From Rhodocyclaceae bacterium (GTDB lineage Bacteria > Pseudomonadota > Gammaproteobacteria > Burkholderiales > Rhodocyclaceae): 64,000 nt of DNA. The notes under the pieces were generated by a model, which saw only the letters and a program-made list of their open reading frames with translations, had not been told where the DNA came from and made no database searches. The translations under genes and the position numbers were made by a program. Positions 1-64,000 of this stretch are shown here, one piece after another (the first letter of the stretch is position 1; each line of letters begins with the position of its first letter). The stretch is from NCBI GenBank assembly GCA_030681195.1, contig JAUXXJ010000008.1, positions 1 through 64,000 of the forward strand, written 5' to 3'.

Positions 1-73
1 CGAACAGGACCGTGAAACAGGACCGCGCCAATGATAGTGAGCTTCCGCTCGCGAAAGTAGGTCAGCACCAGAC
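1..73 (+). rRNA. rrf: 5S ribosomal RNA, 3' part (cut by window edge)
   Basis: The first 73 bases match the second half of a proteobacterial 5S rRNA. They contain the CGAAC of loop C, a GCGCCAATGATAGTG segment and the AAAGTAGGTCAGCACCAG 3' end that pairs with the missing 5' end. The 5' portion lies outside the window. A strong hairpin follows at 88-117, as expected at the end of an rRNA operon, so accA begins just after an rrn locus. Confidence 0.85.
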
Positions 74-87
74 TTCCCCTCAAAACA

Positions 88-125
88 AAGCCCGTCGATT
101 ATTGAATCGACGGGCTTCGTCATTT
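88..125 (+). terminator. Intrinsic terminator of the rRNA operon
   Basis: A perfect 13-bp stem (AAGCCCGTCGATT and AATCGACGGGCTT) around the loop ATTG is followed by a short T-containing tail. It lies 15 bases after the 5S end and 27 bases before the accA start codon, so it separates rRNA transcription from accA. Confidence 0.85.
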
Positions 126-151
126 CCGGGGTTGCGGTAAAATCTGCACCC

Positions 152-1120
152 ATGAAAACGACCTTTCTGGAATTCGAGCAGCCGATTGCCGAGCTCGAAG
201 GAAAAATAGAGCAATTACGTTTTGTACAGGACGACTCCGCTGTCGATATTTCAGATGAAATCGGCAGACTGGAAAGCAAGAGTGTCGCGCTGCTGAAAGA
301 GGTTTACAGCAAGCTGACGCCTTGGCAAATTGCTACGGTGGCACGCCACCCGCAGCGTCCTTACACCTTCGATTACATTGAGAATATTTTTACCGACTTC
401 GTCGAGTTGCATGGCGATCGTGCCTATGCGGATGACTTGGCGATTGTCGGTGGTTTGGCGCGGTTCAATGGCCAGTCATGCATGGTGATCGGCCACCAGA
501 AGGGCCGCGATACCAAAGAAAAGATTCAACGCAACTTTGGCATGCCGCGTCCGGAAGGCTATCGCAAGGCGCTGCGGCTGATGCGCCTGGCCGAGAAATA
601 TGGCGTGCCGATCTTTACCTTTATCGATACGCCGGGTGCATACCCGGGCATTGGTGCTGAAGAGCGCGGGCAATCGGAAGCGATCGGTCGCAATCTTTAC
701 GAGATGGCCGAGATCAAGGTACCGCTGATTTCAACCATCATTGGTGAAGGTGGTTCTGGCGGTGCATTGGCGATTGCCGCTGGCGACATCGTGATGATGA
801 TGCAGTATTCGACCTACTCGGTCATTTCCCCGGAAGGGTGTGCCTCGATCCTCTGGAAAAGTGCCGAGCGTGCACCAGACGCCGCCGAAACCCTTGGCAT
901 TACGGCTTCGCGTTTGAAGACACTCGGTCTTGTTGACCGCGTGGTGACTGAACCCTTGGGTGGGGCACATCGAGAACCACGTGTTGCCGCGCAATCGTTG
1001 AAGAAAGCCTTGCAGGATGCCTTGCGCCAACTGCAAGACCTTTCGGCAGATGAGCTTGTCGAACGCCGCTATGAGCGTCTGATGAGTTTTGGCAAGTTCA
1101 AGGAAATTGCCGCACACTGA
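152..1120 (+). CDS. accA: Acetyl-CoA carboxylase carboxyltransferase subunit alpha
   Basis: AccA pairs with AccD to transfer carboxyl from carboxybiotin to acetyl-CoA, giving malonyl-CoA for fatty acid synthesis. The 322 residues match the usual length (about 319). The family pattern is complete: N-terminal [18 protein letters not shown], the HPQRPYT segment, the [16 protein letters not shown] stretch, the DTPGAYPG motif and the glycine-rich [10 protein letters not shown] oxyanion region. A TAAAAT box at 138-143 sits only about 9 bases before the ATG, so a very short or absent leader is possible. tilS overlaps the 3' end by about 30 bases, suggesting co-transcription. Confidence 0.97.
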
Positions 1121-2069
1121 TTCCGCAGCGCCGCTAATTAAGGCGCTGGCGGCGTGCTTTTCTCGTCATATTGCTCCTGGTAGTCGGGTCACCCTTGCAT
1201 TGTCTGGCGGGGTGGATTCGATGGCGCTACTGCATGCCTGCCTTGAGATGCAGCGCGCAGGCCAATTTGAATTTACGCTGGATGTCGTGCATGTCCATCA
1301 CGGACTGAGTCCACATGCGGATGCGTGGACCGCCTTTTGTCAGGAACGTTCCGCCTACTATGGCTTGCCATGCGAAGTGGTCAGGGTTGAGGTTGAGCGC
1401 GGATCTTCCGATGGTTTGGAGGGGGCAGCCCGCCGTGCGCGCCATGCTGTCTTTCGCGACAGAGATTGCGATTGGCTCCTGTTGGCACATCATCAGGACG
1501 ATCAGGCGGAAACTATGTTGTTCAATCTCTTGCGTGGGAGCGGGCTGGCCGGGGCAGCCGGGATGCACGAATGCAATGGACGTTTGTTGCGCCCATGGCT
1601 GGATGTCACCCGGGCTGAGATCGAGCGCTATGCACAGGAGAAGGCGCTGACGTGGATTGTGGATGAGAGCAATGCGGATGAGCGGTTTTCAAGGAACTAT
1701 CTGCGTGCCCGTATTTTTCCCGTCCTACGTGAGCGCTTTCCTGCTGGGCCGCGCAATCTGGCGCGTGCGGCGGGGCATTTTTCAGAAGCGCGCAGACTAT
1801 TGGATGAACTGGCCTGTCTTGATCTGGGCGATGCCCCGCAAGGCTTTCCGTTGAGCCTGAAATGCCTGAAAAATCTGAGCGAGGCGCGCGCGCGCAACCT
1901 GCTGCGCTTTTTGTTCAGTATTCGGCAGGTACCAATTCCCAGTGAGGCACGTTTGTCTGAAGCCGTTCAGCAGTTATGTGAGGCCGGGCCGGATAAACAT
2001 CCGGTGATTCGTTTTGGACCGTATGAACTGGTGAGACGACGCGATCAGGTTGATCTGCTAACGATCTGA
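1089..2069 (+). CDS. tilS: tRNA(Ile)-lysidine synthase
   Basis: TilS ligates lysine to C34 of the CAU-anticodon tRNA(Ile), changing its identity from Met to Ile; it is essential in bacteria. The PP-loop ATP pyrophosphatase signature SGGVDS is near residue 40, followed by [11 protein letters not shown] and the [19 protein letters not shown] segment typical of the family. Length is 326 residues, shorter than the E. coli enzyme because the C-terminal extension is reduced. The start is uncertain: the frame opens with TTG at 1089, overlapping accA, and a second TTG lies at 1107. The stop codon TGA at 2067-2069 is the first triplet of a dispersed repeat copy. Confidence 0.93.
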
Positions 2070-2133
2070 AAAGTCGGCGCAGCCTCTTCGGGCCGCTTCC
2101 GGCCTGACGGCCTCCCTGCTGGCTGGACGGCAC
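2067..2133 (+). repeat. Dispersed REP-like element, long form, copy 1
   Basis: This copy runs from the tilS stop codon through AAAAGTCGGCGC, then a 38-base GC-rich insert with GGCC/GGCC hairpin potential, to TGGCTGGACGGCAC. It fills nearly all of the space between the convergent genes tilS and livF. It is almost identical over about 63 bases to the copy at 16663-16730 on the other strand. Confidence 0.85.
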
Positions 2134-2141
2134 AACTCGGG

Positions 2142-2864
2142 TCAGATCCCGAGATAGCGATGCCAGATGCCATGATCGGCATCCAGTTCGGCTGAGCTGC
2201 CTTGCCAGACAATCCGACCCTTTTCGACAATGGTGTGATGATCCGCCAGTTGGATCAGTCTCTCGACATATTTATCGATGACCAGGATGGTTTGCCCACT
2301 CTGGCGAAGCGCATCGAGGCAGCGCCAGATTTCCTCGCGGATGATGGGGGCAAGGCCTTCCGTGGCTTCGTCAAGAATCAACAGGTGGGGATTGGTGGTG
2401 AGCGCCCGCCCGATGGCCAGCATTTGTTGTTCCCCGCCGGAAAGCTGATTACCCAGATGATGCTGGCGTTCAGCCAGTTGCGGGAAGAAGGCGAACACCT
2501 TGGCCGCCGTCCACGGATCCGCTTGCTGGGCGCGATTGGCCGCAAAGGCGATCAGGTGTTCAAGGACCGTCAGATTCGGAAAGACCTGCCGACCTTCCGG
2601 TACGAGTGCGATGCCTTGTCGGGCGATCCAGTCAGCCGGTTTGGCGGCAATGTCATGACCAAGAAAGCGAATCGAGCCCGCATTCGGGCGAGTCAATCCG
2701 CACAGCGCGCGCACCGTGGTGGTTTTGCCCATGCCGTTGCGACCGAGCAGTGTCGCAACTTCACCCTGACGGATATTCAGATTGATGTCGAAAAGCACCT
2801 GGCTGCTGCCATAGCCAGCCTGGAGTCCGGTTACCTCGATCAACGGACTTATCAACTGAGTCAC
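2142..2864 (-). CDS. livF: ABC transporter ATP-binding protein, LivF type
   Basis: One of two ATPases of a branched-chain amino acid/urea (HAAT family) importer at the inner membrane face. It has 240 residues. Walker A GRNGMGKTT lies near residue 42, the ABC signature is LSGGEQQMLAIGRAL, and Walker B with the catalytic Glu is LLILDEATEGLAP. The EGRQVFPNLTVLEHL stretch is typical of LivF. The ATG overlaps the livG stop by 4 bases, so the two are translationally coupled. It is last in the operon; a repeat element separates it from convergent tilS. The substrate cannot be told from the ATPases (leucine-type amino acids, urea and short amides are all known). Confidence 0.93.
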   Translation of the reverse strand: MTQLISPLIEVTGLQAGYGSSQVLFDINLNIRQGEVATLLGRNGMGKTTTVRALCGLTRPNAGSIRFLGHDIAAKPADWIARQGIALVPEGRQVFPNLTVLEHLIAFAANRAQQADPWTAAKVFAFFPQLAERQHHLGNQLSGGEQQMLAIGRALTTNPHLLILDEATEGLAPIIREEIWRCLDALRQSGQTILVIDKYVERLIQLADHHTIVEKGRIVWQGSSAELDADHGIWHRYLGI

Positions 2865-3619
2865 GCGACATCCTCGCCGAGATAGGCCCGCTTGACGGCC
2901 GAATCGGCACGAATGGCATCCGGCGTGCCCGTGGCCGCGATATGCCCGGCGACCAATACCGAGATGTGATCGGCGACGCGAAACACCATGTCCATATCGT
3001 GCTCAACCAGGAGTACGGTCTGCTCGCCCTTGAGCGAGGCAATCAATTGGGTCATGCGCTCCGATTCCTCTGGCCCCATGCCAGCCAGCGGCTCATCCAG
3101 CAGCAACAGACGAGGGCGTGTGGCCAAGGTCATCGCCAGTTCGAGTGCGCGTTGTTCGCCATGCGACAGATCGGCCGCGTGCGTGCCAGCATGTTCCGCC
3201 AGACCGACGCGACCCAGCCAGTCTTCGGCTTCCTCGATCATCGAAAAGTCGGCGCTGGCGGGACGCCACATGCTCAGACTGCTGCCCCAGTCGCGCTGTC
3301 GTGCCTGCACGGCCAGACGCACATTCTCGAGAACAGAGATTTTCGGGAAGATTTGCGTAATCTGGAAGGAGCGGGCAATCCCCAAAGCAACCCGCTCATG
3401 CATCGATTTTTTCGTGACATCCCGGCCATCGAAAAGCAGATGACCCTCATCCGGAAACAGTCCTCCCGAGATGAGATGAATCAGTGTGGTCTTGCCGGCG
3501 CCATTCGGGCCGATGAGGGCATGAATTTCGCCGCATTGAATTTCCAGCGAGACATCCCGGGTGGCCCACAGGCCGCCGAAATGCCGTTTCAGATTCTGGA
3601 TGGTCAGCAGGGACGTCAT
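2861..3619 (-). CDS. livG: ABC transporter ATP-binding protein, LivG type
   Basis: Second ATPase of the HAAT-type importer, 252 residues from the ATG at 3619, which overlaps the livM stop by 4 bases. The frame stays open further upstream, but that is only the shadow of livM. Walker A is GPNGAGKTT, the signature LSHGEQRALELAMTL, and Walker B LLLLDEPLAGMGPEE. Residues about 117-126 (WRPASADFS region) are encoded by a copy of the dispersed repeat, in the variable segment after SVLENVRLAVQAR. The frame remains intact, so the protein is probably functional. Confidence 0.93.
   Translation of the reverse strand: MTSLLTIQNLKRHFGGLWATRDVSLEIQCGEIHALIGPNGAGKTTLIHLISGGLFPDEGHLLFDGRDVTKKSMHERVALGIARSFQITQIFPKISVLENVRLAVQARQRDWGSSLSMWRPASADFSMIEEAEDWLGRVGLAEHAGTHAADLSHGEQRALELAMTLATRPRLLLLDEPLAGMGPEESERMTQLIASLKGEQTVLLVEHDMDMVFRVADHISVLVAGHIAATGTPDAIRADSAVKRAYLGEDVA
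3243..3269 (+). repeat. Dispersed REP-like element, short form, copy 2 (inside livG)
   Basis: GAAAAGTCGGCGC followed by TGGCGGGACGCCAC, antisense to livG and read in frame as part of the LivG protein. It differs from the short consensus by one base near the 3' end. Confidence 0.75.
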
Positions 3620-4566
3620 CTTGACTTGAAGAATAGTCCGGCCAGACCGCGCGGCGCATACAGCACGACGGCCAGCAGGATCAAGCCGATATACAAATGG
3701 CTGTGTTCCGTCACTTGGGCCAATGCTTCCTCTAGCCCAAGCAGGACGAATGCCCCCAGTACGCCTCCATAGCGGTGGCCAACCCCGCCGAGAATCACCA
3801 TGACGAGGAGCATGCCCGATTGTGTCCAGTAAAGCTGCCCCGGGCCGGCCATGCCATTCTGGTTGACCAGCAAGGCGCCGGCCAGCGCGGCCAGTACGGC
3901 GCCGATAACGAAACAGGCGAGCTTGAGTTGCTGGACGGGATAGCCGAGCGCTTCCATGCGGGTTTCGTTCTGGCGTATGCCCGCCAGTGCGTGTCCATAG
4001 CGCGAATGGCTCAGACGCTTGAGCAGCAGTAGGGAAATGGCCAGCAAACCAAGCGCCAGCCAATAGAGGATATGGTCGTTGCCCAGATCAAACGGGAACA
4101 GGCTTGAGCGCTGATCGAGGGGAAGGCCATCATCGCCACCGGCAATCTTCAGCGAGATCACCGAGTAGTAGATCATCTGGGCAAAGGCCAGCGTGATCAT
4201 GATGAAATAAACGCCCCGGGTGCGTAGCGAAATGGCACCGATCGCCCAGGCCAGCAGCGCAACGATGAGCATGGTCAGCGGCCAGTTTGCCCAGGCAGAG
4301 AGGAGTCCGCCGGTCATCAACAGCGCGACCAGATAGGCACCGCCGCCGAAGAAGGCCGCATGACCGAATGCCACCATGCCACCATAACCCACGACAAAAT
4401 TAAGGCTGGTGGCCGCCAATGCGTAGATCAGCAGACGTGTGGCAAAGCCGATGTAGTAGTCCTCGCCAAGCGCTGTCAGGAGCCAGGGCAGGATAATGGC
4501 AAAGGACAGCAGGGCAAGTTCGCCAAGCAGCGTTCCAGAAAGCACTGAGCGGGATGCCCGCATCAT
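3616..4566 (-). CDS. livM: Branched-chain amino acid/urea type ABC permease, LivM type
   Basis: Inner-membrane permease of the HAAT importer, 316 residues from the ATG at 4566, which overlaps the livH stop. ATG ATG gives two adjacent starts. About eight to nine hydrophobic segments are visible, and the family core YALAATSLNFVVGYGG-MVAFGHAAFFGGGAY is present, as is the C-terminal GGVGHRYGGVLGAFVLLGLEE loop that contacts the ATPase. The frame extends upstream of 4566, but that part is the shadow of livH. It forms the translocation pore with LivH. Confidence 0.92.
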   Translation of the reverse strand: MMRASRSVLSGTLLGELALLSFAIILPWLLTALGEDYYIGFATRLLIYALAATSLNFVVGYGGMVAFGHAAFFGGGAYLVALLMTGGLLSAWANWPLTMLIVALLAWAIGAISLRTRGVYFIMITLAFAQMIYYSVISLKIAGGDDGLPLDQRSSLFPFDLGNDHILYWLALGLLAISLLLLKRLSHSRYGHALAGIRQNETRMEALGYPVQQLKLACFVIGAVLAALAGALLVNQNGMAGPGQLYWTQSGMLLVMVILGGVGHRYGGVLGAFVLLGLEEALAQVTEHSHLYIGLILLAVVLYAPRGLAGLFFKSR

Positions 4567-5480
4567 GCGCGCGCCGGGAATAGACCGGTTGGGCGCCAGA
4601 ACAGTACGGCAGCCATCAACAGGTAAATCAACACGGAAGCCAGTGCCGGCCCGACATGGGCGGCGATATCCGGTGACGTGATTGTGCGAAGCAGGGTGGG
4701 CAACAGGGCGCGTCCCAGTGTGTCGACCATGCCCACCAGCAGACTGCCAACCAGCGCACCGCGAATCGAGCCGATGCCGCCAATGACGATCACGACAAAA
4801 GCAAGAATCAGGATGTCTTCTCCCATGCCAACCTGCACTGCCAGCAAGGGCCCCAGCAGCATGCCGGCAAGGGCGCACAAGACTGCCCCCAGTGCAAATA
4901 TTCCCGTGAAGAGCTTGCGTACATCGATGCCGAGCGCTTGGGCCATTTCACGGTTCGACGCGCCGGCACGCACCCACATGCCGGCGCGGGTATGTCCTAC
5001 CAGCCAGTACAGCAGCCCGGCAACGGCAAGGCCAACGACAATGATCAACAGGCGATAAGCGGGATAGCTGATGCCGAACAAGTCAACCGGCCCGGAGAGG
5101 ACTTCAGGTGCGTTCAGCATCAGCGGTTGCGGGCCCCAGATCATACGTGCCAGTTCGTTGGCAATCAGGATCAGGGCAAAAGTAGCCAATACTTGGCTCA
5201 GATGGTCGCGTTGGTAAAGGCGACGCAGCAGGACAACTTCAAGCAGCAACCCGATCAAGGCCATCCCTACCAATGCAGCCAGCAGGCCAACCAGAAACGA
5301 ACCGGATGCTTGTGTTGCCGCAGCGCCGAGATAGGCGCCGCCCATGTAAAGGGAGCCATGCGACAGATTGATCATGTCCATGATTCCGAAAACCAGGGTC
5401 AGGCCAGCCGCCAGCAGGAACAGCATCAGCCCGAATTGCAGGCCGTTCAAAAGCTGCTCGATGATTAGTTGCGTCATCAT
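4563..5480 (-). CDS. livH: Branched-chain amino acid/urea type ABC permease, LivH type
   Basis: The other pore subunit, 305 residues. The N-terminus LLNGLQFGLMLFLLAAGLTL is followed by the LivH hallmark FGIMDMINLSHGSLYMGGAY, with ASNREMAQALGIDVRK in the cytoplasmic loop and VIVIGGIGSIRGALVGSLLV near the C-terminus. Several membrane segments are evident. The start is 27 bases after the stop of the glycine-rich gene, so the order on the minus strand is glycine-rich gene, livH, livM, livG, livF. No periplasmic binding protein gene is in the window, so the substrate receptor must be encoded elsewhere. Confidence 0.93.
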   Translation of the reverse strand: MMTQLIIEQLLNGLQFGLMLFLLAAGLTLVFGIMDMINLSHGSLYMGGAYLGAAATQASGSFLVGLLAALVGMALIGLLLEVVLLRRLYQRDHLSQVLATFALILIANELARMIWGPQPLMLNAPEVLSGPVDLFGISYPAYRLLIIVVGLAVAGLLYWLVGHTRAGMWVRAGASNREMAQALGIDVRKLFTGIFALGAVLCALAGMLLGPLLAVQVGMGEDILILAFVVIVIGGIGSIRGALVGSLLVGMVDTLGRALLPTLLRTITSPDIAAHVGPALASVLIYLLMAAVLFWRPTGLFPARA

Positions 5481-5507
5481 CGGCGGGGCGCTACAACGAA
5501 CGTCCGC

Positions 5508-5915
5508 TTAGGCGGGGCGTGGCTTGTTGTTGGGTTTGTTGCTGCCTGACTGTGGTGGGCGACCTCCGCCACCACTGCCGCCACCTCCGCCTTGGCCCGG
5601 CTTGCGTGGCTTACCCTTGAAGCGGTTCTTCGATGGCATACCGCCGCCGCCACCACCCGAGGGTTTCCCCGAGTAGGCAAGGGGTGGTTGGTTGCTGGTA
5701 CGGTTACCGGGCGCCGTCTGAATTTCCAACTCGTTGAGTTCGTCCCAGTCGGCATCAGTGCGATCGCGTTCCGGAATGGAAAGCAACTCGCGAATGCGGC
5801 GACGTGGGTCAAAGACAGGCGCAACAGGAGCGGCTGCAACAGGGGCAGCCTGATCCGGTGCGGGTGAGGTCGAAACCTCATTCTCCAAAGGAATATCGTT
5901 CAATCGAATACTCAA
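5508..5915 (-). CDS. Glycine-rich basic hypothetical protein
   Basis: A 135-residue protein of unknown function. The first third is Ala/Pro-rich, the middle holds a charged segment (DPRRRIRELLSIPERDR, then DADWDELNELEIQ) that looks like a short helical domain, and the last 55 residues are Gly/Pro/Lys-rich low complexity with runs of five or six glycines. No signal peptide or membrane segment. It begins the transcription unit that continues into livH after 27 bases. The disordered basic tail would suit nucleic-acid binding, but that is only a guess. Composition alone could inflate the frame; the conserved-looking middle argues it is real. Confidence 0.6.
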   Translation of the reverse strand: MSIRLNDIPLENEVSTSPAPDQAAPVAAAPVAPVFDPRRRIRELLSIPERDRTDADWDELNELEIQTAPGNRTSNQPPLAYSGKPSGGGGGGMPSKNRFKGKPRKPGQGGGGGSGGGGRPPQSGSNKPNNKPRPA

Positions 5916-5952
5916 CTAGGATGAGCGGAGCAAATGAGTGTATCTAGTGGGG

Positions 5953-5967
5953 CGCGAAATTTTCGCG
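5953..5967. promoter_or_regulatory. Perfect short palindrome, possible operator
   Basis: CGCGAAA, one central T, then TTTCGCG. It lies 38 bases upstream of the glycine-rich gene's ATG, a position suited to a repressor site. No family assignment can be made. Confidence 0.3.
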
Positions 5968-6148
5968 GAGAGTCGGCTCATGTGAAACGCTACTGCTGTT
6001 GCCGACTTTCACTGGAAACTTGGTTGCGGGGTCCGGATTCGAGCGTTATTTGAAAATAATGCACATCAAATTACCGCCCTCAGGGCGTCCCCCACGCATA
6101 TGCGGATAATACCAACATTTAGAGATATTGTCAGTTTCGTACCCTGTT

Positions 6149-6168
6149 TTGTCGCGAGTTTGTCGCGA
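6149..6168. repeat. Tandem direct repeat of TTGTCGCGA, 11-bp period
   Basis: Two exact 9-bp copies with a 2-bp spacer, so both would face the same side of the helix. It could be a direct-repeat protein-binding site; nothing else supports a function. Confidence 0.35.
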
Positions 6169-6250
6169 CATGACCTTCGGTACCATTAGGCGAGAGATAG
6201 CCAATGATGCCGGGACAGGGGGCTGCTCGATCGTAAGCCATGCGTGTTGA

Positions 6251-6718
6251 CTACACCGGCAGCTTGGCCGATTCGCGTGCTCGCTGCTTTGCTGCAACAT
6301 AGTCGGCATGGCCGATGTAGAGCAGATCCGCCAGTTTGCGCATCAGGTGCAGTTCATGGGCACTGAGGTGCCCGTCGATCATGGCCACATGCCAGAGGTT
6401 CTCGATGATCTGCACTTTCTGTGGTAGATCGCAATACTTGTTGATGAGTGAAGTGAATTGGTAATAGTCATTGGCCCCGTGCGCTTCCTGTTCGGCAAGT
6501 ACCATCAGGGTTTCGATTTGCTCACTGCCGAGATTGAACTGGGTCTGCAGGGTCCAGGTGATGGCCTGATGTTCCTCGTCCTTGAGTTCGTTGTCCATGC
6601 GCATCATCTCCAGCAGCAGGGCCGCTGTTGCGACCTGCAAGGCGGGCGTTTCTGTGGTGCTGGTGGCGATTCCGGGTTCAATAAACTGGCTGAAAAAGTC
6701 CTTGATGCTGGCGATCAT
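6251..6718 (-). CDS. TerB-like (tellurite resistance family) protein
   Basis: 155 residues from the ATG at 6718 (MIASIKDFFSQF). The frame runs 27 codons further upstream but that part overlaps the intergenic space and looks non-coding. The all-helical TerB/DjlA-like fold is suggested by ALQVATAALLLEMMRMDNELKDEE early on and by VAMIDGHLSAHELHLMRKLADLL near the end, which carry the paired acidic metal-binding loops typical of the family. It follows the methyltransferase by about 50 bases on the same strand. Family members are linked to tellurite or stress responses; the function here is unproven. Confidence 0.8.
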   Translation of the reverse strand: MIASIKDFFSQFIEPGIATSTTETPALQVATAALLLEMMRMDNELKDEEHQAITWTLQTQFNLGSEQIETLMVLAEQEAHGANDYYQFTSLINKYCDLPQKVQIIENLWHVAMIDGHLSAHELHLMRKLADLLYIGHADYVAAKQRARESAKLPV

Positions 6719-6770
6719 GCTTGAGTGTCCAGAACGTGAATGGGAAGAATCAAGCTGACAGGCGATGGGA

Positions 6771-7400
6771 TTACTCGGGTTTGCGCGCGACCATGCCAAT
6801 CAGAGCTGAGCGTCCTCGGTGGCCGATGCCTTCTTCGATCACGTCTTCGTACGCGACGAGTTCTTCAATCTCCCAGTCGGCAAACAACTGACTGAGGATG
6901 CCTGGGGTGTAGAGATTTTCCAGTGCAGAAGGCCCGCCGGTCTTGTAGTCGAGTTGCTTCGGGGTGTAGCCCTGTAGCAGGATGCGACCACCGGGACGGG
7001 TGACCCATTTGAGCGCGGTCATCTGATGGAGGCGTTCGGCCGGTCCGGCAAACTGGATGAAGATGCCGATCACCCAGTCATAGGCATTGTGATGACGCAC
7101 TGGTGGCCAGTCCAGCGCAAGCATGTCGCCAACCTCGAACTTGACCGCGACGTTGCGACCGGCGGCAAGCTTGCGGGCTTTCTCGACCGCAACCTCGGTG
7201 ATTTCCACCGCAGTCACGTCGAGTCCCTGTTCGGCAAGCCAGACAGAATTCCGCCCCTCGCCATCGGCGACAGACAGGGCGGTGCGCCCCTCGCGCAAGC
7301 GTTCGGCACGATGTGCCAGAAAACGATTGGGCGTGATGCCGAACAGGTAGTCTTCGCCGGCGGCGCGAAAGCGCTCGGTCCAGAGAGCGTTCTGATCCAT
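6771..7400 (-). CDS. Class I SAM-dependent methyltransferase (TehB/thiopurine methyltransferase-like)
   Basis: 209-residue cytosolic methyltransferase. The SAM-binding motif I appears as ALSVADGEGRNSVWLAEQG (the usual GxGxG is degenerate), followed by the acidic end of beta-2, VTAVEITEVAV, and FEVGDMLALDWP. The N-terminus WTERFRAAGEDYLFGITPNRFL resembles TehB-like enzymes that methylate small toxic compounds. It sits between HU and the TerB-like gene on one strand. Substrate unknown; the adjacency to a TerB-like gene is compatible with oxyanion or thiol detoxification but does not prove it. Confidence 0.8.
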   Translation of the reverse strand: MDQNALWTERFRAAGEDYLFGITPNRFLAHRAERLREGRTALSVADGEGRNSVWLAEQGLDVTAVEITEVAVEKARKLAAGRNVAVKFEVGDMLALDWPPVRHHNAYDWVIGIFIQFAGPAERLHQMTALKWVTRPGGRILLQGYTPKQLDYKTGGPSALENLYTPGILSQLFADWEIEELVAYEDVIEEGIGHRGRSALIGMVARKPE

Positions 7401-7482
7401 CAGCCTGCCTTTCTATGGAATGGTTTTGTGTGTCTGAAGTTCAATCGTGTCCAGAAGATCAGTCATGGGCTCGACGGCTTGA

Positions 7483-7776
7483 TTACTTCTTCTTGGCCTT
7501 CTTGCCGGCCACAGCGGTTTTAAAGGTGGCACCGGCAGTGAATTTCGGCGAGGTAGAGGCGGCTATCTTCAGAGCAGCACCGGTGGCCGGGTTGCGGCCG
7601 GTACGGGCGGCACGCTTGACCGACTTGAAGGTGCCGAAGCCGATCAGAGTCACGGTATCGCCCTTGGCAACCGCCTTGACGACCGTTTCGAGGGTGGCAT
7701 TCAGGGCACGCTCGGCGTCAGCCTTGGTCAGCTCGGAGGATTTGGCGATGGCTTCGATCAGTTCGGATTTGTTCAT
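7483..7776 (-). CDS. HU-family DNA-binding protein (internal start)
   Basis: A complete 97-residue HU-like protein: MNKSELIEAIAKSSELTKADAE, the GDTVTLIGFGTF beta-arm base, RTGRNPATG at the arm tip and a lysine-rich tail AGKKAKKK. The ATG at 7776 is preceded by AGAAAGG about 10 bases upstream, a usable ribosome binding site, so free HU is very likely made. It acts as a nucleoid protein bending DNA. The extended Ala/Lys tail is common in betaproteobacterial HU paralogues. Confidence 0.9.
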   Translation of the reverse strand: MNKSELIEAIAKSSELTKADAERALNATLETVVKAVAKGDTVTLIGFGTFKSVKRAARTGRNPATGAALKIAASTSPKFTAGATFKTAVAGKKAKKK

Positions 7777-8079
7777 GGTTGATGACCTTTCTGGTTGATG
7801 AGGGATTTGTAAAGCGAGGGACTGAACGGCAGGAAGCTTTTGGTCCTTTGGCAAGCGTTTGATTGCCAACTCGGCCTTCAATGCTTCCGACTGAGTACCG
7901 ATGGGGGCTGATGCTAGCAGGCGCAAGGGTTTGTGGGAACGGGTATAGCGGGCGCCTTTACCGGATTGATGGGCTGCAACGCGTGCAGGGACATCGATGG
8001 TAATCCCGGTGTAGAGGGCGCCATCAATACATTCGAGGAGATAGATAAACCAGGTTCTTGCTGACACGTAAGAGGTCAA
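7483..8079 (-). CDS. GIY-YIG nuclease domain reading in frame into HU (apparent fusion)
   Basis: One open frame of 198 residues. Residues about 10-85 form a small GIY-YIG endonuclease of the YhbQ/UPF0213 type: FIYLLECIDGALYTGI, ARVAAHQSGKGARYTRSH and APIGTQSEALKAELAIKRL. No stop codon separates this from the HU coding sequence that begins at residue 102. HU has its own Shine-Dalgarno, so the same mRNA could give a 198-residue fusion and free HU. A recent loss of the nuclease stop, or a sequencing error in the ~50-bp linker, are alternatives. Start taken as the ATG at 8079. Confidence 0.65.
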   Translation of the reverse strand: MTSYVSARTWFIYLLECIDGALYTGITIDVPARVAAHQSGKGARYTRSHKPLRLLASAPIGTQSEALKAELAIKRLPKDQKLPAVQSLALQIPHQPERSSTMNKSELIEAIAKSSELTKADAERALNATLETVVKAVAKGDTVTLIGFGTFKSVKRAARTGRNPATGAALKIAASTSPKFTAGATFKTAVAGKKAKKK

Positions 8080-8297
8080 AAGCGGCAGCCCATCGTTTTA
8101 CTCAAAGGTGAGAGGTTTGGGAAAGGATCGCCAACATTCTGACACCCAGCGGAGATACGGGAAGCCTTGATACAAGGCCAATATCCGCCAAATTCCCGGT
8201 AGCGATAAAAATTCCGGGTCTGCGCACTACCGCACAGAGCGCAGCCAATCACCGCTCTATGCTCTATCGCAAAGCGTGTTGGAAACTTGTATGGCAA

Positions 8298-8325
8298 ATG
8301 CCGTCCTGCCAGCGCCGACTTTTCA
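8298..8325 (-). repeat. Dispersed REP-like element, short form, copy 3
   Basis: Reads on the + strand as TGCCGTCCTGCC then AGCGCCGACTTTTCAA. It ends 18 bases before the start codon of the LpxR-like gene, so it lies in that gene's leader. Confidence 0.8.
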
Positions 8326-8343
8326 ACGAGAAATAATTCGGCC

Positions 8344-9342
8344 ATGCCATACCGATTCGCCCCCTTATGCTTGCTTGCCTTCTTTGCGCTGACGGCCAAT
8401 GCCGCTGCGGCCCAAATGGAGAGCGGACCAGCGCCCGGTAGCGAAGTGCAGTTGTTCATCGAGAATGACATGCTGGCGAACACTGACCGTTACTACACCA
8501 ATGGCATCAAACTCGGCATCGGACTACCTTTCGCGCTGCTGCAGACACCGGCAGCAACCCTGCTGCGCAGCCTTGATCCTGACAATGGTGAAGATATTCA
8601 CGTCGGCCTGTTCATCGGTCACAGCATCTATACACCACGGGACATCACGATTGCGGCCGCACAACCGCACGACCGGCCATGGGCGGCCTGGCTCTATCTC
8701 GGTGGCGTGGCCCAGCGCGCGCGCGGCAACCGTCTTGATACGGTCGAGCTCGATATCGGCGTGGTCGGCCCCGCTGCGCTCGGCAAAGAAGTCCAAACGG
8801 CCTGGCACCGCCAGCTTGACGCAGATGAACCGCGCGGCTGGGGCAATCAGGGATCAAGCGAGCCGGCGTTCCTGATTTCCTATTTGCAGAAGCGACGCTA
8901 CGGCGGCGATAACGCCGACGTGATCCTCCACGGCGGGGCAAGCCTGGGCACGGTCATGAGTCTGGCACGCACCGGCGCCATGCTGCGCTTTGGCCAGCGC
9001 TTGAGCGGCTTTGGCCCGGACACCATCGAGCCGGGCGGCGCCATGCTGCATGGCACGCGCGCGCAAGGCATCGCGGCGTATGCCGGCAACTCATGGAATG
9101 TCTATGCGGGGGTGGATTATCGACTGGTCGCGCACAATATCTTTCTCGATGGCCCGGTATTTCGTGATGGCCCCGGGGTAGATCGGCGCAATCACGTTCG
9201 CGATCTGTCGGTTGGCTTCAGCATGCGCATCGACCGCTTGCGCTTCTCATGGACGCGTATTCAGCGCAGCGAAGAATTCCGCAGGGTTTCGGGCAAGGGC
9301 TCGCAGAGCTTCGATTCGCTGAATATCGGTTTCGAGTTCTAG
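8344..9342 (+). CDS. LpxR-type lipid A deacylase (DUF2219 family outer-membrane protein)
   Basis: 332 residues with a clear signal peptide (FAPLCLLAFFALTANAAAA). The mature start VQLFIENDMLANTDRYYTNGIKLGI carries the END and DRYYTNG motifs of LpxR, an outer-membrane beta-barrel that removes the 3'-acyloxyacyl chain of lipid A. HSIYTPRD follows and the C-terminal strand ends in Phe (NIGFEF), typical of BamA substrates. The frame continues upstream into the repeat, but the ATG at 8344 gives the only sensible signal peptide. Deacylation would alter envelope permeability and host or phage recognition. Confidence 0.85.
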   Translation: MPYRFAPLCLLAFFALTANAAAAQMESGPAPGSEVQLFIENDMLANTDRYYTNGIKLGIGLPFALLQTPAATLLRSLDPDNGEDIHVGLFIGHSIYTPRDITIAAAQPHDRPWAAWLYLGGVAQRARGNRLDTVELDIGVVGPAALGKEVQTAWHRQLDADEPRGWGNQGSSEPAFLISYLQKRRYGGDNADVILHGGASLGTVMSLARTGAMLRFGQRLSGFGPDTIEPGGAMLHGTRAQGIAAYAGNSWNVYAGVDYRLVAHNIFLDGPVFRDGPGVDRRNHVRDLSVGFSMRIDRLRFSWTRIQRSEEFRRVSGKGSQSFDSLNIGFEF

Positions 9343-9427
9343 CCGCGTGCCGGGCAGGCAGGGCGGGGGGCATTTTCTCCTGAGTGGGTCAGCGAACAGA
9401 CAGTCGTTAGATGCCGGGAGATGATGA

Positions 9428-9450
9428 CCGTCTCGCCAGCGCCGACTTTT
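9428..9450 (-). repeat. Dispersed REP-like element, short form, copy 4
   Basis: CCGTCTCGCC then AGCGCCGACTTTT on the + strand, in the 161-bp gap between the LpxR-like gene and the phosphoketolase gene, about 53 bases upstream of the latter's ATG. Confidence 0.75.
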
Positions 9451-9503
9451 ATCTTGATTCGCCATGCGTAAAACCCCTGTCACAAAGTTGAGGAGTACGA
9501 GCC

Positions 9504-11864
9504 ATGCCGCCAGACAGCGATGAACTGAAGCGTTTGGACGCCTACTGGCGCGCCGCCAACTATCTCTCGGTTGGGCAGATCTATTTGTTCGACAATCCCC
9601 TGCTGAAAGAACCCCTGCAACGGGCGCATATCAAGCCGCGCCTGCTGGGCCACTGGGGCACCACGCCGGGACTGAACTTCATTTACGCGCACATGAACCG
9701 GGTGATCCGGCGCGAGGATCTGAGCATGATCTTCATCGCCGGCCCCGGCCACGGCGGCCCGGCGGTGGTGGCGAATACCTGGCTCGAAGGCAGCTACAGC
9801 GAGCTGTATTCCAATATTTCGCAGGATGAGGATGGCATGCGCCAGATGTTCCGCCAGTTTTCCTTTCCCGGTGGCATTCCTAGCCATGCCGCACCGGAGA
9901 CGCCCGGCTCGATCCACGAGGGCGGCGAACTCGGTTACGCCCTGTTCCACGCCTATGGTGCGGTATTCGATAACCCGGACTTGATCGCCTGCTGCGTCGT
10001 CGGCGATGGCGAAGCGGAAACCGGGCCGCTGGCGACGTCGTGGCACTCCAACAAGTTTCTGAATCCGCGCACGGACGGCGCGGTGCTGCCGATCCTGCAC
10101 CTGAATGGTTACAAGATCGCCAGCCCAACCATCTTCGCCCGCATCGCTCCCGCCGAGTTGGAAAGCCTGCTGACGGGTTATGGCTACCAGCCCTACTTTG
10201 TCGAGGGCGATGAGCCCGACGTCATGCATCGGCTGATGGCCACGGCAGTTGATACGGCCATTGCCGAGATTCGCGACATCCAGTCCAGGGCACGCAACGG
10301 CAATGACACAAGTCGCCCACGCTGGCCGATGATCGTGCTGCGCTCACCCAAGGGCTGGACCGGGCCGGAAACCGTGGATGGCATGAAAACCGAAGACTAC
10401 TGGCGTTCGCACCAGGTGCCGTTCAGCGATATGGATAAGCCCGAGCATGTGCAGTTGCTGGCGCACTGGATGCAGTCCTACCGGCCGCAGGAATTGTTCG
10501 ATGCCAGCGGCCGGTTGATGCCCGAGTTGGCGGCCATGGCGCCTGTCGGCACGCGCCGCATGGGCGCCAATCCCCACGCCAACGGTGGTGTACTGCTGCG
10601 CGATTTGCGCCTGCCGGATTTCCGCGACTATGCGCTGGCCGTTCCCGCGCCCGGCGAGACGATAGGCGAGTCGACGCGGGTGATGGGGACTTTTCTGCGC
10701 GATGTGATGCAGAAGAACCTCGACATCTTCCGTGTCTTCGGCCCGGACGAGACCAACTCGAATCGCCTCGGTGCCTTGTTTGAGGTCACCAACCGCAGTT
10801 GGGTCGCCGAGCGGTTCGACTTCGACGATCATCTTGCCGTCGACGGCCGGGTGGTGGAATTCCTATCCGAACACGCTTGCCAGGGCTGGCTCGAAGGCTA
10901 TCTGCTGACCGGACGGCACGGGTTGTTTTCCTGCTATGAAGCGTTCATCCACATCGTCGATTCGATGTTCAACCAGCACGCCAAGTGGCTCAAGGTCTGC
11001 AACGAGATTCCCTGGCGCCGCCCCATTGCCTCGCTCAACATCCTGCTGACGTCGCATGTCTGGCGCCAGGACAACAACGGCTTCTCGCACCAGGATCCTG
11101 GCTTCATTGATCACGTGGTGAACAAGAAGGCCGACATCATCCGTGTCTATCTGCCGCCGGATGCCAACACGCTGCTGGTGGTCACCGACCGCTGCCTGAA
11201 AAGTCGCAATCTCGTCAATGTCATCGTGGCCGGCAAGCAGCCCGCGCCCCAGTGGCTGGACATGGACGCTGCCATCAACCACACCGAAGCCGGCATCGGC
11301 ATGTGGGAATGGGCGTGCAACGATCAGTCCAGCGAACCGGACATCGTGCTGGCGGCGGCGGGTGACGTGCCCACGTTGGAAATGCTGGCCGCCATCAGCA
11401 TCCTGCGCGAGTTGGTGCCTGATCTGAAGATGCGCTTCATCAATGTGGTTGACCTGATGACCCTGCAACCGCAAGAGGAGCATCCGCATGGTTTGTCGAG
11501 CAAGGAGTTCGACTCGCTGTTCGGTACCGACAAGCCGATCATCTTCGCCTACCACGGCTATCCGTTGCTGATCCATCGCCTGACCTACCGGCGTACCAGC
11601 CATGCCAACCTGCACGTGCGTGGCTACAAGGAAGAAGGCACGACCACCACGCCCTTCGACATGGTGGTACTCAACACTCTCGACCGCTTCCACCTGGTGA
11701 TGGACGTGGCGAACCGCGTGCCGAAGCTCCATGCCCAGGCTGCGCATCTCAAGCAGCGCATGCGCGACAAGCTGACCGCGCATACCCGCTACATCCACGA
11801 GTACGGCGAAGACATGCCGGAAATCCGCGACTGGAAATGGCCGGGACAGGGAGCCAGCACATGA
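9504..11864 (+). CDS. xfp: Xylulose-5-phosphate/fructose-6-phosphate phosphoketolase
   Basis: 786-residue TPP enzyme that splits xylulose-5-P (or fructose-6-P) with phosphate into acetyl-P and glyceraldehyde-3-P (or erythrose-4-P). Family signatures are intact: [44 protein letters not shown], and the TPP-binding [19 protein letters not shown]. The C-terminal part carries [24 protein letters not shown] lies 9 bases before the ATG. The stop overlaps the transaldolase ATG by 4 bases, so the pair forms a coupled operon for a phosphoketolase shunt that links pentose/hexose phosphates to acetyl-P. Confidence 0.96.
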
Positions 11865-12967
11865 GCATGAACGCCAATCCCTTGCGCGCCCTCAAGGCAC
11901 TGGGCCAACATGTCTGGCTCGACAATCTCTCACGCGCGCTGCTGCAGGAAGGCAGCTTGCAGCGCATGATGACTGAGGACGGCGTCGACGGTGTGACCTC
12001 CAATCCCGCCATTTTTCAGAAAGCGATTGCCGGAAGCACTTATTACCAGGATGAACTGGTGCGCTTGCGCAACTCGCCGCTTGACGCCGAAGCGCGCTAC
12101 GAGTCCTTGGTCATTCCCGACATTCAGGCGGCCTGCGATATGCTGCTGCCGGCCTACGTCGCCACCCAGGGCGACGCCGGTTATGTCAGTCTCGAAGTCT
12201 CGCCTGCCTTGGCGCACGATACGGCAGGTACGGTGCTGGCAGCTCAGCGCCTGCGGCATTCAGTGGGCCGCGAGAACCTGTTCATCAAGGTGCCAGGCAC
12301 GCCAGCCGGGGTGCAGGCCTTCGAGCAGTTGACTGCTGCCGGCGAGCGCATCAACGTCACGCTGATTTTCTCCTTAACGCAGTACGCAGCCGTGGCGCAA
12401 GCCTATCTGCGCGGTGCGCAGCGCTGGCTGGATGACGGCGGCAACGCCGCGCAATTGCGCTCGGTGGCCAGCGTGTTCCTGAGTCGCGTTGATACCCAGG
12501 TGGACCAGCGCCTTGATGCCATGAACACCCCACCGGCCCGGATGCTCAGGGGCAAAGCCGGCGTGGCGCTTGCCAAGTGCTGCCATGCCCGCTATCTGGA
12601 AATCTTCCACGGTCTGGCCTTCGCAACGCTCGCCCAAGCTGGCGTACGTGCGCAGACGCCCCTTTGGGCCAGCACCGGCAACAAGGATCCGGCTTACAGC
12701 GATCTGCGTTACGTCGAGCCGCTGATCGGCCCGGAAACGATCAACACCGTACCGGATGCAACCCTTGCTGCGATTCGTGATCACGGCCACGCGGCGGCTA
12801 CGCTGACGACCGGTAAGCGTGAAGCACATGACCACATTGAAGCACTCCAGGTATTGGGGATCGACCTCGGTGAAGTCGGCGAAACCTTGCAAACCGATGG
12901 CGTCCGCCTGTTCAGCGAGGCGTATGAGCAGATCCTGATGAGCTGTCGTAGCTACCACGTCATCTGA
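11861..12967 (+). CDS. tal: Transaldolase
   Basis: 368-residue transaldolase exchanging a dihydroxyacetone unit between sugar phosphates in the non-oxidative pentose phosphate pathway. [37 protein letters not shown] (Schiff-base lysine region), [12 protein letters not shown] and [12 protein letters not shown] are all present, pointing to the longer TalB-like/cyanobacterial subgroup. The ATG at 11861 overlaps the phosphoketolase stop; a second ATG is at 11867. Coupling to xfp suggests it refills or drains xylulose-5-P and fructose-6-P for the shunt. Confidence 0.95.
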
Positions 12968-13024
12968 CAGTCTGTGTGAGCAATGCTACGTTATGAAGCC
13001 GGTTTCCAGCTACCGCTTTGATTT

Positions 13025-13048
13025 CCTTGTGCGCTGACGCACAGACAA
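13025..13048 (+). terminator. Hairpin downstream of transaldolase, possible terminator
   Basis: TGTGCG-CTGA-CGCACA stem-loop at 13028-13043 with CTTG/CAAG able to extend it after a bulge. It is 58 bases after the tal stop. There is no clear U tract, so termination strength is uncertain. The rest of 12968-13157 shows no gene. Confidence 0.4.
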
Positions 13049-13157
13049 GTTAGTCAGGCATGGTGCATGATGCTCCTTGGGCGACGTTTTGCCATGCGGG
13101 TAATAAATGTCGTGGTTGCCACCTTTACCCACACAACAGGGATAACCGCAAAGCATC

Positions 13158-14546
13158 ATGGCGCATTACGCAATCAGGCTTGCCGCAGCGACAGCGATCT
13201 TCCTGATCGCGACGGTGGGTTGCGCCACCTTGCCGGACGCCGATCCGCTCATCGAGCGGCATAGCGCACAGGCCGCCCGTTTTGAAAATGCGCGCGGTGC
13301 GCTCTCCACGCGGCATAGCGCCGCCATCGTCGCGGAACTGAAACGCAGATCCGGCGACATCGACATCCTCGACAAGCAAATCGCACTGGAACAGGCGATT
13401 GTTGGCAGTCCGCTCATCGTCGGTAACAAGGTCACCCTGCTGCAGGACGGCGCGGCGACCTATCCGGCCATGTTTGCCGCGATCCGCCAGGCGCGGGATC
13501 ACATCAACTTGGAGTCCTACATCATCGACGACGATGAGATAGGCCAACAGTTCGCGGCACTGTTGCTGGAAAAACAGAACGCGGGCGTCCAGGTCAACGT
13601 GATTTACGACAGCATCGGCGGCATCAATACGCCAAAGGCATTCTTCGAGCGACTCAGCGCGGCCGGCATCGCGGTGCTCGAATTCAACCCGGTCAACCCG
13701 TTCGCCGGAAAGACGGCGTGGTTGCCCAACAACCGCGATCACCGCAAATTGCTGGTGGTGGATGGGCAGATCGCCTTCATTGGCGGCATCAACATCAGCA
13801 GCGTCTACTCATCCGGATCGATCATCCGCCGTGCCGGAAAAGAAACCAGGAGCAACGTTGCCTGGCGCGATACGGATATTCAGATCGAAGGGCCAGTAGT
13901 GGCTGAATTCCAGAAACTATTCCTGGAAACCTGGGAAAAGCAACGGGGTAAGCCGTTGGCCGAGAAGAACTACTTTCCTACCCTGAAGACGGAGGGCAAG
14001 GATATCGTGCGCGCCATCGGCAGCACGCCGGACGACCCCTACAGCCTGATCTACCTGACGCTGATCTCAGCCATCGGCAATGCCGAACAGCATATTCGCC
14101 TCACGCATGCCTACTTCGTCCCCGATCCCCAGTTGCTCCAATCCCTGATCGAAGCGGCCGGGCGCGGCGTCGAGGTGAAACTTATCCTGCCCGGCCATAC
14201 CGATTCGAGCGTCACGTTTCACGCCGGTCGTGGGCACTACGCCGCCTTGCTGAATGCCGGCGTCAAGATCTACGAGCGCCAAGGGCCGCTATTGCATTCC
14301 AAAACCGCACTCATCGACGGTGTCTGGTCGTGCCTGGGTTCGAGCAACCTCGATTGGCGCAGTTTTCTCGATAACGACGAGGTCAATGCAGTCATATTGG
14401 GGCGTGACTTTGCCCGGCAAATGCAGGCCATGTTCGAGAAGGACATTCAGGGTTCGAAAGCCATCGATCTCGTCACCTGGCAACGCAGGTCACCTTGGCT
14501 GCATGTCAAGGAGTGGGCGGCCAGCCTGGTGCAGCGATGGTTTTAG
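13158..14546 (+). CDS. Phospholipase D-family lipoprotein (cardiolipin synthase-like)
   Basis: 462 residues. A lipoprotein signal ends in the lipobox LIATVGC, so the protein is probably membrane-anchored on the periplasmic side. Two HKD catalytic motifs are complete: HRKLLVVDG at about residue 195 and HSKTALIDG at about 380, each followed by the downstream GGIN or GSSN element. This two-HKD arrangement is that of cardiolipin synthases and related phosphatidyl transferases. A second, different PLD gene (clsB) starts at 63816. The 3' end overlaps the remnant GGDEF gene on the other strand. Confidence 0.88.
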   Translation: MAHYAIRLAAATAIFLIATVGCATLPDADPLIERHSAQAARFENARGALSTRHSAAIVAELKRRSGDIDILDKQIALEQAIVGSPLIVGNKVTLLQDGAATYPAMFAAIRQARDHINLESYIIDDDEIGQQFAALLLEKQNAGVQVNVIYDSIGGINTPKAFFERLSAAGIAVLEFNPVNPFAGKTAWLPNNRDHRKLLVVDGQIAFIGGINISSVYSSGSIIRRAGKETRSNVAWRDTDIQIEGPVVAEFQKLFLETWEKQRGKPLAEKNYFPTLKTEGKDIVRAIGSTPDDPYSLIYLTLISAIGNAEQHIRLTHAYFVPDPQLLQSLIEAAGRGVEVKLILPGHTDSSVTFHAGRGHYAALLNAGVKIYERQGPLLHSKTALIDGVWSCLGSSNLDWRSFLDNDEVNAVILGRDFARQMQAMFEKDIQGSKAIDLVTWQRRSPWLHVKEWAASLVQRWF

Positions 14547-15083
14547 CGCCAGTCATTGGGAATCGCTCAACCCGCATGCCATGCTTGCCTTCCTGTTTGA
14601 TTGCGTACATCAGGGAATCGGCTGCATCCAGCATGGCCGGAAAGTCGCTCTCGGTAGACTCGAACCAAGCGATGCCAATGCTGGCAGAGACGGGCGGAAA
14701 TTGCTTCAGGGCGACGTCAGCGGCAGCGGCGATCTTGTGGCCGGCTTCAATCGCGGCAGCGTGGCTGATTTCCGGCAGCAGCACGGCAAACTCGTCGCCA
14801 CCCAGGCGGGCCAAACGATCGGTATTCCGCAGTGAGCCCGCCAAAGATTTAGCCACCGCCGTCAGCGCCCGGTCGCCGGCTTCATGGCCCTGGCTGTCAT
14901 TGAGGCGCTTGAAGTCATCCAGATCGAGGAAAGCCACGGCAAGCGGATGGCCGTAACGCCGGGAACGATCAGCTTCGGCATGTCCTGCCTCGAAAAAGCA
15001 CGCCGGTTGAGCAGTCCCGTCAGGGCATCGTGGCTGGCGATTCCCCGTTCTCTTTCCAGCAGGGTTTTCACCATGACCACCAG
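14506..15083 (-). pseudogene. Diguanylate cyclase (GGDEF) remnant with frameshift
   Basis: Two frames together encode one GGDEF domain. The first gives LLERERGIASHDALTGLLNR then RAF; the second continues FFEAG, DRSRRYGHPLAVAFLDLDDF, RLGGDEFAVLLPE and a C-terminal SIGIAWFEST segment. The break is at the A5 (T5 on the coding strand) run at 14993-14997; one extra T would restore the frame. Upstream, the frame reads FYAFITHLVVMV, which looks like the end of a membrane helix, but a TGA stops it and no start is available. It is therefore 5'-truncated and frameshifted. The tail overlaps the phospholipase D gene by 41 bases. Confidence 0.8.
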
Positions 15084-15222
15084 ATGGGTGATGAAAGCAT
15101 AAAAGGCGCTACAAATGTCAGCGTGGCAGGCGCCGGATGATCACCTTACGCCGAAGGAACTTTGCCTTATGTACGGAATCGAACATATCAAGCGTCGCGG
15201 TCGTCGTATGTTGGCGAGCGCG

Positions 15223-15268
15223 CAGTAGCTGTAATGAAATGAGTCGTCAGAATGACAGACAGCTACTG
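15223..15268. promoter_or_regulatory. Perfect 10-bp inverted repeat CAGTAGCTGT/ACAGCTACTG
   Basis: The arms at 15223-15232 and 15259-15268 are separated by 26 bases and lie 50-95 bases upstream of the zinc-ribbon gene. It could be an operator or an mRNA stem in the leader. The remaining sequence 15084-15318 shows no gene. Confidence 0.4.
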
Positions 15269-15318
15269 GTCCTGAAGCAGACACAATGGCTTCAACTCAA
15301 GCGACAGGAGCATCCGCC

Positions 15319-15861
15319 ATGAATACAACCCATACCGAAAAAGCCACGGCATCCGAATCAGCGAAAAACGAGGAACAGGGACGCTACGAGGCGCTCTATG
15401 ATCGCTTTGCTGAAAGAACGCGTGAGCTTTTCGAGGCCAGCCAGGAAAAGGGCAAGGAAGCGATGGACAAATCCATCGAGATGGCCCGCGAGCAATTTGC
15501 TGCCGCCGGCGAATTTTCCGCCGAGCAGGGCGAGGTGTTCAAGCGTTACATGCGACGCGATCTGGCGCAAACAGAAGCCGACATGCGCATCCTGGGCCAG
15601 GAAGCCGCCGAGCGTTTTCACCCGGCGCGACTGGGTGCGGGTGCCTTTTCTTCGATGGCGCGACTCCTTCAGGCGACGGGTTCGGCGCTGCAGAACCTCT
15701 CGCAAAAAGCCGAGGATGCCCTGCACTTCAATACCGGCGAGATTACCGCCGCCGGCACGCTGACCTGCACAAACTGCGGGCAGAAGGTGCAACTCAAACG
15801 CAGCGCACATATCCCCCCCTGTCCGAGTTGTCATGGCACCGAGTTTCGCAAGGGATACTGA
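15319..15861 (+). CDS. Zinc-ribbon protein of the DUF1451/YbeL type
   Basis: 180 residues, soluble. A long charged helical N-terminal region (residues about 20-130: RYEALYDRFAERTRELF, EAMDKSIEMAREQFAAAGEF) is followed by a C-terminal zinc ribbon with CTNCG and PCPSCHG as metal ligands. This layout matches the YbeL/DUF1451 family, whose function is unknown. The start at 15319 has AGGAG 8 bases upstream; an in-frame ATG at 15286 lacks one. It opens a run of small stress-type genes. Confidence 0.82.
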   Translation: MNTTHTEKATASESAKNEEQGRYEALYDRFAERTRELFEASQEKGKEAMDKSIEMAREQFAAAGEFSAEQGEVFKRYMRRDLAQTEADMRILGQEAAERFHPARLGAGAFSSMARLLQATGSALQNLSQKAEDALHFNTGEITAAGTLTCTNCGQKVQLKRSAHIPPCPSCHGTEFRKGY

Positions 15862-16009
15862 GAACTGGAAACCATCTCTTGCGTTGGCGCCCGTCTTGAT
15901 GAAGCCACCCGGCAATTGATCGAAGTATGCATGTGCGGCAGCGTACAGATTTCATTGTCCTTGATGCCTATGCTCATTTCTGGAGTGAACCAAACATCAG
16001 GAGAATTCA

Positions 16010-16210
16010 ATGTTCAAGACAATTACCGCGACCTATGACAGCGAAACCACCCTTACGAATGTCGTTGATGATCTGATCAATGACGGACTTCCGCGCGAAA
16101 AGGTGTTCAGTGACACGGCGTTGCTGCAAATCAAAGTCATTGCGCCAGAAGCGAGTGAATCGGGCATCAACCAAATCCTGATGCGGCACAGTCCGGTCAA
16201 CATCAGTTGA
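16010..16210 (+). CDS. Small hypothetical protein, possible stress-type alpha/beta protein
   Basis: 66 residues: [20 protein letters not shown] begins a beta-alpha-beta pattern, and it ends in [10 protein letters not shown]. No signal peptide or cysteine. AGGAGAA lies 6 bases before the ATG. It resembles short proteins in which a helix ([17 protein letters not shown]) sits between two strands, as in the N-terminal domain of general stress proteins, but I cannot name a family. It is followed closely by the DUF302 gene. Confidence 0.7.
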
Positions 16211-16251
16211 TCGCAGTGATGCTGACACGAGTGCTTGAAAGGAATCGAGTC

Positions 16252-16641
16252 ATGTATGGATTCAACACCCAGTTAAAAATGCCGTTTGATGCCGCCGTCG
16301 AAAAAGTTACAGAGGCTCTCAAGAAGGAAGGCTTCGGTGTGCTCACCGATATCGATGTCAAGGCGACACTGAAAGCCAAGCTCAACATTGAGCAAAGACC
16401 GTATCGCATTCTCGGCGCATGCAACCCGCCACTCGCTCACCGCGCGATTGAGGCCGACCCGGACATCGGCCTGTTGCTGCCGTGTAACGTGGTGGTGCGC
16501 GAAGAAGCCGACGGCGCCATTACGGTGGCGTTCATGGACCCCGAGGTCGTGTTGAAACTGGTCGACAACGCGGCAGTCACTGCCATTGCCAAGGATGTCC
16601 GGGAGCTTTTGCAGAAGGTCAGCGCTAGCCTCAGGGAATGA
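16252..16641 (+). CDS. DUF302 family protein
   Basis: 129 residues. DUF302 signatures are plain: [55 protein letters not shown] and [13 protein letters not shown]. Members are small alpha/beta proteins, sometimes heme- or copper-associated, of unsettled function. The ATG at 16252 has AAGGA upstream. The TGA stop overlaps an ATG at 16638 (ATGA), which would open a longer version of the next gene running through a repeat element. Confidence 0.88.
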
Positions 16642-16662
16642 AGAACATCGCACTGGCTGAGC

Positions 16663-16730
16663 ACGCCGTCCCGCCAGCAGGGAGGCCGTCAGGCCGGAAG
16701 CGGCCCGAAGAGGCTGCGCCGACTTTTCAA
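16663..16730 (-). repeat. Dispersed REP-like element, long form, copy 5
   Basis: Reverse-strand copy nearly identical to 2067-2133, with the full 38-base insert. It ends 12 bases before the ATG at 16743 of the small membrane gene. It is also open in frame, so a start at 16638 would translate it. Confidence 0.85.
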
Positions 16731-16742
16731 GATTCTGCCGGC

Positions 16743-17147
16743 ATGAATAAGGCGGCGAGGGAGTACTGGCACCAGGGGCTGCTGTGGCTCAATCAACTCA
16801 GTTTGATCATTCAGATCGGCATTACCGGATGCGTAGCCCTGTTGATCTGGCTGCTGGCCACGATCGCCGTATCACCAGCGCCGACTTTTGAGGTCGAATT
16901 TGAGCAGGCCACTGCAGAAGGCGATGGCCGCATCCGCGGGCAATGTCAAGAGTGCGGCATGGTGTCTACAACGCGAAGCATTGCGCATGCCGCACCAAGC
17001 CAGGGCTCCGCCATCGAGGTCACCGTCCGCATGAGGGATGGAACGATGCGCCAATTCACGGGTGAACATTCGGCGAACTGGCGCGTGGGGGAACGTATGG
17101 TCATCATTGATCGGCCGGGTGGAGAAGGTCAAACGGGCCTCCGCTGA
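16743..17147 (+). CDS. Small membrane-anchored protein with CxxCG motif
   Basis: 134 residues from the ATG at 16743. One transmembrane segment at about residues 20-42 (IIQIGITGCVALLIWLLATI) is followed by a periplasmic domain with GQCQECGMVSTTR and a C-terminal VTVRMRDGTMRQF...WRVGERMVIID beta-rich part. This resembles the C-terminal domain of SlyB/glycine-zipper lipoproteins without the zipper, and a related gene lies at 29941. Residues just after the membrane segment (SPAPTF) are encoded by a short repeat copy. An alternative start at 16638 would add 35 residues encoded mostly by the long repeat. Confidence 0.65.
   Translation: MNKAAREYWHQGLLWLNQLSLIIQIGITGCVALLIWLLATIAVSPAPTFEVEFEQATAEGDGRIRGQCQECGMVSTTRSIAHAAPSQGSAIEVTVRMRDGTMRQFTGEHSANWRVGERMVIIDRPGGEGQTGLR
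16866..16889 (-). repeat. Dispersed REP-like element, short form, copy 6 (inside a gene)
   Basis: GCCGTATCACC then AGCGCCGACTTTT on the + strand, inside the coding sequence of the small membrane protein. It matches the short consensus except at three bases. Confidence 0.7.
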
Positions 17148-17262
17148 TAACTTTTGGCCGTGTAGTCCAATAGGCTCAACCACGACACGACAGCATCCCC
17201 CATCGCAAAGATGACACTTCAGATCCCGGTGCTGCGGCACTACAAAGATCAGGAGTTAACTC

Positions 17263-18069
17263 ATGCATGGTCCTGCGAACCCGCGTCATAACTTGTTGCT
17301 TGCGGCCCTCTCGCCAGAGGAATTTGATCGTCTGAATCCTGATCTGGAGCTGGTCTGGTTGCCGCATGGCAAAGTGCTCCACGAGTCGGGAGACCGCTTG
17401 CAACACGTCTATTTTCCCGTCACCGCAATTGTCTCTCTGATGTACGTGATCGAGGATGGCGGATCTGCCGAGGTGGCACTGATTGGCAATGATGGGATGA
17501 TCGGCATTGCCCTCTTCATGGGAGGGGAAACCATGGTGAATCGTGCCGTGGTGATGAGTGCCGGGCATGCGTATCGCCTGCGCCGCTCGGTGCTACAAGC
17601 GGCACTGACGCGCTTTGACGGGTGGCGCCAGGGGGCGCTCAATCACTTGTTGCTACGTTATACGCAGGCGCTGGTGACCCAGACGGCCCAGACGGCGGTT
17701 TGCAACCGGCATCATTCGGTGGCCCAGCAACTGTGCCGCTGGCTGCTGTTGAGCATCGACCGCCTGCCCTCGAACGAGCTGATGATGACCCAGGAGTTGA
17801 TCGCGAGCATGCTCGGCGTGCGGCGGGAAGGCGTCACCGAGGCGGCCGGCAAGCTGCAGACGGCTGGGCTGATTCGCTACAACCGGGGTCACATTACCGT
17901 CCTTGATCGGGCCGGGCTTGAGGCCCGTGCCTGTGAATGCTACGAAGTGGTCAGGAAGGAGTGCAATCGATTGTTGCCACGGAAGTCGGATGTGTTGGAT
18001 AGCGTACCGACCGGCTATCTGCCGCGGCCTAAGCTGGCCGTTGGCTCGGCAATTCTGTCAGCCGCATGA
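17263..18069 (+). CDS. Crp/Fnr-family transcriptional regulator
   Basis: 268 residues. An N-terminal cyclic-nucleotide-binding-like beta-barrel (residues about 20-130; HGKVLHESGDRLQHVYFPV, IGNDGMIGIALFMGG) is followed by a dimer helix and a winged helix-turn-helix (MMTQELIASMLGVRREGVTE). There is no N-terminal Cys cluster, so it is not an oxygen-sensing FNR. The ligand-pocket residues of CRP are not evident. AGGAG precedes the ATG. It lies 16 bases upstream of the csbD-like gene, so the two are probably co-transcribed; it may regulate the surrounding stress genes. Confidence 0.88.
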   Translation: MHGPANPRHNLLLAALSPEEFDRLNPDLELVWLPHGKVLHESGDRLQHVYFPVTAIVSLMYVIEDGGSAEVALIGNDGMIGIALFMGGETMVNRAVVMSAGHAYRLRRSVLQAALTRFDGWRQGALNHLLLRYTQALVTQTAQTAVCNRHHSVAQQLCRWLLLSIDRLPSNELMMTQELIASMLGVRREGVTEAAGKLQTAGLIRYNRGHITVLDRAGLEARACECYEVVRKECNRLLPRKSDVLDSVPTGYLPRPKLAVGSAILSAA

Positions 18070-18085
18070 ATCGAAGGAGAATGGC

Positions 18086-18307
18086 ATGAACTGGGATATC
18101 GTTGAAGGCAACTGGAAGCAGTTCAAGGGCAAGGCGAAAACGCAGTGGGGCAAGCTGACGGATGACCAGATTGACGTGATTGCCGGCAGGCGCGATCAGT
18201 TGGCGGGCAAGCTGCAGGAAAGTTATGGCATCACCAAGGACGAAGCCGAAAAACAGATCAAGGAGTTTGAGGATCTGAACAAGGATTACCGTCCGCCGTC
18301 AGCGTAA
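18086..18307 (+). CDS. CsbD-family stress protein
   Basis: 73 residues with the full CsbD pattern: MNWDIVEGNWKQFKGKAKTQ, WGKLTDDQIDVIAGRRDQLAGKL and GITKDEAEKQIKEFE. These are small, highly hydrophilic general stress proteins of unknown mechanism. GAAGGAGA lies 7 bases before the ATG. It follows the Crp/Fnr gene closely and is convergent with the CheB-CheR gene. A divergent relative is at 41041. Confidence 0.92.
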   Translation: MNWDIVEGNWKQFKGKAKTQWGKLTDDQIDVIAGRRDQLAGKLQESYGITKDEAEKQIKEFEDLNKDYRPPSA

Positions 18308-18342
18308 GACAGCGTCACGGCTGACCACGCGGGAGTTGCGTT

Positions 18343-20931
18343 TTACCCGCCGTGCTTCCTTAGCTCGGCTTCGAGCTGCTTGATCCCGGTGATGTCGGTA
18401 AAGGTGATCACCACGCCGTCGATGACATTTTCCTGGGTGCGGTAGGGCATGATACGCACGCGGAACCAGCGGCCGTCATGGGTGGCGGCGACCGTTTCCT
18501 GAAACATCAGGGTGCGCAGCACATCAAGGGCATCTTCCTTGAGCTGCGGGTAGTCGAGGTCGGTCACGACATGCGAGAGTGGCCGCCCGACATCGCCGGG
18601 GATCAGTTTGAAAAGCTTGGTGGCATGCGTGGTGAAGCGGCGCAGCCGCATCTCGTTGTCGAGAAAGATGGTGGCGATTTCCGTGCTGTTGAGCAGGTTC
18701 GTCATGTCGTTGCGCACCCAGGTGAGGTCATCCACCTTGGATTGCAGTTCGGCATTCACCGTCTGTAGCTCTTCGTTAAGCGACTGCAGTTCTTCCCTGG
18801 AGGTGGTCATCTCTTCGTTGGTCGACTGCAATTCCTCGTTGGTGGATTGCAGCTCCTCATTGCTGGATTTAAGTTCCTCAACGGTCGTCTGCATTTCCTC
18901 GTGGGTGACTTGCAGGGCCTCGCGCGTTTGCTCCAGTTCCTGCCTCAGGGCGCTCTGTGCCTCGGGAATGGCCTGCTTGGTCGCCTTGCGGCGGGGCGGC
19001 GGGGCGGGTGCATCCTTGAAGACCAGCAGCACGCGGCCACGTAGGGCCTCAGGTTTCTCGATGGCCTGAACGGTGACATCGACCAGATGTGCGCTGCCTT
19101 CCTCCTCGATGCGCACGCCTTTGAGCTGGACCGCCCGTAGCGGCTCCTTGAGCGCCCTGAAGATCACGCCGACCAGTGCTTCGCGCAGGCCGGCGCGCGC
19201 CATCGCATGAATATTCACATTGGTTTTGCCGGCCGCCGGTTCGAGATACTTGCCGGTGCGTCCGCTGATGTAGACGATGTCGCCTTCACTATTTACCAGC
19301 ACGGCGGCAGGCGCAAAACGCTGCTGGATCAACTGGTCAGTCAGTTGCCCGAGATTGTCGCCGCTCTCGCTGCGGGGCACGGCATTACTGTCGGGCAATG
19401 GGGTGGCCAGTTGCCCGGGAAGGACCAGTTCTCTCATCGAGGGCGATTCGTCGCGCTGGCGGAAGATGCGCGCCTTGTTGCTGAGCGGCGAAAACATTTG
19501 GCTGTAGTTGCCGATGGATTCGGAACTGCCCAGGAGGAGCAGGCCGCCGGGGTTGAGGGCGTAGTGGAACAGCGGCAGCAGGGTCTTTTGCAAAGCTGCG
19601 CCAAAGTAAATGAGGAGATTGCGGCAGGTGAGGATGTCGAGCTTGGTGAAGGGCGGGTCGGCGATGACATTCTGCGTGGCAAACACCACCATTTCGCGGA
19701 TGTTCTTGTTGATGCGGTATCCGCCGCCTTCTTCGGCGATGAAGTAGCGCGCCAGCCGCTCCGGCGTGATATCGGCGGCGATGTTGTCCGGGTAATAGCC
19801 TTTGCGGGCTTTCTCGATGGCCTCGGCATCGAGGTCGGTGGCGTAAATCTGCAAGGTGAAGCGGGCTTCCGGCTTGAGGGTTTCCAGCACTTCCCGGAAG
19901 ATGATGGCGAGCGAATAGGCTTCCTCGCCGGTGGAGCAGGCCGCTACCCAGGCTCGCAGGGTCTTGCCGCCCGCATGCTGGCCCAGCAGCAGCGGTAGCG
20001 CTTCAGTGCGCAGAGTTTCCCAGACCTCGGGATCGCGGAAGAAGTTGGTGACGCCGATCAAGAGTTCCTTGAACAGCAGATCAATTTCCACCGGATTGGC
20101 GCGCAGATGGCGCACGTAGTCGTCGATGACGCTGATCTGGTGTACCGCCATGCGCCGCTCGATGCGGCGGTGCAGGGTGTTGGTCTTGTAAAGCGAGAAA
20201 TCGTTGCCGCTGCGGTCGCGCAGCAGGATGATGATCCGGTCGAGGGCGCTGAGGACGTCGGGTTTTTCCGGGACTTCGTCGCGCAGCTCATGGGACGGAT
20301 GGCGCAGGTAATTGGCAATCCGCCCGGCGAGCATTTCCGGTGGCGCGACGATGTCGGCAACGCCCGCCCCGATGGCACTCCTCGGCATCGAGTCGGACTG
20401 GGCCGTGGCCGGTTCCTGCACCAGTGTCAGCCCGGCCTTTTCCTTGATGGCGCGCAGACCGAAGACGCCATCCGAGCCCATGCCAGAGAGGACGATGCCG
20501 ATGGCCTTCTCCTTGCGATCCTCCGCCAGCGAACGCAGGAAAAAGTCGATCGGCAGGCGCAGGCCGCGTGGTGCGATGGGCTCAAGCAAATGCAGCTTGC
20601 CGTGCAGCAGCGACACGTCCTTGTTGGGCGGGATGACGTAGACGCTGTTGGCTTCGATGACCATGCCATCCGTAATCTCGATGACGCGCATGCTTGTGTT
20701 CGGCTGCAGCAACTCGGGCAGGACGCTGACATGGGTGGGGTCGAGATGCTGGACGACGACAAAGGCCATGCCGCTGGCCTCGGGAACGTGCGAGAAAAAA
20801 GACTCCAGCGCCTGGAGTCCGCCGGCCGAACAACCGACCCCGATGAGCGGAATGGCGGTGGTCGGGTCGAGAGAATCGGTTGTGTCGTTGCGTGGCTTGT
20901 GGTGGGCGGGCGATGGGACGGGTTTGGTCAT
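18343..20931 (-). CDS. CheB-CheR-PAS fusion protein
   Basis: 862 residues. A CheB methylesterase domain (about 28-210) has the Ser-His-Asp triad in GVGCSAGG, VVQHLDP and SGMGSDGVFG. A CheR methyltransferase domain (about 225-490) has TNFFRDPEVWE and the SAM motif WVAACSTGEEAYSLAI. A long heptad coiled coil follows (about 655-735) with repeated NEELQSTNEELQ units, then a PAS domain (about 740-860). Such fusions in other bacteria tune chemosensory or phosphorelay proteins. Here the protein ends after the PAS domain without a kinase. It lies alone on the minus strand, 66 bases from divergent diguanylate cyclase sequence. Confidence 0.9.
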   Translation of the reverse strand: MTKPVPSPAHHKPRNDTTDSLDPTTAIPLIGVGCSAGGLQALESFFSHVPEASGMAFVVVQHLDPTHVSVLPELLQPNTSMRVIEITDGMVIEANSVYVIPPNKDVSLLHGKLHLLEPIAPRGLRLPIDFFLRSLAEDRKEKAIGIVLSGMGSDGVFGLRAIKEKAGLTLVQEPATAQSDSMPRSAIGAGVADIVAPPEMLAGRIANYLRHPSHELRDEVPEKPDVLSALDRIIILLRDRSGNDFSLYKTNTLHRRIERRMAVHQISVIDDYVRHLRANPVEIDLLFKELLIGVTNFFRDPEVWETLRTEALPLLLGQHAGGKTLRAWVAACSTGEEAYSLAIIFREVLETLKPEARFTLQIYATDLDAEAIEKARKGYYPDNIAADITPERLARYFIAEEGGGYRINKNIREMVVFATQNVIADPPFTKLDILTCRNLLIYFGAALQKTLLPLFHYALNPGGLLLLGSSESIGNYSQMFSPLSNKARIFRQRDESPSMRELVLPGQLATPLPDSNAVPRSESGDNLGQLTDQLIQQRFAPAAVLVNSEGDIVYISGRTGKYLEPAAGKTNVNIHAMARAGLREALVGVIFRALKEPLRAVQLKGVRIEEEGSAHLVDVTVQAIEKPEALRGRVLLVFKDAPAPPPRRKATKQAIPEAQSALRQELEQTREALQVTHEEMQTTVEELKSSNEELQSTNEELQSTNEEMTTSREELQSLNEELQTVNAELQSKVDDLTWVRNDMTNLLNSTEIATIFLDNEMRLRRFTTHATKLFKLIPGDVGRPLSHVVTDLDYPQLKEDALDVLRTLMFQETVAATHDGRWFRVRIMPYRTQENVIDGVVITFTDITGIKQLEAELRKHGG

Positions 20932-20996
20932 GAGCGGGCACTGTTTCTAGAGACTTGTCCGGGCAGACTACCCTAATTGATTGCGAAAGGTGCGAT

Positions 20997-21022
20997 AAAA
21001 GTCGGCGTTGGCGAGGCGGCAT
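20997..21022 (+). repeat. Dispersed REP-like element, short form, copy 7
   Basis: AAAAGTCGGCGT then TGGCGAGGCGGCAT, between the divergent CheB-CheR and diguanylate cyclase genes, about 95 bases before the latter's ATG. Confidence 0.7.
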
Positions 21023-21117
21023 GGTTCGTTTGGCAGGGATGGAGATTCATTCCATTGGCGGAAGCCGCAGTAGGGTGTCTCATGCCGCCATCTGGGCGGT
21101 CGTATTCAGGAGTCTTG

Positions 21118-22188
21118 ATGGCCCATACCGAAGAAACCTTGCTGGAACAGCTCCAGATCAACGAAATTGCTATCGCCCGTCGCAAGGCCTTGCTCGACTT
21201 CACCGATGCCGACGTGCGGCTGCTGCTGTCGTGTAAAGGCCTGGTGACCGAAACCATCGACAGCATCGTGGCCGACTTCTACGAGAAGCAACTGGCGGTG
21301 GATGAAATCGCGCTGTTGATCGGCGATGCCGACACGCTGGCGCGCCTTCACAAGGCGCAACGCGCTTACATCCTCTCACTGTTCGAAGGCTTTTACGACC
21401 GCGAGTATGTCAATAACCGCCTGCGCATCGGCATGGTGCATAAACGCATCGGTGTCGATCCGCGCCTCTATCTGTCGGCCATCAAGGTCATGAAGGACAC
21501 GATCAATGCCGTGCTGGATCAGCATACGGAGGATAAGCAGCATCTGGTGGCGGTCAGTAATGCACTCGACAAGCTCTTGTATTTTGATGTCACCTTCGTC
21601 TTCGAGACCTACATTCGTGGCATGACGATGGAGGTGGAAGCGGCCAAGGACAAGGTGATGAATTACGCCAAGGAGCTTGAGCAACGGGTGGCGGAGCGGA
21701 CGCAGCAACTGCTGGAACTATCCCTGCGCGATACGCTGACCGGCCTGTTCAACCGGCGTGCGCTGGATGACTATCTGCGTCGCGAGTTGCTGATTGCCAA
21801 GCGCCACAACCGGATTTTTTCGCTGGCCTATTTCGACATTGATGATTTCAAGCAGGTTAACGATACCGATGGACACTTTGCGGGCGACGAGATTCTGCGC
21901 TTTGCGGGCGAGGCCATGCAGGCGGCCTGTCGCGACATTGATTTTCCCTGCCGAGTCGGCGGGGACGAGTTTTGCCTTGCCCTGCCGGACTGCACCCTGG
22001 CAGATGCCCGGAACATCTGTCAGCGCATGATTGATTTGTTTGCCCAGCGGACCAAGAGCGCGACCCTGAGCATCGGCATCGTGCAAACCGGCCCCACGGA
22101 TTTTCTCGGCGCGGACGATCTGCTGCGGGCGGCGGACAGCAAGATGTATGAGGCGAAGGCGCAGACGGGCTTCAAGATCTGCGTTTAG
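21118..22188 (+). CDS. Globin-coupled diguanylate cyclase
   Basis: 356 residues. The N-terminal protoglobin-like sensor (about 10-170) has the proximal histidine in RIGMVHKRIGVDPRLYLSAI (His near residue 107). A short coiled coil (ELEQRVAERTQQLLELS) leads to a GGDEF domain (about 200-356) with DTLTGLFNRRAL and intact RVGGDEF. RDID lies five residues before GGDEF, so the inhibitory I-site is present. It should make c-di-GMP in response to oxygen or another heme ligand. The start at 21118 has AGGAG 5 bases upstream; the longer frame from 20977 crosses a repeat copy and is unlikely. Confidence 0.92.
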   Translation: MAHTEETLLEQLQINEIAIARRKALLDFTDADVRLLLSCKGLVTETIDSIVADFYEKQLAVDEIALLIGDADTLARLHKAQRAYILSLFEGFYDREYVNNRLRIGMVHKRIGVDPRLYLSAIKVMKDTINAVLDQHTEDKQHLVAVSNALDKLLYFDVTFVFETYIRGMTMEVEAAKDKVMNYAKELEQRVAERTQQLLELSLRDTLTGLFNRRALDDYLRRELLIAKRHNRIFSLAYFDIDDFKQVNDTDGHFAGDEILRFAGEAMQAACRDIDFPCRVGGDEFCLALPDCTLADARNICQRMIDLFAQRTKSATLSIGIVQTGPTDFLGADDLLRAADSKMYEAKAQTGFKICV

Positions 22189-22222
22189 CATCGCCGAACG
22201 GTTCAACGAACGGCGGCATTCC

Positions 22223-23647
22223 TTACGGTTTCGTCAGCCACTTCTGCAAAGCCTCGAACAGTACGCGTGGCAGCACTGGCTTGGTGATGAAGTCGTTCAT
22301 GCCGGCTTCGAAGCAGTGCACCTTGTCTTCGACAAAGGCATTGGCCGTGAAGGCGAGAATCGGGGTCTGACTGTTGTGGGTACCACGACGAATCCTGCGT
22401 GTGGCATCGAGTCCATCCATGCCGGGCATCTGCATGTCCATCAGGATCAGGTCGTAGTCGATGCGACCGGCTTGTGCCACTGCCTCGATCCCGTCCTCGG
22501 CCGTATCGACGATCTGCCCGACATCTTCGAGCAAAAGCTTGGTGATCTCGCGGTTGATCGCTTCATCTTCCGCCAGCAGGATGCGGTGGCCGGGAAGCTC
22601 GCGCTGCAGGAAGGCTTCAAGCTCGCCTACAGGCAGATTGGGCGATGGGAGCGTGGTCGTCCCGCCCTTGAGAAGCTGAGCCGAGAACCAGAAGGTGCTA
22701 CCGACACCGGGGGCGCTGTGGACGCCGGCATCGCCGCCCATCAGGCGGGCGAGTTTGCGCGTGATGGCGAGGCCAAGGCCGCTGCCGCCATATTGGCGGG
22801 TGAGTGAATTGTCACCCTGCTCGAAGCTGGCAAACAGCTTGGGCAGGATTTCCGGTGCGATGCCGATGCCACTGTCTTCCACCTCGAAGTGGATGAGGAC
22901 GTTCTCCGCCGTTTCCTCGGTCACGCGGGCGCGCAGGGTGATGGTGCCCTCCTCGGTGAACTTTACCGCGTTGGCGGCATAGTTGGTCAGCGCCTGCTGG
23001 ACGCGAACCGGGTCGCCCAGCAGTGAGATCGGGAGGTCCTGCACCTCGATGAACATTTTGAGTTTCTTGGCCAGCACTTTGTCCTGCAGCATCGAGGCCA
23101 CATTGCCGAGCAGGCTTTCGATGCGGATCGGCACTTCTTCCAGCTCGAACTTGCCGGATTCGATTTTCGCCATGTCGAGCACGGCATTGACGATGCCGAG
23201 CAGATGGTCGCCGGCAATCTGCAGCTTGCTGAGCCATGCGGACTGCAAGGGGGTTACCCCTTCCTGGCGGATCAGGTAGCCCATGCCACTGACGGCATTC
23301 AGCGGCGTACGAATCTCGTGTGACATGTTGGCGAGAAAGGCGCTCTTGGCAATGTTGGCCGTTTCGGCGGCTTCTTTTGCCGCCACCAGTTCGGCGGTGC
23401 GTTGGGCGACCATTTCCTCAAGGTGATCATTGAGGCTGATATAGCGTTGCAGGGCTGCCTGAAGCTCGGACTGGGTCTGGCGCAACGATTCGTTCTGCAT
23501 CTCCAGTTCGATCTGGTGCACCTGTAATTCGTGCATCAGGCGCTGCTGGTCAGCGAGATTTGGCCCGTCGGGTGGCTGTGCCGCCTGACGCTGTGCCAGT
23601 TCTGCTTCGGCCTGACGGCGCAGTTCCATTGTGTTGGGGGTGTTCAT
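22223..23647 (-). CDS. Hybrid sensor histidine kinase with receiver domain
   Basis: 474 residues, no membrane segments. An N-terminal coiled coil with [18 protein letters not shown] leads to a HisKA domain with [12 protein letters not shown] (His near residue 110), an HATPase domain with [18 protein letters not shown] and GSGLGLAIT, and a C-terminal receiver with [14 protein letters not shown] (Asp near 402). A soluble hybrid kinase like this usually passes phosphate to an Hpt protein or to the adjacent regulator. It is directly downstream (28 bases) of the NarL-type regulator and PAS kinase on the same strand, so all three may form one relay. Confidence 0.92.
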
Positions 23648-23675
23648 AGGGTGCCTATGTAACGCATACTGTGCG

Positions 23676-24326
23676 TCAGTTGGGAGCGAACCCGTGGTTG
23701 ATGGCGTAGCGGGTCAGTTCGGCGACGTTGTGCAGGTCAAGTTTGCGCATGATGTTGCGGCGGTGCACTTCAACCGTGGAGTGCGCAATGAAGAGTTGGG
23801 TGGCGATTTGTTGTGAGGTATGCCCTTCGGCCACCAGTTGCAATACCTGGCGCTCGCGGGCGCCCAGCTGGAGCGGCGGGCTCAGCTTGATGTCGCGCTG
23901 GGATGACCAGGTGCCGGCAATCAGGCTGGCAATGCGCGGGCACACATACTTCTGGCCGTTCTGCACCGCCTCGATGGCCCGTAGCAGTTCCTCCCCAGCC
24001 CCCGATTTGGTGACATAGGCGGTCGCGCCGGCATCGAACATGTCCATGGCGTAGCGCTGTTCGGCAAATGCCGATACGGCAATGATTTTGGTTTCCGGAC
24101 AGAGCGTGCTCAGTCGTCGCGTCGCTTCGATACCATTCATGCCGGGCATGCCAATGTCCATGCAGATGATGTCGGGCGTGGTGGCCTGTGCCAGCTTGAC
24201 GACCTCCAGCCCGTCACCGGTCTCGCCGACGACCTTGATGTGTGGCGATTTCTCCAGCAGGCTGCGCAGCGCATCGCGAAACATCTGATGATCATCCGCG
24301 AGCAAAATTCGCAGCGACTTTTTCAT
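23676..24326 (-). CDS. NarL/FixJ-family response regulator
   Basis: 216 residues. The receiver domain has ADDHQMFRD and the phosphoacceptor Asp57 in [13 protein letters not shown], with the conserved Ser/Lys switch residues (AVSAF, VTKSG). A LuxR-type helix-turn-helix (about 150-212) reads [22 protein letters not shown] then [15 protein letters not shown]. The ATG overlaps the PAS kinase stop by 4 bases, making it that kinase's obvious partner. Regulators of this family bind TAC...GTA inverted repeats; three 16-bp sites of that kind occur in the window, one upstream of this operon. Confidence 0.94.
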
Positions 24327-25954
24327 GCCTGAATACTCACGTTGATTCGTGTCCCCTGACCCGGATGCGATTCGATGATCATTTGCCCGCCGGCAAATTC
24401 GGCCATTTCGCGCATGTTGAGCAATCCCATGCCGCTGACCGAGGCCTTGGACTCAACTGAGGCGATATCGAAGCCGATACCGTCGTCGTCGATGGTCAGG
24501 AGGATGGGGATGGCATCGAAGTCGATGGCGACATTGATGTGTCGAGCCTTGGCATGCTTGAGGCTGTTGGTCAGTGCTTCCTGAAAAATGCGAAAGAGCA
24601 GTGATTCCAGGGCCGGGGCCAGGCGCGTTTCCCGATTGCTGCAATGGACATGGACCAGAATGCCGGTACGGCTGGCATAGCGATGGGCGTATTCCTCCAT
24701 GGCGGCGGGTAGTCCGGCGTAGTCCAGAATTGGGCTGCGCAGGTCGGCGCAGATTTCGCGGATGCTGACATCGGTATCTTCAATCAGCGCGATGGTGTCG
24801 GCCAGACGATCAACGCATTCCGATGGCGCATCCGGTGGCAGGGCGGTGGTGATCATGCCCAGGTTGATCTTGATGGCGGCGAGGTTGGGGCTGGTGTGAT
24901 CGTGCAGTTCACCCGACAGACGGCGCCGGGCATCCTCCTGCGCCTCGACGAGATGGCGCGACAGTTCGAGCAGCCGCCGCGATGCCGTCGCCAGGCCACT
25001 TTCCATCACCGAGCGCTGGCGCAGCGCTTTGCTGTCGTCGCGCACAATCTTCTGGACATAACTGCTGCCATCGATCTCGACCATGGTGGCGCCAACTTGT
25101 ACCGGAAAAGAGCTGCCATCGGCACGGCAGTGCCAGGTCTGATAGGACATCGACCCCTGTTCTGACAACTGCTGCAATATCGCGGGAATGTCCAGATGCG
25201 TATCCGGCGCACGCAAGTCCATCAGCCGCATGCCGAGCAATTCTTTGCGGGTATGACCATAAGTGTTCAGACAAGAGTCGCTGGCATCGATAATCCGGGA
25301 GTTGGCATCGAACATCAGAATGGCATCGTTGGCATGTCGCATAAATGATTCGATGCGCCGCGCGTTATGCTTTCTCTCGTTTTCCGCATGCTTGCGCTGG
25401 GTGATGTCGGTCAGGGCGACACGAATCATCAGGCCGCTGGAAACGCTGCGGTGGTACATGCAATTCAGTTGAGCATGCAGGAGGGTGTTGTCGCTGCGCT
25501 TGAGCGCCAGTTCCAGATCCAGTTCGAACGCAAAACTCTTTTGCCCCTCGCTCTCGCTCATCCGCGAGTAATGCTGAACCCAGCGATCTTGGTCTTCTCG
25601 CGCCACGAAGGAGGTAAAACTTTTCTGCAGAACCTTTTTGCGCTCCATCCCCAGAAAGTTGGCGCCAGCCAGATTGATTTCCGTAATCAGGCCTTGGGGT
25701 GTGAGCGTCAGGTAACCCACCGGGGCAAACTCGTAGAGATCCTGATAGCGGTCGCGCGCCTCCTCCAGACTGAGTTGCGTGAGTCGCAAGGTTTCGTTCT
25801 GCATCTCCAGTTCGATCTGATGCACTTGCAGTTCGTGCAGCAGCTTTTCGACCGGACGGCCTCCGACGGATTTTTCGGATGGGTGTGCGGACTTATTTTG
25901 GCTTTCCGCCACAGAGGCGGCCAGGTGGAGTGGTTCGGCCGCTAGGTTTTTCAT
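24323..25954 (-). CDS. PAS-domain sensor histidine kinase (HisKA_3 type)
   Basis: 543 residues from the ATG at 25954. The N-terminus has the [18 protein letters not shown] module shared with the hybrid kinase downstream, then two PAS domains (about 68-185 and 205-325). The HisKA_3 dimerisation box is GELHDHTSPNLAAI (His near 354), and the HATPase has EALTNSLKHAKARH and DDDGIGFD. No membrane segment, so the signal is probably cytosolic. It is translationally coupled to the NarL-type regulator. The frame opens 35 codons earlier, at 26059, but that would run through the putative operator at 26039-26054. Confidence 0.92.
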   Translation of the reverse strand: MKNLAAEPLHLAASVAESQNKSAHPSEKSVGGRPVEKLLHELQVHQIELEMQNETLRLTQLSLEEARDRYQDLYEFAPVGYLTLTPQGLITEINLAGANFLGMERKKVLQKSFTSFVAREDQDRWVQHYSRMSESEGQKSFAFELDLELALKRSDNTLLHAQLNCMYHRSVSSGLMIRVALTDITQRKHAENERKHNARRIESFMRHANDAILMFDANSRIIDASDSCLNTYGHTRKELLGMRLMDLRAPDTHLDIPAILQQLSEQGSMSYQTWHCRADGSSFPVQVGATMVEIDGSSYVQKIVRDDSKALRQRSVMESGLATASRRLLELSRHLVEAQEDARRRLSGELHDHTSPNLAAIKINLGMITTALPPDAPSECVDRLADTIALIEDTDVSIREICADLRSPILDYAGLPAAMEEYAHRYASRTGILVHVHCSNRETRLAPALESLLFRIFQEALTNSLKHAKARHINVAIDFDAIPILLTIDDDGIGFDIASVESKASVSGMGLLNMREMAEFAGGQMIIESHPGQGTRINVSIQA

Positions 25955-26038
25955 AGGCTTCCTATGGAATTCAGCACGAAGACATAGGGCTGATTGATGT
26001 AATGAGGGAATCATAATCGGTCCATCGAAGTCATGATA

Positions 26039-26054
26039 TACCCAGATACCAGTA
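26039..26054. promoter_or_regulatory. Putative NarL-type operator, site 1
   Basis: TACCCAGATACCAGTA: TACC, eight bases, AGTA, the 7-2-7 inverted-repeat geometry bound by NarL-family regulators. It lies 85 bases upstream of the PAS kinase start, suggesting autoregulation of the kinase-regulator operon. Flanking bases CTGGG/CCCAG are shared with sites 2 and 3. Confidence 0.5.
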
Positions 26055-26085
26055 CTCAAGGCAGGCGGTTAATTCAAAGCCTCAT

Positions 26086-26113
26086 TGAAAAGTCGGCGCT
26101 GGCGGGACGGCAC
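26086..26113 (+). repeat. Dispersed REP-like element, short form, copy 8
   Basis: TGAAAAGTCGGCGC then TGGCGGGACGGCAC, the cleanest short copy. It ends 4 bases before the galE stop codon (galE reads leftward), so it lies right at the galE 3' end and upstream of the PAS kinase. Confidence 0.85.
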
Positions 26114-26116
26114 AGC

Positions 26117-27106
26117 TTAAGCGGGCGCGACTATCCAGGGATATTTCCGCTCCCATTGCCAGGCATCCGCGATGATCGTCGCCAATGCCGCGCGGCAGGG
26201 TTTCCAGCCCAGTTCATGGCGCACCCGATGGGCATTCGCCACCAGTCGGGCCGGGTCGCCGGCGCGGCGTGCTTCGTTGCGGACGCGGATTTCGCGCCCG
26301 GTGACCTGGCGCGCCGTGTCAATTACTTGCTGCACCGAATAGCCCTCGCCGTTACCCAGGTTGTAGCGCGCGCTTTGCCGTGTGGCCAGTAAATGCTGCA
26401 AGGCCAGAAGATGGGCATCGCACAGGTCGACTACGTGAATGTAATCGCGGATGCAGGTGCCGTCTGGCGTATCAAAGTCGGTGCCGAACACGGCGATATG
26501 GCTACTTCGCCCCGCTGCAGCCTGCAGCACGAGGGGGATTAAATGGGTTTCCGGTAGATGACGCTCGCCCAGACTGCCTGTCGGGTCTGCGCCGGCGGCA
26601 TTGAAATAGCGCAGGCAAATTGATTTCAGCCCATACGCCCGGTCGTAGTCTTCCAGTATCTGCTCAACCATCCATTTGCTGCGACCATAGGGATTGATTG
26701 GCTGTTTGGGATGGGCTTCATCAATCGGGTGATAGTCCGGATTCCCATAAACCGCAGCGGTTGAGGAGAAGATCAGGCTGGCAACGTCTGCCTTGCGCAT
26801 GGCATCCAGCAGGTTGAGCGTGGCGGATAGATTGTTGGCGTAGTACTTGCTGGGCTCCTTGACGGATTCGCCGACCTGAATAAACGAGGCAAAGTGCATC
26901 ACCGCCGCAAAGCGGTAGCGCGTGAAAAGATCATCCAGCAAGGCGCGATCGGCCAGCGATCCAACCACCAACTCGACGTTATGTAACGCGTCCGCATGCC
27001 CGCTGGAAAGGTCGTCAAGCACCACCACGGCGAATCCTGCCCGCCGGGCCAGTTGGACCATGTGGGAGCCAATATAACCGGCGCCACCAATGATCAGTAT
27101 CTGCAC
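26117..27106 (-). CDS. galE: UDP-glucose 4-epimerase
   Basis: 329-residue short-chain dehydrogenase-type epimerase that interconverts UDP-glucose and UDP-galactose for polysaccharide and LPS synthesis. The NAD-binding GGAGYIGSH is at the N-terminus, SSTAAVYG and YGRSK give the catalytic Ser/Thr-Tyr-Lys, and the family region RYFNAAGADP, GTCIRDYIHVVDLCDAHL and YNLGNGEGYSV is intact. It follows the DUF3309 gene by 3 bases on the same strand. It may supply sugar nucleotides for the surface polysaccharides built from genes further right. Confidence 0.94.
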   Translation of the reverse strand: MQILIIGGAGYIGSHMVQLARRAGFAVVVLDDLSSGHADALHNVELVVGSLADRALLDDLFTRYRFAAVMHFASFIQVGESVKEPSKYYANNLSATLNLLDAMRKADVASLIFSSTAAVYGNPDYHPIDEAHPKQPINPYGRSKWMVEQILEDYDRAYGLKSICLRYFNAAGADPTGSLGERHLPETHLIPLVLQAAAGRSSHIAVFGTDFDTPDGTCIRDYIHVVDLCDAHLLALQHLLATRQSARYNLGNGEGYSVQQVIDTARQVTGREIRVRNEARRAGDPARLVANAHRVRHELGWKPCRAALATIIADAWQWERKYPWIVAPA

Positions 27107-27109
27107 AAG

Positions 27110-27268
27110 CTAGATACGGCCTGTCAATAACAGGATAAGCAGGATGATGACGACCAGCCCCAAGCCGCCACTGGGACCATAGCCCCAACTGCGGCTGTGT
27201 GACCAGGAAGGAATGGCGCCAATCAGCAGCAGCACCAACACGATGAGCAAAATGGTTCCGAGCGACAT
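27110..27268 (-). CDS. DUF3309 family small membrane protein
   Basis: A 52-residue protein. It begins MSLGTILLIVLVLLLIGA, continues IPSWSHSRSWGYGPSGGLG and ends in a second hydrophobic stretch with TGRI. The PSWSHSRSWGYGPSG core between two short hydrophobic segments is the DUF3309 pattern. AGGAG lies 7 bases before the ATG. It is divergent from the DUF883 gene at 27439 and next to galE. Function unknown; such genes tend to accompany stress proteins in betaproteobacteria. Confidence 0.85.
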   Translation of the reverse strand: MSLGTILLIVLVLLLIGAIPSWSHSRSWGYGPSGGLGLVVIILLILLLTGRI

Positions 27269-27438
27269 GTTTTTCTCCTGTCATGAAATGGAAAAGACAG
27301 GCTACTGGACTGGTAAATGCCGTCTGTACGCTGTCGAACATTGGCATTTCTCGAAGGCTTGGTACGGTTTCGCACAGACGTCGACATCGGCATCGGCGAG
27401 GATGACTTCCCGATTACCTAACTATGTCAGGAGACATG

Positions 27439-27717
27439 ATGACTACCGAACTAACCACAGAACAAGGGCCCGTCGCAGGACGGACGGATGCGCTGGTGAA
27501 GGACATCCTGATTGTTGCCAGCGATGCCAATGAATTGCTCAAGGAGAAACTGGATGCAGCCGGATCGAGCCTCGGTGAGGCGCGCACGGTGCTAACCGAA
27601 AAAGTCAGGACTGCCGCCATGAGCAGCAGTGACTATGTCAAGGGGCACCCCTGGAAGGTGTTTGGATTGGCGACCGCCGTCGGCGTCATCGTCGGCATTC
27701 TCGCCTGGCGCCGTTGA
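27439..27717 (+). CDS. DUF883/ElaB-YqjD family protein
   Basis: 92 residues. A long amphipathic helix (ALVKDILIVASDANELLKEK, then GEARTVLTEKVRTAA) is followed by YVKGHPWKVFGLATAVGVIV and GILAWRR, the membrane-anchored C-terminus typical of ElaB/YqjD/YgaM. These inner-membrane proteins bind ribosomes in stationary phase in E. coli. Three ATGs are possible; the one at 27439 has AGGAG at the best spacing. It is followed by the PAS-GGDEF-EAL gene. Confidence 0.88.
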   Translation: MTTELTTEQGPVAGRTDALVKDILIVASDANELLKEKLDAAGSSLGEARTVLTEKVRTAAMSSSDYVKGHPWKVFGLATAVGVIVGILAWRR

Positions 27718-27761
27718 GTTGCAGCGGTGCAGGATTAACACGATGTTTCAAGGGGATTGCC

Positions 27762-29927
27762 ATGTTACAGGGTGTGCAAGGTGAGCTTTTAGCGCAACAG
27801 GTGGGCATCGCCGCCTTGCAGGCCAGCGAGGCGCGCTTCAGGACGATGAGCGATGTGTCACCGCTGGGCGTGTTTCTTTCCGATCATGACGGCGCTTGCA
27901 TTTACAGCAATGCGGCGTATCAAAAAATATCCGGGCTGAGCCTGGAAGAGACGCTGGGGACGAACTGGAGCAGCGCGATCCACCCGGAAGATCGTCAGCG
28001 CGTGCTGGAAGAATGGCATCAAGCGATCCACGGGAACATGCCCTTCAATACCGAAATGCGCTTTCTCCGCAGCGACGGCAGCGAGGTATGGACGCGCCTG
28101 AATTCGGCGGCGATGGTCGATGGCAGCACCTCGCATGGCTATGTGCAGACCGTCGAGGACATTAGTGATCGCAAGCTGGCCGAATCCGTCCTTATGAATG
28201 CGGAAGATGCCCTGTTTGAAGCCAAGGAACGTGCTCAGGTCACGCTCGATTCGATTGGCGATGCGGTGCTGACGAGCGATCTGCAAGGGAATGTGACCTA
28301 CCTCAATCGGGAGGCGGAGCGAATGACCGGATGGCCACGGGCAGAGGCCATCGGTCGCCCACTGGTTGAGGTGTTCAAAATTGTTGATGGGACCAACCAT
28401 GAGCCCGTCATCAATCCGGCACAGCAGGCAATTACGGAAAATAGAACAATTGATCTGGCGATGAACAGCCTGCTGATCCGTCGCGATGGGGGTGAGTGTG
28501 CCATCGAAGATTCCATGGCCCCGATTCACAACCGGCACGGCGCCGTGACCGGTGCGGTGATTGTTTTTCACGATGCCAGTGCATCCCGGGCGATGACCCA
28601 ACAGATGGCCCACCTGGCGCAGCATGATTTTCTGACCGGGCTGCCGAATCGCGTCCTGCTCACGGAACGTCTGAGCCAGGCCATCGGCCTGGCCCGGCGG
28701 CACCGCAAGCAACTGGCGCTGTTTTTTCTGGATCTCGATTACTTCAAACATATCAATGATTCGCTGGGACACCAGATTGGCGATCAATTGCTGCGCTCGG
28801 TCGCGGATCGTCTGGTGGATAGCGTTCGGGCAACCGACACGGTTTGTCGCCAGGGCGGCGACGAGTTCGTCATCCTGCTGGCGGAAATTGAACAACCGCA
28901 AGATGCCGCCCATATTGCCCAGAAACTGATTGGGGCGTTCGCCCTGCCACACAAGATCGAGGGTCATGAGCTTCACATTACCCTGAGCATCGGCGTCAGC
29001 GTTTATCCGGATGACGGCGACGATGTGGATGCGGTGATGAAAAACGCTGATGTCGCGATGTATCACGCCAAGATGTACGGCCGTAACAATTACCAGTTTT
29101 TCCGGGCGGACATGAATGCCAGCGCCGGCCAGCGTCTGGTGGTTGAAGGGGGCTTGAAGCGTGCCCTGACGCAGGGCGAGTTTCATCTGTTTTATCAGCC
29201 GCAATTCAATTTGGCGTCAGGTGCCATTACCGGCGCGGAAGCGCTGATCCGCTGGGAGGACCCGGAACACGGCGCGATTGCCCCGGATCAGTTCATTACG
29301 GTGGCCGAGGAATGCGGACTGATCGTGCCGATCGGCCGCTGGGTGTTGCGCGAAGCCTGCCGTCAGAACCGGGCCTGGCAGGATGCCGGCCTGGCCACGG
29401 TGCCGGTGGCCATCAATGTTTCGGCGCTCGAATTTCGCCATCCGGAATTTCTTGAGGGGGTCGATCAGGCGCTCGCGGAGAGCGGGCTTGCGTCCGATTT
29501 GCTGCAGATCGAATTGACCGAGAGCGTGCTGATGCACGACACCGAGTCGTCCTTGGCCGTGCTGGAGGGACTCAAGACACGCAAGATACTGGTCTCCATT
29601 GATGATTTCGGCACCGGCTATTCCAGCCTGAGTTATCTCAAGCGCTTTGCGGTCGATACCTTGAAGATCGACAAGTCTTTCGTCTCGGATATTACCGATG
29701 TGCCCGTCATGACGGACGATAACACCATCGTCTCCGCCGTGATCTGCCTGGGCAAGAATCTCCGGCAACGCGTCGTGGCGGAGGGCGTTGAAACGGATGA
29801 GCAACTGGCGTTTCTCAAGACGCAGTCTTGTGACGAAGCTCAGGGATTTCATCTGAGCTATCCCCTTACGGCGGATAGCTTTGCCTCGCTGCTTGAGCGT
29901 GGTGCTCCTGCCAGCACTTTTGGCTAG
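27762..29927 (+). CDS. PAS-PAS-GGDEF-EAL c-di-GMP signalling protein
   Basis: 721 residues, soluble. Two PAS domains (about 25-135 and 150-275) precede a GGDEF domain (about 285-445) with HDFLTGLPNRVLL and RQGGDEFVILL, and an EAL domain (about 465-715) with GAEALIRWEDPEHG, ELTESVLM, DDFGTGYSSLSYL and VVAEGVET. RATD five residues before GGDEF forms an I-site. Both catalytic motifs look intact, so it could make or degrade c-di-GMP. The ATG at 27762 is taken as the start; the frame opens at 27714 with no good ribosome binding site. Confidence 0.93.
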   Translation: MLQGVQGELLAQQVGIAALQASEARFRTMSDVSPLGVFLSDHDGACIYSNAAYQKISGLSLEETLGTNWSSAIHPEDRQRVLEEWHQAIHGNMPFNTEMRFLRSDGSEVWTRLNSAAMVDGSTSHGYVQTVEDISDRKLAESVLMNAEDALFEAKERAQVTLDSIGDAVLTSDLQGNVTYLNREAERMTGWPRAEAIGRPLVEVFKIVDGTNHEPVINPAQQAITENRTIDLAMNSLLIRRDGGECAIEDSMAPIHNRHGAVTGAVIVFHDASASRAMTQQMAHLAQHDFLTGLPNRVLLTERLSQAIGLARRHRKQLALFFLDLDYFKHINDSLGHQIGDQLLRSVADRLVDSVRATDTVCRQGGDEFVILLAEIEQPQDAAHIAQKLIGAFALPHKIEGHELHITLSIGVSVYPDDGDDVDAVMKNADVAMYHAKMYGRNNYQFFRADMNASAGQRLVVEGGLKRALTQGEFHLFYQPQFNLASGAITGAEALIRWEDPEHGAIAPDQFITVAEECGLIVPIGRWVLREACRQNRAWQDAGLATVPVAINVSALEFRHPEFLEGVDQALAESGLASDLLQIELTESVLMHDTESSLAVLEGLKTRKILVSIDDFGTGYSSLSYLKRFAVDTLKIDKSFVSDITDVPVMTDDNTIVSAVICLGKNLRQRVVAEGVETDEQLAFLKTQSCDEAQGFHLSYPLTADSFASLLERGAPASTFG

Positions 29928-29940
29928 AAAGGATACTGGC

Positions 29941-30510
29941 GTGACCAAATGGAATTTCATGTTGGCGGTTGCTGGCGTCGTGGCGCTGGGTGCCTGGTTG
30001 CTGCAGATCGTCGTGAGTGCGACAGCCATCCTGCCCATTGATTTGTTGGTGCCCGTTGTCGTCGATACCGATAAACGCATCCTTGTTGTACCAGCGCAGC
30101 CTCTGACACAGCTCAACTGCGCTTCCTGTGGCGTGGTGGTATCCATGCGCCTGGTGACGGCTATCGATGGTGCCGCCGTTAGAAATCCGGTGGGCAGCGC
30201 GGTGTTTGGCAGCATGATCGGCAATCTGATGGGAGGCACGCGCGGCCAGGAGTTGTTCGGCTGGCTGGGCGCAATCGCGGCCATACGCAATGGCGAGGTG
30301 CTACACCCCGGCATGTACTACGAAACGACGATACGCTTTGACGACGGGGGGACGCGCGCGTTTGTAAACATCACGCGGCCCCAATGGCGGGATGGGGATC
30401 AGGTGAGAGTCGTCGAAGGCGCTATTCAGACGTTCAGATCCGATGACGTCAAGCTGAAAGCGGAAGTCACGCTACCTTATCTTCTTTCCGTCGCTCCGGT
30501 ATGGCGCTGA
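29941..30510 (+). CDS. Small membrane protein related to SlyB-type proteins
   Basis: 189 residues from a GTG at 29941, with AAAGGA about 8 bases upstream. The N-terminal membrane segment (FMLAVAGVVALGAWLLQIVV) is followed by NCASCGVVVSMRLV, a glycine-rich stretch (GSAVFGSMIGNLMGGTRG) resembling a glycine zipper, and a beta-rich C-terminus with TTIRFDDGGTRAFVNIT and WRDGDQVRVVEG. The CxxCG-V-S pattern is shared with the gene at 16743. Its last 10 bases overlap the cyclic glucan synthase start, implying coupled translation. Confidence 0.7.
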   Translation: MTKWNFMLAVAGVVALGAWLLQIVVSATAILPIDLLVPVVVDTDKRILVVPAQPLTQLNCASCGVVVSMRLVTAIDGAAVRNPVGSAVFGSMIGNLMGGTRGQELFGWLGAIAAIRNGEVLHPGMYYETTIRFDDGGTRAFVNITRPQWRDGDQVRVVEGAIQTFRSDDVKLKAEVTLPYLLSVAPVWR

Positions 30511-33500
30511 CCAGAGTCTGGGCAGGGCTGCAGTCGCTGCTCGATGGCAGCAACCATTCATCGGCTACGCTCGATGAGGCGCTCCCCCTGCGCGCCGAGT
30601 TGTTCAGTGTTGCCCAGATGGCGCAGCATGGCCAGGTGCTGGCGGCAGCGCATCAGCCGCTGGCGGGTCACGGCCCGGACAAACTTCTGGCGCGACTGGA
30701 CAAGAACGAGTCTGCCATTATCGACGTGTGCAGACGGTTGTCGGCCGTAGCGACCACCAAGCGGCGCAGCATGCCGGCCGGCGAGTGGCTGCTGGACAAT
30801 CTGTACTTGATCGAGGAGCAGATTCGCACCGCCCGACGGCATCTGCCGAAGGGCTACAGCCGGGAGCTTCCACGTCTTACCAACGGACATACGGCCGGCT
30901 GTCCGCGAGTTTATGATCTGGCACTGGAAGCGGTAGCGCATGGCGACGGCCGCGTCGATGTCGAGACGCTGGGGCGCTTCGTTACCGCCTACCAGTCGGT
31001 TGCGGTTCTCACGCTGGGGGAGTTGTGGGCCGTTCCCATCATGCTGCGACTGGCGCTGATCGAGAACCTCTGCCGGGTGAGTGTGCGGATTGCGGCGAGC
31101 TGGGCCGACCGTAAGCTGGCGGATAGCTGGGCGGACCGCATGACGGATGCTGCCGAGACGGATCCAAAAAGCCTGATTCTGGTCACCGCCGATATGGCCC
31201 GCTCGAATCCGCCAATGGCGGGCGCCTTCGTGGCGGAACTGGCGCGCCGTCTGCAGGGGCACGGTCCTGGACTGGCGCTGCCGCTCACCTGGATTGAGCA
31301 GCATCTCGCTGAATCCGGGCTGACGATTGACCAGATGGTCCTGCAGGAAAATCAGGAGCAGGCCGTCAATCAGGTCTCCATTGGCAACAGTATTGGCACC
31401 CTGCGCGCCTTGGGCGCGATTGACTGGCGGGATTTTGTCGAAACCCAGAGTGTGGTGGAACAGACGCTGCGCGAGGATCCGGGCGGTGTTTATGCCCGAA
31501 TGGATTTTGCGACGCGCGATCGGTATCGCCATGCGACAGAGGTGATTGCCAAAAAGACGCATTTGACGGAAAGCGCGGTAGCGCGCAAGGCGCTTGAGTT
31601 GGCGAAGCTTGGACCGACAGCGGATGGGCGCACAGCGCACGTCGGCTACTATTTGATTGACAAGGGGCTGGCGGCGCTGGAGCAGGCGGCGCAGGTTCGT
31701 TTGTCTTTTTGGGAACGCTTGCGGCGAACGGCGAGTCGGCATCCGCTGTCCCTGTATCTCGGCATCATCTTTCTGATCGCGGCGCTGAGCACCGGCGCGC
31801 TGTTGGCGGCTGCGGCGCATGCCGTCCCGAATTGGGCGTTGCCGCTCCTTGGCGCACTCCTGCTGTTGGCAAGCAGCCAGCTGGGCGTCGCGCTGACCAA
31901 CTGGTTCGCGACCCTGGTGGTGACGCCGCACTCGCTACCGAAGATGGACTTCTCGGGCGGCATCCCGTCAGCGGCGCGCACGCTGGTGGTCGTGCCGACC
32001 ATGCTGACCTGTGTGGACGGCATCAATGAACTGGCCGAGGCAATTGAAGTCAGGTTTCTGGCCAACCGGGATGAATGCCTGCATTTCGGCTTGCTGACCG
32101 ATTTTGGCGATGCACTGACGGAATCTTTGGCCGAAGATGCGTTGTTACTGACGCTGGCGCAGTCGCATATTGCCGCCCTGAACGTCAAGTATGGGGGTGG
32201 AGGCAAGGATGTCTTTTTCCTGTTTCACCGTCCGCGGTGCTGGAATGCGCAGGAACACTGCTGGATGGGATTCGAGCGCAAGCGCGGCAAACTGGCCGAC
32301 CTGAATGCCTTGCTGCGCGGCAATCCAGATGCGCGTTTTTCACGGGTTGAGGGCAACATCGCTGCCCTGGTCGATGTGAAGTTCGTCATCACGCTGGATA
32401 CGGATACGCAATTGCCGCTCGATGCGGCACGGCGTGCCGTGGGGGCGATGGCACATCCGTTGAACCGGGCAGTTCATGACCCGGTGCCGGGCCGGATTGT
32501 GGCCGGATACGGGATCATGCAGCCCGGTATGGCCATCAGCCTGCCGGGCACCAACCGTTCCTGGTATGCCGGGTTGTATGGGGGAGAAACAGGGATTGAT
32601 CCCTATACGCGTACGGTCTCCGATGTCTATCAGGATGTCTTTGACGAAGGCTCCTTCATTGGCAAGGGCATCTATGACGTCGATGCCTTCGAGCAAACCC
32701 TGGGGGGGCGGTTTCCCGAAAATTGCATCCTCAGTCACGATCTGCTGGAGGGTTGCTACGCACGCTCCGCGCTGCTGAGCGATGTTGCGCTGTATGAAGA
32801 TATTCCCGCCAGTTATCTCACCGATATGCGCCGCCGCCAGCGCTGGATACGTGGCGACTGGCAACTGCTGGGCTGGTTGCGGCGGCATGTTCCTGCGCTG
32901 CGCATGGCCAATGGGGACACTGCGCAGCCTTCGACGGTCGAGAAAAATCCGCTTTCCTGGTTATCGCAATGGAAGCTGTTGGATAACCTGCGGCGCAGCC
33001 TGATGCCGGCGGCATTGGTGCTGATGCTGATCTTCGGCTGGGTGGTGCTGCCATCGGTGCCGTGGTGGACGGCGGCGGTACTCGGAATTCTGCTGTTGCC
33101 CCTCCTGTGCGTCAGCGTTCTCGACCTGATGCGCAAACCGGATGAGGTGCTGCTGCACCAGCATGCCGCAGCGGTGCTCGACACCCTGATCCGGCGCCTG
33201 CTGCAGACTGCGTACGAGATTGCCTGTCTGCCGTTCGAGGCATTCGTCAGCCTCGATGCGATAGCACGTACGTTGTGGCGCATCGGCGTTAGCCGCAGGC
33301 ATCTGCTCGAATGGAATCCTTCATGCCAGGCGAACCGTGACAATGCCCGAGCGGGGCATGGCGAGTTTCTTGGGGTGCTGCGCGAGATGTGGGTTGCCCC
33401 GTTCCTGGCGGTCGCGGTGACGGCTTACCTGGTCAGCGTTGCGGTGGACACCGAGGCCCCACTGACTACCTTGATCATCGCCGGGCCGATCCTGTTGTCA

Positions 33501-36500
33501 TGGTTTGTTGCACCGCTGGCCGCCTGGTGGCTTGGGCGTGAGCGGATCGACCGTCTGCCGCTGCTGACGGCCGAGCAGCAGAGCTTCCTGCGCATGCTGG
33601 CACGGCGGACCTGGTCATTCTTCGACCAGTTTGTCGGGCCGACAGATCACTGGTTACCGCCGGACAATTATCAGGAATATCGCACGGCAGTGGTGGCACA
33701 TCGCACCTCGCCGACCAACATGGGACTGGCGCTGCTGGCGAACCTGGCCGCCTACGACTTCGGCTATCACTCGACCGGACAAGTGGCCCTGCGGACCGCC
33801 CACACCCTGCGCACGATGAACGAGCTGGAGCGGCATTGCGGACATTTCTATAACTGGTATGACACGCAAACGCTGCAGCCTTTGCCGCCGCGCTACGTGT
33901 CGACAGTCGATAGCGGCAACCTTGCCGGTCACCTGCTGACCTTGAGTGCCGGCCTGCGCCAGTTGGTGGATGAGCCGGTCGTGAGTGCACGCTGCTTCGT
34001 CGGTCTGCAGGACACCCTCGACATTCTGGTGGACACCGGGGGTGTTGCCGTCGATCAACTGGCCATGGCATTTCGGCGTGAGCTTGGGATTGCAATGGCT
34101 GCCCATCCCGACACGCTGGACATGGCCTGTCTGGCGCTGACCAAGGTGTCGGCCGCTGCCGACCAACTCGTTACAGCGCTTGCCCGCCATGCGGATTTTG
34201 GTCTCGAATCTGAAACGGCGCGCTGGGGGCATTTGCTGGCAAGACAAAGCCGCGAGGCCCTGGAGGATCTGCACCATCTTGCGCCATGGCTGAAGCAAGC
34301 CCTGCCATCAGACGCCATGAACACACTCGCCAACACCCAAGGGATGCTGAGCTTGCGCAGTCTGGCTGACTGGAGTGCGGCGGCCAGTGACAGGATGGCG
34401 ACGCTGGAAGGTCTGGCCGAACAAGTCTTCGCACTTGCTCACATGGAGTACGACTTCCTGTTTGACCACTCACGGCGTTTGCTGAGCATTGGCTACAACG
34501 TGGGCGAGGGCCGCGCGGATGCCAGTTTCTATGATTTGCTGGCTTCCGAAGCACGGCTGTGCAATTTCGTTGCGATTGCCCAGGGGAAGCTGCCTCAGGA
34601 AAGCTGGTTTTCCCTCGGGCGCCTGCTGACGGGGACGGGTGGGAAGCCCGTCCTGCTGTCGTGGACCGGTTCGATGTTCGAGTACCTGATGCCGCTGCTG
34701 GTGATGCCAAGCTACGACAACACCTTGCTGGATCAGACGTGCAAGGCCGCTGTGGCGCGCCAGATCGAATATGGCAGCCAGTGCGGCGTGCCCTGGGGGA
34801 TATCGGAATCCGGCTACAACATGGTCGATGTGCATCTGAACTACCAGTATCGCGCCTTCGGCGTACCCGGTCTGGGGCTGAAGCGCGGCCTGGCCGACGA
34901 TCTGGTCGTCAGTCCCTACGCCTCCGTCCTCGCCTTGATGGTCGCGCCCGAACCGGCCTGCCAGAATCTGCAGCGACTTACCGACAGCGGGATGCTTGGG
35001 CGCTTCGGCTGCTTCGAAGCCATCGATTACACGCCGAGCCGGCAGCGGCGCGGCCAGAGCAGCACGGTGATCCGCTCCTACATGGCCCATCATCAGGGGA
35101 TGAGTCTGCTGGCGCTGGCGTATGCGTTGTGCGATCGTCCGATGCAGCGGCGGTTTGGGGCAGAGCGGCAGTTCCAGGCGGTCATGCTGTTGCTGCAGGA
35201 GCGGATTCCCAAATCATCCGCACTGTTTACACACACGGACGAGTTGCTTGGCACGCGTGTGCCATCGGCGTCTGCCGATATCCCGATCCGCGTCATCGAT
35301 AGCCCCGATACACCCTACCCGGAAGTACAGTTGTTATCGAATGGCCGCTATGCGGTGATGGTCACCAATGCCGGCGGGGGCTACAGCCGCTGGAAGAATC
35401 TCGCTGTCACGCGCTGGCGTGAGGACGCTACCTGCGACCGCTGGGGGACTTATTGCTACATTCGCGAGGTGGCCAGCGGCCAGTTCTGGTCGACCGCCCA
35501 TCAGCCCACGCTGAAGCGTGCCACGAGTTACGAGGCCATCTTCTCCGAAGGGCGTGCCGAATTCCGGCGTCGCGACAAGCTTCGGTCGGGTGATGGCGCC
35601 ATCGATACCTATACCGAAATCGTCGTTTCACCGGAGGACGATATCGAGTTGCGGCGCGTCTGCATCACGAACCGCTCGCGCCAGCGCCGCGTCATCGACG
35701 TCACCAGCTATGCCGAAGTGGTGATTGCGCCTGCGGCAGCCGACGAGATGCATCCGGCGTTCAGCAACCTGTTCGTGCAGACCGAGATCATTTCTGAGCG
35801 ACATGCCATTCTGTGTTCGCGTCGCCCCCGTTCGGCCGACGAGCCAGTGCCCTCAATGTTCCATCTGATGGTGGTGCATGGCACGCCTCCCCGTGCCGTC
35901 TCCTACGAAACGGATCGTTCGCGCTTCATCGGTCGCACCCGTTCGGTGATTGATCCGCAGGCCTTGCGCGATCCAGGCGCACTTTCCGGGACGGCCGGGG
36001 CAGTGCTCGATCCCATGGTGGCGATTCGTTATGAGCTGACGCTGGAGCCGGAACAGGCCGTGATGCTGGACATGGTGTTCGGCATTGCCGACTCGCGCGA
36101 TATTGCTCTGAGCCTGTTGGAGAAATATCAGGACAAGCATCTGGCCGACCGGGTCTTCGACCTCGTGCTGACGCATAGCCAGGTCGCGTTGCAACAGATT
36201 AACGCCAGCGAAGCGGATGCGCAGGTGTATGCACGCCTGGCCAGCTCCCTGATTTATGCCAACACGTCGCTGCGTGCCGCCGCCGCCGTGATCGGTGCGA
36301 ACCGGCGCGGGCAGTCAGGCTTGTGGGGCTACGCCATTTCCGGCGATTTGCCGATTGTGTTGTTGCAGATCCGCGATGCCGCCAACATCGATTTTGTGCG
36401 CCAACTGGTGCAGGCGCATGCCTACTGGCGCCTGAAGGGGCTGGCCGTCGATCTGGTGATCTGGAACGAGGATCATGCCGGTTACCGGCAGCGCTTGCAG

Positions 36501-39206
36501 GAGCAGATCATGGGCATGATTGCCTCGGGGGCCGAAGCAAGCCTGATCGATCATCCGGGCGGCATCTTCGTGCGTCAGGCGGAACAGATCTCGATTGAAG
36601 ATCGCATCCTGTTCCAGTCGGTGGCCCGGGTGCTGATCGCGGATTCGCGCGGGACATTGGCGGAGCAGCTCGAACGGCGCAGCCTGCCCGAATTGCGGGT
36701 GCCTTTGCATGTACCGGTTCGTCCGTACAAGGAGGTGCCCACGCCCAACACGGATGCAGTACTGCGCAGCGACCTGATCCTGGCCAATGGTCTGGGCGGA
36801 TTTTCTGCCGACGGACGCGAATATGTCATCGTGCTCGGACCAGGGCAGACAACGCCAGCCCCCTGGGCGAACGTGCTGGCCAATCCGCGTTTCGGCACGA
36901 TTGTGTCGGAATCCGGATCGGCCTACACCTGGGGTGAAAACGCGCATGAATTCCGCTTGACGCCCTGGCATAACGACCCGGTCAGCGATGCGGGCGGCGA
37001 GGCGATTTACCTTCGTGACGAAGAGAGCGGTCACGTCTGGTCGCCCACGCCACTGCCGGCGGGCGGCGCAGTGCCCTGCGTCATTCGCCATGGCTTCGGC
37101 TATAGCGTTTTCGAGAGTACGGTGGTGGGTATTCGTACTGAATTGTGGGTGTATGTGGCCCTCGATGCCGACATCAAGTTCTCGGTGCTGAAAGTCCGCA
37201 ACGAGTCGGCGCATTTGCGGAAAATTTCCGTGACCGGCTACGTCGAGTGGGTGCTGGGTGATGTGCGCGGCAAGTCGGCCATGCACATCACGACAGAGAT
37301 CGAACCCCAGAGTGGTGCGCTCATGGCGCGCAATGCCTATAGCCAGGAATTCGCCGAGCGGGTGGCGTTCTTCGATGTGGATGACCCGAAGCGCACGCTG
37401 ACCGGTGATCGTCGTGAATTCATCGGCCGTAACGGCAGCTTGCGCCGTCCGGATGCTCTGCAGCGTGTGCGGCTGTCCGGCAAAGTGGGCGCCGGGCTGG
37501 ACCCGTGTGCGGCACTTCAGGTGGGCACCGAATTGCTCCCGGGGCAGGAGCGCCAGATCATCTTCCGTCTTGGTGTCGGCAGCAATGCGGAAGAGGCCGC
37601 CCGGCTCGTGTCGCGCTATCGTGGCACGGGTGGCACGAGCGGCATACTGGCGGCGCGCAATGCGCTGGATGCCGTCAGGGCGTATTGGCAACAGTTGCTA
37701 GGTGCAGTCCGCATCGAGACGCCTGATCCTGCGGTCGATGTGATGGCCAATGGCTGGCTCGTTTACCAGACGCTGGCCTGTCGGCTCTGGGCACGCAGTG
37801 GCTATTACCAATCCGGCGGGGCGTTCGGATTCCGCGATCAACTGCAGGACACCATGGCCCTGGTGCATGCCGAGCCAGGCCAGGTGCGCGCACATTTGCT
37901 GCTGTGTGCCAGCCGCCAATTCCTCGAAGGCGATGCCCAGCACTGGTGGCACCCGCCCTCCGGCCGTGGCGTACGCACGCGCTGTTCGGACGACTATCTG
38001 TGGTTGCCTCTGGCCGTCTGCCGGTATGTTCTGAGTACCGCCGATACGGGCGTGCTGGAGGAGCGGGTGCCCTTCCTGGAGGGACGCCCGGTGAATCCCG
38101 AAGACGATTCCTACTACGACCTGCCGGGCCGCGCGGGTGAGTCGGCCACACTGTATGAGCATTGCGTGCGGGCGATCCGTCACGGCTTGCGCTTTGGCGC
38201 CCATGGCCTGCCGCTGATCGGTTCCGGCGACTGGAACGACGGCATGAATCTGGTGGGTATTCGCGGCAAGGGCGAGAGTGTCTGGCTCGGGTTTTTCCTT
38301 TGTGACGTGCTCAGCCAGTTTGCGACCGTGGCCGACAGCCATGGCGATCCCGCATTCGCCGCCGCCTGCCGTGATGAGGCGGAACAGTTGGGGCAGCGCA
38401 TCGAAGCGAACGGCTGGGATGGTGACTGGTATCGGCGCGCCTATTTTGACGATGGCACACCGCTCGGTTCATCCACCAATGTGGAATGTCGCATCGATTC
38501 CATCTCGCAGAGCTGGTCGGTGTTGTCTGGTGCTGGCGATCCGGCGCGGGCACGTTGGGCGATGCGCTCGCTGGATGAGCGACTGATTCGCCGCGATGTC
38601 GCGTTGGTGCAATTGCTCGATCCGCCGTTTGATCAGGCCATCGTTGATCCCGGCTACATTCGCGGCTACGTGCCGGGGGTGCGCGAGAACGGTGGGCAAT
38701 ATACCCATGGGGCGATTTGGGCCGCCATGGCGTTTGCCGCCTTGGATGACCGCGTGCGCGCCTGGGAAGTGCTGCGCATGATCAACCCCGTCAACCATGC
38801 CTTGTCGGCGGCAAGCGTCGCGACGTACAAGGTCGAGCCCTACGTGGTGGCGGCCGATGTGTATGCGGTGACCCCGCACACCGGACGTGGCGGCTGGAGT
38901 TGGTATACCGGCTCGGCCGGCTGGATGTACCGGCTGATTCTGGAATCCCTGCTGGGGCTGCGACGCGAAGGGACGACGCTGCATTTCGTGCCGTGCCTGC
39001 CGGCGGAGTGGACGACCTTCACGATTCATTACCGCTATCACGAGACGCCCTACCGCATCGTCGTGTCACAGACGCATGACCTCGATAGCGAGCAGCCAGA
39101 AAAGACCTTGTTAAGCGTCGATGGGGTGGCTATGCCGGATGGACGGGTGCTGCTTGTCAATGATCTGCGCGAACATGCCGTCGAAGTGAGTCGCCATGTT
39201 CACTAG
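30501..39206 (+). CDS. Cyclic beta-1,2-glucan synthase (NdvB/ChvB type)
   Basis: 2901 residues, the largest gene here. Order: N-terminal region; membrane segments (about 415-470); a GT84 glycosyltransferase (about 500-830) with DTDTQLPLD, DEGSFIGKG and RRQRWIRGDWQLL (D, D, QxxRW); more membrane segments (about 830-880 and 965-1010); a glycoamylase-like domain (about 1030-1560); then two GH94-type regions from about 1600 and 2090 with the catalytic GSGDWNDGMN near 2574. Enzymes of this kind build protein-linked beta-1,2-glucan at the inner membrane, cyclise it and trim it by phosphorolysis. Periplasmic cyclic glucans serve osmoadaptation and surface interactions. Confidence 0.93.
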   Translation: MALTRVWAGLQSLLDGSNHSSATLDEALPLRAELFSVAQMAQHGQVLAAAHQPLAGHGPDKLLARLDKNESAIIDVCRRLSAVATTKRRSMPAGEWLLDNLYLIEEQIRTARRHLPKGYSRELPRLTNGHTAGCPRVYDLALEAVAHGDGRVDVETLGRFVTAYQSVAVLTLGELWAVPIMLRLALIENLCRVSVRIAASWADRKLADSWADRMTDAAETDPKSLILVTADMARSNPPMAGAFVAELARRLQGHGPGLALPLTWIEQHLAESGLTIDQMVLQENQEQAVNQVSIGNSIGTLRALGAIDWRDFVETQSVVEQTLREDPGGVYARMDFATRDRYRHATEVIAKKTHLTESAVARKALELAKLGPTADGRTAHVGYYLIDKGLAALEQAAQVRLSFWERLRRTASRHPLSLYLGIIFLIAALSTGALLAAAAHAVPNWALPLLGALLLLASSQLGVALTNWFATLVVTPHSLPKMDFSGGIPSAARTLVVVPTMLTCVDGINELAEAIEVRFLANRDECLHFGLLTDFGDALTESLAEDALLLTLAQSHIAALNVKYGGGGKDVFFLFHRPRCWNAQEHCWMGFERKRGKLADLNALLRGNPDARFSRVEGNIAALVDVKFVITLDTDTQLPLDAARRAVGAMAHPLNRAVHDPVPGRIVAGYGIMQPGMAISLPGTNRSWYAGLYGGETGIDPYTRTVSDVYQDVFDEGSFIGKGIYDVDAFEQTLGGRFPENCILSHDLLEGCYARSALLSDVALYEDIPASYLTDMRRRQRWIRGDWQLLGWLRRHVPALRMANGDTAQPSTVEKNPLSWLSQWKLLDNLRRSLMPAALVLMLIFGWVVLPSVPWWTAAVLGILLLPLLCVSVLDLMRKPDEVLLHQHAAAVLDTLIRRLLQTAYEIACLPFEAFVSLDAIARTLWRIGVSRRHLLEWNPSCQANRDNARAGHGEFLGVLREMWVAPFLAVAVTAYLVSVAVDTEAPLTTLIIAGPILLSWFVAPLAAWWLGRERIDRLPLLTAEQQSFLRMLARRTWSFFDQFVGPTDHWLPPDNYQEYRTAVVAHRTSPTNMGLALLANLAAYDFGYHSTGQVALRTAHTLRTMNELERHCGHFYNWYDTQTLQPLPPRYVSTVDSGNLAGHLLTLSAGLRQLVDEPVVSARCFVGLQDTLDILVDTGGVAVDQLAMAFRRELGIAMAAHPDTLDMACLALTKVSAAADQLVTALARHADFGLESETARWGHLLARQSREALEDLHHLAPWLKQALPSDAMNTLANTQGMLSLRSLADWSAAASDRMATLEGLAEQVFALAHMEYDFLFDHSRRLLSIGYNVGEGRADASFYDLLASEARLCNFVAIAQGKLPQESWFSLGRLLTGTGGKPVLLSWTGSMFEYLMPLLVMPSYDNTLLDQTCKAAVARQIEYGSQCGVPWGISESGYNMVDVHLNYQYRAFGVPGLGLKRGLADDLVVSPYASVLALMVAPEPACQNLQRLTDSGMLGRFGCFEAIDYTPSRQRRGQSSTVIRSYMAHHQGMSLLALAYALCDRPMQRRFGAERQFQAVMLLLQERIPKSSALFTHTDELLGTRVPSASADIPIRVIDSPDTPYPEVQLLSNGRYAVMVTNAGGGYSRWKNLAVTRWREDATCDRWGTYCYIREVASGQFWSTAHQPTLKRATSYEAIFSEGRAEFRRRDKLRSGDGAIDTYTEIVVSPEDDIELRRVCITNRSRQRRVIDVTSYAEVVIAPAAADEMHPAFSNLFVQTEIISERHAILCSRRPRSADEPVPSMFHLMVVHGTPPRAVSYETDRSRFIGRTRSVIDPQALRDPGALSGTAGAVLDPMVAIRYELTLEPEQAVMLDMVFGIADSRDIALSLLEKYQDKHLADRVFDLVLTHSQVALQQINASEADAQVYARLASSLIYANTSLRAAAAVIGANRRGQSGLWGYAISGDLPIVLLQIRDAANIDFVRQLVQAHAYWRLKGLAVDLVIWNEDHAGYRQRLQEQIMGMIASGAEASLIDHPGGIFVRQAEQISIEDRILFQSVARVLIADSRGTLAEQLERRSLPELRVPLHVPVRPYKEVPTPNTDAVLRSDLILANGLGGFSADGREYVIVLGPGQTTPAPWANVLANPRFGTIVSESGSAYTWGENAHEFRLTPWHNDPVSDAGGEAIYLRDEESGHVWSPTPLPAGGAVPCVIRHGFGYSVFESTVVGIRTELWVYVALDADIKFSVLKVRNESAHLRKISVTGYVEWVLGDVRGKSAMHITTEIEPQSGALMARNAYSQEFAERVAFFDVDDPKRTLTGDRREFIGRNGSLRRPDALQRVRLSGKVGAGLDPCAALQVGTELLPGQERQIIFRLGVGSNAEEAARLVSRYRGTGGTSGILAARNALDAVRAYWQQLLGAVRIETPDPAVDVMANGWLVYQTLACRLWARSGYYQSGGAFGFRDQLQDTMALVHAEPGQVRAHLLLCASRQFLEGDAQHWWHPPSGRGVRTRCSDDYLWLPLAVCRYVLSTADTGVLEERVPFLEGRPVNPEDDSYYDLPGRAGESATLYEHCVRAIRHGLRFGAHGLPLIGSGDWNDGMNLVGIRGKGESVWLGFFLCDVLSQFATVADSHGDPAFAAACRDEAEQLGQRIEANGWDGDWYRRAYFDDGTPLGSSTNVECRIDSISQSWSVLSGAGDPARARWAMRSLDERLIRRDVALVQLLDPPFDQAIVDPGYIRGYVPGVRENGGQYTHGAIWAAMAFAALDDRVRAWEVLRMINPVNHALSAASVATYKVEPYVVAADVYAVTPHTGRGGWSWYTGSAGWMYRLILESLLGLRREGTTLHFVPCLPAEWTTFTIHYRYHETPYRIVVSQTHDLDSEQPEKTLLSVDGVAMPDGRVLLVNDLREHAVEVSRHVH

Positions 39207-39222
39207 CGACTTAGGCAGCACG

Positions 39223-40917
39223 TCAGTGGCGGGCGACATCCAGGCGGCTATTCGGGTTGCCCCGAAACATTTCTGAGTTGTCGGGTTCTGAGAGCTTGAA
39301 CGCGATGGCAATTTGCGTCCCGACACCGGCTTGCGATTCCAGGGAGAAGCGGCCGCCGATAAACTCGGCACGGTGCTGCATCGTGCGCAAGCCCTGGCCC
39401 GACTTGGGCGGATGCTGCGGATCGAAACCGGCACCATCATCGCTGATGATCAGCTTGACCTCATTGCCGTTGATGACTTGTCGGATATGGATCGATTTTG
39501 CCCGGGCATGTTTGGCACAGTTGGTCAGGGCTTCCTGAACGATGCGAAACAGGTTGGTCTCGATTACTGGCGGTAGACGCAATGCGGATTGCGCGCATTC
39601 TGCCTGCACCGCAATGCCGGTGCGGCGTTTGAAATGCTGCGCGTAGCCCTCAATGGTGATCCAGAAGTCGGATTGATCGAGCAGCGGTGGGTGAAACTCG
39701 GCACTGATGGTGCGAATGCTTTCGATCGTGTCGTCGAGCAGTGCGGCGGCGTCATCGAGTACCTGGGCCGCTTCCTCCGTTGACCGTCGTGTGGTTGCGT
39801 CTGCCAGCAGCCGCCAGTTGATTTCGAGCGCACTCAGGTTCGGGCTGGTACGGTCATGCAGTTCGACGGCCAGGCGGCACCGTTCTTCCTCCTGAATCAT
39901 GACCAGCCGGCGGGCTACCTCGGCATCGCGCTTGATCGTTTCCATTGCCGCAATCTCGCGCTGGCGCAGATGCACCCGCCAGACCAGGAACAGAGTGGCG
40001 CTGATGGCGAGGGCAACGATCAGTGTGCGCAGGAGCAGATTGCGCCACCATCCTGCCAGTACGTTATTGAGCGGGTGGGCAATGGCCACGCCAAGCCCGC
40101 TATTGCCGATCGACCGGTGGATGTAGAGCCGTTCGACGCCATCAGCCTGGGATACCCCGATGCTGCGGACCATGGGTTGTTTGGCGTTGAGGTAGTTCTG
40201 GAACTGGGCTGATTTCCCCATGTTGAAGCCAACGTATTTTTCCGGATCGGGCGAGCGATAGAGGAAGTCACCCTGCGGGTTGAAGATCGCGTCGACAGAA
40301 TAATCCCCTCCCGATGCCATGACCTGTTGCATCACGCTATCGAAAAATTGGTAATTCACGCCGGCGGCGACCACGCCGAGAAAACGGTTCTGCTCGTCAC
40401 GGATCGCGACCGAGAAGACGATCGAGTAATCACCGAAACTCGACTTGAAGGGGCGTGAGATATGGAAGTTGCTGTCGATGATCTGGTCGCGGTGGGCGGT
40501 GAAGTACTCACGCTGCGACGCGTCGAATCCCTGGAGTGTCGGGATGAGGCTGGTCACGGCCCGGCCAGCGGCATTGAGGATCACTATCGAGCGGATTTCG
40601 GGTAGCTCTTGTTTGACTTGGTCCAGGGTCATTGCGGCGTGGTCAGGCAGTGCGTGCCGGGGGATGCCGGCGCGCTCCGCCGCGACCTGCCTGAGGGCTT
40701 GGCGAATGTGGCGCAGCAGGCCAGCCAGTTGGCTGTCGGCGATGCGGGCGTGGGCCTCCAAAATGGCGTATTCGGTTTCCAGTGCGTGCTGACGTTCCTC
40801 GTAGGCAAACCAGACGGTCATCGCGATGATGATGGACAGCACGAAGGCCGGCACTATCCAGACCGATTCCAGAACGCTGGAAGGGAGTGTGAGGCGGGGG
40901 AGAATTACTTTAATCAT
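39223..40917 (-). CDS. Cache-domain sensor histidine kinase (HisKA_3 type), orphan
   Basis: 564 residues. A membrane helix (about 18-40), a periplasmic double-Cache-like sensor (about 45-285, with QREYFTAHRDQ and FSVAIRDEQNRFLGVVAAGV), a second helix (about 292-315), then HisKA_3 with VELHDRTSPNLSAL (His near 350) and HATPase with EALTNCAKHARAKS and DDGAGFDPQ. No regulator is adjacent. The HDxTSPNL box matches that of the PAS kinase at 24323, and the same operator type lies upstream of both, so the NarL-type regulator at 23676 is a likely partner. An 18-base G tract lies 18 bases before the start. Confidence 0.9.
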   Translation of the reverse strand: MIKVILPRLTLPSSVLESVWIVPAFVLSIIIAMTVWFAYEERQHALETEYAILEAHARIADSQLAGLLRHIRQALRQVAAERAGIPRHALPDHAAMTLDQVKQELPEIRSIVILNAAGRAVTSLIPTLQGFDASQREYFTAHRDQIIDSNFHISRPFKSSFGDYSIVFSVAIRDEQNRFLGVVAAGVNYQFFDSVMQQVMASGGDYSVDAIFNPQGDFLYRSPDPEKYVGFNMGKSAQFQNYLNAKQPMVRSIGVSQADGVERLYIHRSIGNSGLGVAIAHPLNNVLAGWWRNLLLRTLIVALAISATLFLVWRVHLRQREIAAMETIKRDAEVARRLVMIQEEERCRLAVELHDRTSPNLSALEINWRLLADATTRRSTEEAAQVLDDAAALLDDTIESIRTISAEFHPPLLDQSDFWITIEGYAQHFKRRTGIAVQAECAQSALRLPPVIETNLFRIVQEALTNCAKHARAKSIHIRQVINGNEVKLIISDDGAGFDPQHPPKSGQGLRTMQHRAEFIGGRFSLESQAGVGTQIAIAFKLSEPDNSEMFRGNPNSRLDVARH

Positions 40918-40927
40918 AGCCCCGCCG

Positions 40928-40933
40928 ATTCTA
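40928..40933 (-). promoter_or_regulatory. Candidate -10 box for the Cache kinase
   Basis: TAGAAT on the minus strand, one base after the 18-C tract. A start about 7 bases downstream would give a leader of only about 4 bases before the ATG, so either the mRNA is nearly leaderless or the true promoter lies elsewhere. Confidence 0.3.
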
Positions 40934-40934
40934 T

Positions 40935-40952
40935 GGGGGGGGGGGGGGGGGG
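40935..40952. repeat. 18-base homopolymer G tract (C on the coding strand)
   Basis: An uninterrupted run of 18 G, the only long mononucleotide run I noticed in the window. It sits between the putative NarL-type operator (40959-40974) and the start codon of the Cache kinase. Runs of this length slip during replication, so the spacing between operator and gene should vary between cells. An assembly error in the count is possible. Confidence 0.9.
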
Positions 40953-40958
40953 TAGTAA

Positions 40959-40974
40959 TACCCGGATACTGGTA
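40959..40974. promoter_or_regulatory. Putative NarL-type operator, site 2
   Basis: TACCCGGATACTGGTA: TACC, eight bases, GGTA, flanked by AATA and TTCTGGG. It lies immediately upstream of the 18-base tract, centred about 50 bases before the Cache kinase start. Same geometry as sites 1 and 3. Confidence 0.55.
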
Positions 40975-40989
40975 TTCTGGGACGAACGC

Positions 40990-41018
40990 TTGAAAAGTCG
41001 GCGCTGGTGAGACGGCAC
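40990..41018 (+). repeat. Dispersed REP-like element, short form, copy 9
   Basis: TTGAAAAGTCGGCGC then TGGTGAGACGGCACC, between operator site 2 and the 3' end of the CsbD-like gene (stop 41041). Confidence 0.8.
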
Positions 41019-41040
41019 CTGACGGGATACGCGCGCCAAG

Positions 41041-41259
41041 TCAGGCGGTGATCTTCCAGTGGCGATGACGATGGAGAAATTCGCCGAGTTGGCGATCCGC
41101 CTTTGCCCTGGATAAACCAAGCTGCGCCCGAATGCGGCCCGTGAATTGGGCCTTTCTACCGGTTACGGCGAGCTCCGGCTCATCGCTCAGATGGCCCCAG
41201 GTTTCCTCGATGATGCCGACGAACTGCTGCAGCCGACCAATCCATTGATCGCGGTTCAT
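41041..41259 (-). CDS. Divergent CsbD-like protein
   Basis: 72 residues. MNRDQWIGRLQQFVGIIEET, then WGHLSDEPELAVTGRKAQFTGRI and LSRAKADRQLGEFL align with the CsbD layout (MNWDxxEGxWKQxKG, WGKLTDD, AGxRDQLxGK) but with many substitutions. It starts 3 bases after the stop of the upstream hypothetical gene, so the two form an operon. Presumably a stress-type protein; the divergence leaves its role open. Confidence 0.7.
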   Translation of the reverse strand: MNRDQWIGRLQQFVGIIEETWGHLSDEPELAVTGRKAQFTGRIRAQLGLSRAKADRQLGEFLHRHRHWKITA

Positions 41260-41262
41260 GGT

Positions 41263-41628
41263 TCAGCCGGCACACGCGGCCATGCTTTGCGGCGCGGCGC
41301 GATGGTCACGATAGGTGGCCGGATAGAGCGTTGCCGCGAGGGGACGCACGATTGAACGACATTCCACCACCTCGGGCGAGAGCATCATGCCGTCCTGAAT
41401 CAGCCCGAGGGAGAGGGCACTGCGTTGCAGTAGACGTGCTTCGGCACAGGTCTGAAACGGTCCGAAGTAACGTTTCCCATGGTTGCGTCCCGCTTGTCTG
41501 GCGGCTGGCCAGATCACAAAGTAGTAGCCGGCGTCGAGCGGACGATCCGTGACCGCTTCGATCTCCAGACCGTGTCGAATTTGTCCCGTGAGTGATTGCG
41601 GGTCGACGATATGGATGATTTCGTGCAT
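41263..41628 (-). CDS. Hypothetical protein
   Basis: 121 residues from the ATG at 41628, which has CAGGAGG 6 bases upstream. No family recognised. The middle, YYFVIWPAARQAGRNHGKRY followed by FGPFQTCAEARLLQRSALSL, looks like a small strand-loop-strand-helix domain. No signal peptide or membrane segment. It heads a two-gene operon with the CsbD-like gene, and an operator-like site (41722-41737) lies 94 bases upstream. Confidence 0.7.
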   Translation of the reverse strand: MHEIIHIVDPQSLTGQIRHGLEIEAVTDRPLDAGYYFVIWPAARQAGRNHGKRYFGPFQTCAEARLLQRSALSLGLIQDGMMLSPEVVECRSIVRPLAATLYPATYRDHRAAPQSMAACAG

Positions 41629-41721
41629 GACTGCCTCCTGGTGCGTTGCCTGTCGGTTCTTGTGTTGCCATGGTACGTAGCCAGAGGGACCGCTTAAATA
41701 CCGGGGAGTCGCTATTTGCGC

Positions 41722-41737
41722 TACCGATAAGCCGGTA
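41722..41737. promoter_or_regulatory. Putative NarL-type operator, site 3
   Basis: TACCGATAAGCCGGTA: TACC, eight bases, GGTA, followed by TCTGGG as in the other two sites. It lies between the hypothetical/CsbD-like operon (94 bases from its start) and the divergent MBOAT gene (123 bases from its start), so either or both could be controlled. The rest of 41629-41859 holds no gene. Confidence 0.5.
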
Positions 41738-41859
41738 TCTGGGCAGGACACAAGGCACTGCGGACAGGGATGGACTAGTCTGAATGGCGCATGCGGAGGT
41801 CGGCCGCCATCTGCTTTCGCAGGGATTGAATCCGCTGACCTGCTGAGCGCCAACCGCCA

Positions 41860-43332
41860 ATGCTATTCAATACCTTCTCGTTTGTTCTGATCTTTCTACC
41901 GCTCGCCTTGCTGGGCTATTTCGTCCTATCCAAATACAGCCTGCGTCTGTCCGTTGTTTTCCTGTTTTTGGCGTCACTGGTCTTTTACGCCTATTGGGAT
42001 ATCGCCTATCTCCCTTTGCTGCTGGGATCGATTGCCACGAACTATCTGGTGGGCATCTGGATATCCCGGGAAAAAGCAGCGCATCAAGCCCGTCGCGCCA
42101 AGCTGGCGTTGATCCTTGGGCTGGTATTCAATCTTGGCTTGCTGAGTGTCTTCAAATACCTCGACTTCTTTGTCGTCAACCTCGCCTGGCTCACCGGCGC
42201 AGACTTGAAGCCGCCCGGCATCCTCTTGCCGATCGGTATCTCGTTTTTTACCTTTACCCAGATTGCCTATCTGGTGGATTGCCATGCGGCCAAGGTGAGC
42301 GAATACAAGCCGGAAAACTACGGCTTGTTCGTGACGTATTTTCCGCATCTGATCGCCGGCCCGATTTTGCATCACAAGGACATGATGCCCCAGTTTGATC
42401 GGGTCGCGTCGCATGTGTTTTTGACCGGACGGCTGGTGGTGGGGATGACGTTCTTTACGATTGGCCTGTTCAAAAAGGTAGTCCTGGCCGATGGCGTCGC
42501 GCCCTTTGTGGCCCCCGTATTTGATCTTGGTCATGCCCAACTGACCAGTCTTGAAGCCTGGTGTGGCGCCCTCGCCTATACGTTCCAGTTGTATTTTGAT
42601 TTCTCGGCCTACTCGGACATGGCGTATGGCTTGTCTTACATGTTTGGCGTGATCCTGCCGATCAATTTCAATTCGCCCTACAAAGCCCGCTCGATCATCG
42701 ACTTCTGGCGGCGCTGGCACATCACCTTATCAATCTTCCTGCGTGACTATTTGTATTTCACGCTCGGCGGCAACCGCCATGGTGAACTCAGACGCTATGC
42801 CAACCTGCTGATCACCATGCTGCTCGGTGGTTTGTGGCATGGCGCCAGTTGGACATTTGTGATTTGGGGCGCGCTCCATGGCGTCTATCTGGTGATCAAT
42901 CATGGCATCCGCCATTTCCTGGGTGAGCGCCAGCATATGTTCTTGAACCTGTCTGGATGGCTGCTGACCTTTGTTGCGGTGGTGGTGGGATGGGTTTTCT
43001 TTAGAGCGACATCGCTACCGATTGCGATCGACGTGCTGAGCGCGATGGTCGGTGGAACCTATCTGGGGGATTCCGGGGAGGGCTTCCTGGGGGGCAACCG
43101 CATCATGGCACTCGACGAATGCATGATCTGGTTGCTGGCATCCGCGGCCATCGTGTTTTTTGCGCCCAACGCCTACGACATGTTGGGACGGGGCATCCGT
43201 CATGTCGAAGAGGGGCGGCTGAGCGGTATGCGCGGTGGTCTGGCGCTCGGGGCACTGCTGACCCTGATGTTCTTGCTGCTGGCGATCAGCGAAACACGGG
43301 GTATTTCAGAATTTCTCTACTTCAATTTCTGA
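41860..43332 (+). CDS. MBOAT-family O-acyltransferase (AlgI-like)
   Basis: 490 residues, multi-spanning inner-membrane protein. The N-terminus LFNTFSFVLIFLPLALLGYF and YAYWDIAYLPLLLGSIATNY match AlgI/DltB-type MBOATs. FSAYSDMAYGLSYMFGVILP, DFWRRWHITLSIFLRDYLYF and LLGGLWHGASWTFVIWGALH carry the conserved active-site histidine near residue 325. Such proteins pass acetyl groups across the membrane to a periplasmic SGNH partner that acetylates exopolysaccharide. The partner gene follows 9 bases later. Confidence 0.92.
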   Translation: MLFNTFSFVLIFLPLALLGYFVLSKYSLRLSVVFLFLASLVFYAYWDIAYLPLLLGSIATNYLVGIWISREKAAHQARRAKLALILGLVFNLGLLSVFKYLDFFVVNLAWLTGADLKPPGILLPIGISFFTFTQIAYLVDCHAAKVSEYKPENYGLFVTYFPHLIAGPILHHKDMMPQFDRVASHVFLTGRLVVGMTFFTIGLFKKVVLADGVAPFVAPVFDLGHAQLTSLEAWCGALAYTFQLYFDFSAYSDMAYGLSYMFGVILPINFNSPYKARSIIDFWRRWHITLSIFLRDYLYFTLGGNRHGELRRYANLLITMLLGGLWHGASWTFVIWGALHGVYLVINHGIRHFLGERQHMFLNLSGWLLTFVAVVVGWVFFRATSLPIAIDVLSAMVGGTYLGDSGEGFLGGNRIMALDECMIWLLASAAIVFFAPNAYDMLGRGIRHVEEGRLSGMRGGLALGALLTLMFLLLAISETRGISEFLYFNF

Positions 43333-43341
43333 GGGAGGCTC

Positions 43342-44382
43342 ATGCGCTTTGGTCTAGGAATCGGTATGGGGGTTCTGGTGGCATTGGTGATCCTGGAGGG
43401 GGTATTGCTTCTCCTGCCGGTGAGCTCGGGCGCCCGTATGGCTGAGACCGATCAGGTCAAACCGTTCTCCCACTATCTGCCGCAACAGCACTACACCTAT
43501 TCGCTCGGATGGTCATTGCTGAATGCCCGGCGTGGCATGACCAATGACCAGGGGTTTACAAATTCGCCTGATTTCTCCGGTCAGGGCGGGGTTTTGGTGG
43601 TTGGCGATAGTTTCATTGAGAGCCTGATGCTTGATCTTGCGGAAACGGTACAAGGGCGTCTTGGCACGGCGCTGGGCGGGAATGTGGTTGCCGCCGCGTC
43701 TTCAGGGAATGGACTGGCGGATTCATTGAAGTTGGCCGAGTTCTACCTGCCCAGACTGCGTCCCCGAGCGCTGGTGATCTTTGTCAAGCATTCTGAACTC
43801 TCGTCACTCACCTCCCCGCCCCATCGCGGGCACAACGGCTTTGACGATGAGGGAGGTGTCGTTGCTGTGCGTCATAACGTGTACCAGGAGTCTCCTCTCA
43901 AGCAAATCGTCCAGAAATCCGCACTCGCCAGATACCTTTATTACAACCTTAAATTTCCGGATTGGGTGTCGAAGGCCGTTCGTGTTGAGCGCCCCAGCGA
44001 GACAAGTGCGCCGACGGTGTCCCCGGCGCGCAAGGAAAAGATGCTGAATTACTATTTTTCCGAACTGCAGCAGTGGGCGGGCGCTACTCAGTTGCAGATT
44101 TTGTTTCTGATCGATGGGGATCGGGAATCCATTTATTCAGGCCAGTTGAATCCGAAGGCGGTACGGAACAAGGCGGACCGAGAAATCTTCCTGCGCGTCG
44201 CCCCGACCTATGGCCATGGGGTGGTCGATCTGCAACCAGTGTTTGAACGTCATTGGTCGCAGCGACGCGAGCGGATGGACTTCATGCCTGCGGATGGGCA
44301 TTGGAACCCGGTGGCCCATCAATTGGCAGCGGTCGAACTCTTGAAGCACCTCAAGCCTGCAGAAGCGCAGCGGGGAAACTGA
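43342..44382 (+). CDS. SGNH-hydrolase-like protein, probable polysaccharide O-acetyltransferase partner
   Basis: 346 residues. An N-terminal membrane anchor or signal (MGVLVALVILEGVLLLLPV) precedes an SGNH-type domain: block I GGVLVVGDSFIESLML holds the nucleophilic Ser, AASSGNGLADSL the oxyanion Gly/Asn region, and DGHWNPVAHQLAA the catalytic Asp and His. GGGAGG lies 5 bases before the ATG. Placement right after the MBOAT gene implies the two act like AlgI with AlgJ/AlgX in O-acetylating a secreted polysaccharide. Confidence 0.82.
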   Translation: MRFGLGIGMGVLVALVILEGVLLLLPVSSGARMAETDQVKPFSHYLPQQHYTYSLGWSLLNARRGMTNDQGFTNSPDFSGQGGVLVVGDSFIESLMLDLAETVQGRLGTALGGNVVAAASSGNGLADSLKLAEFYLPRLRPRALVIFVKHSELSSLTSPPHRGHNGFDDEGGVVAVRHNVYQESPLKQIVQKSALARYLYYNLKFPDWVSKAVRVERPSETSAPTVSPARKEKMLNYYFSELQQWAGATQLQILFLIDGDRESIYSGQLNPKAVRNKADREIFLRVAPTYGHGVVDLQPVFERHWSQRRERMDFMPADGHWNPVAHQLAAVELLKHLKPAEAQRGN

Positions 44383-44561
44383 CGCGCGCAGCAATCGCTC
44401 ACCGCAAGCTTGGCATGGTCTGATCAGACCGTGTGTCGGCAGCATTCAATTCGTCATCGCCAGCGTTCAATGGATTTGTCTGGAAGTATGGCGTCCGACG
44501 GATTTCATCGGTGCGTCATTCCTTCTCTATGCCTCCCCCTATCCAAGAACTGGAGACCATC

Positions 44562-47500
44562 GTGAACGTACAGAGCGGCGTACCTGCCTTCTTCAATCTG
44601 CATATTCCAGAGCAGCCTGGCAATGACATTGCCAACGACTGGTCTGATCTGACTGACTTCGCGACAGGGGGGCAGTTTCTCGCCACTGCAGGCCGTGCCA
44701 CGCTGGTCATCGGCCTGGTTTGTACCGCGCTGGGCTTGCCGATGGCCGCCCATGCGCAAACCAGTTGTGTGCCGACGACGGCGGTCGACTGGATGGTGAC
44801 TGGCAACCCGCTCGCCCCGGATATTCGTCCGCATGATTGCCAATCCGTGCTGCAGTCGCCCCCGGATTTTCGCTGGCCCGACGTAATCACCAGCGGTGGT
44901 TATCAGGTGACACTCACTTATCCGGATGGCCGCACCAGAACGCTGCCGACCACGCAGAACTGGCTGAACTGGGACGAGGTGTTGCCGGCCGGCAGTTATT
45001 CGTGGACCGCGAGCTATGCGGGCAGCGCCCAGAGCAACCGTCGGCGCTTTAGCGTCGATGCCAACTCGAAACCATTTCTCGTGCCGAAGATGAGCGCTGT
45101 ACTCAGTACGGTAACCGCCAAGCCGCACCCGCGCAGTTTGCCGGATGCCGCGACGTTTGCGACGATGAAGGCGCAGCGTGCCACGGCAGTCAATGCGCTG
45201 CTGGCTAGTGTCGGCCGCGCCGTCAACCAGACTTTGCCGGCGGACGGACTTGGCTACAACGATGCCTACAACTGGAGCAAGCTGGCCTTGAATTCGCTGG
45301 TGGCCTGTGTTTACAGCAACGAGGCGCTCTATTGCAACGATGCCGTGCGGCGCGTGATGAATCTGGCGGCCTGGGATCCGAATGGCGCGACTTCCTATCT
45401 CAAGCCCGGCGGCCTGGACATGGCGGGACGTTACCTGACCTGGACGGTCGCCCTCGGCTATGACTGGCTCTTTCCACGCCTGACGGCCACGCAGCGCGGC
45501 CAGGTGCTGAGCACGCTGAATATCCGCACGGGTCACATGTACAACGACATTATCGGCACGCGTGCACGCATCGCCAGGCATCCGCGAGACTCGCATGGCA
45601 ATCAGACCCTGACGGCTTTGGCGTCGATCTCATCGCTGCTGGCCGGCGACCTGCCGGTTGCCAATACCTGGCTGACAAACTCCCTGCCGCTGTTTCTGAA
45701 TCATCTCAGTCCCTGGAGTGGCGATGATGGTGGCTATGCCAATGGGACGCCCTATGGCATGTACGACATGGGCGATACGCTACCCAACCTGATCGAGCTG
45801 AAATATGTGACGGGAATCAATGTGGCGCAGAAGGCCTGGGTGCGTAACTGGGCACGTTTCATCGCCTATTTCATGCCGCCCGGCATGCTTGATGGCAGCA
45901 TGGTGTTTGGCGACAGCTTTGAGACCAGCGCGTTCGAACACCAGTCGCGCTACGGCAAGGGCTATACCTACTTTGCCCCGTCCCCGCTTGGCCGCTGGCA
46001 CATGTCGCACTTGAACCGCGAAGACCAGACCCGCTTCGAATACCTGATGGCCCCGCCCGCCGATTTCTCCGGCCCGCAGCCGCTTCCGGCGGGAACACCC
46101 AACGCCTTGCATCTGCCTTCCATCGGTTTTGTGGCGATGCACAGCGACCTCGCTGCGCTGGATCGCACCTCCGTGTATTTCAAGTCAAGCCCGCCGCCCT
46201 ATGGTGCGTTCAACCACCAACATGCGGATCAGAATGCCTTTGTCGTGAATACCGGCGGCAAGCGTCTGGCGATTGAATCGGGTTACTACGACGGCTACAA
46301 GTCATCGCACTTCATGAACTGGTATCACACCACCAAGGCGAAGAATGCGATCACCTTCGACGGCGGTCTGGGACAGATATTCTTCGAGTCAGGCAGCAAG
46401 ATGGGCTACGGCAAGATCACCAGCTTCAACCACACGGCCGACTATGACATCGTCACGGGCGACGCCACGCAAGCTTATGGTGGCGCGCTGACGCTGGCGC
46501 AACGCATGCTGGTGTATCTGCGGCCGAACCTGATTCTGGTCTATGACAATCTGGCGTCCGCTACCGGCCGCCAATGGGAGTGGAACATCCACTCGCTCTT
46601 CCAGATGACGGCAACCTCCGATACCAAGGCGACGATCCAGAACGGCAACGAGAGCCTGTGCGTCACGCTGCTGGCCGGCCCGACGACGCGCTTTAGCCAG
46701 ACCAACCAGTTCACTGTCAATCCGACCGGCACGCGTGCGGCGCAGTGGCATGGCCGCTTTGCCAGCACGACGCGCTTGCCGAGTGCCGAGTTCGTTACGC
46801 TGCTGAACGTGGGTTGCGAACCGATCAATGCCAGTGCAACCAAGAGCGGTGGCACCTGGACCGTGGCGCTTGGCGATACGACGCAGGTCACCATCGAACC
46901 GGGTGGGGTGAGTGTGGGCAAGCCTGCCCCACCACCACCACCGCCAGCCCCCACACCCACCAAGTCCCAGCCTTATAGCGGCACACCGATTACTGTTACG
47001 GCCACTATCCCGGCCCAGAACTTTGATCGCGGCGGTCAGGGCGTGGCCTATCACGACACCACCAAGGGTAATGCCGGCGGGCTGTATCGCCTGGAAGAGG
47101 ATGTGGATATCTACACCTCCTGCGACAGTGCGGGCGGCGATTTCGTCATCAAAAACTTTAACGCTGGAGAGTGGCTGAACTACACCATCAATGTGCCTGT
47201 CAGCGGCACTTACGAGATTGGGATACGGGCCAGCAACAACGTCGCAACCGGTGCATACAGCATGGCGGTGGATGGCGTCAATGTGACAGGGACCATTTCC
47301 CAACTGGGTACGGGCAGTTTTTGCAACTTCAAAAACTTCGGCAAGACCGTGCACCTTGCTGCCGGGGTGCGTGTCCTGACCTTGCGCGCCGAGCAGGAAT
47401 TCTTCCACGTGAATTCGATCAATGTCGTTGCCAAGCCCGCCGAGTCTGTTGCACCAGTACCAACAGCGGTCACCAAGTCCCAGCCTTATAGCGGCACACC

Positions 47501-47954
47501 GATTACCGTTCCGGCCACCTTCGCGGCTGAAAACTTTGATCGCGGCGGCCAGGGTGTGGCCTATCACGACACCACGAAGGGCAATGCTGGCGGGCAGTAT
47601 CGTCTGGACGAGGACGTGGACATCATCCGTTCCTGCGATCCAGCCGGCGGCGGCTACGTCGTCAACAACTTTGCCGATGGGGAGTGGATGAACTACACCA
47701 TCAACGTGCCGGTTACTGGCTACTACGAGGTCGGGATCAGGGGCAGCAGCAATTACCCAACCGGCGCCTACCGCATGGAGGTCGATGGTGTCGATGTGAC
47801 CGGTACCATTACTGCACTTAATACGGGTAACTGGTGCGGCTTCAAGTACTCCGGCAAGCGCGTCCTGCTCCAGGCCGGAGTGCGTGTCCTGACCTTGCGC
47901 GCCGTGCAGCAATACTTCAACGTGAATTCGATCAATGTCGTTGCCAGACCGTAG
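44562..47954 (+). CDS. Large secreted heparinase II/III-like enzyme with tandem CBM6 domains
   Basis: About 1130 residues from a GTG at 44562 with GGAG 6 bases upstream; ATG at 44529 is the alternative. A hydrophobic segment ending PMAAHA-QTS suggests a signal peptide, though its N-terminal tail is unusually long. Then come an Ig-like/DUF4962-type region ([20 protein letters not shown]), an alpha/alpha toroid, a heparinase II/III-like beta part ([20 protein letters not shown], with likely catalytic or metal-binding His), a proline-rich linker and two CBM6-like carbohydrate-binding modules (from about residues 800 and 971). It probably cleaves an acidic or acetylated polysaccharide. The last 20 bases overlap gspG. 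Confidence 0.8.
46961..47945 (+). repeat. Tandem in-frame duplication encoding two CBM6 modules
   Basis: Two units with a 513-bp (171-codon) period start at 46961 and 47474. Their DNA is very similar, for example the shared CAAGTCCCAGCCTTATAGCG at both starts and GGTGTGGCCTATCACGAC-like stretches. The proteins share [31 protein letters not shown] and [10 protein letters not shown]. Confidence 0.9.
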
Positions 47955-48384
47955 GACGAACCCACTGTCCCGTGCGTCCAGCATCAGAGTGGGGTTTACC
48001 CTGCTCGAACTGCTGGTCGTCGTGGCGATCATCGGACTGCTGGCGGGCTATGTTGGCCCGCGCTATTTCGGCCAGATCGGCAAGGCCGAAGTCAAGGCGG
48101 CCCGCGCCCAGATGGATGCCCTGGAAAAGGCGCTTGATGCCTACCGCATCGATGTCGGACGCTACCCGACCAGCGAGTTGGGGCTTGAGGCCCTGATGGT
48201 GCAGCCCGGCGGGGTGGCGAAGTGGGGCGGTCCCTATCTGAAGAAAGGCATTCCGCCTGACCCCTGGGGCCAGGCCTATCGTTACAAGAGTCCGGGGGAG
48301 CATGGCGAGTTCGATCTGATTTCCCTTGGGCGTGACGGCAAACCGGGTGGTAGCGGTGAAGATGCCGATATCACCAATTGGTGA
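47935..48384 (+). CDS. gspG: Type II secretion major pseudopilin
   Basis: 149 residues. The prepilin peptidase site is [21 protein letters not shown] with Glu at +5, followed by the GspG core [35 protein letters not shown] and the C-terminal [20 protein letters not shown] calcium-loop region. It polymerises into the periplasmic pseudopilus. The ATG lies inside the last codons of the heparinase-like gene, a 20-base overlap, so it is coupled to that gene. It opens the secretion operon. Confidence 0.94.
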
Positions 48385-49589
48385 TGCCCATGCACTTCAA
48401 CATCACGGCCTACCGACATGGCGATGGCGTGAGCTCCTTTCAGCTTGAGGCGGACAGTGCCGAGGCTGCCGGTATTAGCACGCGAGAGCAGGGCTTCGAG
48501 GTAGTTTCGATACGGGAACTCGGGAACTGGCATCTGTTTGGCCGACGGGCGCAGCCTTTCGATTTGTTGTTGTTCAGCCAGGAGCTGCGTTCTCTGCTGG
48601 ATGCCGGACTTTCCCTGATCGAAAGCCTGGGTGCGCTGGCACGCAAAGCGCCCGCTGGCGAGCGGCGGCAACTGATCCAGGCGCTGATTCACCGACTGCG
48701 CGAGGGCAAAGCGTTTTCAGCTGTATTGCGGCAATCCCCGCACCTGTTCCCGCCACTTTATCTCGCCCTGGTGGCGGCTAGTGAGCAGACGGGCGATCTG
48801 GCCGGCGCACTGGCACGCTTTATCGAATACCGCAGTCGGATGGATGCCATTCAAAAACGCGTGAAGGCGGCGGCGATCTACCCGGCCTTGCTGCTCGGTG
48901 TGGGCAGTCTGGTGATTGTGTTTCTGATGACCTATGTGGTGCCGCGCTTCAGCCGGGTGTACGAGGAGTTCGGCAGCGAATTGCCCTTCATGTCACGCTT
49001 GTTGCTGCAATGGGGCGCGCTGATCGAAACTCAGGGGCTGTCGCTGCTGCTGGGCTTGGCGGTCGTGATTGGTGGCATGACAATTTACGTCCGGCGCATG
49101 CAACTGAGTTGGGGCGTGTTGTTGCGTCGCATGCTCGACTGGAAAGCGCTGGCGAGTGTGCGTGACCGCTTTCATTTCTATGCCCTGGCCCGTTTTTACC
49201 GGACGCTGGGTTTGTTGCTACAGGGTGGGATTCCCGTCGTCACTGCGCTGGGGATGGCGCGCGAACTGCTGGATGAGAACATGCAGATCACACTGGCTGG
49301 CGCGTTGATCGAGATTCGCAGCGGTGTGGCGCTCTCGGCGGCCATGGAGCGGGCCAATCTGGCGCCGCCCGTCGCCAGCGATTTGTTGCGCATCGGCGAG
49401 AAGGCCGGCGACATGGGCGAAAAAATGATTCGTATCGCCGACTTTCACGACGAGGAAACCGCGCGCTGGGCCGACTGGTTTGCGCGTTTGTTCGAACCGC
49501 TGCTGATGCTCGTCATCGGCCTGTTCATCGCCTTCATCGTGGTCTTGCTGTACATGCCGATCTTCGAACTGGCCGGGAGCGTTCAATGA
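48384..49589 (+). CDS. gspF: Type II secretion inner-membrane platform protein
   Basis: 401 residues. Two T2SSF domains are seen, with LFSQELRSLLDAGLSLIESL early and FYRTLGLLLQGGIPVVTALG later, and GEKAGDMGEKM near the end. Three membrane segments (about 165-190, 215-235 and 370-395) are evident. GspF connects the ATPase to the pseudopilus. The ATG at 48384 overlaps the gspG stop; a second ATG is at 48390. Confidence 0.93.
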   Translation: MPMHFNITAYRHGDGVSSFQLEADSAEAAGISTREQGFEVVSIRELGNWHLFGRRAQPFDLLLFSQELRSLLDAGLSLIESLGALARKAPAGERRQLIQALIHRLREGKAFSAVLRQSPHLFPPLYLALVAASEQTGDLAGALARFIEYRSRMDAIQKRVKAAAIYPALLLGVGSLVIVFLMTYVVPRFSRVYEEFGSELPFMSRLLLQWGALIETQGLSLLLGLAVVIGGMTIYVRRMQLSWGVLLRRMLDWKALASVRDRFHFYALARFYRTLGLLLQGGIPVVTALGMARELLDENMQITLAGALIEIRSGVALSAAMERANLAPPVASDLLRIGEKAGDMGEKMIRIADFHDEETARWADWFARLFEPLLMLVIGLFIAFIVVLLYMPIFELAGSVQ

Positions 49590-51229
49590 GCAATGGAAAT
49601 TCGATCACGGTGAACGATCTGGTGTCGGCACACGAGCGCAGAGGGGTACGCCAGGATCGTCGCTGGGTGCGTCGCGACCGCCGCGCGGTCGAGCGCAGCG
49701 AGTTGCCGATCTTCGATATCGCTCGGCTGGATGCTCTGAGCCCGGCCTTTGATGTGCTTCCTTATGCCACGGCGACGCAACGGCAATGTATTGCCATGAC
49801 CGATGAGGATGGGCGCCTCATGCTGGTGACCGAAAAGAGCACGGCGGCGGGACTGATGCCGTGGGCCGACGCGCTGCTGCGCCGCCCCTTCACCTTGTGT
49901 TATGCCAGTGTCAGCGATATAGCCAACGTACTGGCCCGTCATGGCGAGTCGATCCATGCGATGGATGCCCTGCCTGACTATGCGCCAGAGCAGCAGATCA
50001 CATCCGGCGGCAGCGAGATCCTGCGTCTGGATACCATCCAGATGGAGGAAAGCCCCATCGTTCGGCTGACCAATTCAACGCTTTACGATGCCTACAAGGC
50101 GCGCGTGAGCGATATCCATCTGGAATCGACCACGGAAGGGCTGCGGGTCAAGTATCGCCTCGACGGTGTGTTGTCGACGATTGCCGAAGCCAAGGGCAGC
50201 CAGACCGCCGAGCAGGTGATTTCAAGAATCAAGGTGATGGCCGAGCTCGACATCGCCGAACGACGGATTCCGCAGGACGGCCGGTTCAATGTCTCGATCA
50301 ACGGCCGCGATGTAGACTTTCGTGTCTCCATCATGCCGAGCATTCATGGCGAAGATGCCGTGTTGCGCATCCTCGACAAGCAGGCCCTGACGGAAAAAAT
50401 GACCAGCCTGACGCTGGATAGCCTGGGCTTTGCGAGTGATCTGATGCGCACCTTGCGGCGCCTGGCCCGGGAACCCTACGGCATGTTGCTGGTGACCGGC
50501 CCGACCGGCAGCGGCAAGACCACCACACTCTACGCCGTGATCAGTGAGATCAACAATGGTCGTGCCAAGATCGTCACCATCGAAGACCCGGTCGAATACC
50601 AATTGCCCGACGTGCTGCAAATCCCGGTGAATGAAAAGAAGGGGCTCAGCTTCGCCCGTGGCCTGCGCTCCATCCTGCGTCACGATCCCGACACCATCAT
50701 GGTCGGCGAAATCCGCGATGCGGAGACGGCGCAGATCGCCGTTCAGTCGGCACTGACCGGCCATCTGGTATTGACGACGGTGCATGCCAATAATGCCCTG
50801 GATGTGATCAGCCGCTTCCTGCACATGGGCGTCGCACCGCAGAGTTTTGTCTCGGCGCTCAACGGCATCCTGGCCCAGCGGTTGGTGCGCATCAATTGTC
50901 CGCACTGCAGCACGGAGGATCAGCCGGATGCTGGTCTGCTGGCCGATTCCGGTATCTCGCCGGTCGCTGCGCTGGATTTCAACTTTCGCAAGGGACGCGG
51001 CTGTGCCGAGTGTCGTGGCACCGGCTACAAAGGGCGAAAAGCAATAGCCGAGTTGTTGCAGCTGACCGATGATCTGCGCGAGTTGATTGCCATTGGCGCA
51101 CCGCAGCGGCGCTTACGCGAGGAAGCGGCGCGGGGCGGCATGAGCCTGTTGCGCGATGATGCGCTTGATCTGGTGCGGCGTGGCGAATCCACGCTGGAGG
51201 AGGTCAATCGTGTCACCTTTGTGGCGTGA
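49586..51229 (+). CDS. gspE: Type II secretion/pilus assembly ATPase
   Basis: 547 residues. The N-terminal domain is short and atypical (an Arg-rich RRGVRQDRRWVRRDRRAVER). The ATPase core has SDIHLESTTEGLRVKYRLDG, Walker A GPTGSGKTTTLYAVI near residue 305, the Asp box TIEDPVEYQL, Walker B IMVGEIRDAETA and the His box TGHLVLTTVHANNALD. The zinc-binding CxxC pairs CPHC and CAEC are present. It powers pseudopilus assembly. Its ATG overlaps the gspF stop by 4 bases. Confidence 0.95.
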   Translation: MSNGNSITVNDLVSAHERRGVRQDRRWVRRDRRAVERSELPIFDIARLDALSPAFDVLPYATATQRQCIAMTDEDGRLMLVTEKSTAAGLMPWADALLRRPFTLCYASVSDIANVLARHGESIHAMDALPDYAPEQQITSGGSEILRLDTIQMEESPIVRLTNSTLYDAYKARVSDIHLESTTEGLRVKYRLDGVLSTIAEAKGSQTAEQVISRIKVMAELDIAERRIPQDGRFNVSINGRDVDFRVSIMPSIHGEDAVLRILDKQALTEKMTSLTLDSLGFASDLMRTLRRLAREPYGMLLVTGPTGSGKTTTLYAVISEINNGRAKIVTIEDPVEYQLPDVLQIPVNEKKGLSFARGLRSILRHDPDTIMVGEIRDAETAQIAVQSALTGHLVLTTVHANNALDVISRFLHMGVAPQSFVSALNGILAQRLVRINCPHCSTEDQPDAGLLADSGISPVAALDFNFRKGRGCAECRGTGYKGRKAIAELLQLTDDLRELIAIGAPQRRLREEAARGGMSLLRDDALDLVRRGESTLEEVNRVTFVA

Positions 51230-52007
51230 GCGCGTTGTGGTTGGCCTGGCGCCGGAGCGGCTCTCGGCCCTCCTGCTGGGGCGTGGTTGGCGACCGCGCC
51301 TGCTGGATCGGCATGCACTGCCGCTGCTGGAACAAGATGCCGGCGAGTGGAAAAAAGGACTGGAAGCGCTTGCGACCTTGCTCGACGAACCCGGCTGGCA
51401 CGGGCGTGACATTGCCATTGTCCTGTCGGGCCACTACGTGCGCCATGCGATTTTTCCGGCCAGTTCCGGGCTGTCGGGCAAGGAGCGCCAGTCACTTGCC
51501 GAGGTGGTGTTTCGCGATACCTTTGGCGATCTGGCCCGCGAGTGGGAGCTGCGCATCAGTCCGGCGGGCAAGGGGCTGCAGACCTTGGCCTGTGGCGTGC
51601 CGCGCGCGCTGCTGGAGGCGCTGCAAACCGTGTGTGCCGGGCGTGGCCGCCTGCTTTCGCTGCGCCCAGGCCTGATGCCGGTCTTCAATCAGATCCGGCG
51701 TGACATCGGCCAGTCGGTCGGTTGCCTGGCGATGGTGGAAATGGGCAGGACGACGCTGGCGTTTTTCGAACTGGGGCAGTGGAAACATGTCGATAGCCGG
51801 GCGGGCAATGCGCAGAGCCTGCCTTTGCTGCTGCTGGAAGAAGCCGAACTGAGTGCACGGCAGCCCGGCGGCATCCTCTGGCTGTGTGACTTGACCGATG
51901 CGGCAAGCCTTCCCGACGACACGTTCTGGAGTTATCAGCAGGTTAATCCGCCCGCGCTGGCCGGCATGGATGACCAGGACAATCTGGCCGTCTGGGGGAT
52001 GGTGTAA
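51210..52007 (+). CDS. PilM/GspL-like assembly protein
   Basis: 265 residues from a GTG at 51210 with GGAGGAGG 7 bases upstream, overlapping gspE by 20 bases. It resembles the cytoplasmic actin-like domain of GspL or PilM/MshI: IAIVLSGHYVRHAIFPAS in the first half and CLAMVEMGRTTLAFFELGQW in the second. No membrane segment. By position it should bind GspE and dock it to the inner-membrane PilN/PilO-like proteins encoded next. Sequence similarity is weak, so the assignment leans on gene order. Confidence 0.65.
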   Translation: MSPLWRERVVVGLAPERLSALLLGRGWRPRLLDRHALPLLEQDAGEWKKGLEALATLLDEPGWHGRDIAIVLSGHYVRHAIFPASSGLSGKERQSLAEVVFRDTFGDLAREWELRISPAGKGLQTLACGVPRALLEALQTVCAGRGRLLSLRPGLMPVFNQIRRDIGQSVGCLAMVEMGRTTLAFFELGQWKHVDSRAGNAQSLPLLLLEEAELSARQPGGILWLCDLTDAASLPDDTFWSYQQVNPPALAGMDDQDNLAVWGMV

Positions 52008-52489
52008 TGCGTGCGCTCTGGCTTGACTACCAGCAGGCGGACCCAGGACGCCACCGTGGCGGATTCATGCTGCTGGCGCTGGGCGTGCTGCTGACGGGCT
52101 TGCTGCTCGCCCAGTATTTCACGATTGCTGACCAACTGTCGGCAGCCGGACTGCAACTGTCGCGCCTCCAGCGTGAGGTGCCGGCCGACGTGGACAAGGG
52201 CGCATTGGCCGAGTTGCCGACCGCAGCCCGCTGGGAAGCACTGTTCCATGCGCTTGAGACGGCCGGGGATGAGTCGGTGACGCTGCTGCGCTTTCAATCC
52301 AGCAAGGAAGGTCTGCTACTGAGCGGCGAGGCCAGCAGCCTGGATGCGTCGATGGCGTATGTGGCGCGCCTCCAGTCGGCACCGCTGCTGGCCAATGTGC
52401 AGATGACGGACTCGGCGGTGGTCAGCGATCATCCCCAGCGACCGGTGAGATTCAATCTGGTGGTCGGGAAGCCTGGGGCGCAGCCATGA
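52007..52489 (+). CDS. PilN-like inner-membrane assembly protein
   Basis: 160 residues: a short cytoplasmic N-terminus, one membrane helix (about 20-36, FMLLALGVLLTGLLLAQYF), a coiled-coil stretch (ISDQLSAAG-like, LQLSRLQREV) and a ferredoxin-like periplasmic domain (SVTLLRFQSSKEGLLLSGEA). This is the PilN/GspL C-terminal plan. Its ATG overlaps the stop of the PilM-like gene by one base, and the next gene overlaps by 4. It would pair with the PilO-like protein. Confidence 0.7.
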   Translation: MRALWLDYQQADPGRHRGGFMLLALGVLLTGLLLAQYFTIADQLSAAGLQLSRLQREVPADVDKGALAELPTAARWEALFHALETAGDESVTLLRFQSSKEGLLLSGEASSLDASMAYVARLQSAPLLANVQMTDSAVVSDHPQRPVRFNLVVGKPGAQP

Positions 52490-52980
52490 GAAACCTGCTG
52501 GAAAAATTGGGCTGGCCGGGGGTGATGGGCCTCGGGCTGCTGCTGTTCTGCCTCAGTTTATTCTTCGGTCATCTGCTGCCCCTGCAGGACGAACTGATAC
52601 AGATGGAGAGTGAGGTGGATGAATTTACTGAAACTGCGGCGGCACAGGTGCCGACGACGCTATCCGCCACGGCAGAGCTTCCCTTGCTTCCCCTTGCCAC
52701 CGCACCGGAACAGCTGAAACAGCTAAATGCCTTGGCCACCCAGCATGGCATCGTGATCGAACGCGCGACCTACCAGATGAAAGCGCAGGCAGGGCAGACG
52801 CGTCTGGAAGTGAGCATGCCCCTCCATCTGAACTATCCCGTATTGCGTGCTTACCTGCGGGATGTACTCGCCATGCCGGCGACAGTGCTGGAAGAATTGA
52901 TGCTGCAACGGGCGCAGGCGACCGATATGACGGTCGACGCGCAGTTGCGCCTGTCCTTTGGTTTTGCCCGTACGCCATGA
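52486..52980 (+). CDS. PilO/GspM-like inner-membrane assembly protein
   Basis: 164 residues with an N-terminal membrane helix (VMGLGLLLFCLSLFFGHLLP), a coiled coil (LQDELIQMESEVDEF) and a ferredoxin-like periplasmic domain (QLNALATQHGIVIERATYQM, LHLNYPVLRAYLRDVL). The layout matches PilO. It forms the inner-membrane ring with the PilN-like protein and passes contact to the PilP-like protein. Its ends overlap both neighbours by 4 bases. Confidence 0.72.
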   Translation: MRNLLEKLGWPGVMGLGLLLFCLSLFFGHLLPLQDELIQMESEVDEFTETAAAQVPTTLSATAELPLLPLATAPEQLKQLNALATQHGIVIERATYQMKAQAGQTRLEVSMPLHLNYPVLRAYLRDVLAMPATVLEELMLQRAQATDMTVDAQLRLSFGFARTP

Positions 52981-53351
52981 TGCGCAAATTCCGCCCGGCA
53001 TGGCTGCTGCTGATGTTCTCTCCAATAGCCTTGGCCCAGCCGGTGGCAGAGGTGCCGCTGGCCGATATCTTTGCCGCGCGCAGTTGGGAGCCACCGCCCG
53101 TGGTGGTTGAAATGGCCGCACCGGCAGCGCCGCAGGCACCGCCACTGCCCTTCCGGTTTCTGGGTCGGATTGTCGACGCGGAGCGGGGGGCTGCCTATCT
53201 GTTGGCCGATGGGGCGCGTGTGGTCGTGGTGGGAGTGGGGGATCGAATTGGCAAAGACTACCGGGTCGAAAAGTATGAGAAAGGCCAGTTGTTGTTTCGC
53301 TATCGGCCGATGAATTTGCGCCAGGCACTCGATGTGGGAGAAAAGAAATGA
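52977..53351 (+). CDS. PilP/GspC-like periplasmic connector
   Basis: 124 residues with a signal peptide (PAWLLLMFSPIALAQ) and a proline-rich linker (AAPAAPQAPPLPF). A homology-region-like beta domain follows: FRFLGRIVDAERGAAYLLAD, then VVVVGVGDRIGKDYRVEKYE. This is the fold of GspC HR domains and PilP, which bind the secretin's N0 domain. There is no lipobox or membrane helix beyond the signal. It overlaps the secretin gene by 4 bases. Confidence 0.72.
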   Translation: MMRKFRPAWLLLMFSPIALAQPVAEVPLADIFAARSWEPPPVVVEMAAPAAPQAPPLPFRFLGRIVDAERGAAYLLADGARVVVVGVGDRIGKDYRVEKYEKGQLLFRYRPMNLRQALDVGEKK

Positions 53352-55057
53352 CCAGACACGATACTTTCCTGCCTCCCTATGGGCGGATGCTTCTGCTTGC
53401 GCTGGCACTGAGCGGATGTGCGGGCCAGACAACCCATCGCCAGGGCATCGACCTGTTTGTGGCTGGCAAGCACGAGGAGGGCCTCGCGAAGCTGGAACAG
53501 GCGAGCGCGGAAGCGCCCGACAATGCGACATTTCGCCAGGCGTATCGCAATGCACGCCAGCGCGTGATTCAGCGTCTGCTCGGCGAAGCCGTGCGTGAGC
53601 GGGGGGCCAAGCGCATGGAAACGGCCGAGGCGATTTATCAACGCATCCTGATCATGGATGCCGGTAACGCCGAGGCGCTGGACGGCCTTGCCGCGCTCGC
53701 GCAAGAGATGCAACGCGCGACGCAGCAAGCCGAGACGGCGCAGCATGCCGGGAAGAGCGACGAACCCGTCATGGCACCGATGCTGCGTGCCTCGTTCCGC
53801 AAGCCGGCAACGCTGGAGTTTCGCGATGCCGATCTCAAGCAGGTGCTGGAAGCCCTGTCAGTACACAGCGGGCTGAATTTCATCCTCGACAAGGATGTGC
53901 CGCCGATCAATGTCACCGTGTTGCTGCGCGACGTCTCGGTGGCGGAAGCACTGGAACTGATCCTGACGACGCATCAACTGCGCCACCGGGTGCTGGGCGA
54001 GACGACGCTGTTGATCTACCCCGACACGGCTTCCAAGCTGGTCGACCATCAGGAACTGGTGGTGCGCAGCTTCTTTCTCGCCAACGCCGAAGCCAAGCAG
54101 GTGGCCACCATGCTGGCGGCGATCCTCAAGGCGAAGAATGTCTTTGCCGACGAGAAGCTCAACCTGCTGATCATGCGCGATACGCCGGCCATGATCCAGT
54201 TGGCCGAGCGACTGGTGGCCACGCAGGATGTGGCCGAGCCGGAAGTGATGCTCGAAGTGGCGGTGGTTGAGGTCAGCCGTTCGCAACTGTCCAATCTGGG
54301 GATCAGATTCCCCAACCAGTTGAGCCTCTCGCCCCTGCCGTCGATTGGCGATGTGCTGACACTGCGCGATCTGCGCAACCTCGACTCGGGCACCATCGGT
54401 GCCAGCATCTCGCCGCTGACCATCAATCTGCAGGACGATGCGGATATCACCAATCTGCTCGCCAACCCGCGCATTCGCACCCACAACCGGGAGAAAGCGC
54501 TAATCCGCATCGGCGACCGGGTGCCGGTGATTACCACCACAGCCACCTCGACCGGGTTTGTTTCGGAGAGTGTGCAGTATGTGGATGTCGGCCTGAAGCT
54601 GGAGGTTGAACCGACGATCTATCCGAACGATGAAATCTCGATCAAGCTGGCCCTCGAAGTCAGTTCGGTCGTCAAGGAAATTGTCAGCAAGGCAGGCACG
54701 GTTTCCTATCAGATCGGCGGGCGCAATGCCGCTACGGTGTTGCGTCTCAAGGATGGCGAAACGCAAGTCCTCGGCGGCCTGATCAATGATGATGACCGGC
54801 ACAATGCCAATCGCTTTCCGGGACTGGGCCGCCTGCCGATCATCGGCCGCCTGTTCTCGCGCGAGGGCAACAACAACCAGAAGACCGAACTGGTGCTCTC
54901 CATCACTCCGCGCATTGTGCGCAGCCTGACCCCGCCAGCGCAGGTGCCGGGCAAGTACTGGTCGGGCACGGAGAATCATCCGCGCTTATGGACTGCACCA
55001 CCAGCCCCGTCGGCCGCGCAGGATCCGCAGGCCCCGTCAGTCCCGCCTGCACCCTAG
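53348..55057 (+). CDS. gspD: Secretin with N-terminal TPR-like region
   Basis: 569 residues. A lipobox (LALALSGC) suggests a lipoprotein. Residues about 30-135 are helical and TPR-like (GIDLFVAGKHEEGLAKLEQA, AEAIYQRILIMDAGNAEALD). An STN/N0-N1-like domain follows (FRDADLKQVLEALSVHSGLN), then the secretin domain (about 320-535) with VPVITTTATSTG, VGLKLEVEPTIYPNDEISIK and GLGRLPIIGRLFSREGNNNQ. The fused TPR region would take the place of a separate pilotin or MshN-like protein. It forms the outer-membrane channel. Confidence 0.92.
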   Translation: MTRHDTFLPPYGRMLLLALALSGCAGQTTHRQGIDLFVAGKHEEGLAKLEQASAEAPDNATFRQAYRNARQRVIQRLLGEAVRERGAKRMETAEAIYQRILIMDAGNAEALDGLAALAQEMQRATQQAETAQHAGKSDEPVMAPMLRASFRKPATLEFRDADLKQVLEALSVHSGLNFILDKDVPPINVTVLLRDVSVAEALELILTTHQLRHRVLGETTLLIYPDTASKLVDHQELVVRSFFLANAEAKQVATMLAAILKAKNVFADEKLNLLIMRDTPAMIQLAERLVATQDVAEPEVMLEVAVVEVSRSQLSNLGIRFPNQLSLSPLPSIGDVLTLRDLRNLDSGTIGASISPLTINLQDDADITNLLANPRIRTHNREKALIRIGDRVPVITTTATSTGFVSESVQYVDVGLKLEVEPTIYPNDEISIKLALEVSSVVKEIVSKAGTVSYQIGGRNAATVLRLKDGETQVLGGLINDDDRHNANRFPGLGRLPIIGRLFSREGNNNQKTELVLSITPRIVRSLTPPAQVPGKYWSGTENHPRLWTAPPAPSAAQDPQAPSVPPAP

Positions 55058-55061
55058 CGCC

Positions 55062-55538
55062 ATGACGATGCTGCCTGTTCGCGGCTTTAGCCTGATCGAA
55101 CTGATGGTGTCGCTGGCGCTGATTGCCTTGTTTGCGACGCTGGCGCAGCCGCTGCATGAACTGACGGTGCGCCGCACGCAAGAAAGCGAGCTGCGCGATG
55201 CCCTGCGCCAGATTCGCGTTGCGCTCGATACCTATCGACAGGCCAGCGAGGAGGGGCGCATCCTCGTTCAGTCTGGTGCCTCGGGCTATCCGCGCAGCCT
55301 CGATCTGCTGGTGAGCGGCGTCAAGGATGCCCGCGATCCGTCGGCCGCGCCGATCCACTTTTTGCGGCGCATTCCGCGCGACCCGTTTGCCGCGCCCGAT
55401 GTCAAGGCAACCGCTTCCTGGGGGCTGCGCAGCTATCTGAGTTCGCATGATCGGCCCAGCCCCGGCGATGATGTTTATGACGTTTATTCGCTGAGCCCGG
55501 CCACCGGCATCAACGGCATTCCCTACCGGGAGTGGTGA
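55062..55538 (+). CDS. Minor pseudopilin (GspG/H-like)
   Basis: 158 residues. Prepilin cleavage site G|FSLIELMVSLALIALFATLA with Glu at +5. After the stalk helix come RRTQESELRDALRQIRVALD and a C-terminal domain with RIPRDPFA, YDVYSLSPATGINGIPYREW. The final GIPYREW resembles the end of the next pseudopilin, GTPYGSW. It starts 4 bases after the secretin stop. Confidence 0.85.
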   Translation: MTMLPVRGFSLIELMVSLALIALFATLAQPLHELTVRRTQESELRDALRQIRVALDTYRQASEEGRILVQSGASGYPRSLDLLVSGVKDARDPSAAPIHFLRRIPRDPFAAPDVKATASWGLRSYLSSHDRPSPGDDVYDVYSLSPATGINGIPYREW

Positions 55539-55541
55539 GCA

Positions 55542-55931
55542 ATGAGCGCGATGAAAACCGTCAACCGCCCAGCCTTTACCCTGATCGAACTACTCGTGGT
55601 GATGGCCGTGATCGCCGTGCTGATGTCGCTCGCCGTGCCGCAATATTTCGGGCGCATCGAGGCCGCCAAGGAAGCGGTATTGCGCGAAAACCTGTACCTG
55701 ATGCGCGATGCCATCGACAAGCATTATGGTGATCGCAACCGCTATCCCGATGCGCTGACCGATCTGGTAACGCGGCGCTACCTGCGGCGCATTCCGCTCG
55801 ATCCAGTGACGGACAGCGACCAGACCTGGATCGTGGTGCCGCCGCCCGATCCGCGCAACGGCAAGGTTTTTGATGTCAAAAGCGGAGCGCCAGGCAATGG
55901 CCGGGACGGGACGCCGTATGGGAGCTGGTAG
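55542..55931 (+). CDS. Minor pseudopilin with Ala at the cleavage position
   Basis: 129 residues. The hydrophobic N-helix reads FTLIELLVVMAVIAVLMSLA with Glu at +5, but the residue before Phe is Ala (NRPA|FTLIE) instead of the usual Gly. Ala is tolerated by some prepilin peptidases, so processing may be slower rather than absent. The globular part has RENLYLMRDAIDKHYGDRNR and RIPLDPVTDSDQTW, a GspG-like pattern ending in GTPYGSW. The ATG is 3 bases after the previous stop. Confidence 0.82.
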   Translation: MSAMKTVNRPAFTLIELLVVMAVIAVLMSLAVPQYFGRIEAAKEAVLRENLYLMRDAIDKHYGDRNRYPDALTDLVTRRYLRRIPLDPVTDSDQTWIVVPPPDPRNGKVFDVKSGAPGNGRDGTPYGSW

Positions 55932-56418
55932 CCGGCAGCGTGGCGTTGCCTTCCTCGGCTTGCTGGTTGTCGTGGCGGTCATGGGTGTGACACTGGGGGG
56001 CACCGCCACGCTGTGGCAACAGGCGCAGCAGCGCGAAAAGGAACGTGAGCTGCTGTTCATCGGCCTGCAATACCGCCGTGCCATCCAGCGCTACTACGAG
56101 CAGTCGCCCGGCATCAAGACTTATCCCGCTACCCTGGCCGTGCTGTTGCGCGACGAGCGCTTGCCCGGCGTCCGCCGTCACCTGCGCCGCCCCTATCGTG
56201 ATCCGCTGACGAATGACGATGCGTGGGGCCTGGTTCCGGCACCGGCGGGTGGCATCATGGGCGTGCATAGCCTGGCGCCGGGCCAGCCGATCCGCCGCGC
56301 AAATTTCCCGGCCGAACTCGGCTGGGCAGGGGGCGGCGCCAGTTATGCCGACTGGTCGTTCGTCTATGTGCCGTCAGCCGGTGCGGGGGGCGGTGCAGGG
56401 GGGGTGAGTGGGCACTGA
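55897..56418 (+). CDS. Minor pseudopilin lacking Glu5
   Basis: About 173 residues from an ATG at 55897, overlapping the previous gene; 55918 is an alternative. The cleavage site is RG|VAFLGLLVVVAVMGVTLGG. The +5 residue is Gly instead of Glu, as in tip pseudopilins such as GspK. The rest contains ELLFIGLQYRRAIQRYYEQS, the YPATLAVLLRD segment and a Gly-rich C-terminus. It is the last gene of the operon; a repeat copy follows directly after the stop. Confidence 0.8.
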   Translation: MAGTGRRMGAGSRQRGVAFLGLLVVVAVMGVTLGGTATLWQQAQQREKERELLFIGLQYRRAIQRYYEQSPGIKTYPATLAVLLRDERLPGVRRHLRRPYRDPLTNDDAWGLVPAPAGGIMGVHSLAPGQPIRRANFPAELGWAGGGASYADWSFVYVPSAGAGGGAGGVSGH

Positions 56419-56419
56419 T

Positions 56420-56443
56420 GCCGTCCCACCAGCGCCGACTTTT
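56420..56443 (-). repeat. Dispersed REP-like element, short form, copy 10
   Basis: GCCGTCCCACC then AGCGCCGACTTTT on the + strand, starting one base after the pseudopilin stop codon and ending 16 bases before the stop of the convergent glycine-zipper gene. It occupies most of that 41-bp gap. Confidence 0.82.
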
Positions 56444-56459
56444 GCTTCCTGCCCCCGGC

Positions 56460-56984
56460 TCAGACCGTGCTGACTTCCTCGACTTCACCCACCGCCGCTT
56501 CGATGACTTCCCGAGCCGCTGCGGTTTCCTGCGCGGTCAGCGTCTGCACTACCAGCACGACCTGACCGCTGGCGATGGCATCGCGGACCAGATCCGACAG
56601 CCAGCCGTCCTTGCGCTTGATGTCGGTCTGGGCGCCGGCTGCCGCCCCGACAATAGCGCCCGCGCTGGCGCCCCAGCCCAGCATCACCAGGGGCGCAAGC
56701 AGGGGACTGGCAATGAACAAGCTCACTTCGGCCGCGACCAGGCCGACCGTTGCCAACGCGCCGACACCGGTGCCGACCGCCGTGCCGATACCGCCGTCGA
56801 CCAGCACGTTGGTCAGCACTTCATTGCTGTCGCTATGGGGCGCGGGCGCAGGGGGCATGGAGGTGCTATCCAGCAGTTGCATCCGCTCACGCGGCAGGCC
56901 GCCTTCTGCCAGCCTGGACAGTGCATTCTCGGCTTCTTCCCGATGGGCAAAAAAGCCCGATACGTGATGACGATATTGGTCCAT
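56460..56984 (-). CDS. Glycine-zipper stress-type protein
   Basis: 174 residues from the ATG at 56984, which has AAGGAG 9 bases upstream. The N-terminal domain MDQYRHHVSGFFAHREEAEN, LSRLAEGGLPRERMQLL resembles the general stress protein 17M-like domain. The centre is glycine/alanine-rich (DGGIGTAVGTGVGALATVGL, SAGAIVGAAAGA), a glycine zipper likely to insert in or associate with membrane. The C-terminus is a beta-alpha segment, QVVLVVQTLTAQETAAARE. Function unknown; the type is common among envelope-stress genes. Confidence 0.8.
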   Translation of the reverse strand: MDQYRHHVSGFFAHREEAENALSRLAEGGLPRERMQLLDSTSMPPAPAPHSDSNEVLTNVLVDGGIGTAVGTGVGALATVGLVAAEVSLFIASPLLAPLVMLGWGASAGAIVGAAAGAQTDIKRKDGWLSDLVRDAIASGQVVLVVQTLTAQETAAAREVIEAAVGEVEEVSTV

Positions 56985-57178
56985 GAAATTTCTCCTTGAG
57001 GTAAGCGGGGGAAAACATTTCATGAGGCTATCCGGCCCGTTACATGGACTCTGTACGACAGCACACGCAATGGCGCGCGAGCCTTCCCGTAGCTGTGTGC
57101 GCCATTCGGACTAGCGCGGCGTCTTGGTGCCCCACAGGTGGCAGCGTTACCGTGCAGGCTGACGCGAACGGAGGACTG

Positions 57179-58432
57179 ATGAATAGCGAAATGCGTGGCG
57201 GCACCGCCGATGTAATGGCATGTCCTGAGACGGGAGGCCGTAAAGTGGAGACAGCGGAGGATTGTTGGCATCAAGCGATCAACCGGATCGAGGTGCGCAT
57301 CGGCACAGGCTGCGCGGCACTCCAGGGACTGGAGTCCGATTGGCGAACGCTGACGGCGCTGCTGCCGAATGCGTCGTTTATCCATTCCTTCGACTGGCAG
57401 TGGGCATGGCTGGTGCATCTGGAAGCCGACTCGGCCGCCATTCACTATGTCAGCCTATACGATCAGGGGCAGCCGATTGCGATATTTCCGCTGCGCCGAT
57501 TGCGCCGCAGCGTCGGCAATATCAGGCTGTGGATGTGGGAGTTGCCAACGCATCCGCACCTCGTGCTGTGCGATCCGCTGATTGCACCGCAATGGCCGGC
57601 CTATGTCCTGATCCGGCGACTGGCCAAGCAGCTGAATCAGCAGATGACGCAGCCCTGGGATGCCCTGCACCTGCCCAACATGCTGGGCGATTCGGTCGCG
57701 ATGCGCAGCCGGCTGGCGGCGACATTGCGCTGGACGCATCAGGAAAAGACCGGGCAGAGCATGTATTTCGACTGCAGCGATCTGGACAGTGCGCTGGCCG
57801 ATTGCAGCGGTAGCTTCAAGCGCAATCTGCGCCGCCAGGGCAAAAAACTTGCCCAGCAGGGCGCTGTGACGCTGACACTGGCCCGTGGCGGCAGCGAACT
57901 TGAGACGGCATTTGCCGAATTTCTGCGGCTGGAGGCTTCCGGCTGGAAGGGGAAGGAAGGCAAGTCCAGCGCGATTGCCTTGCATCCTCATCTACTGGGG
58001 TTTTACACGGAACTGAAAACGCGTTTTGCCGCAGCGGATGACTGCCTGATTTCGCTGCTCAAGCTCGATGGTGTGGCGATTGCGGCGCAGTTTTGCCTGT
58101 TGGCCGGGGATACCCTCTACATCCAGAAAATTGCCTATGACGAGACATGGCATGCCGATGCGCCGGGCAGCCTGCTGTTGTATCGCCTCATCGAATACGC
58201 CTGCCACGATGCCCGCATCCAGCGCCTGAGCCTGGTTACCGGGCCGGCGTGGGCGGTCGGGCGCTGGAATCCGCAAGCGCAGGATGTCTGGGATGTGCAT
58301 GTGTTCAAGCCCAGTCTGGGCGGCCTGTGCGGGTTTGCGATGCGGCGTTTCAAGCAGCATGTATGGGTGCCGGTGCAGTTGCGCTACATGCGGCGTGCAA
58401 ACGCCAAAACTATTTCAGGGGAGTCATCATGA
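57179..58432 (+). CDS. FemAB/CelD-like GNAT acyltransferase
   Basis: 417 residues from the ATG at 57179 with GGAGG 4 bases upstream; the frame is open from 57044. It has the BioF2-like/GNAT_6 pattern: SFIHSFDWQWAWLVHLEAD, then SFKRNLRRQGKKLAQQG, LEASGWKGKEGKSSAI and the C-terminal HADAPGSLLLYRLIEYAC. Proteins like this are frequent in exopolysaccharide loci and probably transfer an acyl or aminoacyl group to a sugar or carrier. Its stop overlaps the carbamoyltransferase ATG by 4 bases, so the two products probably act on the same molecule. Confidence 0.82.
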   Translation: MNSEMRGGTADVMACPETGGRKVETAEDCWHQAINRIEVRIGTGCAALQGLESDWRTLTALLPNASFIHSFDWQWAWLVHLEADSAAIHYVSLYDQGQPIAIFPLRRLRRSVGNIRLWMWELPTHPHLVLCDPLIAPQWPAYVLIRRLAKQLNQQMTQPWDALHLPNMLGDSVAMRSRLAATLRWTHQEKTGQSMYFDCSDLDSALADCSGSFKRNLRRQGKKLAQQGAVTLTLARGGSELETAFAEFLRLEASGWKGKEGKSSAIALHPHLLGFYTELKTRFAAADDCLISLLKLDGVAIAAQFCLLAGDTLYIQKIAYDETWHADAPGSLLLYRLIEYACHDARIQRLSLVTGPAWAVGRWNPQAQDVWDVHVFKPSLGGLCGFAMRRFKQHVWVPVQLRYMRRANAKTISGESS

Positions 58433-60141
58433 TTGTGCTCGGCATCAATTACTTCTTTCACGATTCGAGTGCCTGTCTGGTGGTCGACGGCCGGATTGTT
58501 GCCATGCTTGAAGAGGAGCGCTTTACGCGCCGCAAACATACCAACGAGTTTCCGGTGCAGTCGATCCGTGGCTGCTTGCGCCTCGCCGGCATTGCGCCGG
58601 GCGACATTGACCACATCGCCGTTTCGATCCAGCCGACCAAGGACTGGCTGACCAAGCTGGCCTACGGCTTGGGCCATGTGTCGCAGGCGCGGCCCTTCGT
58701 CAAGCACGAACTCTGGCATGCCTACCTCAAACAGCGCACCCTGCAAAGCTGGTATCGGGAGACCTATGGGAATGGAAATGCGGGTAAAGCGCGCGTTCAA
58801 CCGCCGATCCACTACGTGCCGCACCATGCGGCGCATGCGGCGGGTAGCTTTCTGGCGTCGCCTTACGACGAAGCCGCGATCCTGAGCCTCGACGGCTCGG
58901 GCGAGTGGGCGACGGCGTTCATGGGCGTGGGGCGTGGTGTCAAGGTCACGCGTTTTCAGGAGAGCTATTTCCCCATGTCTCTGGGCGCGTTCTATGAGGC
59001 GGCGACCGAATTCTGTGGTTTCAAACCGAATCACGACGAAGGCAAGACCATGGGGCTGGCGCCTTTTGGCGACCCGACGGTATTTGCGGACGAGGTGCGC
59101 GATCTGGCCTGGATCGAGGATGACGGAAAAATCAAGATCGACCTGTCCTATTTCAGCTACCAGTTCTGGGGCAAGATGCGCTGCAGTGAACGCTTCCATC
59201 GGGTCTTTGGCGCGCCGCGCCATCCCGATGCACCGTTTGCGGACAATCATCACAACGTGGCGGCGGCTTTTCAGGTCAGGCTGGAGGAATGTGCGCTCAA
59301 GCTGTGTCGCATCTTGCGCGAGCGCACCAATGCCCGCTATCTGGTGCTCGCCGGCGGAGTGGCGCTCAACAGCGTGATGAACGGCCGCATCCTGCGCGAG
59401 TCGGGTTTTGATGACATCTACGTGATGCCGGCCGCTGGCGACAATGGCACTGCGATTGGCGCGGCGCTCTATGTCAGCCATACCCTGCTCGGGCAGGCGC
59501 GGGTGGCCGTGCATGATGATCCCTATCTGGGCACGGCGCACGATGATCGCGCCGTCGAAGCCCTGCTGCAGCAGTGCAAACTGCCCTACACCCGGCATGC
59601 CGACATCGCGCCTGTGGCGGCACAGTTACTGGCCGATGGCAACATTCTCGGCTGGCTGCAGGGGCGCATGGAAATCGGCCCACGGGCGCTCGGCAATCGC
59701 AGCATTCTGGCCAATCCGGCGTTTCCCGACATGAAGGGCAAGATCAATGCGGAGGTCAAACACCGCGAAGCCTATCGGCCGTTTGCGCCCTCAACGCCGA
59801 CCGAGAGCAAGGATCGTTTCTTCGACATCAAGGGCGACAGCCCTTTCATGCTCAAGGTCTGCGATGTGTGGTCACAGATGCAGTCGCGCATCCCGGCCAT
59901 CACGCACGTCGATGGCTCGGCGCGCCTGCAAACCGTGGATGCGCGCATCAACCCGCTGTATCACCAACTGCTGACCCGCTTTGGCGAAATCACCGATGTA
60001 CCGGTGCTGCTCAACACCAGCTTCAACGTCCAGGGCGAGCCGATTATCGAGTCGCCGGAGCAGGCGATTCGCTGCTTCTTTTCGACCGGGCTTGACTACC
60101 TCGCCATGGGTAGTTTTCTGATCAGCAAGCGGGCCACTTAA
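58429..60141 (+). CDS. Carbamoyltransferase (NodU/TobZ family)
   Basis: 570 residues from the ATG at 58429. The N-terminal ASKHA-like domain has VLGINYFFHDSSACLVVDG, EEERFTRRKH, HHAAHAAGSF and LSLDGSGEWAT; the metal/ligand region GFKPNHDEGKTMGLAPFGDP and LAGGVALNSVMNGRIL are typical. The C-terminal domain has MEIGPRALGNRSILANP and VPVLLNTSFNVQGEPI. These enzymes transfer carbamoyl from carbamoyl-adenylate to a hydroxyl of a sugar or secondary metabolite. It ends tail-to-tail with the flavoprotein gene, their stop codons overlapping by 4 bases. Confidence 0.93.
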   Translation: MIVLGINYFFHDSSACLVVDGRIVAMLEEERFTRRKHTNEFPVQSIRGCLRLAGIAPGDIDHIAVSIQPTKDWLTKLAYGLGHVSQARPFVKHELWHAYLKQRTLQSWYRETYGNGNAGKARVQPPIHYVPHHAAHAAGSFLASPYDEAAILSLDGSGEWATAFMGVGRGVKVTRFQESYFPMSLGAFYEAATEFCGFKPNHDEGKTMGLAPFGDPTVFADEVRDLAWIEDDGKIKIDLSYFSYQFWGKMRCSERFHRVFGAPRHPDAPFADNHHNVAAAFQVRLEECALKLCRILRERTNARYLVLAGGVALNSVMNGRILRESGFDDIYVMPAAGDNGTAIGAALYVSHTLLGQARVAVHDDPYLGTAHDDRAVEALLQQCKLPYTRHADIAPVAAQLLADGNILGWLQGRMEIGPRALGNRSILANPAFPDMKGKINAEVKHREAYRPFAPSTPTESKDRFFDIKGDSPFMLKVCDVWSQMQSRIPAITHVDGSARLQTVDARINPLYHQLLTRFGEITDVPVLLNTSFNVQGEPIIESPEQAIRCFFSTGLDYLAMGSFLISKRAT

Positions 60142-61550
60142 TCCAATGCCTCAGCCTGGTAACTGCCGCAAGCGCTGAGGTCGGGCCGGCCACCCGGTGA
60201 TTGCTGAGAGATCTCGCGCAAGGCGGTGCGCAGGCCTTCTTCCAGTACCGGGTGATAGAACGGCATCGCCAGCAGCTCATGGGCGGTCAGTCCGCGATCA
60301 ATGGCCAGCGCGAGCAGGTGGGCAAGATGCTCGGCGGCTGGCGCGCACATTTCAGCACCGAGAATGCGCGCGTCTTCTCGTGCGGCATAGACACGCAGCA
60401 CGCCCTGGTTGCGCTGTGCAGTCAGCGCGCGCCCTTGCGAGGCGAAATTGACGTTGCCGATCAGGCATTGGTCTGTGTCCAAAGTGGCGAAGCGCTGGCC
60501 GACTGCGGCGATGCCTGGGTCGGAGAACGCGATGGACAGGGGCGTGCGGCGCTGGAAGCAGATCGGCTTATCGGCCACGGCATTGACGCCCGCAATGTAG
60601 CCTTCGTCGGCCGCCTCATGGAGCAGGCTGACGTCAGCGTTGACATCGCCGGCGATGAACACCGGCAGACCGGCAATCTGCATGGTGGTGCGGTCGAAAG
60701 GCGGTAGGCCGCGCTGATCGAGCATCACACCGAGGGACTCCATGCCCAGATCGCCAAGATTCGGCTTGCGACCGATGGCGACGAGCACGCGATCAACCTC
60801 GATATCGACCGGGCCGGCCTGTACGCGCACGCCGTTGGTGGTACCGGACAGCGTGACTTCGTGTCCAGCGTGGATGGCAAACTCTTCAAGCAGGGATTGG
60901 CGTGCGGTTTCGGCCACGACCGGGTCGGAAATCCCCGCGAGGACGTCGCTGCTGTCGAATGCGGCAACCTCCACCCCGAGGCGCGCGAGAGCCTGAGTCA
61001 TTTCGATGCCGATGGCACCCAAGCCGATCACCGCCATGCGGGCGGGTAGTGTCTCCTCGTCGAAGAGGGTGTCGGTGGTCAGCAGGCGATCGCCCAGCGC
61101 CTGCCAGGGCTGCGGCACCACCGGACGTGAACCGGTGGCTATGACGATGCGGCGGGTTTGGAACACCTGATCGCCCACCGCCACTTCGTTGGGGCCAAGC
61201 AGGCGTGCCCGGCCTGCAATGCTGCGCTCCCCCATTGCCTCGGTTGACTTGAGCACGCCGCCGACAAAACGGTCGCGCAGCGCCCGCACACGCTGCATGA
61301 CCGCCGGGATGTCGATGCGCAAGTGTTCGCTGCCACGAATGCCGAACGCTTCCGCCTTGTTGCGTGCGTGAAACGCATTGGCGATCTCGATCAGCGCCTT
61401 GGACGGCATGCAGCCCACCCGGGCGCATGTCGTGCCATAGGGGCCGTCGTTGATCAGGACAAACTTGTCGGTCTTCTTCTTCACCTGCCGCACGGCAGCC
61501 AGTCCTGCCGAACCAGCGCCGATGACGATGACGTCGAGTGTTGTGGTCAT
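60138..61550 (-). CDS. Dihydrolipoyl dehydrogenase-like pyridine nucleotide-disulfide oxidoreductase
   Basis: 470 residues from the ATG at 61550 with AAGGAG 7 bases upstream. The FAD motif GAGSAGLAAV, the redox-active pair Cys42/Cys47 in TCARVGCMPSK, the second Rossmann motif VIGLGAIGIEM, the FIAGDV segment and the C-terminal catalytic His in FYHPVLEEGLRTAL are all present. It is not beside a 2-oxoacid dehydrogenase, and it lacks the lipoyl domain often fused to the Pdh-linked enzyme. It may therefore serve another thiol substrate or act as a stand-alone reductase. Confidence 0.88.
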   Translation of the reverse strand: MTTTLDVIVIGAGSAGLAAVRQVKKKTDKFVLINDGPYGTTCARVGCMPSKALIEIANAFHARNKAEAFGIRGSEHLRIDIPAVMQRVRALRDRFVGGVLKSTEAMGERSIAGRARLLGPNEVAVGDQVFQTRRIVIATGSRPVVPQPWQALGDRLLTTDTLFDEETLPARMAVIGLGAIGIEMTQALARLGVEVAAFDSSDVLAGISDPVVAETARQSLLEEFAIHAGHEVTLSGTTNGVRVQAGPVDIEVDRVLVAIGRKPNLGDLGMESLGVMLDQRGLPPFDRTTMQIAGLPVFIAGDVNADVSLLHEAADEGYIAGVNAVADKPICFQRRTPLSIAFSDPGIAAVGQRFATLDTDQCLIGNVNFASQGRALTAQRNQGVLRVYAAREDARILGAEMCAPAAEHLAHLLALAIDRGLTAHELLAMPFYHPVLEEGLRTALREISQQSPGGRPDLSACGSYQAEALD

Positions 61551-61612
61551 ACCTGTCTCCTTCATGGTGGTCTCTTGCATGCGCATTTTGATGATACCCA
61601 GCCCAAACCCCA

Positions 61613-62599
61613 TCACCGGTGCGGCAGCGCACGCTGACGTCCCTCCTCAGCGGACGACGGCGGTTTTCTGGAGCCGAAAGTCCGGGCGTAGACGCAGGTG
61701 AACGCTGCACCCAGCAGCAGAATCTGTGCTGAGAAATACACCCAGAGCAGTACCACCACCAGCGAACCGGCTGCGCCAAAACCCGCCGCCACGCCGCTGC
61801 GGCCGATGAAGGCGCCGATGACGAGCTTGCCCCCCGTGAAGAGCAAGGCGGCAAGCAAGGCGCCAAGCCATACGTCCGCTGCCAGCACACGCTGGTGCGG
61901 CATGATCTTGTAGATCAGGCCAAACATGAAGGCCACGAGCAGGAAGCCACCGATGGCATTGCCCCCCTCCACCACGGCCTGCCAGCCGCCGAAGACAGGG
62001 TCCAGCCGCCGACTCACGGCAGCGAGCATGGCACTGGTGATCAGCGAGACGATGAGCAGGAAGCCCACTGCGAGGATCATGCCGAACGCCATCATTCGGG
62101 CACGAATGAGCGTGAGCCAGCCGCTCTTGCGCAGCTGCCCCGGCACCCGCCAGATACGGTCGAGCGCGTTCTGCAATTCGGCAAACACCGTGGTCGCGCC
62201 GACAAACAGCAGCACCAGACCCACGGCGGTGGCCGTTATGCCCTCGGCGGGCTCACGCACGCTGGCGAGCAGGTCCTGCACCGCGCTGGCAGCGCTTTCA
62301 CCCATGAGGTTCTGTAATTGCGCCTGGATCTCGCCACGGGCAGCGTCTTCACCGAACACCAGCCCAGCCACCGACACCACGATCAGCAGCAACGGTGCCA
62401 GCGAGAACATTGTGTAGTAGGCCAGTGCTGCACCCATGCTCGGCACGTAGTCATCGCGCCACGAGGTCGCGGTCTGTTTGACGAGTCCCCACCATGCGGC
62501 GGGTAGGCCGGACAGCGTCACGGGGTCTCGGCACCGTCGGCTTGTTGGACTGCGGGTTTTCGGTTCATAGCCCACCGGTAAATGCTGCAGTTTGTTCAA
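61613..62599 (-). CDS. YihY/BrkB-family inner-membrane protein
   Basis: 328 residues with six or so membrane helices. Family segments include SMGAALAYYTMFSLAPLLLI, LVLLFVGATTVFAELQNALD, IWRVPGQLRKSGWLTLIRAR and AAGSLVVVLLWVYFSAQILL, with LGAAFTCVYARTFGSR near the end. Some were once called RNase BN, but that was an error; the family is of uncertain transport or envelope function. It begins 86 bases from the divergent HPF-like gene and stops 62 bases before the flavoprotein start. Confidence 0.9.
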   Translation of the reverse strand: MNKLQHLPVGYEPKTRSPTSRRCRDPVTLSGLPAAWWGLVKQTATSWRDDYVPSMGAALAYYTMFSLAPLLLIVVSVAGLVFGEDAARGEIQAQLQNLMGESAASAVQDLLASVREPAEGITATAVGLVLLFVGATTVFAELQNALDRIWRVPGQLRKSGWLTLIRARMMAFGMILAVGFLLIVSLITSAMLAAVSRRLDPVFGGWQAVVEGGNAIGGFLLVAFMFGLIYKIMPHQRVLAADVWLGALLAALLFTGGKLVIGAFIGRSGVAAGFGAAGSLVVVLLWVYFSAQILLLGAAFTCVYARTFGSRKPPSSAEEGRQRALPHR

Positions 62600-62685
62600 C
62601 GCGCGTGACCCCGTCCGTGCGGCAGCGCACAGTGAAACAGGCCCCTATCGCGACACTATCGTCACGATCACCAGAGGAGAACAAC

Positions 62686-63027
62686 ATGCAGATCCTGATC
62701 AATATTGACCACAATTTCGAAGTCCATGAAGCAACGCTGGCAGAGTTCCGGAATAGCGTGCAGAGCGCTCTGAGTCGCTTCAGCGAACACATCACCCGCG
62801 TGGAGATCCACTTAAGTGACGAAAACGCCGACAAGAGCGGGCAAAACGACAAGCGCTGCCTGCTGGAGGCGCGTCTTGAACGCCGGCAACCCATGGCAGT
62901 TACCTATGCGGCGGCGAATCTGAGCCAGGCGCTTGACGGCGCGCTAGACAAAATGACGCGAATGATCGACAGCACACTGGGACGCGCGCAGCAATCAGGA
63001 AAGCCGCAGCATGAAGATCAAACCTGA
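62686..63027 (+). CDS. HPF/RaiA-like ribosome-associated protein
   Basis: 113 residues from the ATG at 62686, which has AGAGGAGA 5 bases upstream. The short HPF fold is suggested by QILINIDHNFEVHEATLAEF, then SEHITRVEIHLSDENAD and LEARLERRQPMAVTYAAANL, NLSQALDGALDKMTRMIDST. Compared with true HPF/RaiA the positively charged rRNA-contacting residues are fewer, so it may be a divergent member often seen in stress-gene sets. It precedes the EEP gene by about 30 bases. Confidence 0.78.
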   Translation: MQILINIDHNFEVHEATLAEFRNSVQSALSRFSEHITRVEIHLSDENADKSGQNDKRCLLEARLERRQPMAVTYAAANLSQALDGALDKMTRMIDSTLGRAQQSGKPQHEDQT

Positions 63028-63057
63028 GGATTGCGAAGATTTGCGAGCGCCTGGTCA

Positions 63058-63819
63058 ATGAGGATGAGCGCCGCAAAAGTCGGCGCAGCCTCTTCCCCTT
63101 TGCGCCTGTTGACCATCAACATTCACAAGGGCTACACCGCGTTCAATCGCCGCTTTGTGCTGCATGAATTGCGCGAAGCGGTGCGCGCAGTACGCTGCGA
63201 CCTGGTTTTTCTGCAGGAAGTCAAAGGCGTCGCGGGCTCCGTCGGCGCGCAGTACGAATTTCTGGCCGATCAGATCTGGCCCGACCACGCTTACGGTCGC
63301 AACGCGGTCTCTGCGGGGCAGGACCACGGTAACGCGGTGCTGTCCCGGCTGCCGATCGTGCGCAACCACAACCATGACCTATCGCTGCCGGGGGCTGAGC
63401 CGCGCGGGCTGCTGCACTGCGTACTGGTCCTGCCCGCCGGGCCATTCGAGCTGCATGTGATGTGCGTGCACCTGGGGCTGAGCGAGGCGCACCGGCGCCA
63501 CCAGCTGGTGAGGCTGTGCGAGACGGTGCACCGCGAAGTGCCTGCCGGTGCGCCGCTGGTCGTCGCGGGCGACTTCAACGACTGGCGCTCGCGCGCCGAT
63601 GCGCTGCTGGGTCCGAGCGGGCTGCAGGAGGTGTTCTGCCACACGTTCGGGGGCCACGCACGCACCTATCCGGCGGGCTTCCCGCTACTGCGGCTCGACC
63701 GCATCTACGTGCGCGGCATCGCCGCGTACCGACCGCTACCGCTGCCGCGCCGCCCCTGGTCCCAGTTGTCCGACCACGCGCCGCTGGCGGCCGAGATCGA
63801 ACTGCCGGAGTCGCCGTGA
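63058..63819 (+). CDS. Endonuclease/exonuclease/phosphatase family protein (YbhP-like)
   Basis: About 253 residues. EEP catalytic residues are present: LLTINIHKG (Asn), LVFLQEVKG (Glu), VVAGDFNDWRS (Asp/Asn) and LSDHAPLAAEI (Asp/His). In E. coli the YbhP member lies beside ybhO (clsB), and the same arrangement is seen here: the stop overlaps the GTG of clsB. The start is uncertain: ATG at 63058 or 63064, just before a repeat copy that encodes the residues AKVGAASS at the N-terminus. Confidence 0.85.
   Translation: MRMSAAKVGAASSPLRLLTINIHKGYTAFNRRFVLHELREAVRAVRCDLVFLQEVKGVAGSVGAQYEFLADQIWPDHAYGRNAVSAGQDHGNAVLSRLPIVRNHNHDLSLPGAEPRGLLHCVLVLPAGPFELHVMCVHLGLSEAHRRHQLVRLCETVHREVPAGAPLVVAGDFNDWRSRADALLGPSGLQEVFCHTFGGHARTYPAGFPLLRLDRIYVRGIAAYRPLPLPRRPWSQLSDHAPLAAEIELPESP
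63074..63095 (+). repeat. Dispersed REP-like element, partial long form, copy 11
   Basis: CAAAAGTCGGCGC then AGCCTCTTC, matching only the first 22 or so bases of the long form before diverging. It lies in the first codons of the EEP gene and is read in frame. Confidence 0.65.
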
Positions 63820-64000
63820 ACTCGCACTGGGTGCCCGGCAACCACATCACGCTGCTCGAAAACGGCGAGGAGTACTACCCGCGCGTGTTCGATGCCATCG
63901 CTGCGGCCGAGCACGAGGTGTTGCTGGAGACCTTCATCCTGTTCGACGACAAGGTCGGACGCGCACTGCAGCAGGCGCTGCTGCGCGCAGCCGGACGCGG
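63816..64000 (+). CDS. clsB: Cardiolipin synthase B, 5' part (cut by window edge)
   Basis: The first 61 codons of a PLD-type cardiolipin synthase. It starts at GTG 63816, overlapping the EEP stop (GTGA). NHITLLENGEEYYPRVFDAI and EVLLETFILFDDKVGRAL match the N-terminus of ClsB (YbhO). Cardiolipin synthase joins phosphatidyl groups onto phosphatidylglycerol or phosphatidylethanolamine-derived acceptors at the inner membrane. The catalytic HKD motifs would lie beyond the window. Confidence 0.85.
   Translation, partial: MNSHWVPGNHITLLENGEEYYPRVFDAIAAAEHEVLLETFILFDDKVGRALQQALLRAAGR

Follow-up and report, generated by a model that had tools for sequence, protein, structure and literature searches.

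A C-tract spacer between a predicted NarL-type operator and a -10-like box upstream of a sensor kinase gene in a Rhodocyclaceae bacterium

In the 64-kb stretch of Rhodocyclaceae DNA that we analyzed (64,000 nucleotides; referred to as the window), the gene for a 564-amino-acid sensor kinase is preceded by a palindromic operator, an uninterrupted run of 18 C residues and a -10-like hexamer, in that order. We favor, with a probability slightly above one half (about 0.52), the reading that this region is the kinase gene's own promoter: a response regulator would bind the palindrome, the C tract would form a spacer whose slippage alters expression, the assembled allele would be weak or OFF, and the kinase could take part in a feedback loop. 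The elements of this region are:

39223-40917, minus strand: sensor kinase, 564 aa, with dCache_1, HisKA_3 and HATPase_c domains (domain search); its N-terminus agrees with those of homologues
40914-41018, minus strand: GTG reading frame of 34 codons that spans the tract and terminates at the kinase ATG
40928-40933, minus strand: -10-like hexamer TAGAAT, 25 nt past the operator and 10 nt ahead of the ATG
40935-40952, minus strand: 18-nt G tract (C on the kinase coding strand), the spacer from operator to -10-like box
40959-40974, minus strand: palindromic operator TACCAGTATCCGGGTA, 16 bp, with two mismatches to TACCGG-N4-CCGGTA

Read along the minus strand, the region consists of TACCAGTATCCGGGTA (40974-40959), TTACTA, C18, A, TAGAAT (40933-40928), CGGCGGGGCT and the kinase start codon ATG (40917-40915). 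A T flanks the G18 run at both ends, and the arms of the operator extend to AATACC-N8-GGTATT. A preliminary description of this DNA had placed the G18 run at 40935-40952, a TACC-N8-GGTA site at 40959-40974, TAGAAT at 40928-40933 and the ATG at 40917, and all of these positions hold. It had also likened the layout to that of the Bordetella fim promoters; at the sequence level the Fim-type order of regulator operator, C run and -10 box is indeed found at the kinase, but the spacer with 18 C extends 3-4 nt beyond the usual 21-22 nt. The -35 region of the kinase promoter falls inside the C run and we detected no sigma-70-type consensus hexamer pair within 40850-41350, so that the promoter should depend on both an activator and the length of the tract. 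As just 10 nt separate TAGAAT from the ATG, a transcript started there would have hardly any leader, in contrast to those of the kinase homologues, a feature that counts against the promoter reading.

The tract could instead act in translation, with the kinase being read from the transcript of the upstream operon and the GTG frame crossing the C tract. This frame reads the tract as six prolines, its TGA overlaps the kinase ATG, its phase shifts with tract length, and 16 or 19 C would fuse it in frame to the kinase; furthermore, the 123-nt gap between the stop codon of the upstream CsbD-like gene and the kinase ATG contains no terminator-like site. However, nothing supports the GTG start itself, the kinase ATG is kept whatever the length of the tract, and the homologues fit a short N-terminus and show an operator and a -10 box instead, so that a translational role of the tract is improbable. 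A kinase start further upstream, which would render the tract coding, was rejected: at 18 C the frame is open for 41 codons but contains no ATG, GTG or TTG, and the N-termini of the homologues fit the ATG at 40917.

No other G/C run in the genome matches this tract in length; the runner-up has 12 nt. Among 3,664,058 bases in 58 contigs there are 64 G/C tracts of 8 nt or more; the other 63 comprise 38 tracts of 8 nt, 17 of 9, six of 10, and one each of 11 and 12, and a geometric fit to them predicts 0.0025 runs of 18 nt or longer. The second-longest homopolymer of the 64-kb window has 7 nt. Promoter and operator may nevertheless be real while the tract switches nothing, its length reflecting neutral expansion or a sequencing or assembly error. 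The length of the tract at the kinase is known from one assembly; exact peptide words retrieved no relative of the kinase for a length comparison from the contig collection, and no close orthologue or sister strain with more than 49% identity in the sensor part was found in 395 family genomes. The other genomes of the genus contain long G runs at 25 places, of which nine are situated less than 200 bases from a contig end, one adjoins Ns and three are grouped in one odd stretch. Since nine of these 25 runs lie near contig ends and one beside Ns, a long G run in a draft genome cannot always be taken at face value; at 18 C, moreover, there is no -10 box at the usual distance from the operator. 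Against a neutral or erroneous tract stand its position deep within contig C56 (354,718 bases) with clean flanks, its exact fit into the space from a conserved operator to a -10-like box, and the expectation that a run of such length slips, slippage rising with repeat number according to PMC1891110. On balance, we consider a tract without switching function unlikely.

G runs of 12 nt or more are present in 13 of the 19 genomes of the genus, the studied one included; many of them resemble assembly damage, and the idea that long G tracts are a trait of the genus was rejected. Clusters of G and C runs were noted in odd-looking sequence or at contig ends at positions 1502-1637 of locus L065 (G010:C19) and 47-119 of locus L067 (G005:C55); these same-genus clusters are possibly assembly damage.

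Taken by itself, the kinase palindrome is at chance level. Exact TACC-N8-GGTA is found three times and perfect 6-8-6 inverted repeats 25 times in the 64-kb window, and ATACC-N8-GGTAT has two copies in the genome, the other one within an OmpA-like reading frame. With counts at chance level, we rejected the palindrome as stand-alone evidence; its weight comes from the comparison with relatives and not from the site itself. The two closest homologues of the sensor part in the 395 family genomes (L105 and L106, 49% identical, both in one other genus) each have the palindrome upstream of the kinase gene. In L105, the box TACCGGTTTTCGGGTA is followed after 21 nt by TATAGG; in L106, the box TACCGGCATGTCCGTA is followed after 23 nt by TAGAAT, the same hexamer as at the window kinase, and a second box is located further up. 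When two mismatches are tolerated and 400 nt are considered, only three of 27 more distant kinase homologues possess a box at all, and its position is scattered; this counts against the promoter reading, as do the two mismatches in the kinase box.

One might argue from such data that the palindrome at 40959-40974 arose by chance, as did the hexamer TAGAAT, and that the kinase gene lies outside the regulon of the NarL-type regulator encoded in the window. The two mismatches, the spacing that is 3-4 nt off, the near-leaderless start and the unenriched counts in the organism's own genome (see below) all agree with this. Yet at the genome's own rate only 0.6% of 123-nt gaps are expected to hold a site with up to two mismatches, and both of the closest kinase homologues have the palindrome upstream; we regard a chance site as improbable. 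The claim of the preliminary description that a NarL-type operator, a C tract as spacer and a -10-like box precede the kinase is backed by these two homologues and by the recurrence and spacing of the box near relatives of a regulator encoded in the window.

A second operator is situated upstream of the operon that precedes the kinase gene:

41041-41259, minus strand: CsbD/YjbJ-like gene, 72 aa, its end separated from the kinase ATG by 123 nt; below curated cut-offs
41263-41628, minus strand: 121-aa protein of no assigned family, first gene of the upstream operon
41695-41700, minus strand: -10-like TATTTA, 21 nt past the second operator
41722-41737, minus strand: TACCGGCTTATCGGTA, a second operator with one mismatch, ahead of the 121-aa gene

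The two genes are 3 nucleotides apart and lie on the kinase's strand. The product of 41041-41259 scored below the criteria for the CsbD family (20.5 bits for a cut-off of 40 with Pfam PF05532; 40.9 for 113 with NCBIfam PRK10428), and we refer to it as CsbD-like only; the 121-aa protein matched no family in Pfam or NCBIfam. All three close homologues of the latter (52-58% identity) have the palindrome upstream, two of these boxes standing 21 nt from TATAGG or TATTCA and one carrying TAGCAT at 23 nt, while the three distant homologues inspected by eye (L092, L101, L103) have no box. We observed the palindrome upstream of the 121-aa homologues at L089, L091 and L181, and the L181 gene adjoins a kinase-regulator pair. 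A box at L102 was dropped as an upstream site of a 121-aa homologue since it is not directly upstream of the gene. Elsewhere in the genome, TACCGGTAACGGGGTA, which overlaps the site at C44:365499, has the spacer GTGAGAATAGCGGCACCCCGG, similar to the spacer GCGCAAATAGCGACTCCCCGG of the 121-aa gene, and in both spacers CCCC stands just before the -10 box. It is plausible that such a CCCC was the seed from which the kinase tract expanded.

The candidate activator is encoded in the same window:

23676-24326, minus strand: NarL-type response regulator with Response_reg and GerE domains; candidate activator
24323-25954, minus strand: PAS/HisKA_3 kinase overlapping the regulator gene; start codon presumed
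26039-26054, minus strand: weak operator-like site with three mismatches, upstream of the kinase-regulator pair, with TATGAT 23 nt downstream; low confidence

With 96 bits for Response_reg and 74 bits for GerE, both above the cut-offs, the regulator belongs to the NarL/FixJ family by its domains, and its nearest solved structures in the PDB are VraR and NarL. We collected its relatives by protein similarity alone, disregarding the palindrome, which yielded 29 family loci with the own locus excluded. In 15 of these 29 loci we found a box with at most one mismatch, and TACCGG, with 16 hits, ranked first among 180 half-sites of equal composition, for which the mean was 0.92. Behind the 15 distinct boxes, TAT began at 21 nt seven times, at 22 nt three times, and at 23 and 24 nt twice each, some of the hits at 23-24 nt at least being the second TAT of TATAT; the 38 other offsets together accounted for five. 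When up to two mismatches were allowed, 17 boxes at these loci had TA at 20-23 nt, and 13 of them lead, by eye, into phasin-like frames, an identity confirmed by Pfam for the one frame of the 13 that was tested. At L204, L206, L211-L213, L217-L221 and L223-L225, the regulator gene is followed directly downstream by the palindrome and a phasin-like gene, and the spacer there is well kept, with an AACAC-like element and then TAT at 21-22 nt. This arrangement in the relatives is apparently a conserved regulon.

A second collection, built from named relatives of the regulator, comprised 80 loci (18 near, 3 intermediate and 59 outgroup) and overlaps with the first, since the contigs of L228 and G035:C2 have the same length of 53,254. 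Boxes with at most one mismatch were present in 9 of the 18 near, none of the 3 intermediate and 5 of the 59 outgroup loci; the intermediate-identity loci (L243, L244 and L246, kept as a group of their own) had no box even with two mismatches. At up to two mismatches, six instances of TAT at 21 nt were seen among the 16 near boxes, and the 32 outgroup boxes had none at 21-22 nt. TACCGG was second of the 180 half-sites in this collection (10 hits), behind GCGCAT (11). The strict pattern of a box, 21-22 nt and TAT had 24 matches in 19 of the 395 family genomes, and a backward control had four. A relative of the regulator (E <= 1e-40) occurs in 17 of these 19 genomes compared with at least 167 of all 395, a lower bound as seven candidates were scored per genome (Fisher test, 1.8e-5). 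Several of the 24 strict-pattern sites had already been counted among the boxes at the 29 loci, the site sets of the three box analyses overlap, and homologous promoters are not independent samples. As far as these comparisons reach, the operator is found repeatedly in the vicinity of relatives of one NarL-type regulator, and its distance to the TAT shows a preference.

Counts within the window's own genome show no enrichment of the palindrome, with 176 sites against 424 for the control at up to two mismatches, and four box-plus-TAT matches against four. Of the 13 sites that deviate at no more than one position, ten fall within reading frames, which counts against a regulon; the three intergenic ones are those of the 121-aa operon, of C7:89281 (between a paralogous regulator gene and the next gene) and of C44:365499. 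The own regulator locus has no box with the right spacing within 1.5 kb, and the regulator 23676-24326 is connected to TACCGG-N4-CCGGTA solely through co-location of the palindrome with relatives of the regulator. Since the genome encodes three paralogues of this regulator (45, 45 and 41%), the binder at the kinase operator could be this regulator or one of the paralogues.

The kinase had been described as an orphan, which is correct with respect to its position, but some 15 kb away the window also encodes a NarL-type regulator and a related kinase. Because the catalytic half of the 40917 kinase is 42% identical to that of the 24323-25954 kinase, its closest counterpart in the genome, compared with 33% for the next best, it is plausible that the kinase feeds the 23676-24326 regulator, with cross-talk and feedback.

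In the promoter reading that we favor, a NarL-family response regulator would bind the 16-bp palindrome and drive the kinase gene. The spacer equals 7 nt plus the number of C, and with the -10 hexamer taken to occupy -12 to -7, the palindrome is centered at -41.5 for 14 C (21 nt), at -42.5 for 15 C (22 nt) and at -45.5 for 18 C (25 nt). A center at -41.5 is the classical position of an activator beside RNA polymerase. Given an operator set apart by a C tract and the 21-22 nt preferred by relatives, slippage should tune expression of the kinase: gain or loss of C by slipped-strand events at replication would displace the activator with respect to RNA polymerase, both in distance along the helix and in rotational position, and this altered placement would change kinase expression. 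The usual geometry would be restored at 14-15 C, and the assembled 18-C allele is probably weak or OFF. The sequence itself shows the tract, the conservation of the operator, its preferred spacing and its association with the regulator family; regulator binding, the direction of the effect, slippage in vivo and feedback are what we infer. If the kinase phosphorylates the same regulator, a feedback loop tunable by tract length would form at its own promoter. A more far-reaching proposal, which is tentative and on the whole unlikely, is that of a phase-variable feedback gain: slippage in the spacer would set the input of a second kinase to its own activator, and the population would split heritably into groups whose entire regulon is more or less sensitive. 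If so, cells would differ in whole-regulon sensitivity and not in one surface protein.

With NarXL and NarQP the system shares a HisKA_3 kinase, a Response_reg plus GerE regulator and a 16-bp inverted operator with TAC...GTA ends; NarL operators have a 7-2-7 layout, and the operator interior found here differs from the NarL consensus. Unlike NarX and NarQ, the kinase has a dCache_1 sensor part and reached no NCBIfam equivalog cut-off (NarQ, 99 of 553 bits; NarX, 69 of 578 bits). In the Neisseria porA, opc and fetA promoters, the length of a poly-G spacer between the -35 and -10 regions of surface-protein genes alters transcription, and the homopolymer lies within the promoter spacer as it does here.

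The closest parallel to the kinase promoter is provided by the Bordetella fim promoters. Those of fim2, fim3 and fimX likewise combine the site of a two-component regulator (BvgA), a C run and a -10 box without a proper -35. There, C length decides expression (PMC10172299, PMC1891110, PMC12952627); B. pertussis fim3 is expressed with 14 C and not with 13, and an excess or a shortage of C is said to block transcription (PMC10172299). In B. bronchiseptica, fim tracts of up to C19 are on record, similar to the C18 found here (PMC1891110), as are poly(C) tracts ahead of predicted fimbrial genes at the fimX locus (PMC12952627). In contrast to fim, the operator has another sequence, the gene under control encodes a sensor kinase and no fimbrial subunit, the relatives of the window's promoter show an ordinary spacer in place of a C run, and the tract is known in one length, C18. 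In bvgS of Bordetella pertussis, a coding C6/C7 run decides whether a sensor kinase is made (PMC1891110); that switch is a coding frameshift, whereas the tract described here lies in a promoter or leader. There is thus precedent both for a sensor kinase switched by a tract (bvgS, coding) and for such switching of two-component-driven promoters (fim). Our literature search, with most subscription journals outside its scope, returned neither the combination of another operator with a predicted feedback loop nor a description of a TACCGG-N4-CCGGTA regulon, the latter being weak evidence that this regulon is undescribed.

If the reading is correct, switching by a homopolymer extends to the input side of a two-component network in an apparently environmental betaproteobacterium, with the sharp prediction that promoters with 14-15 C are active and that the one with 18 C is weak. 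The named regulator relatives include Thauera, Azonexus, Sterolibacterium and Gallionella MAGs, and from these the lifestyle of the host looks environmental. The analysis further suggests that relatives of one NarL-type regulator have an operator in common (TACCGG-N4-CCGGTA, 21-22 nt, TAT), which stands ahead of phasin-like genes and of the genes for a sensor kinase and a small protein of no assigned family.

Convergent with the kinase gene is a reading frame of 2901 aa (window positions 30501-39206), which we take to resemble cyclic beta-glucan synthases. A dispersed short repeat around GCCAGCGCCGACTTTTC has 11 copies (up to three mismatches) in the 64 kb compared with 0.42 expected, including those at 3243-3259, 8308-8324, 9435-9451, 26087-26103 and 40992-41008; some copies closely precede the kinase operator and the kinase-regulator pair, and there are more in the vicinity of L103 and L196 in the same genome.
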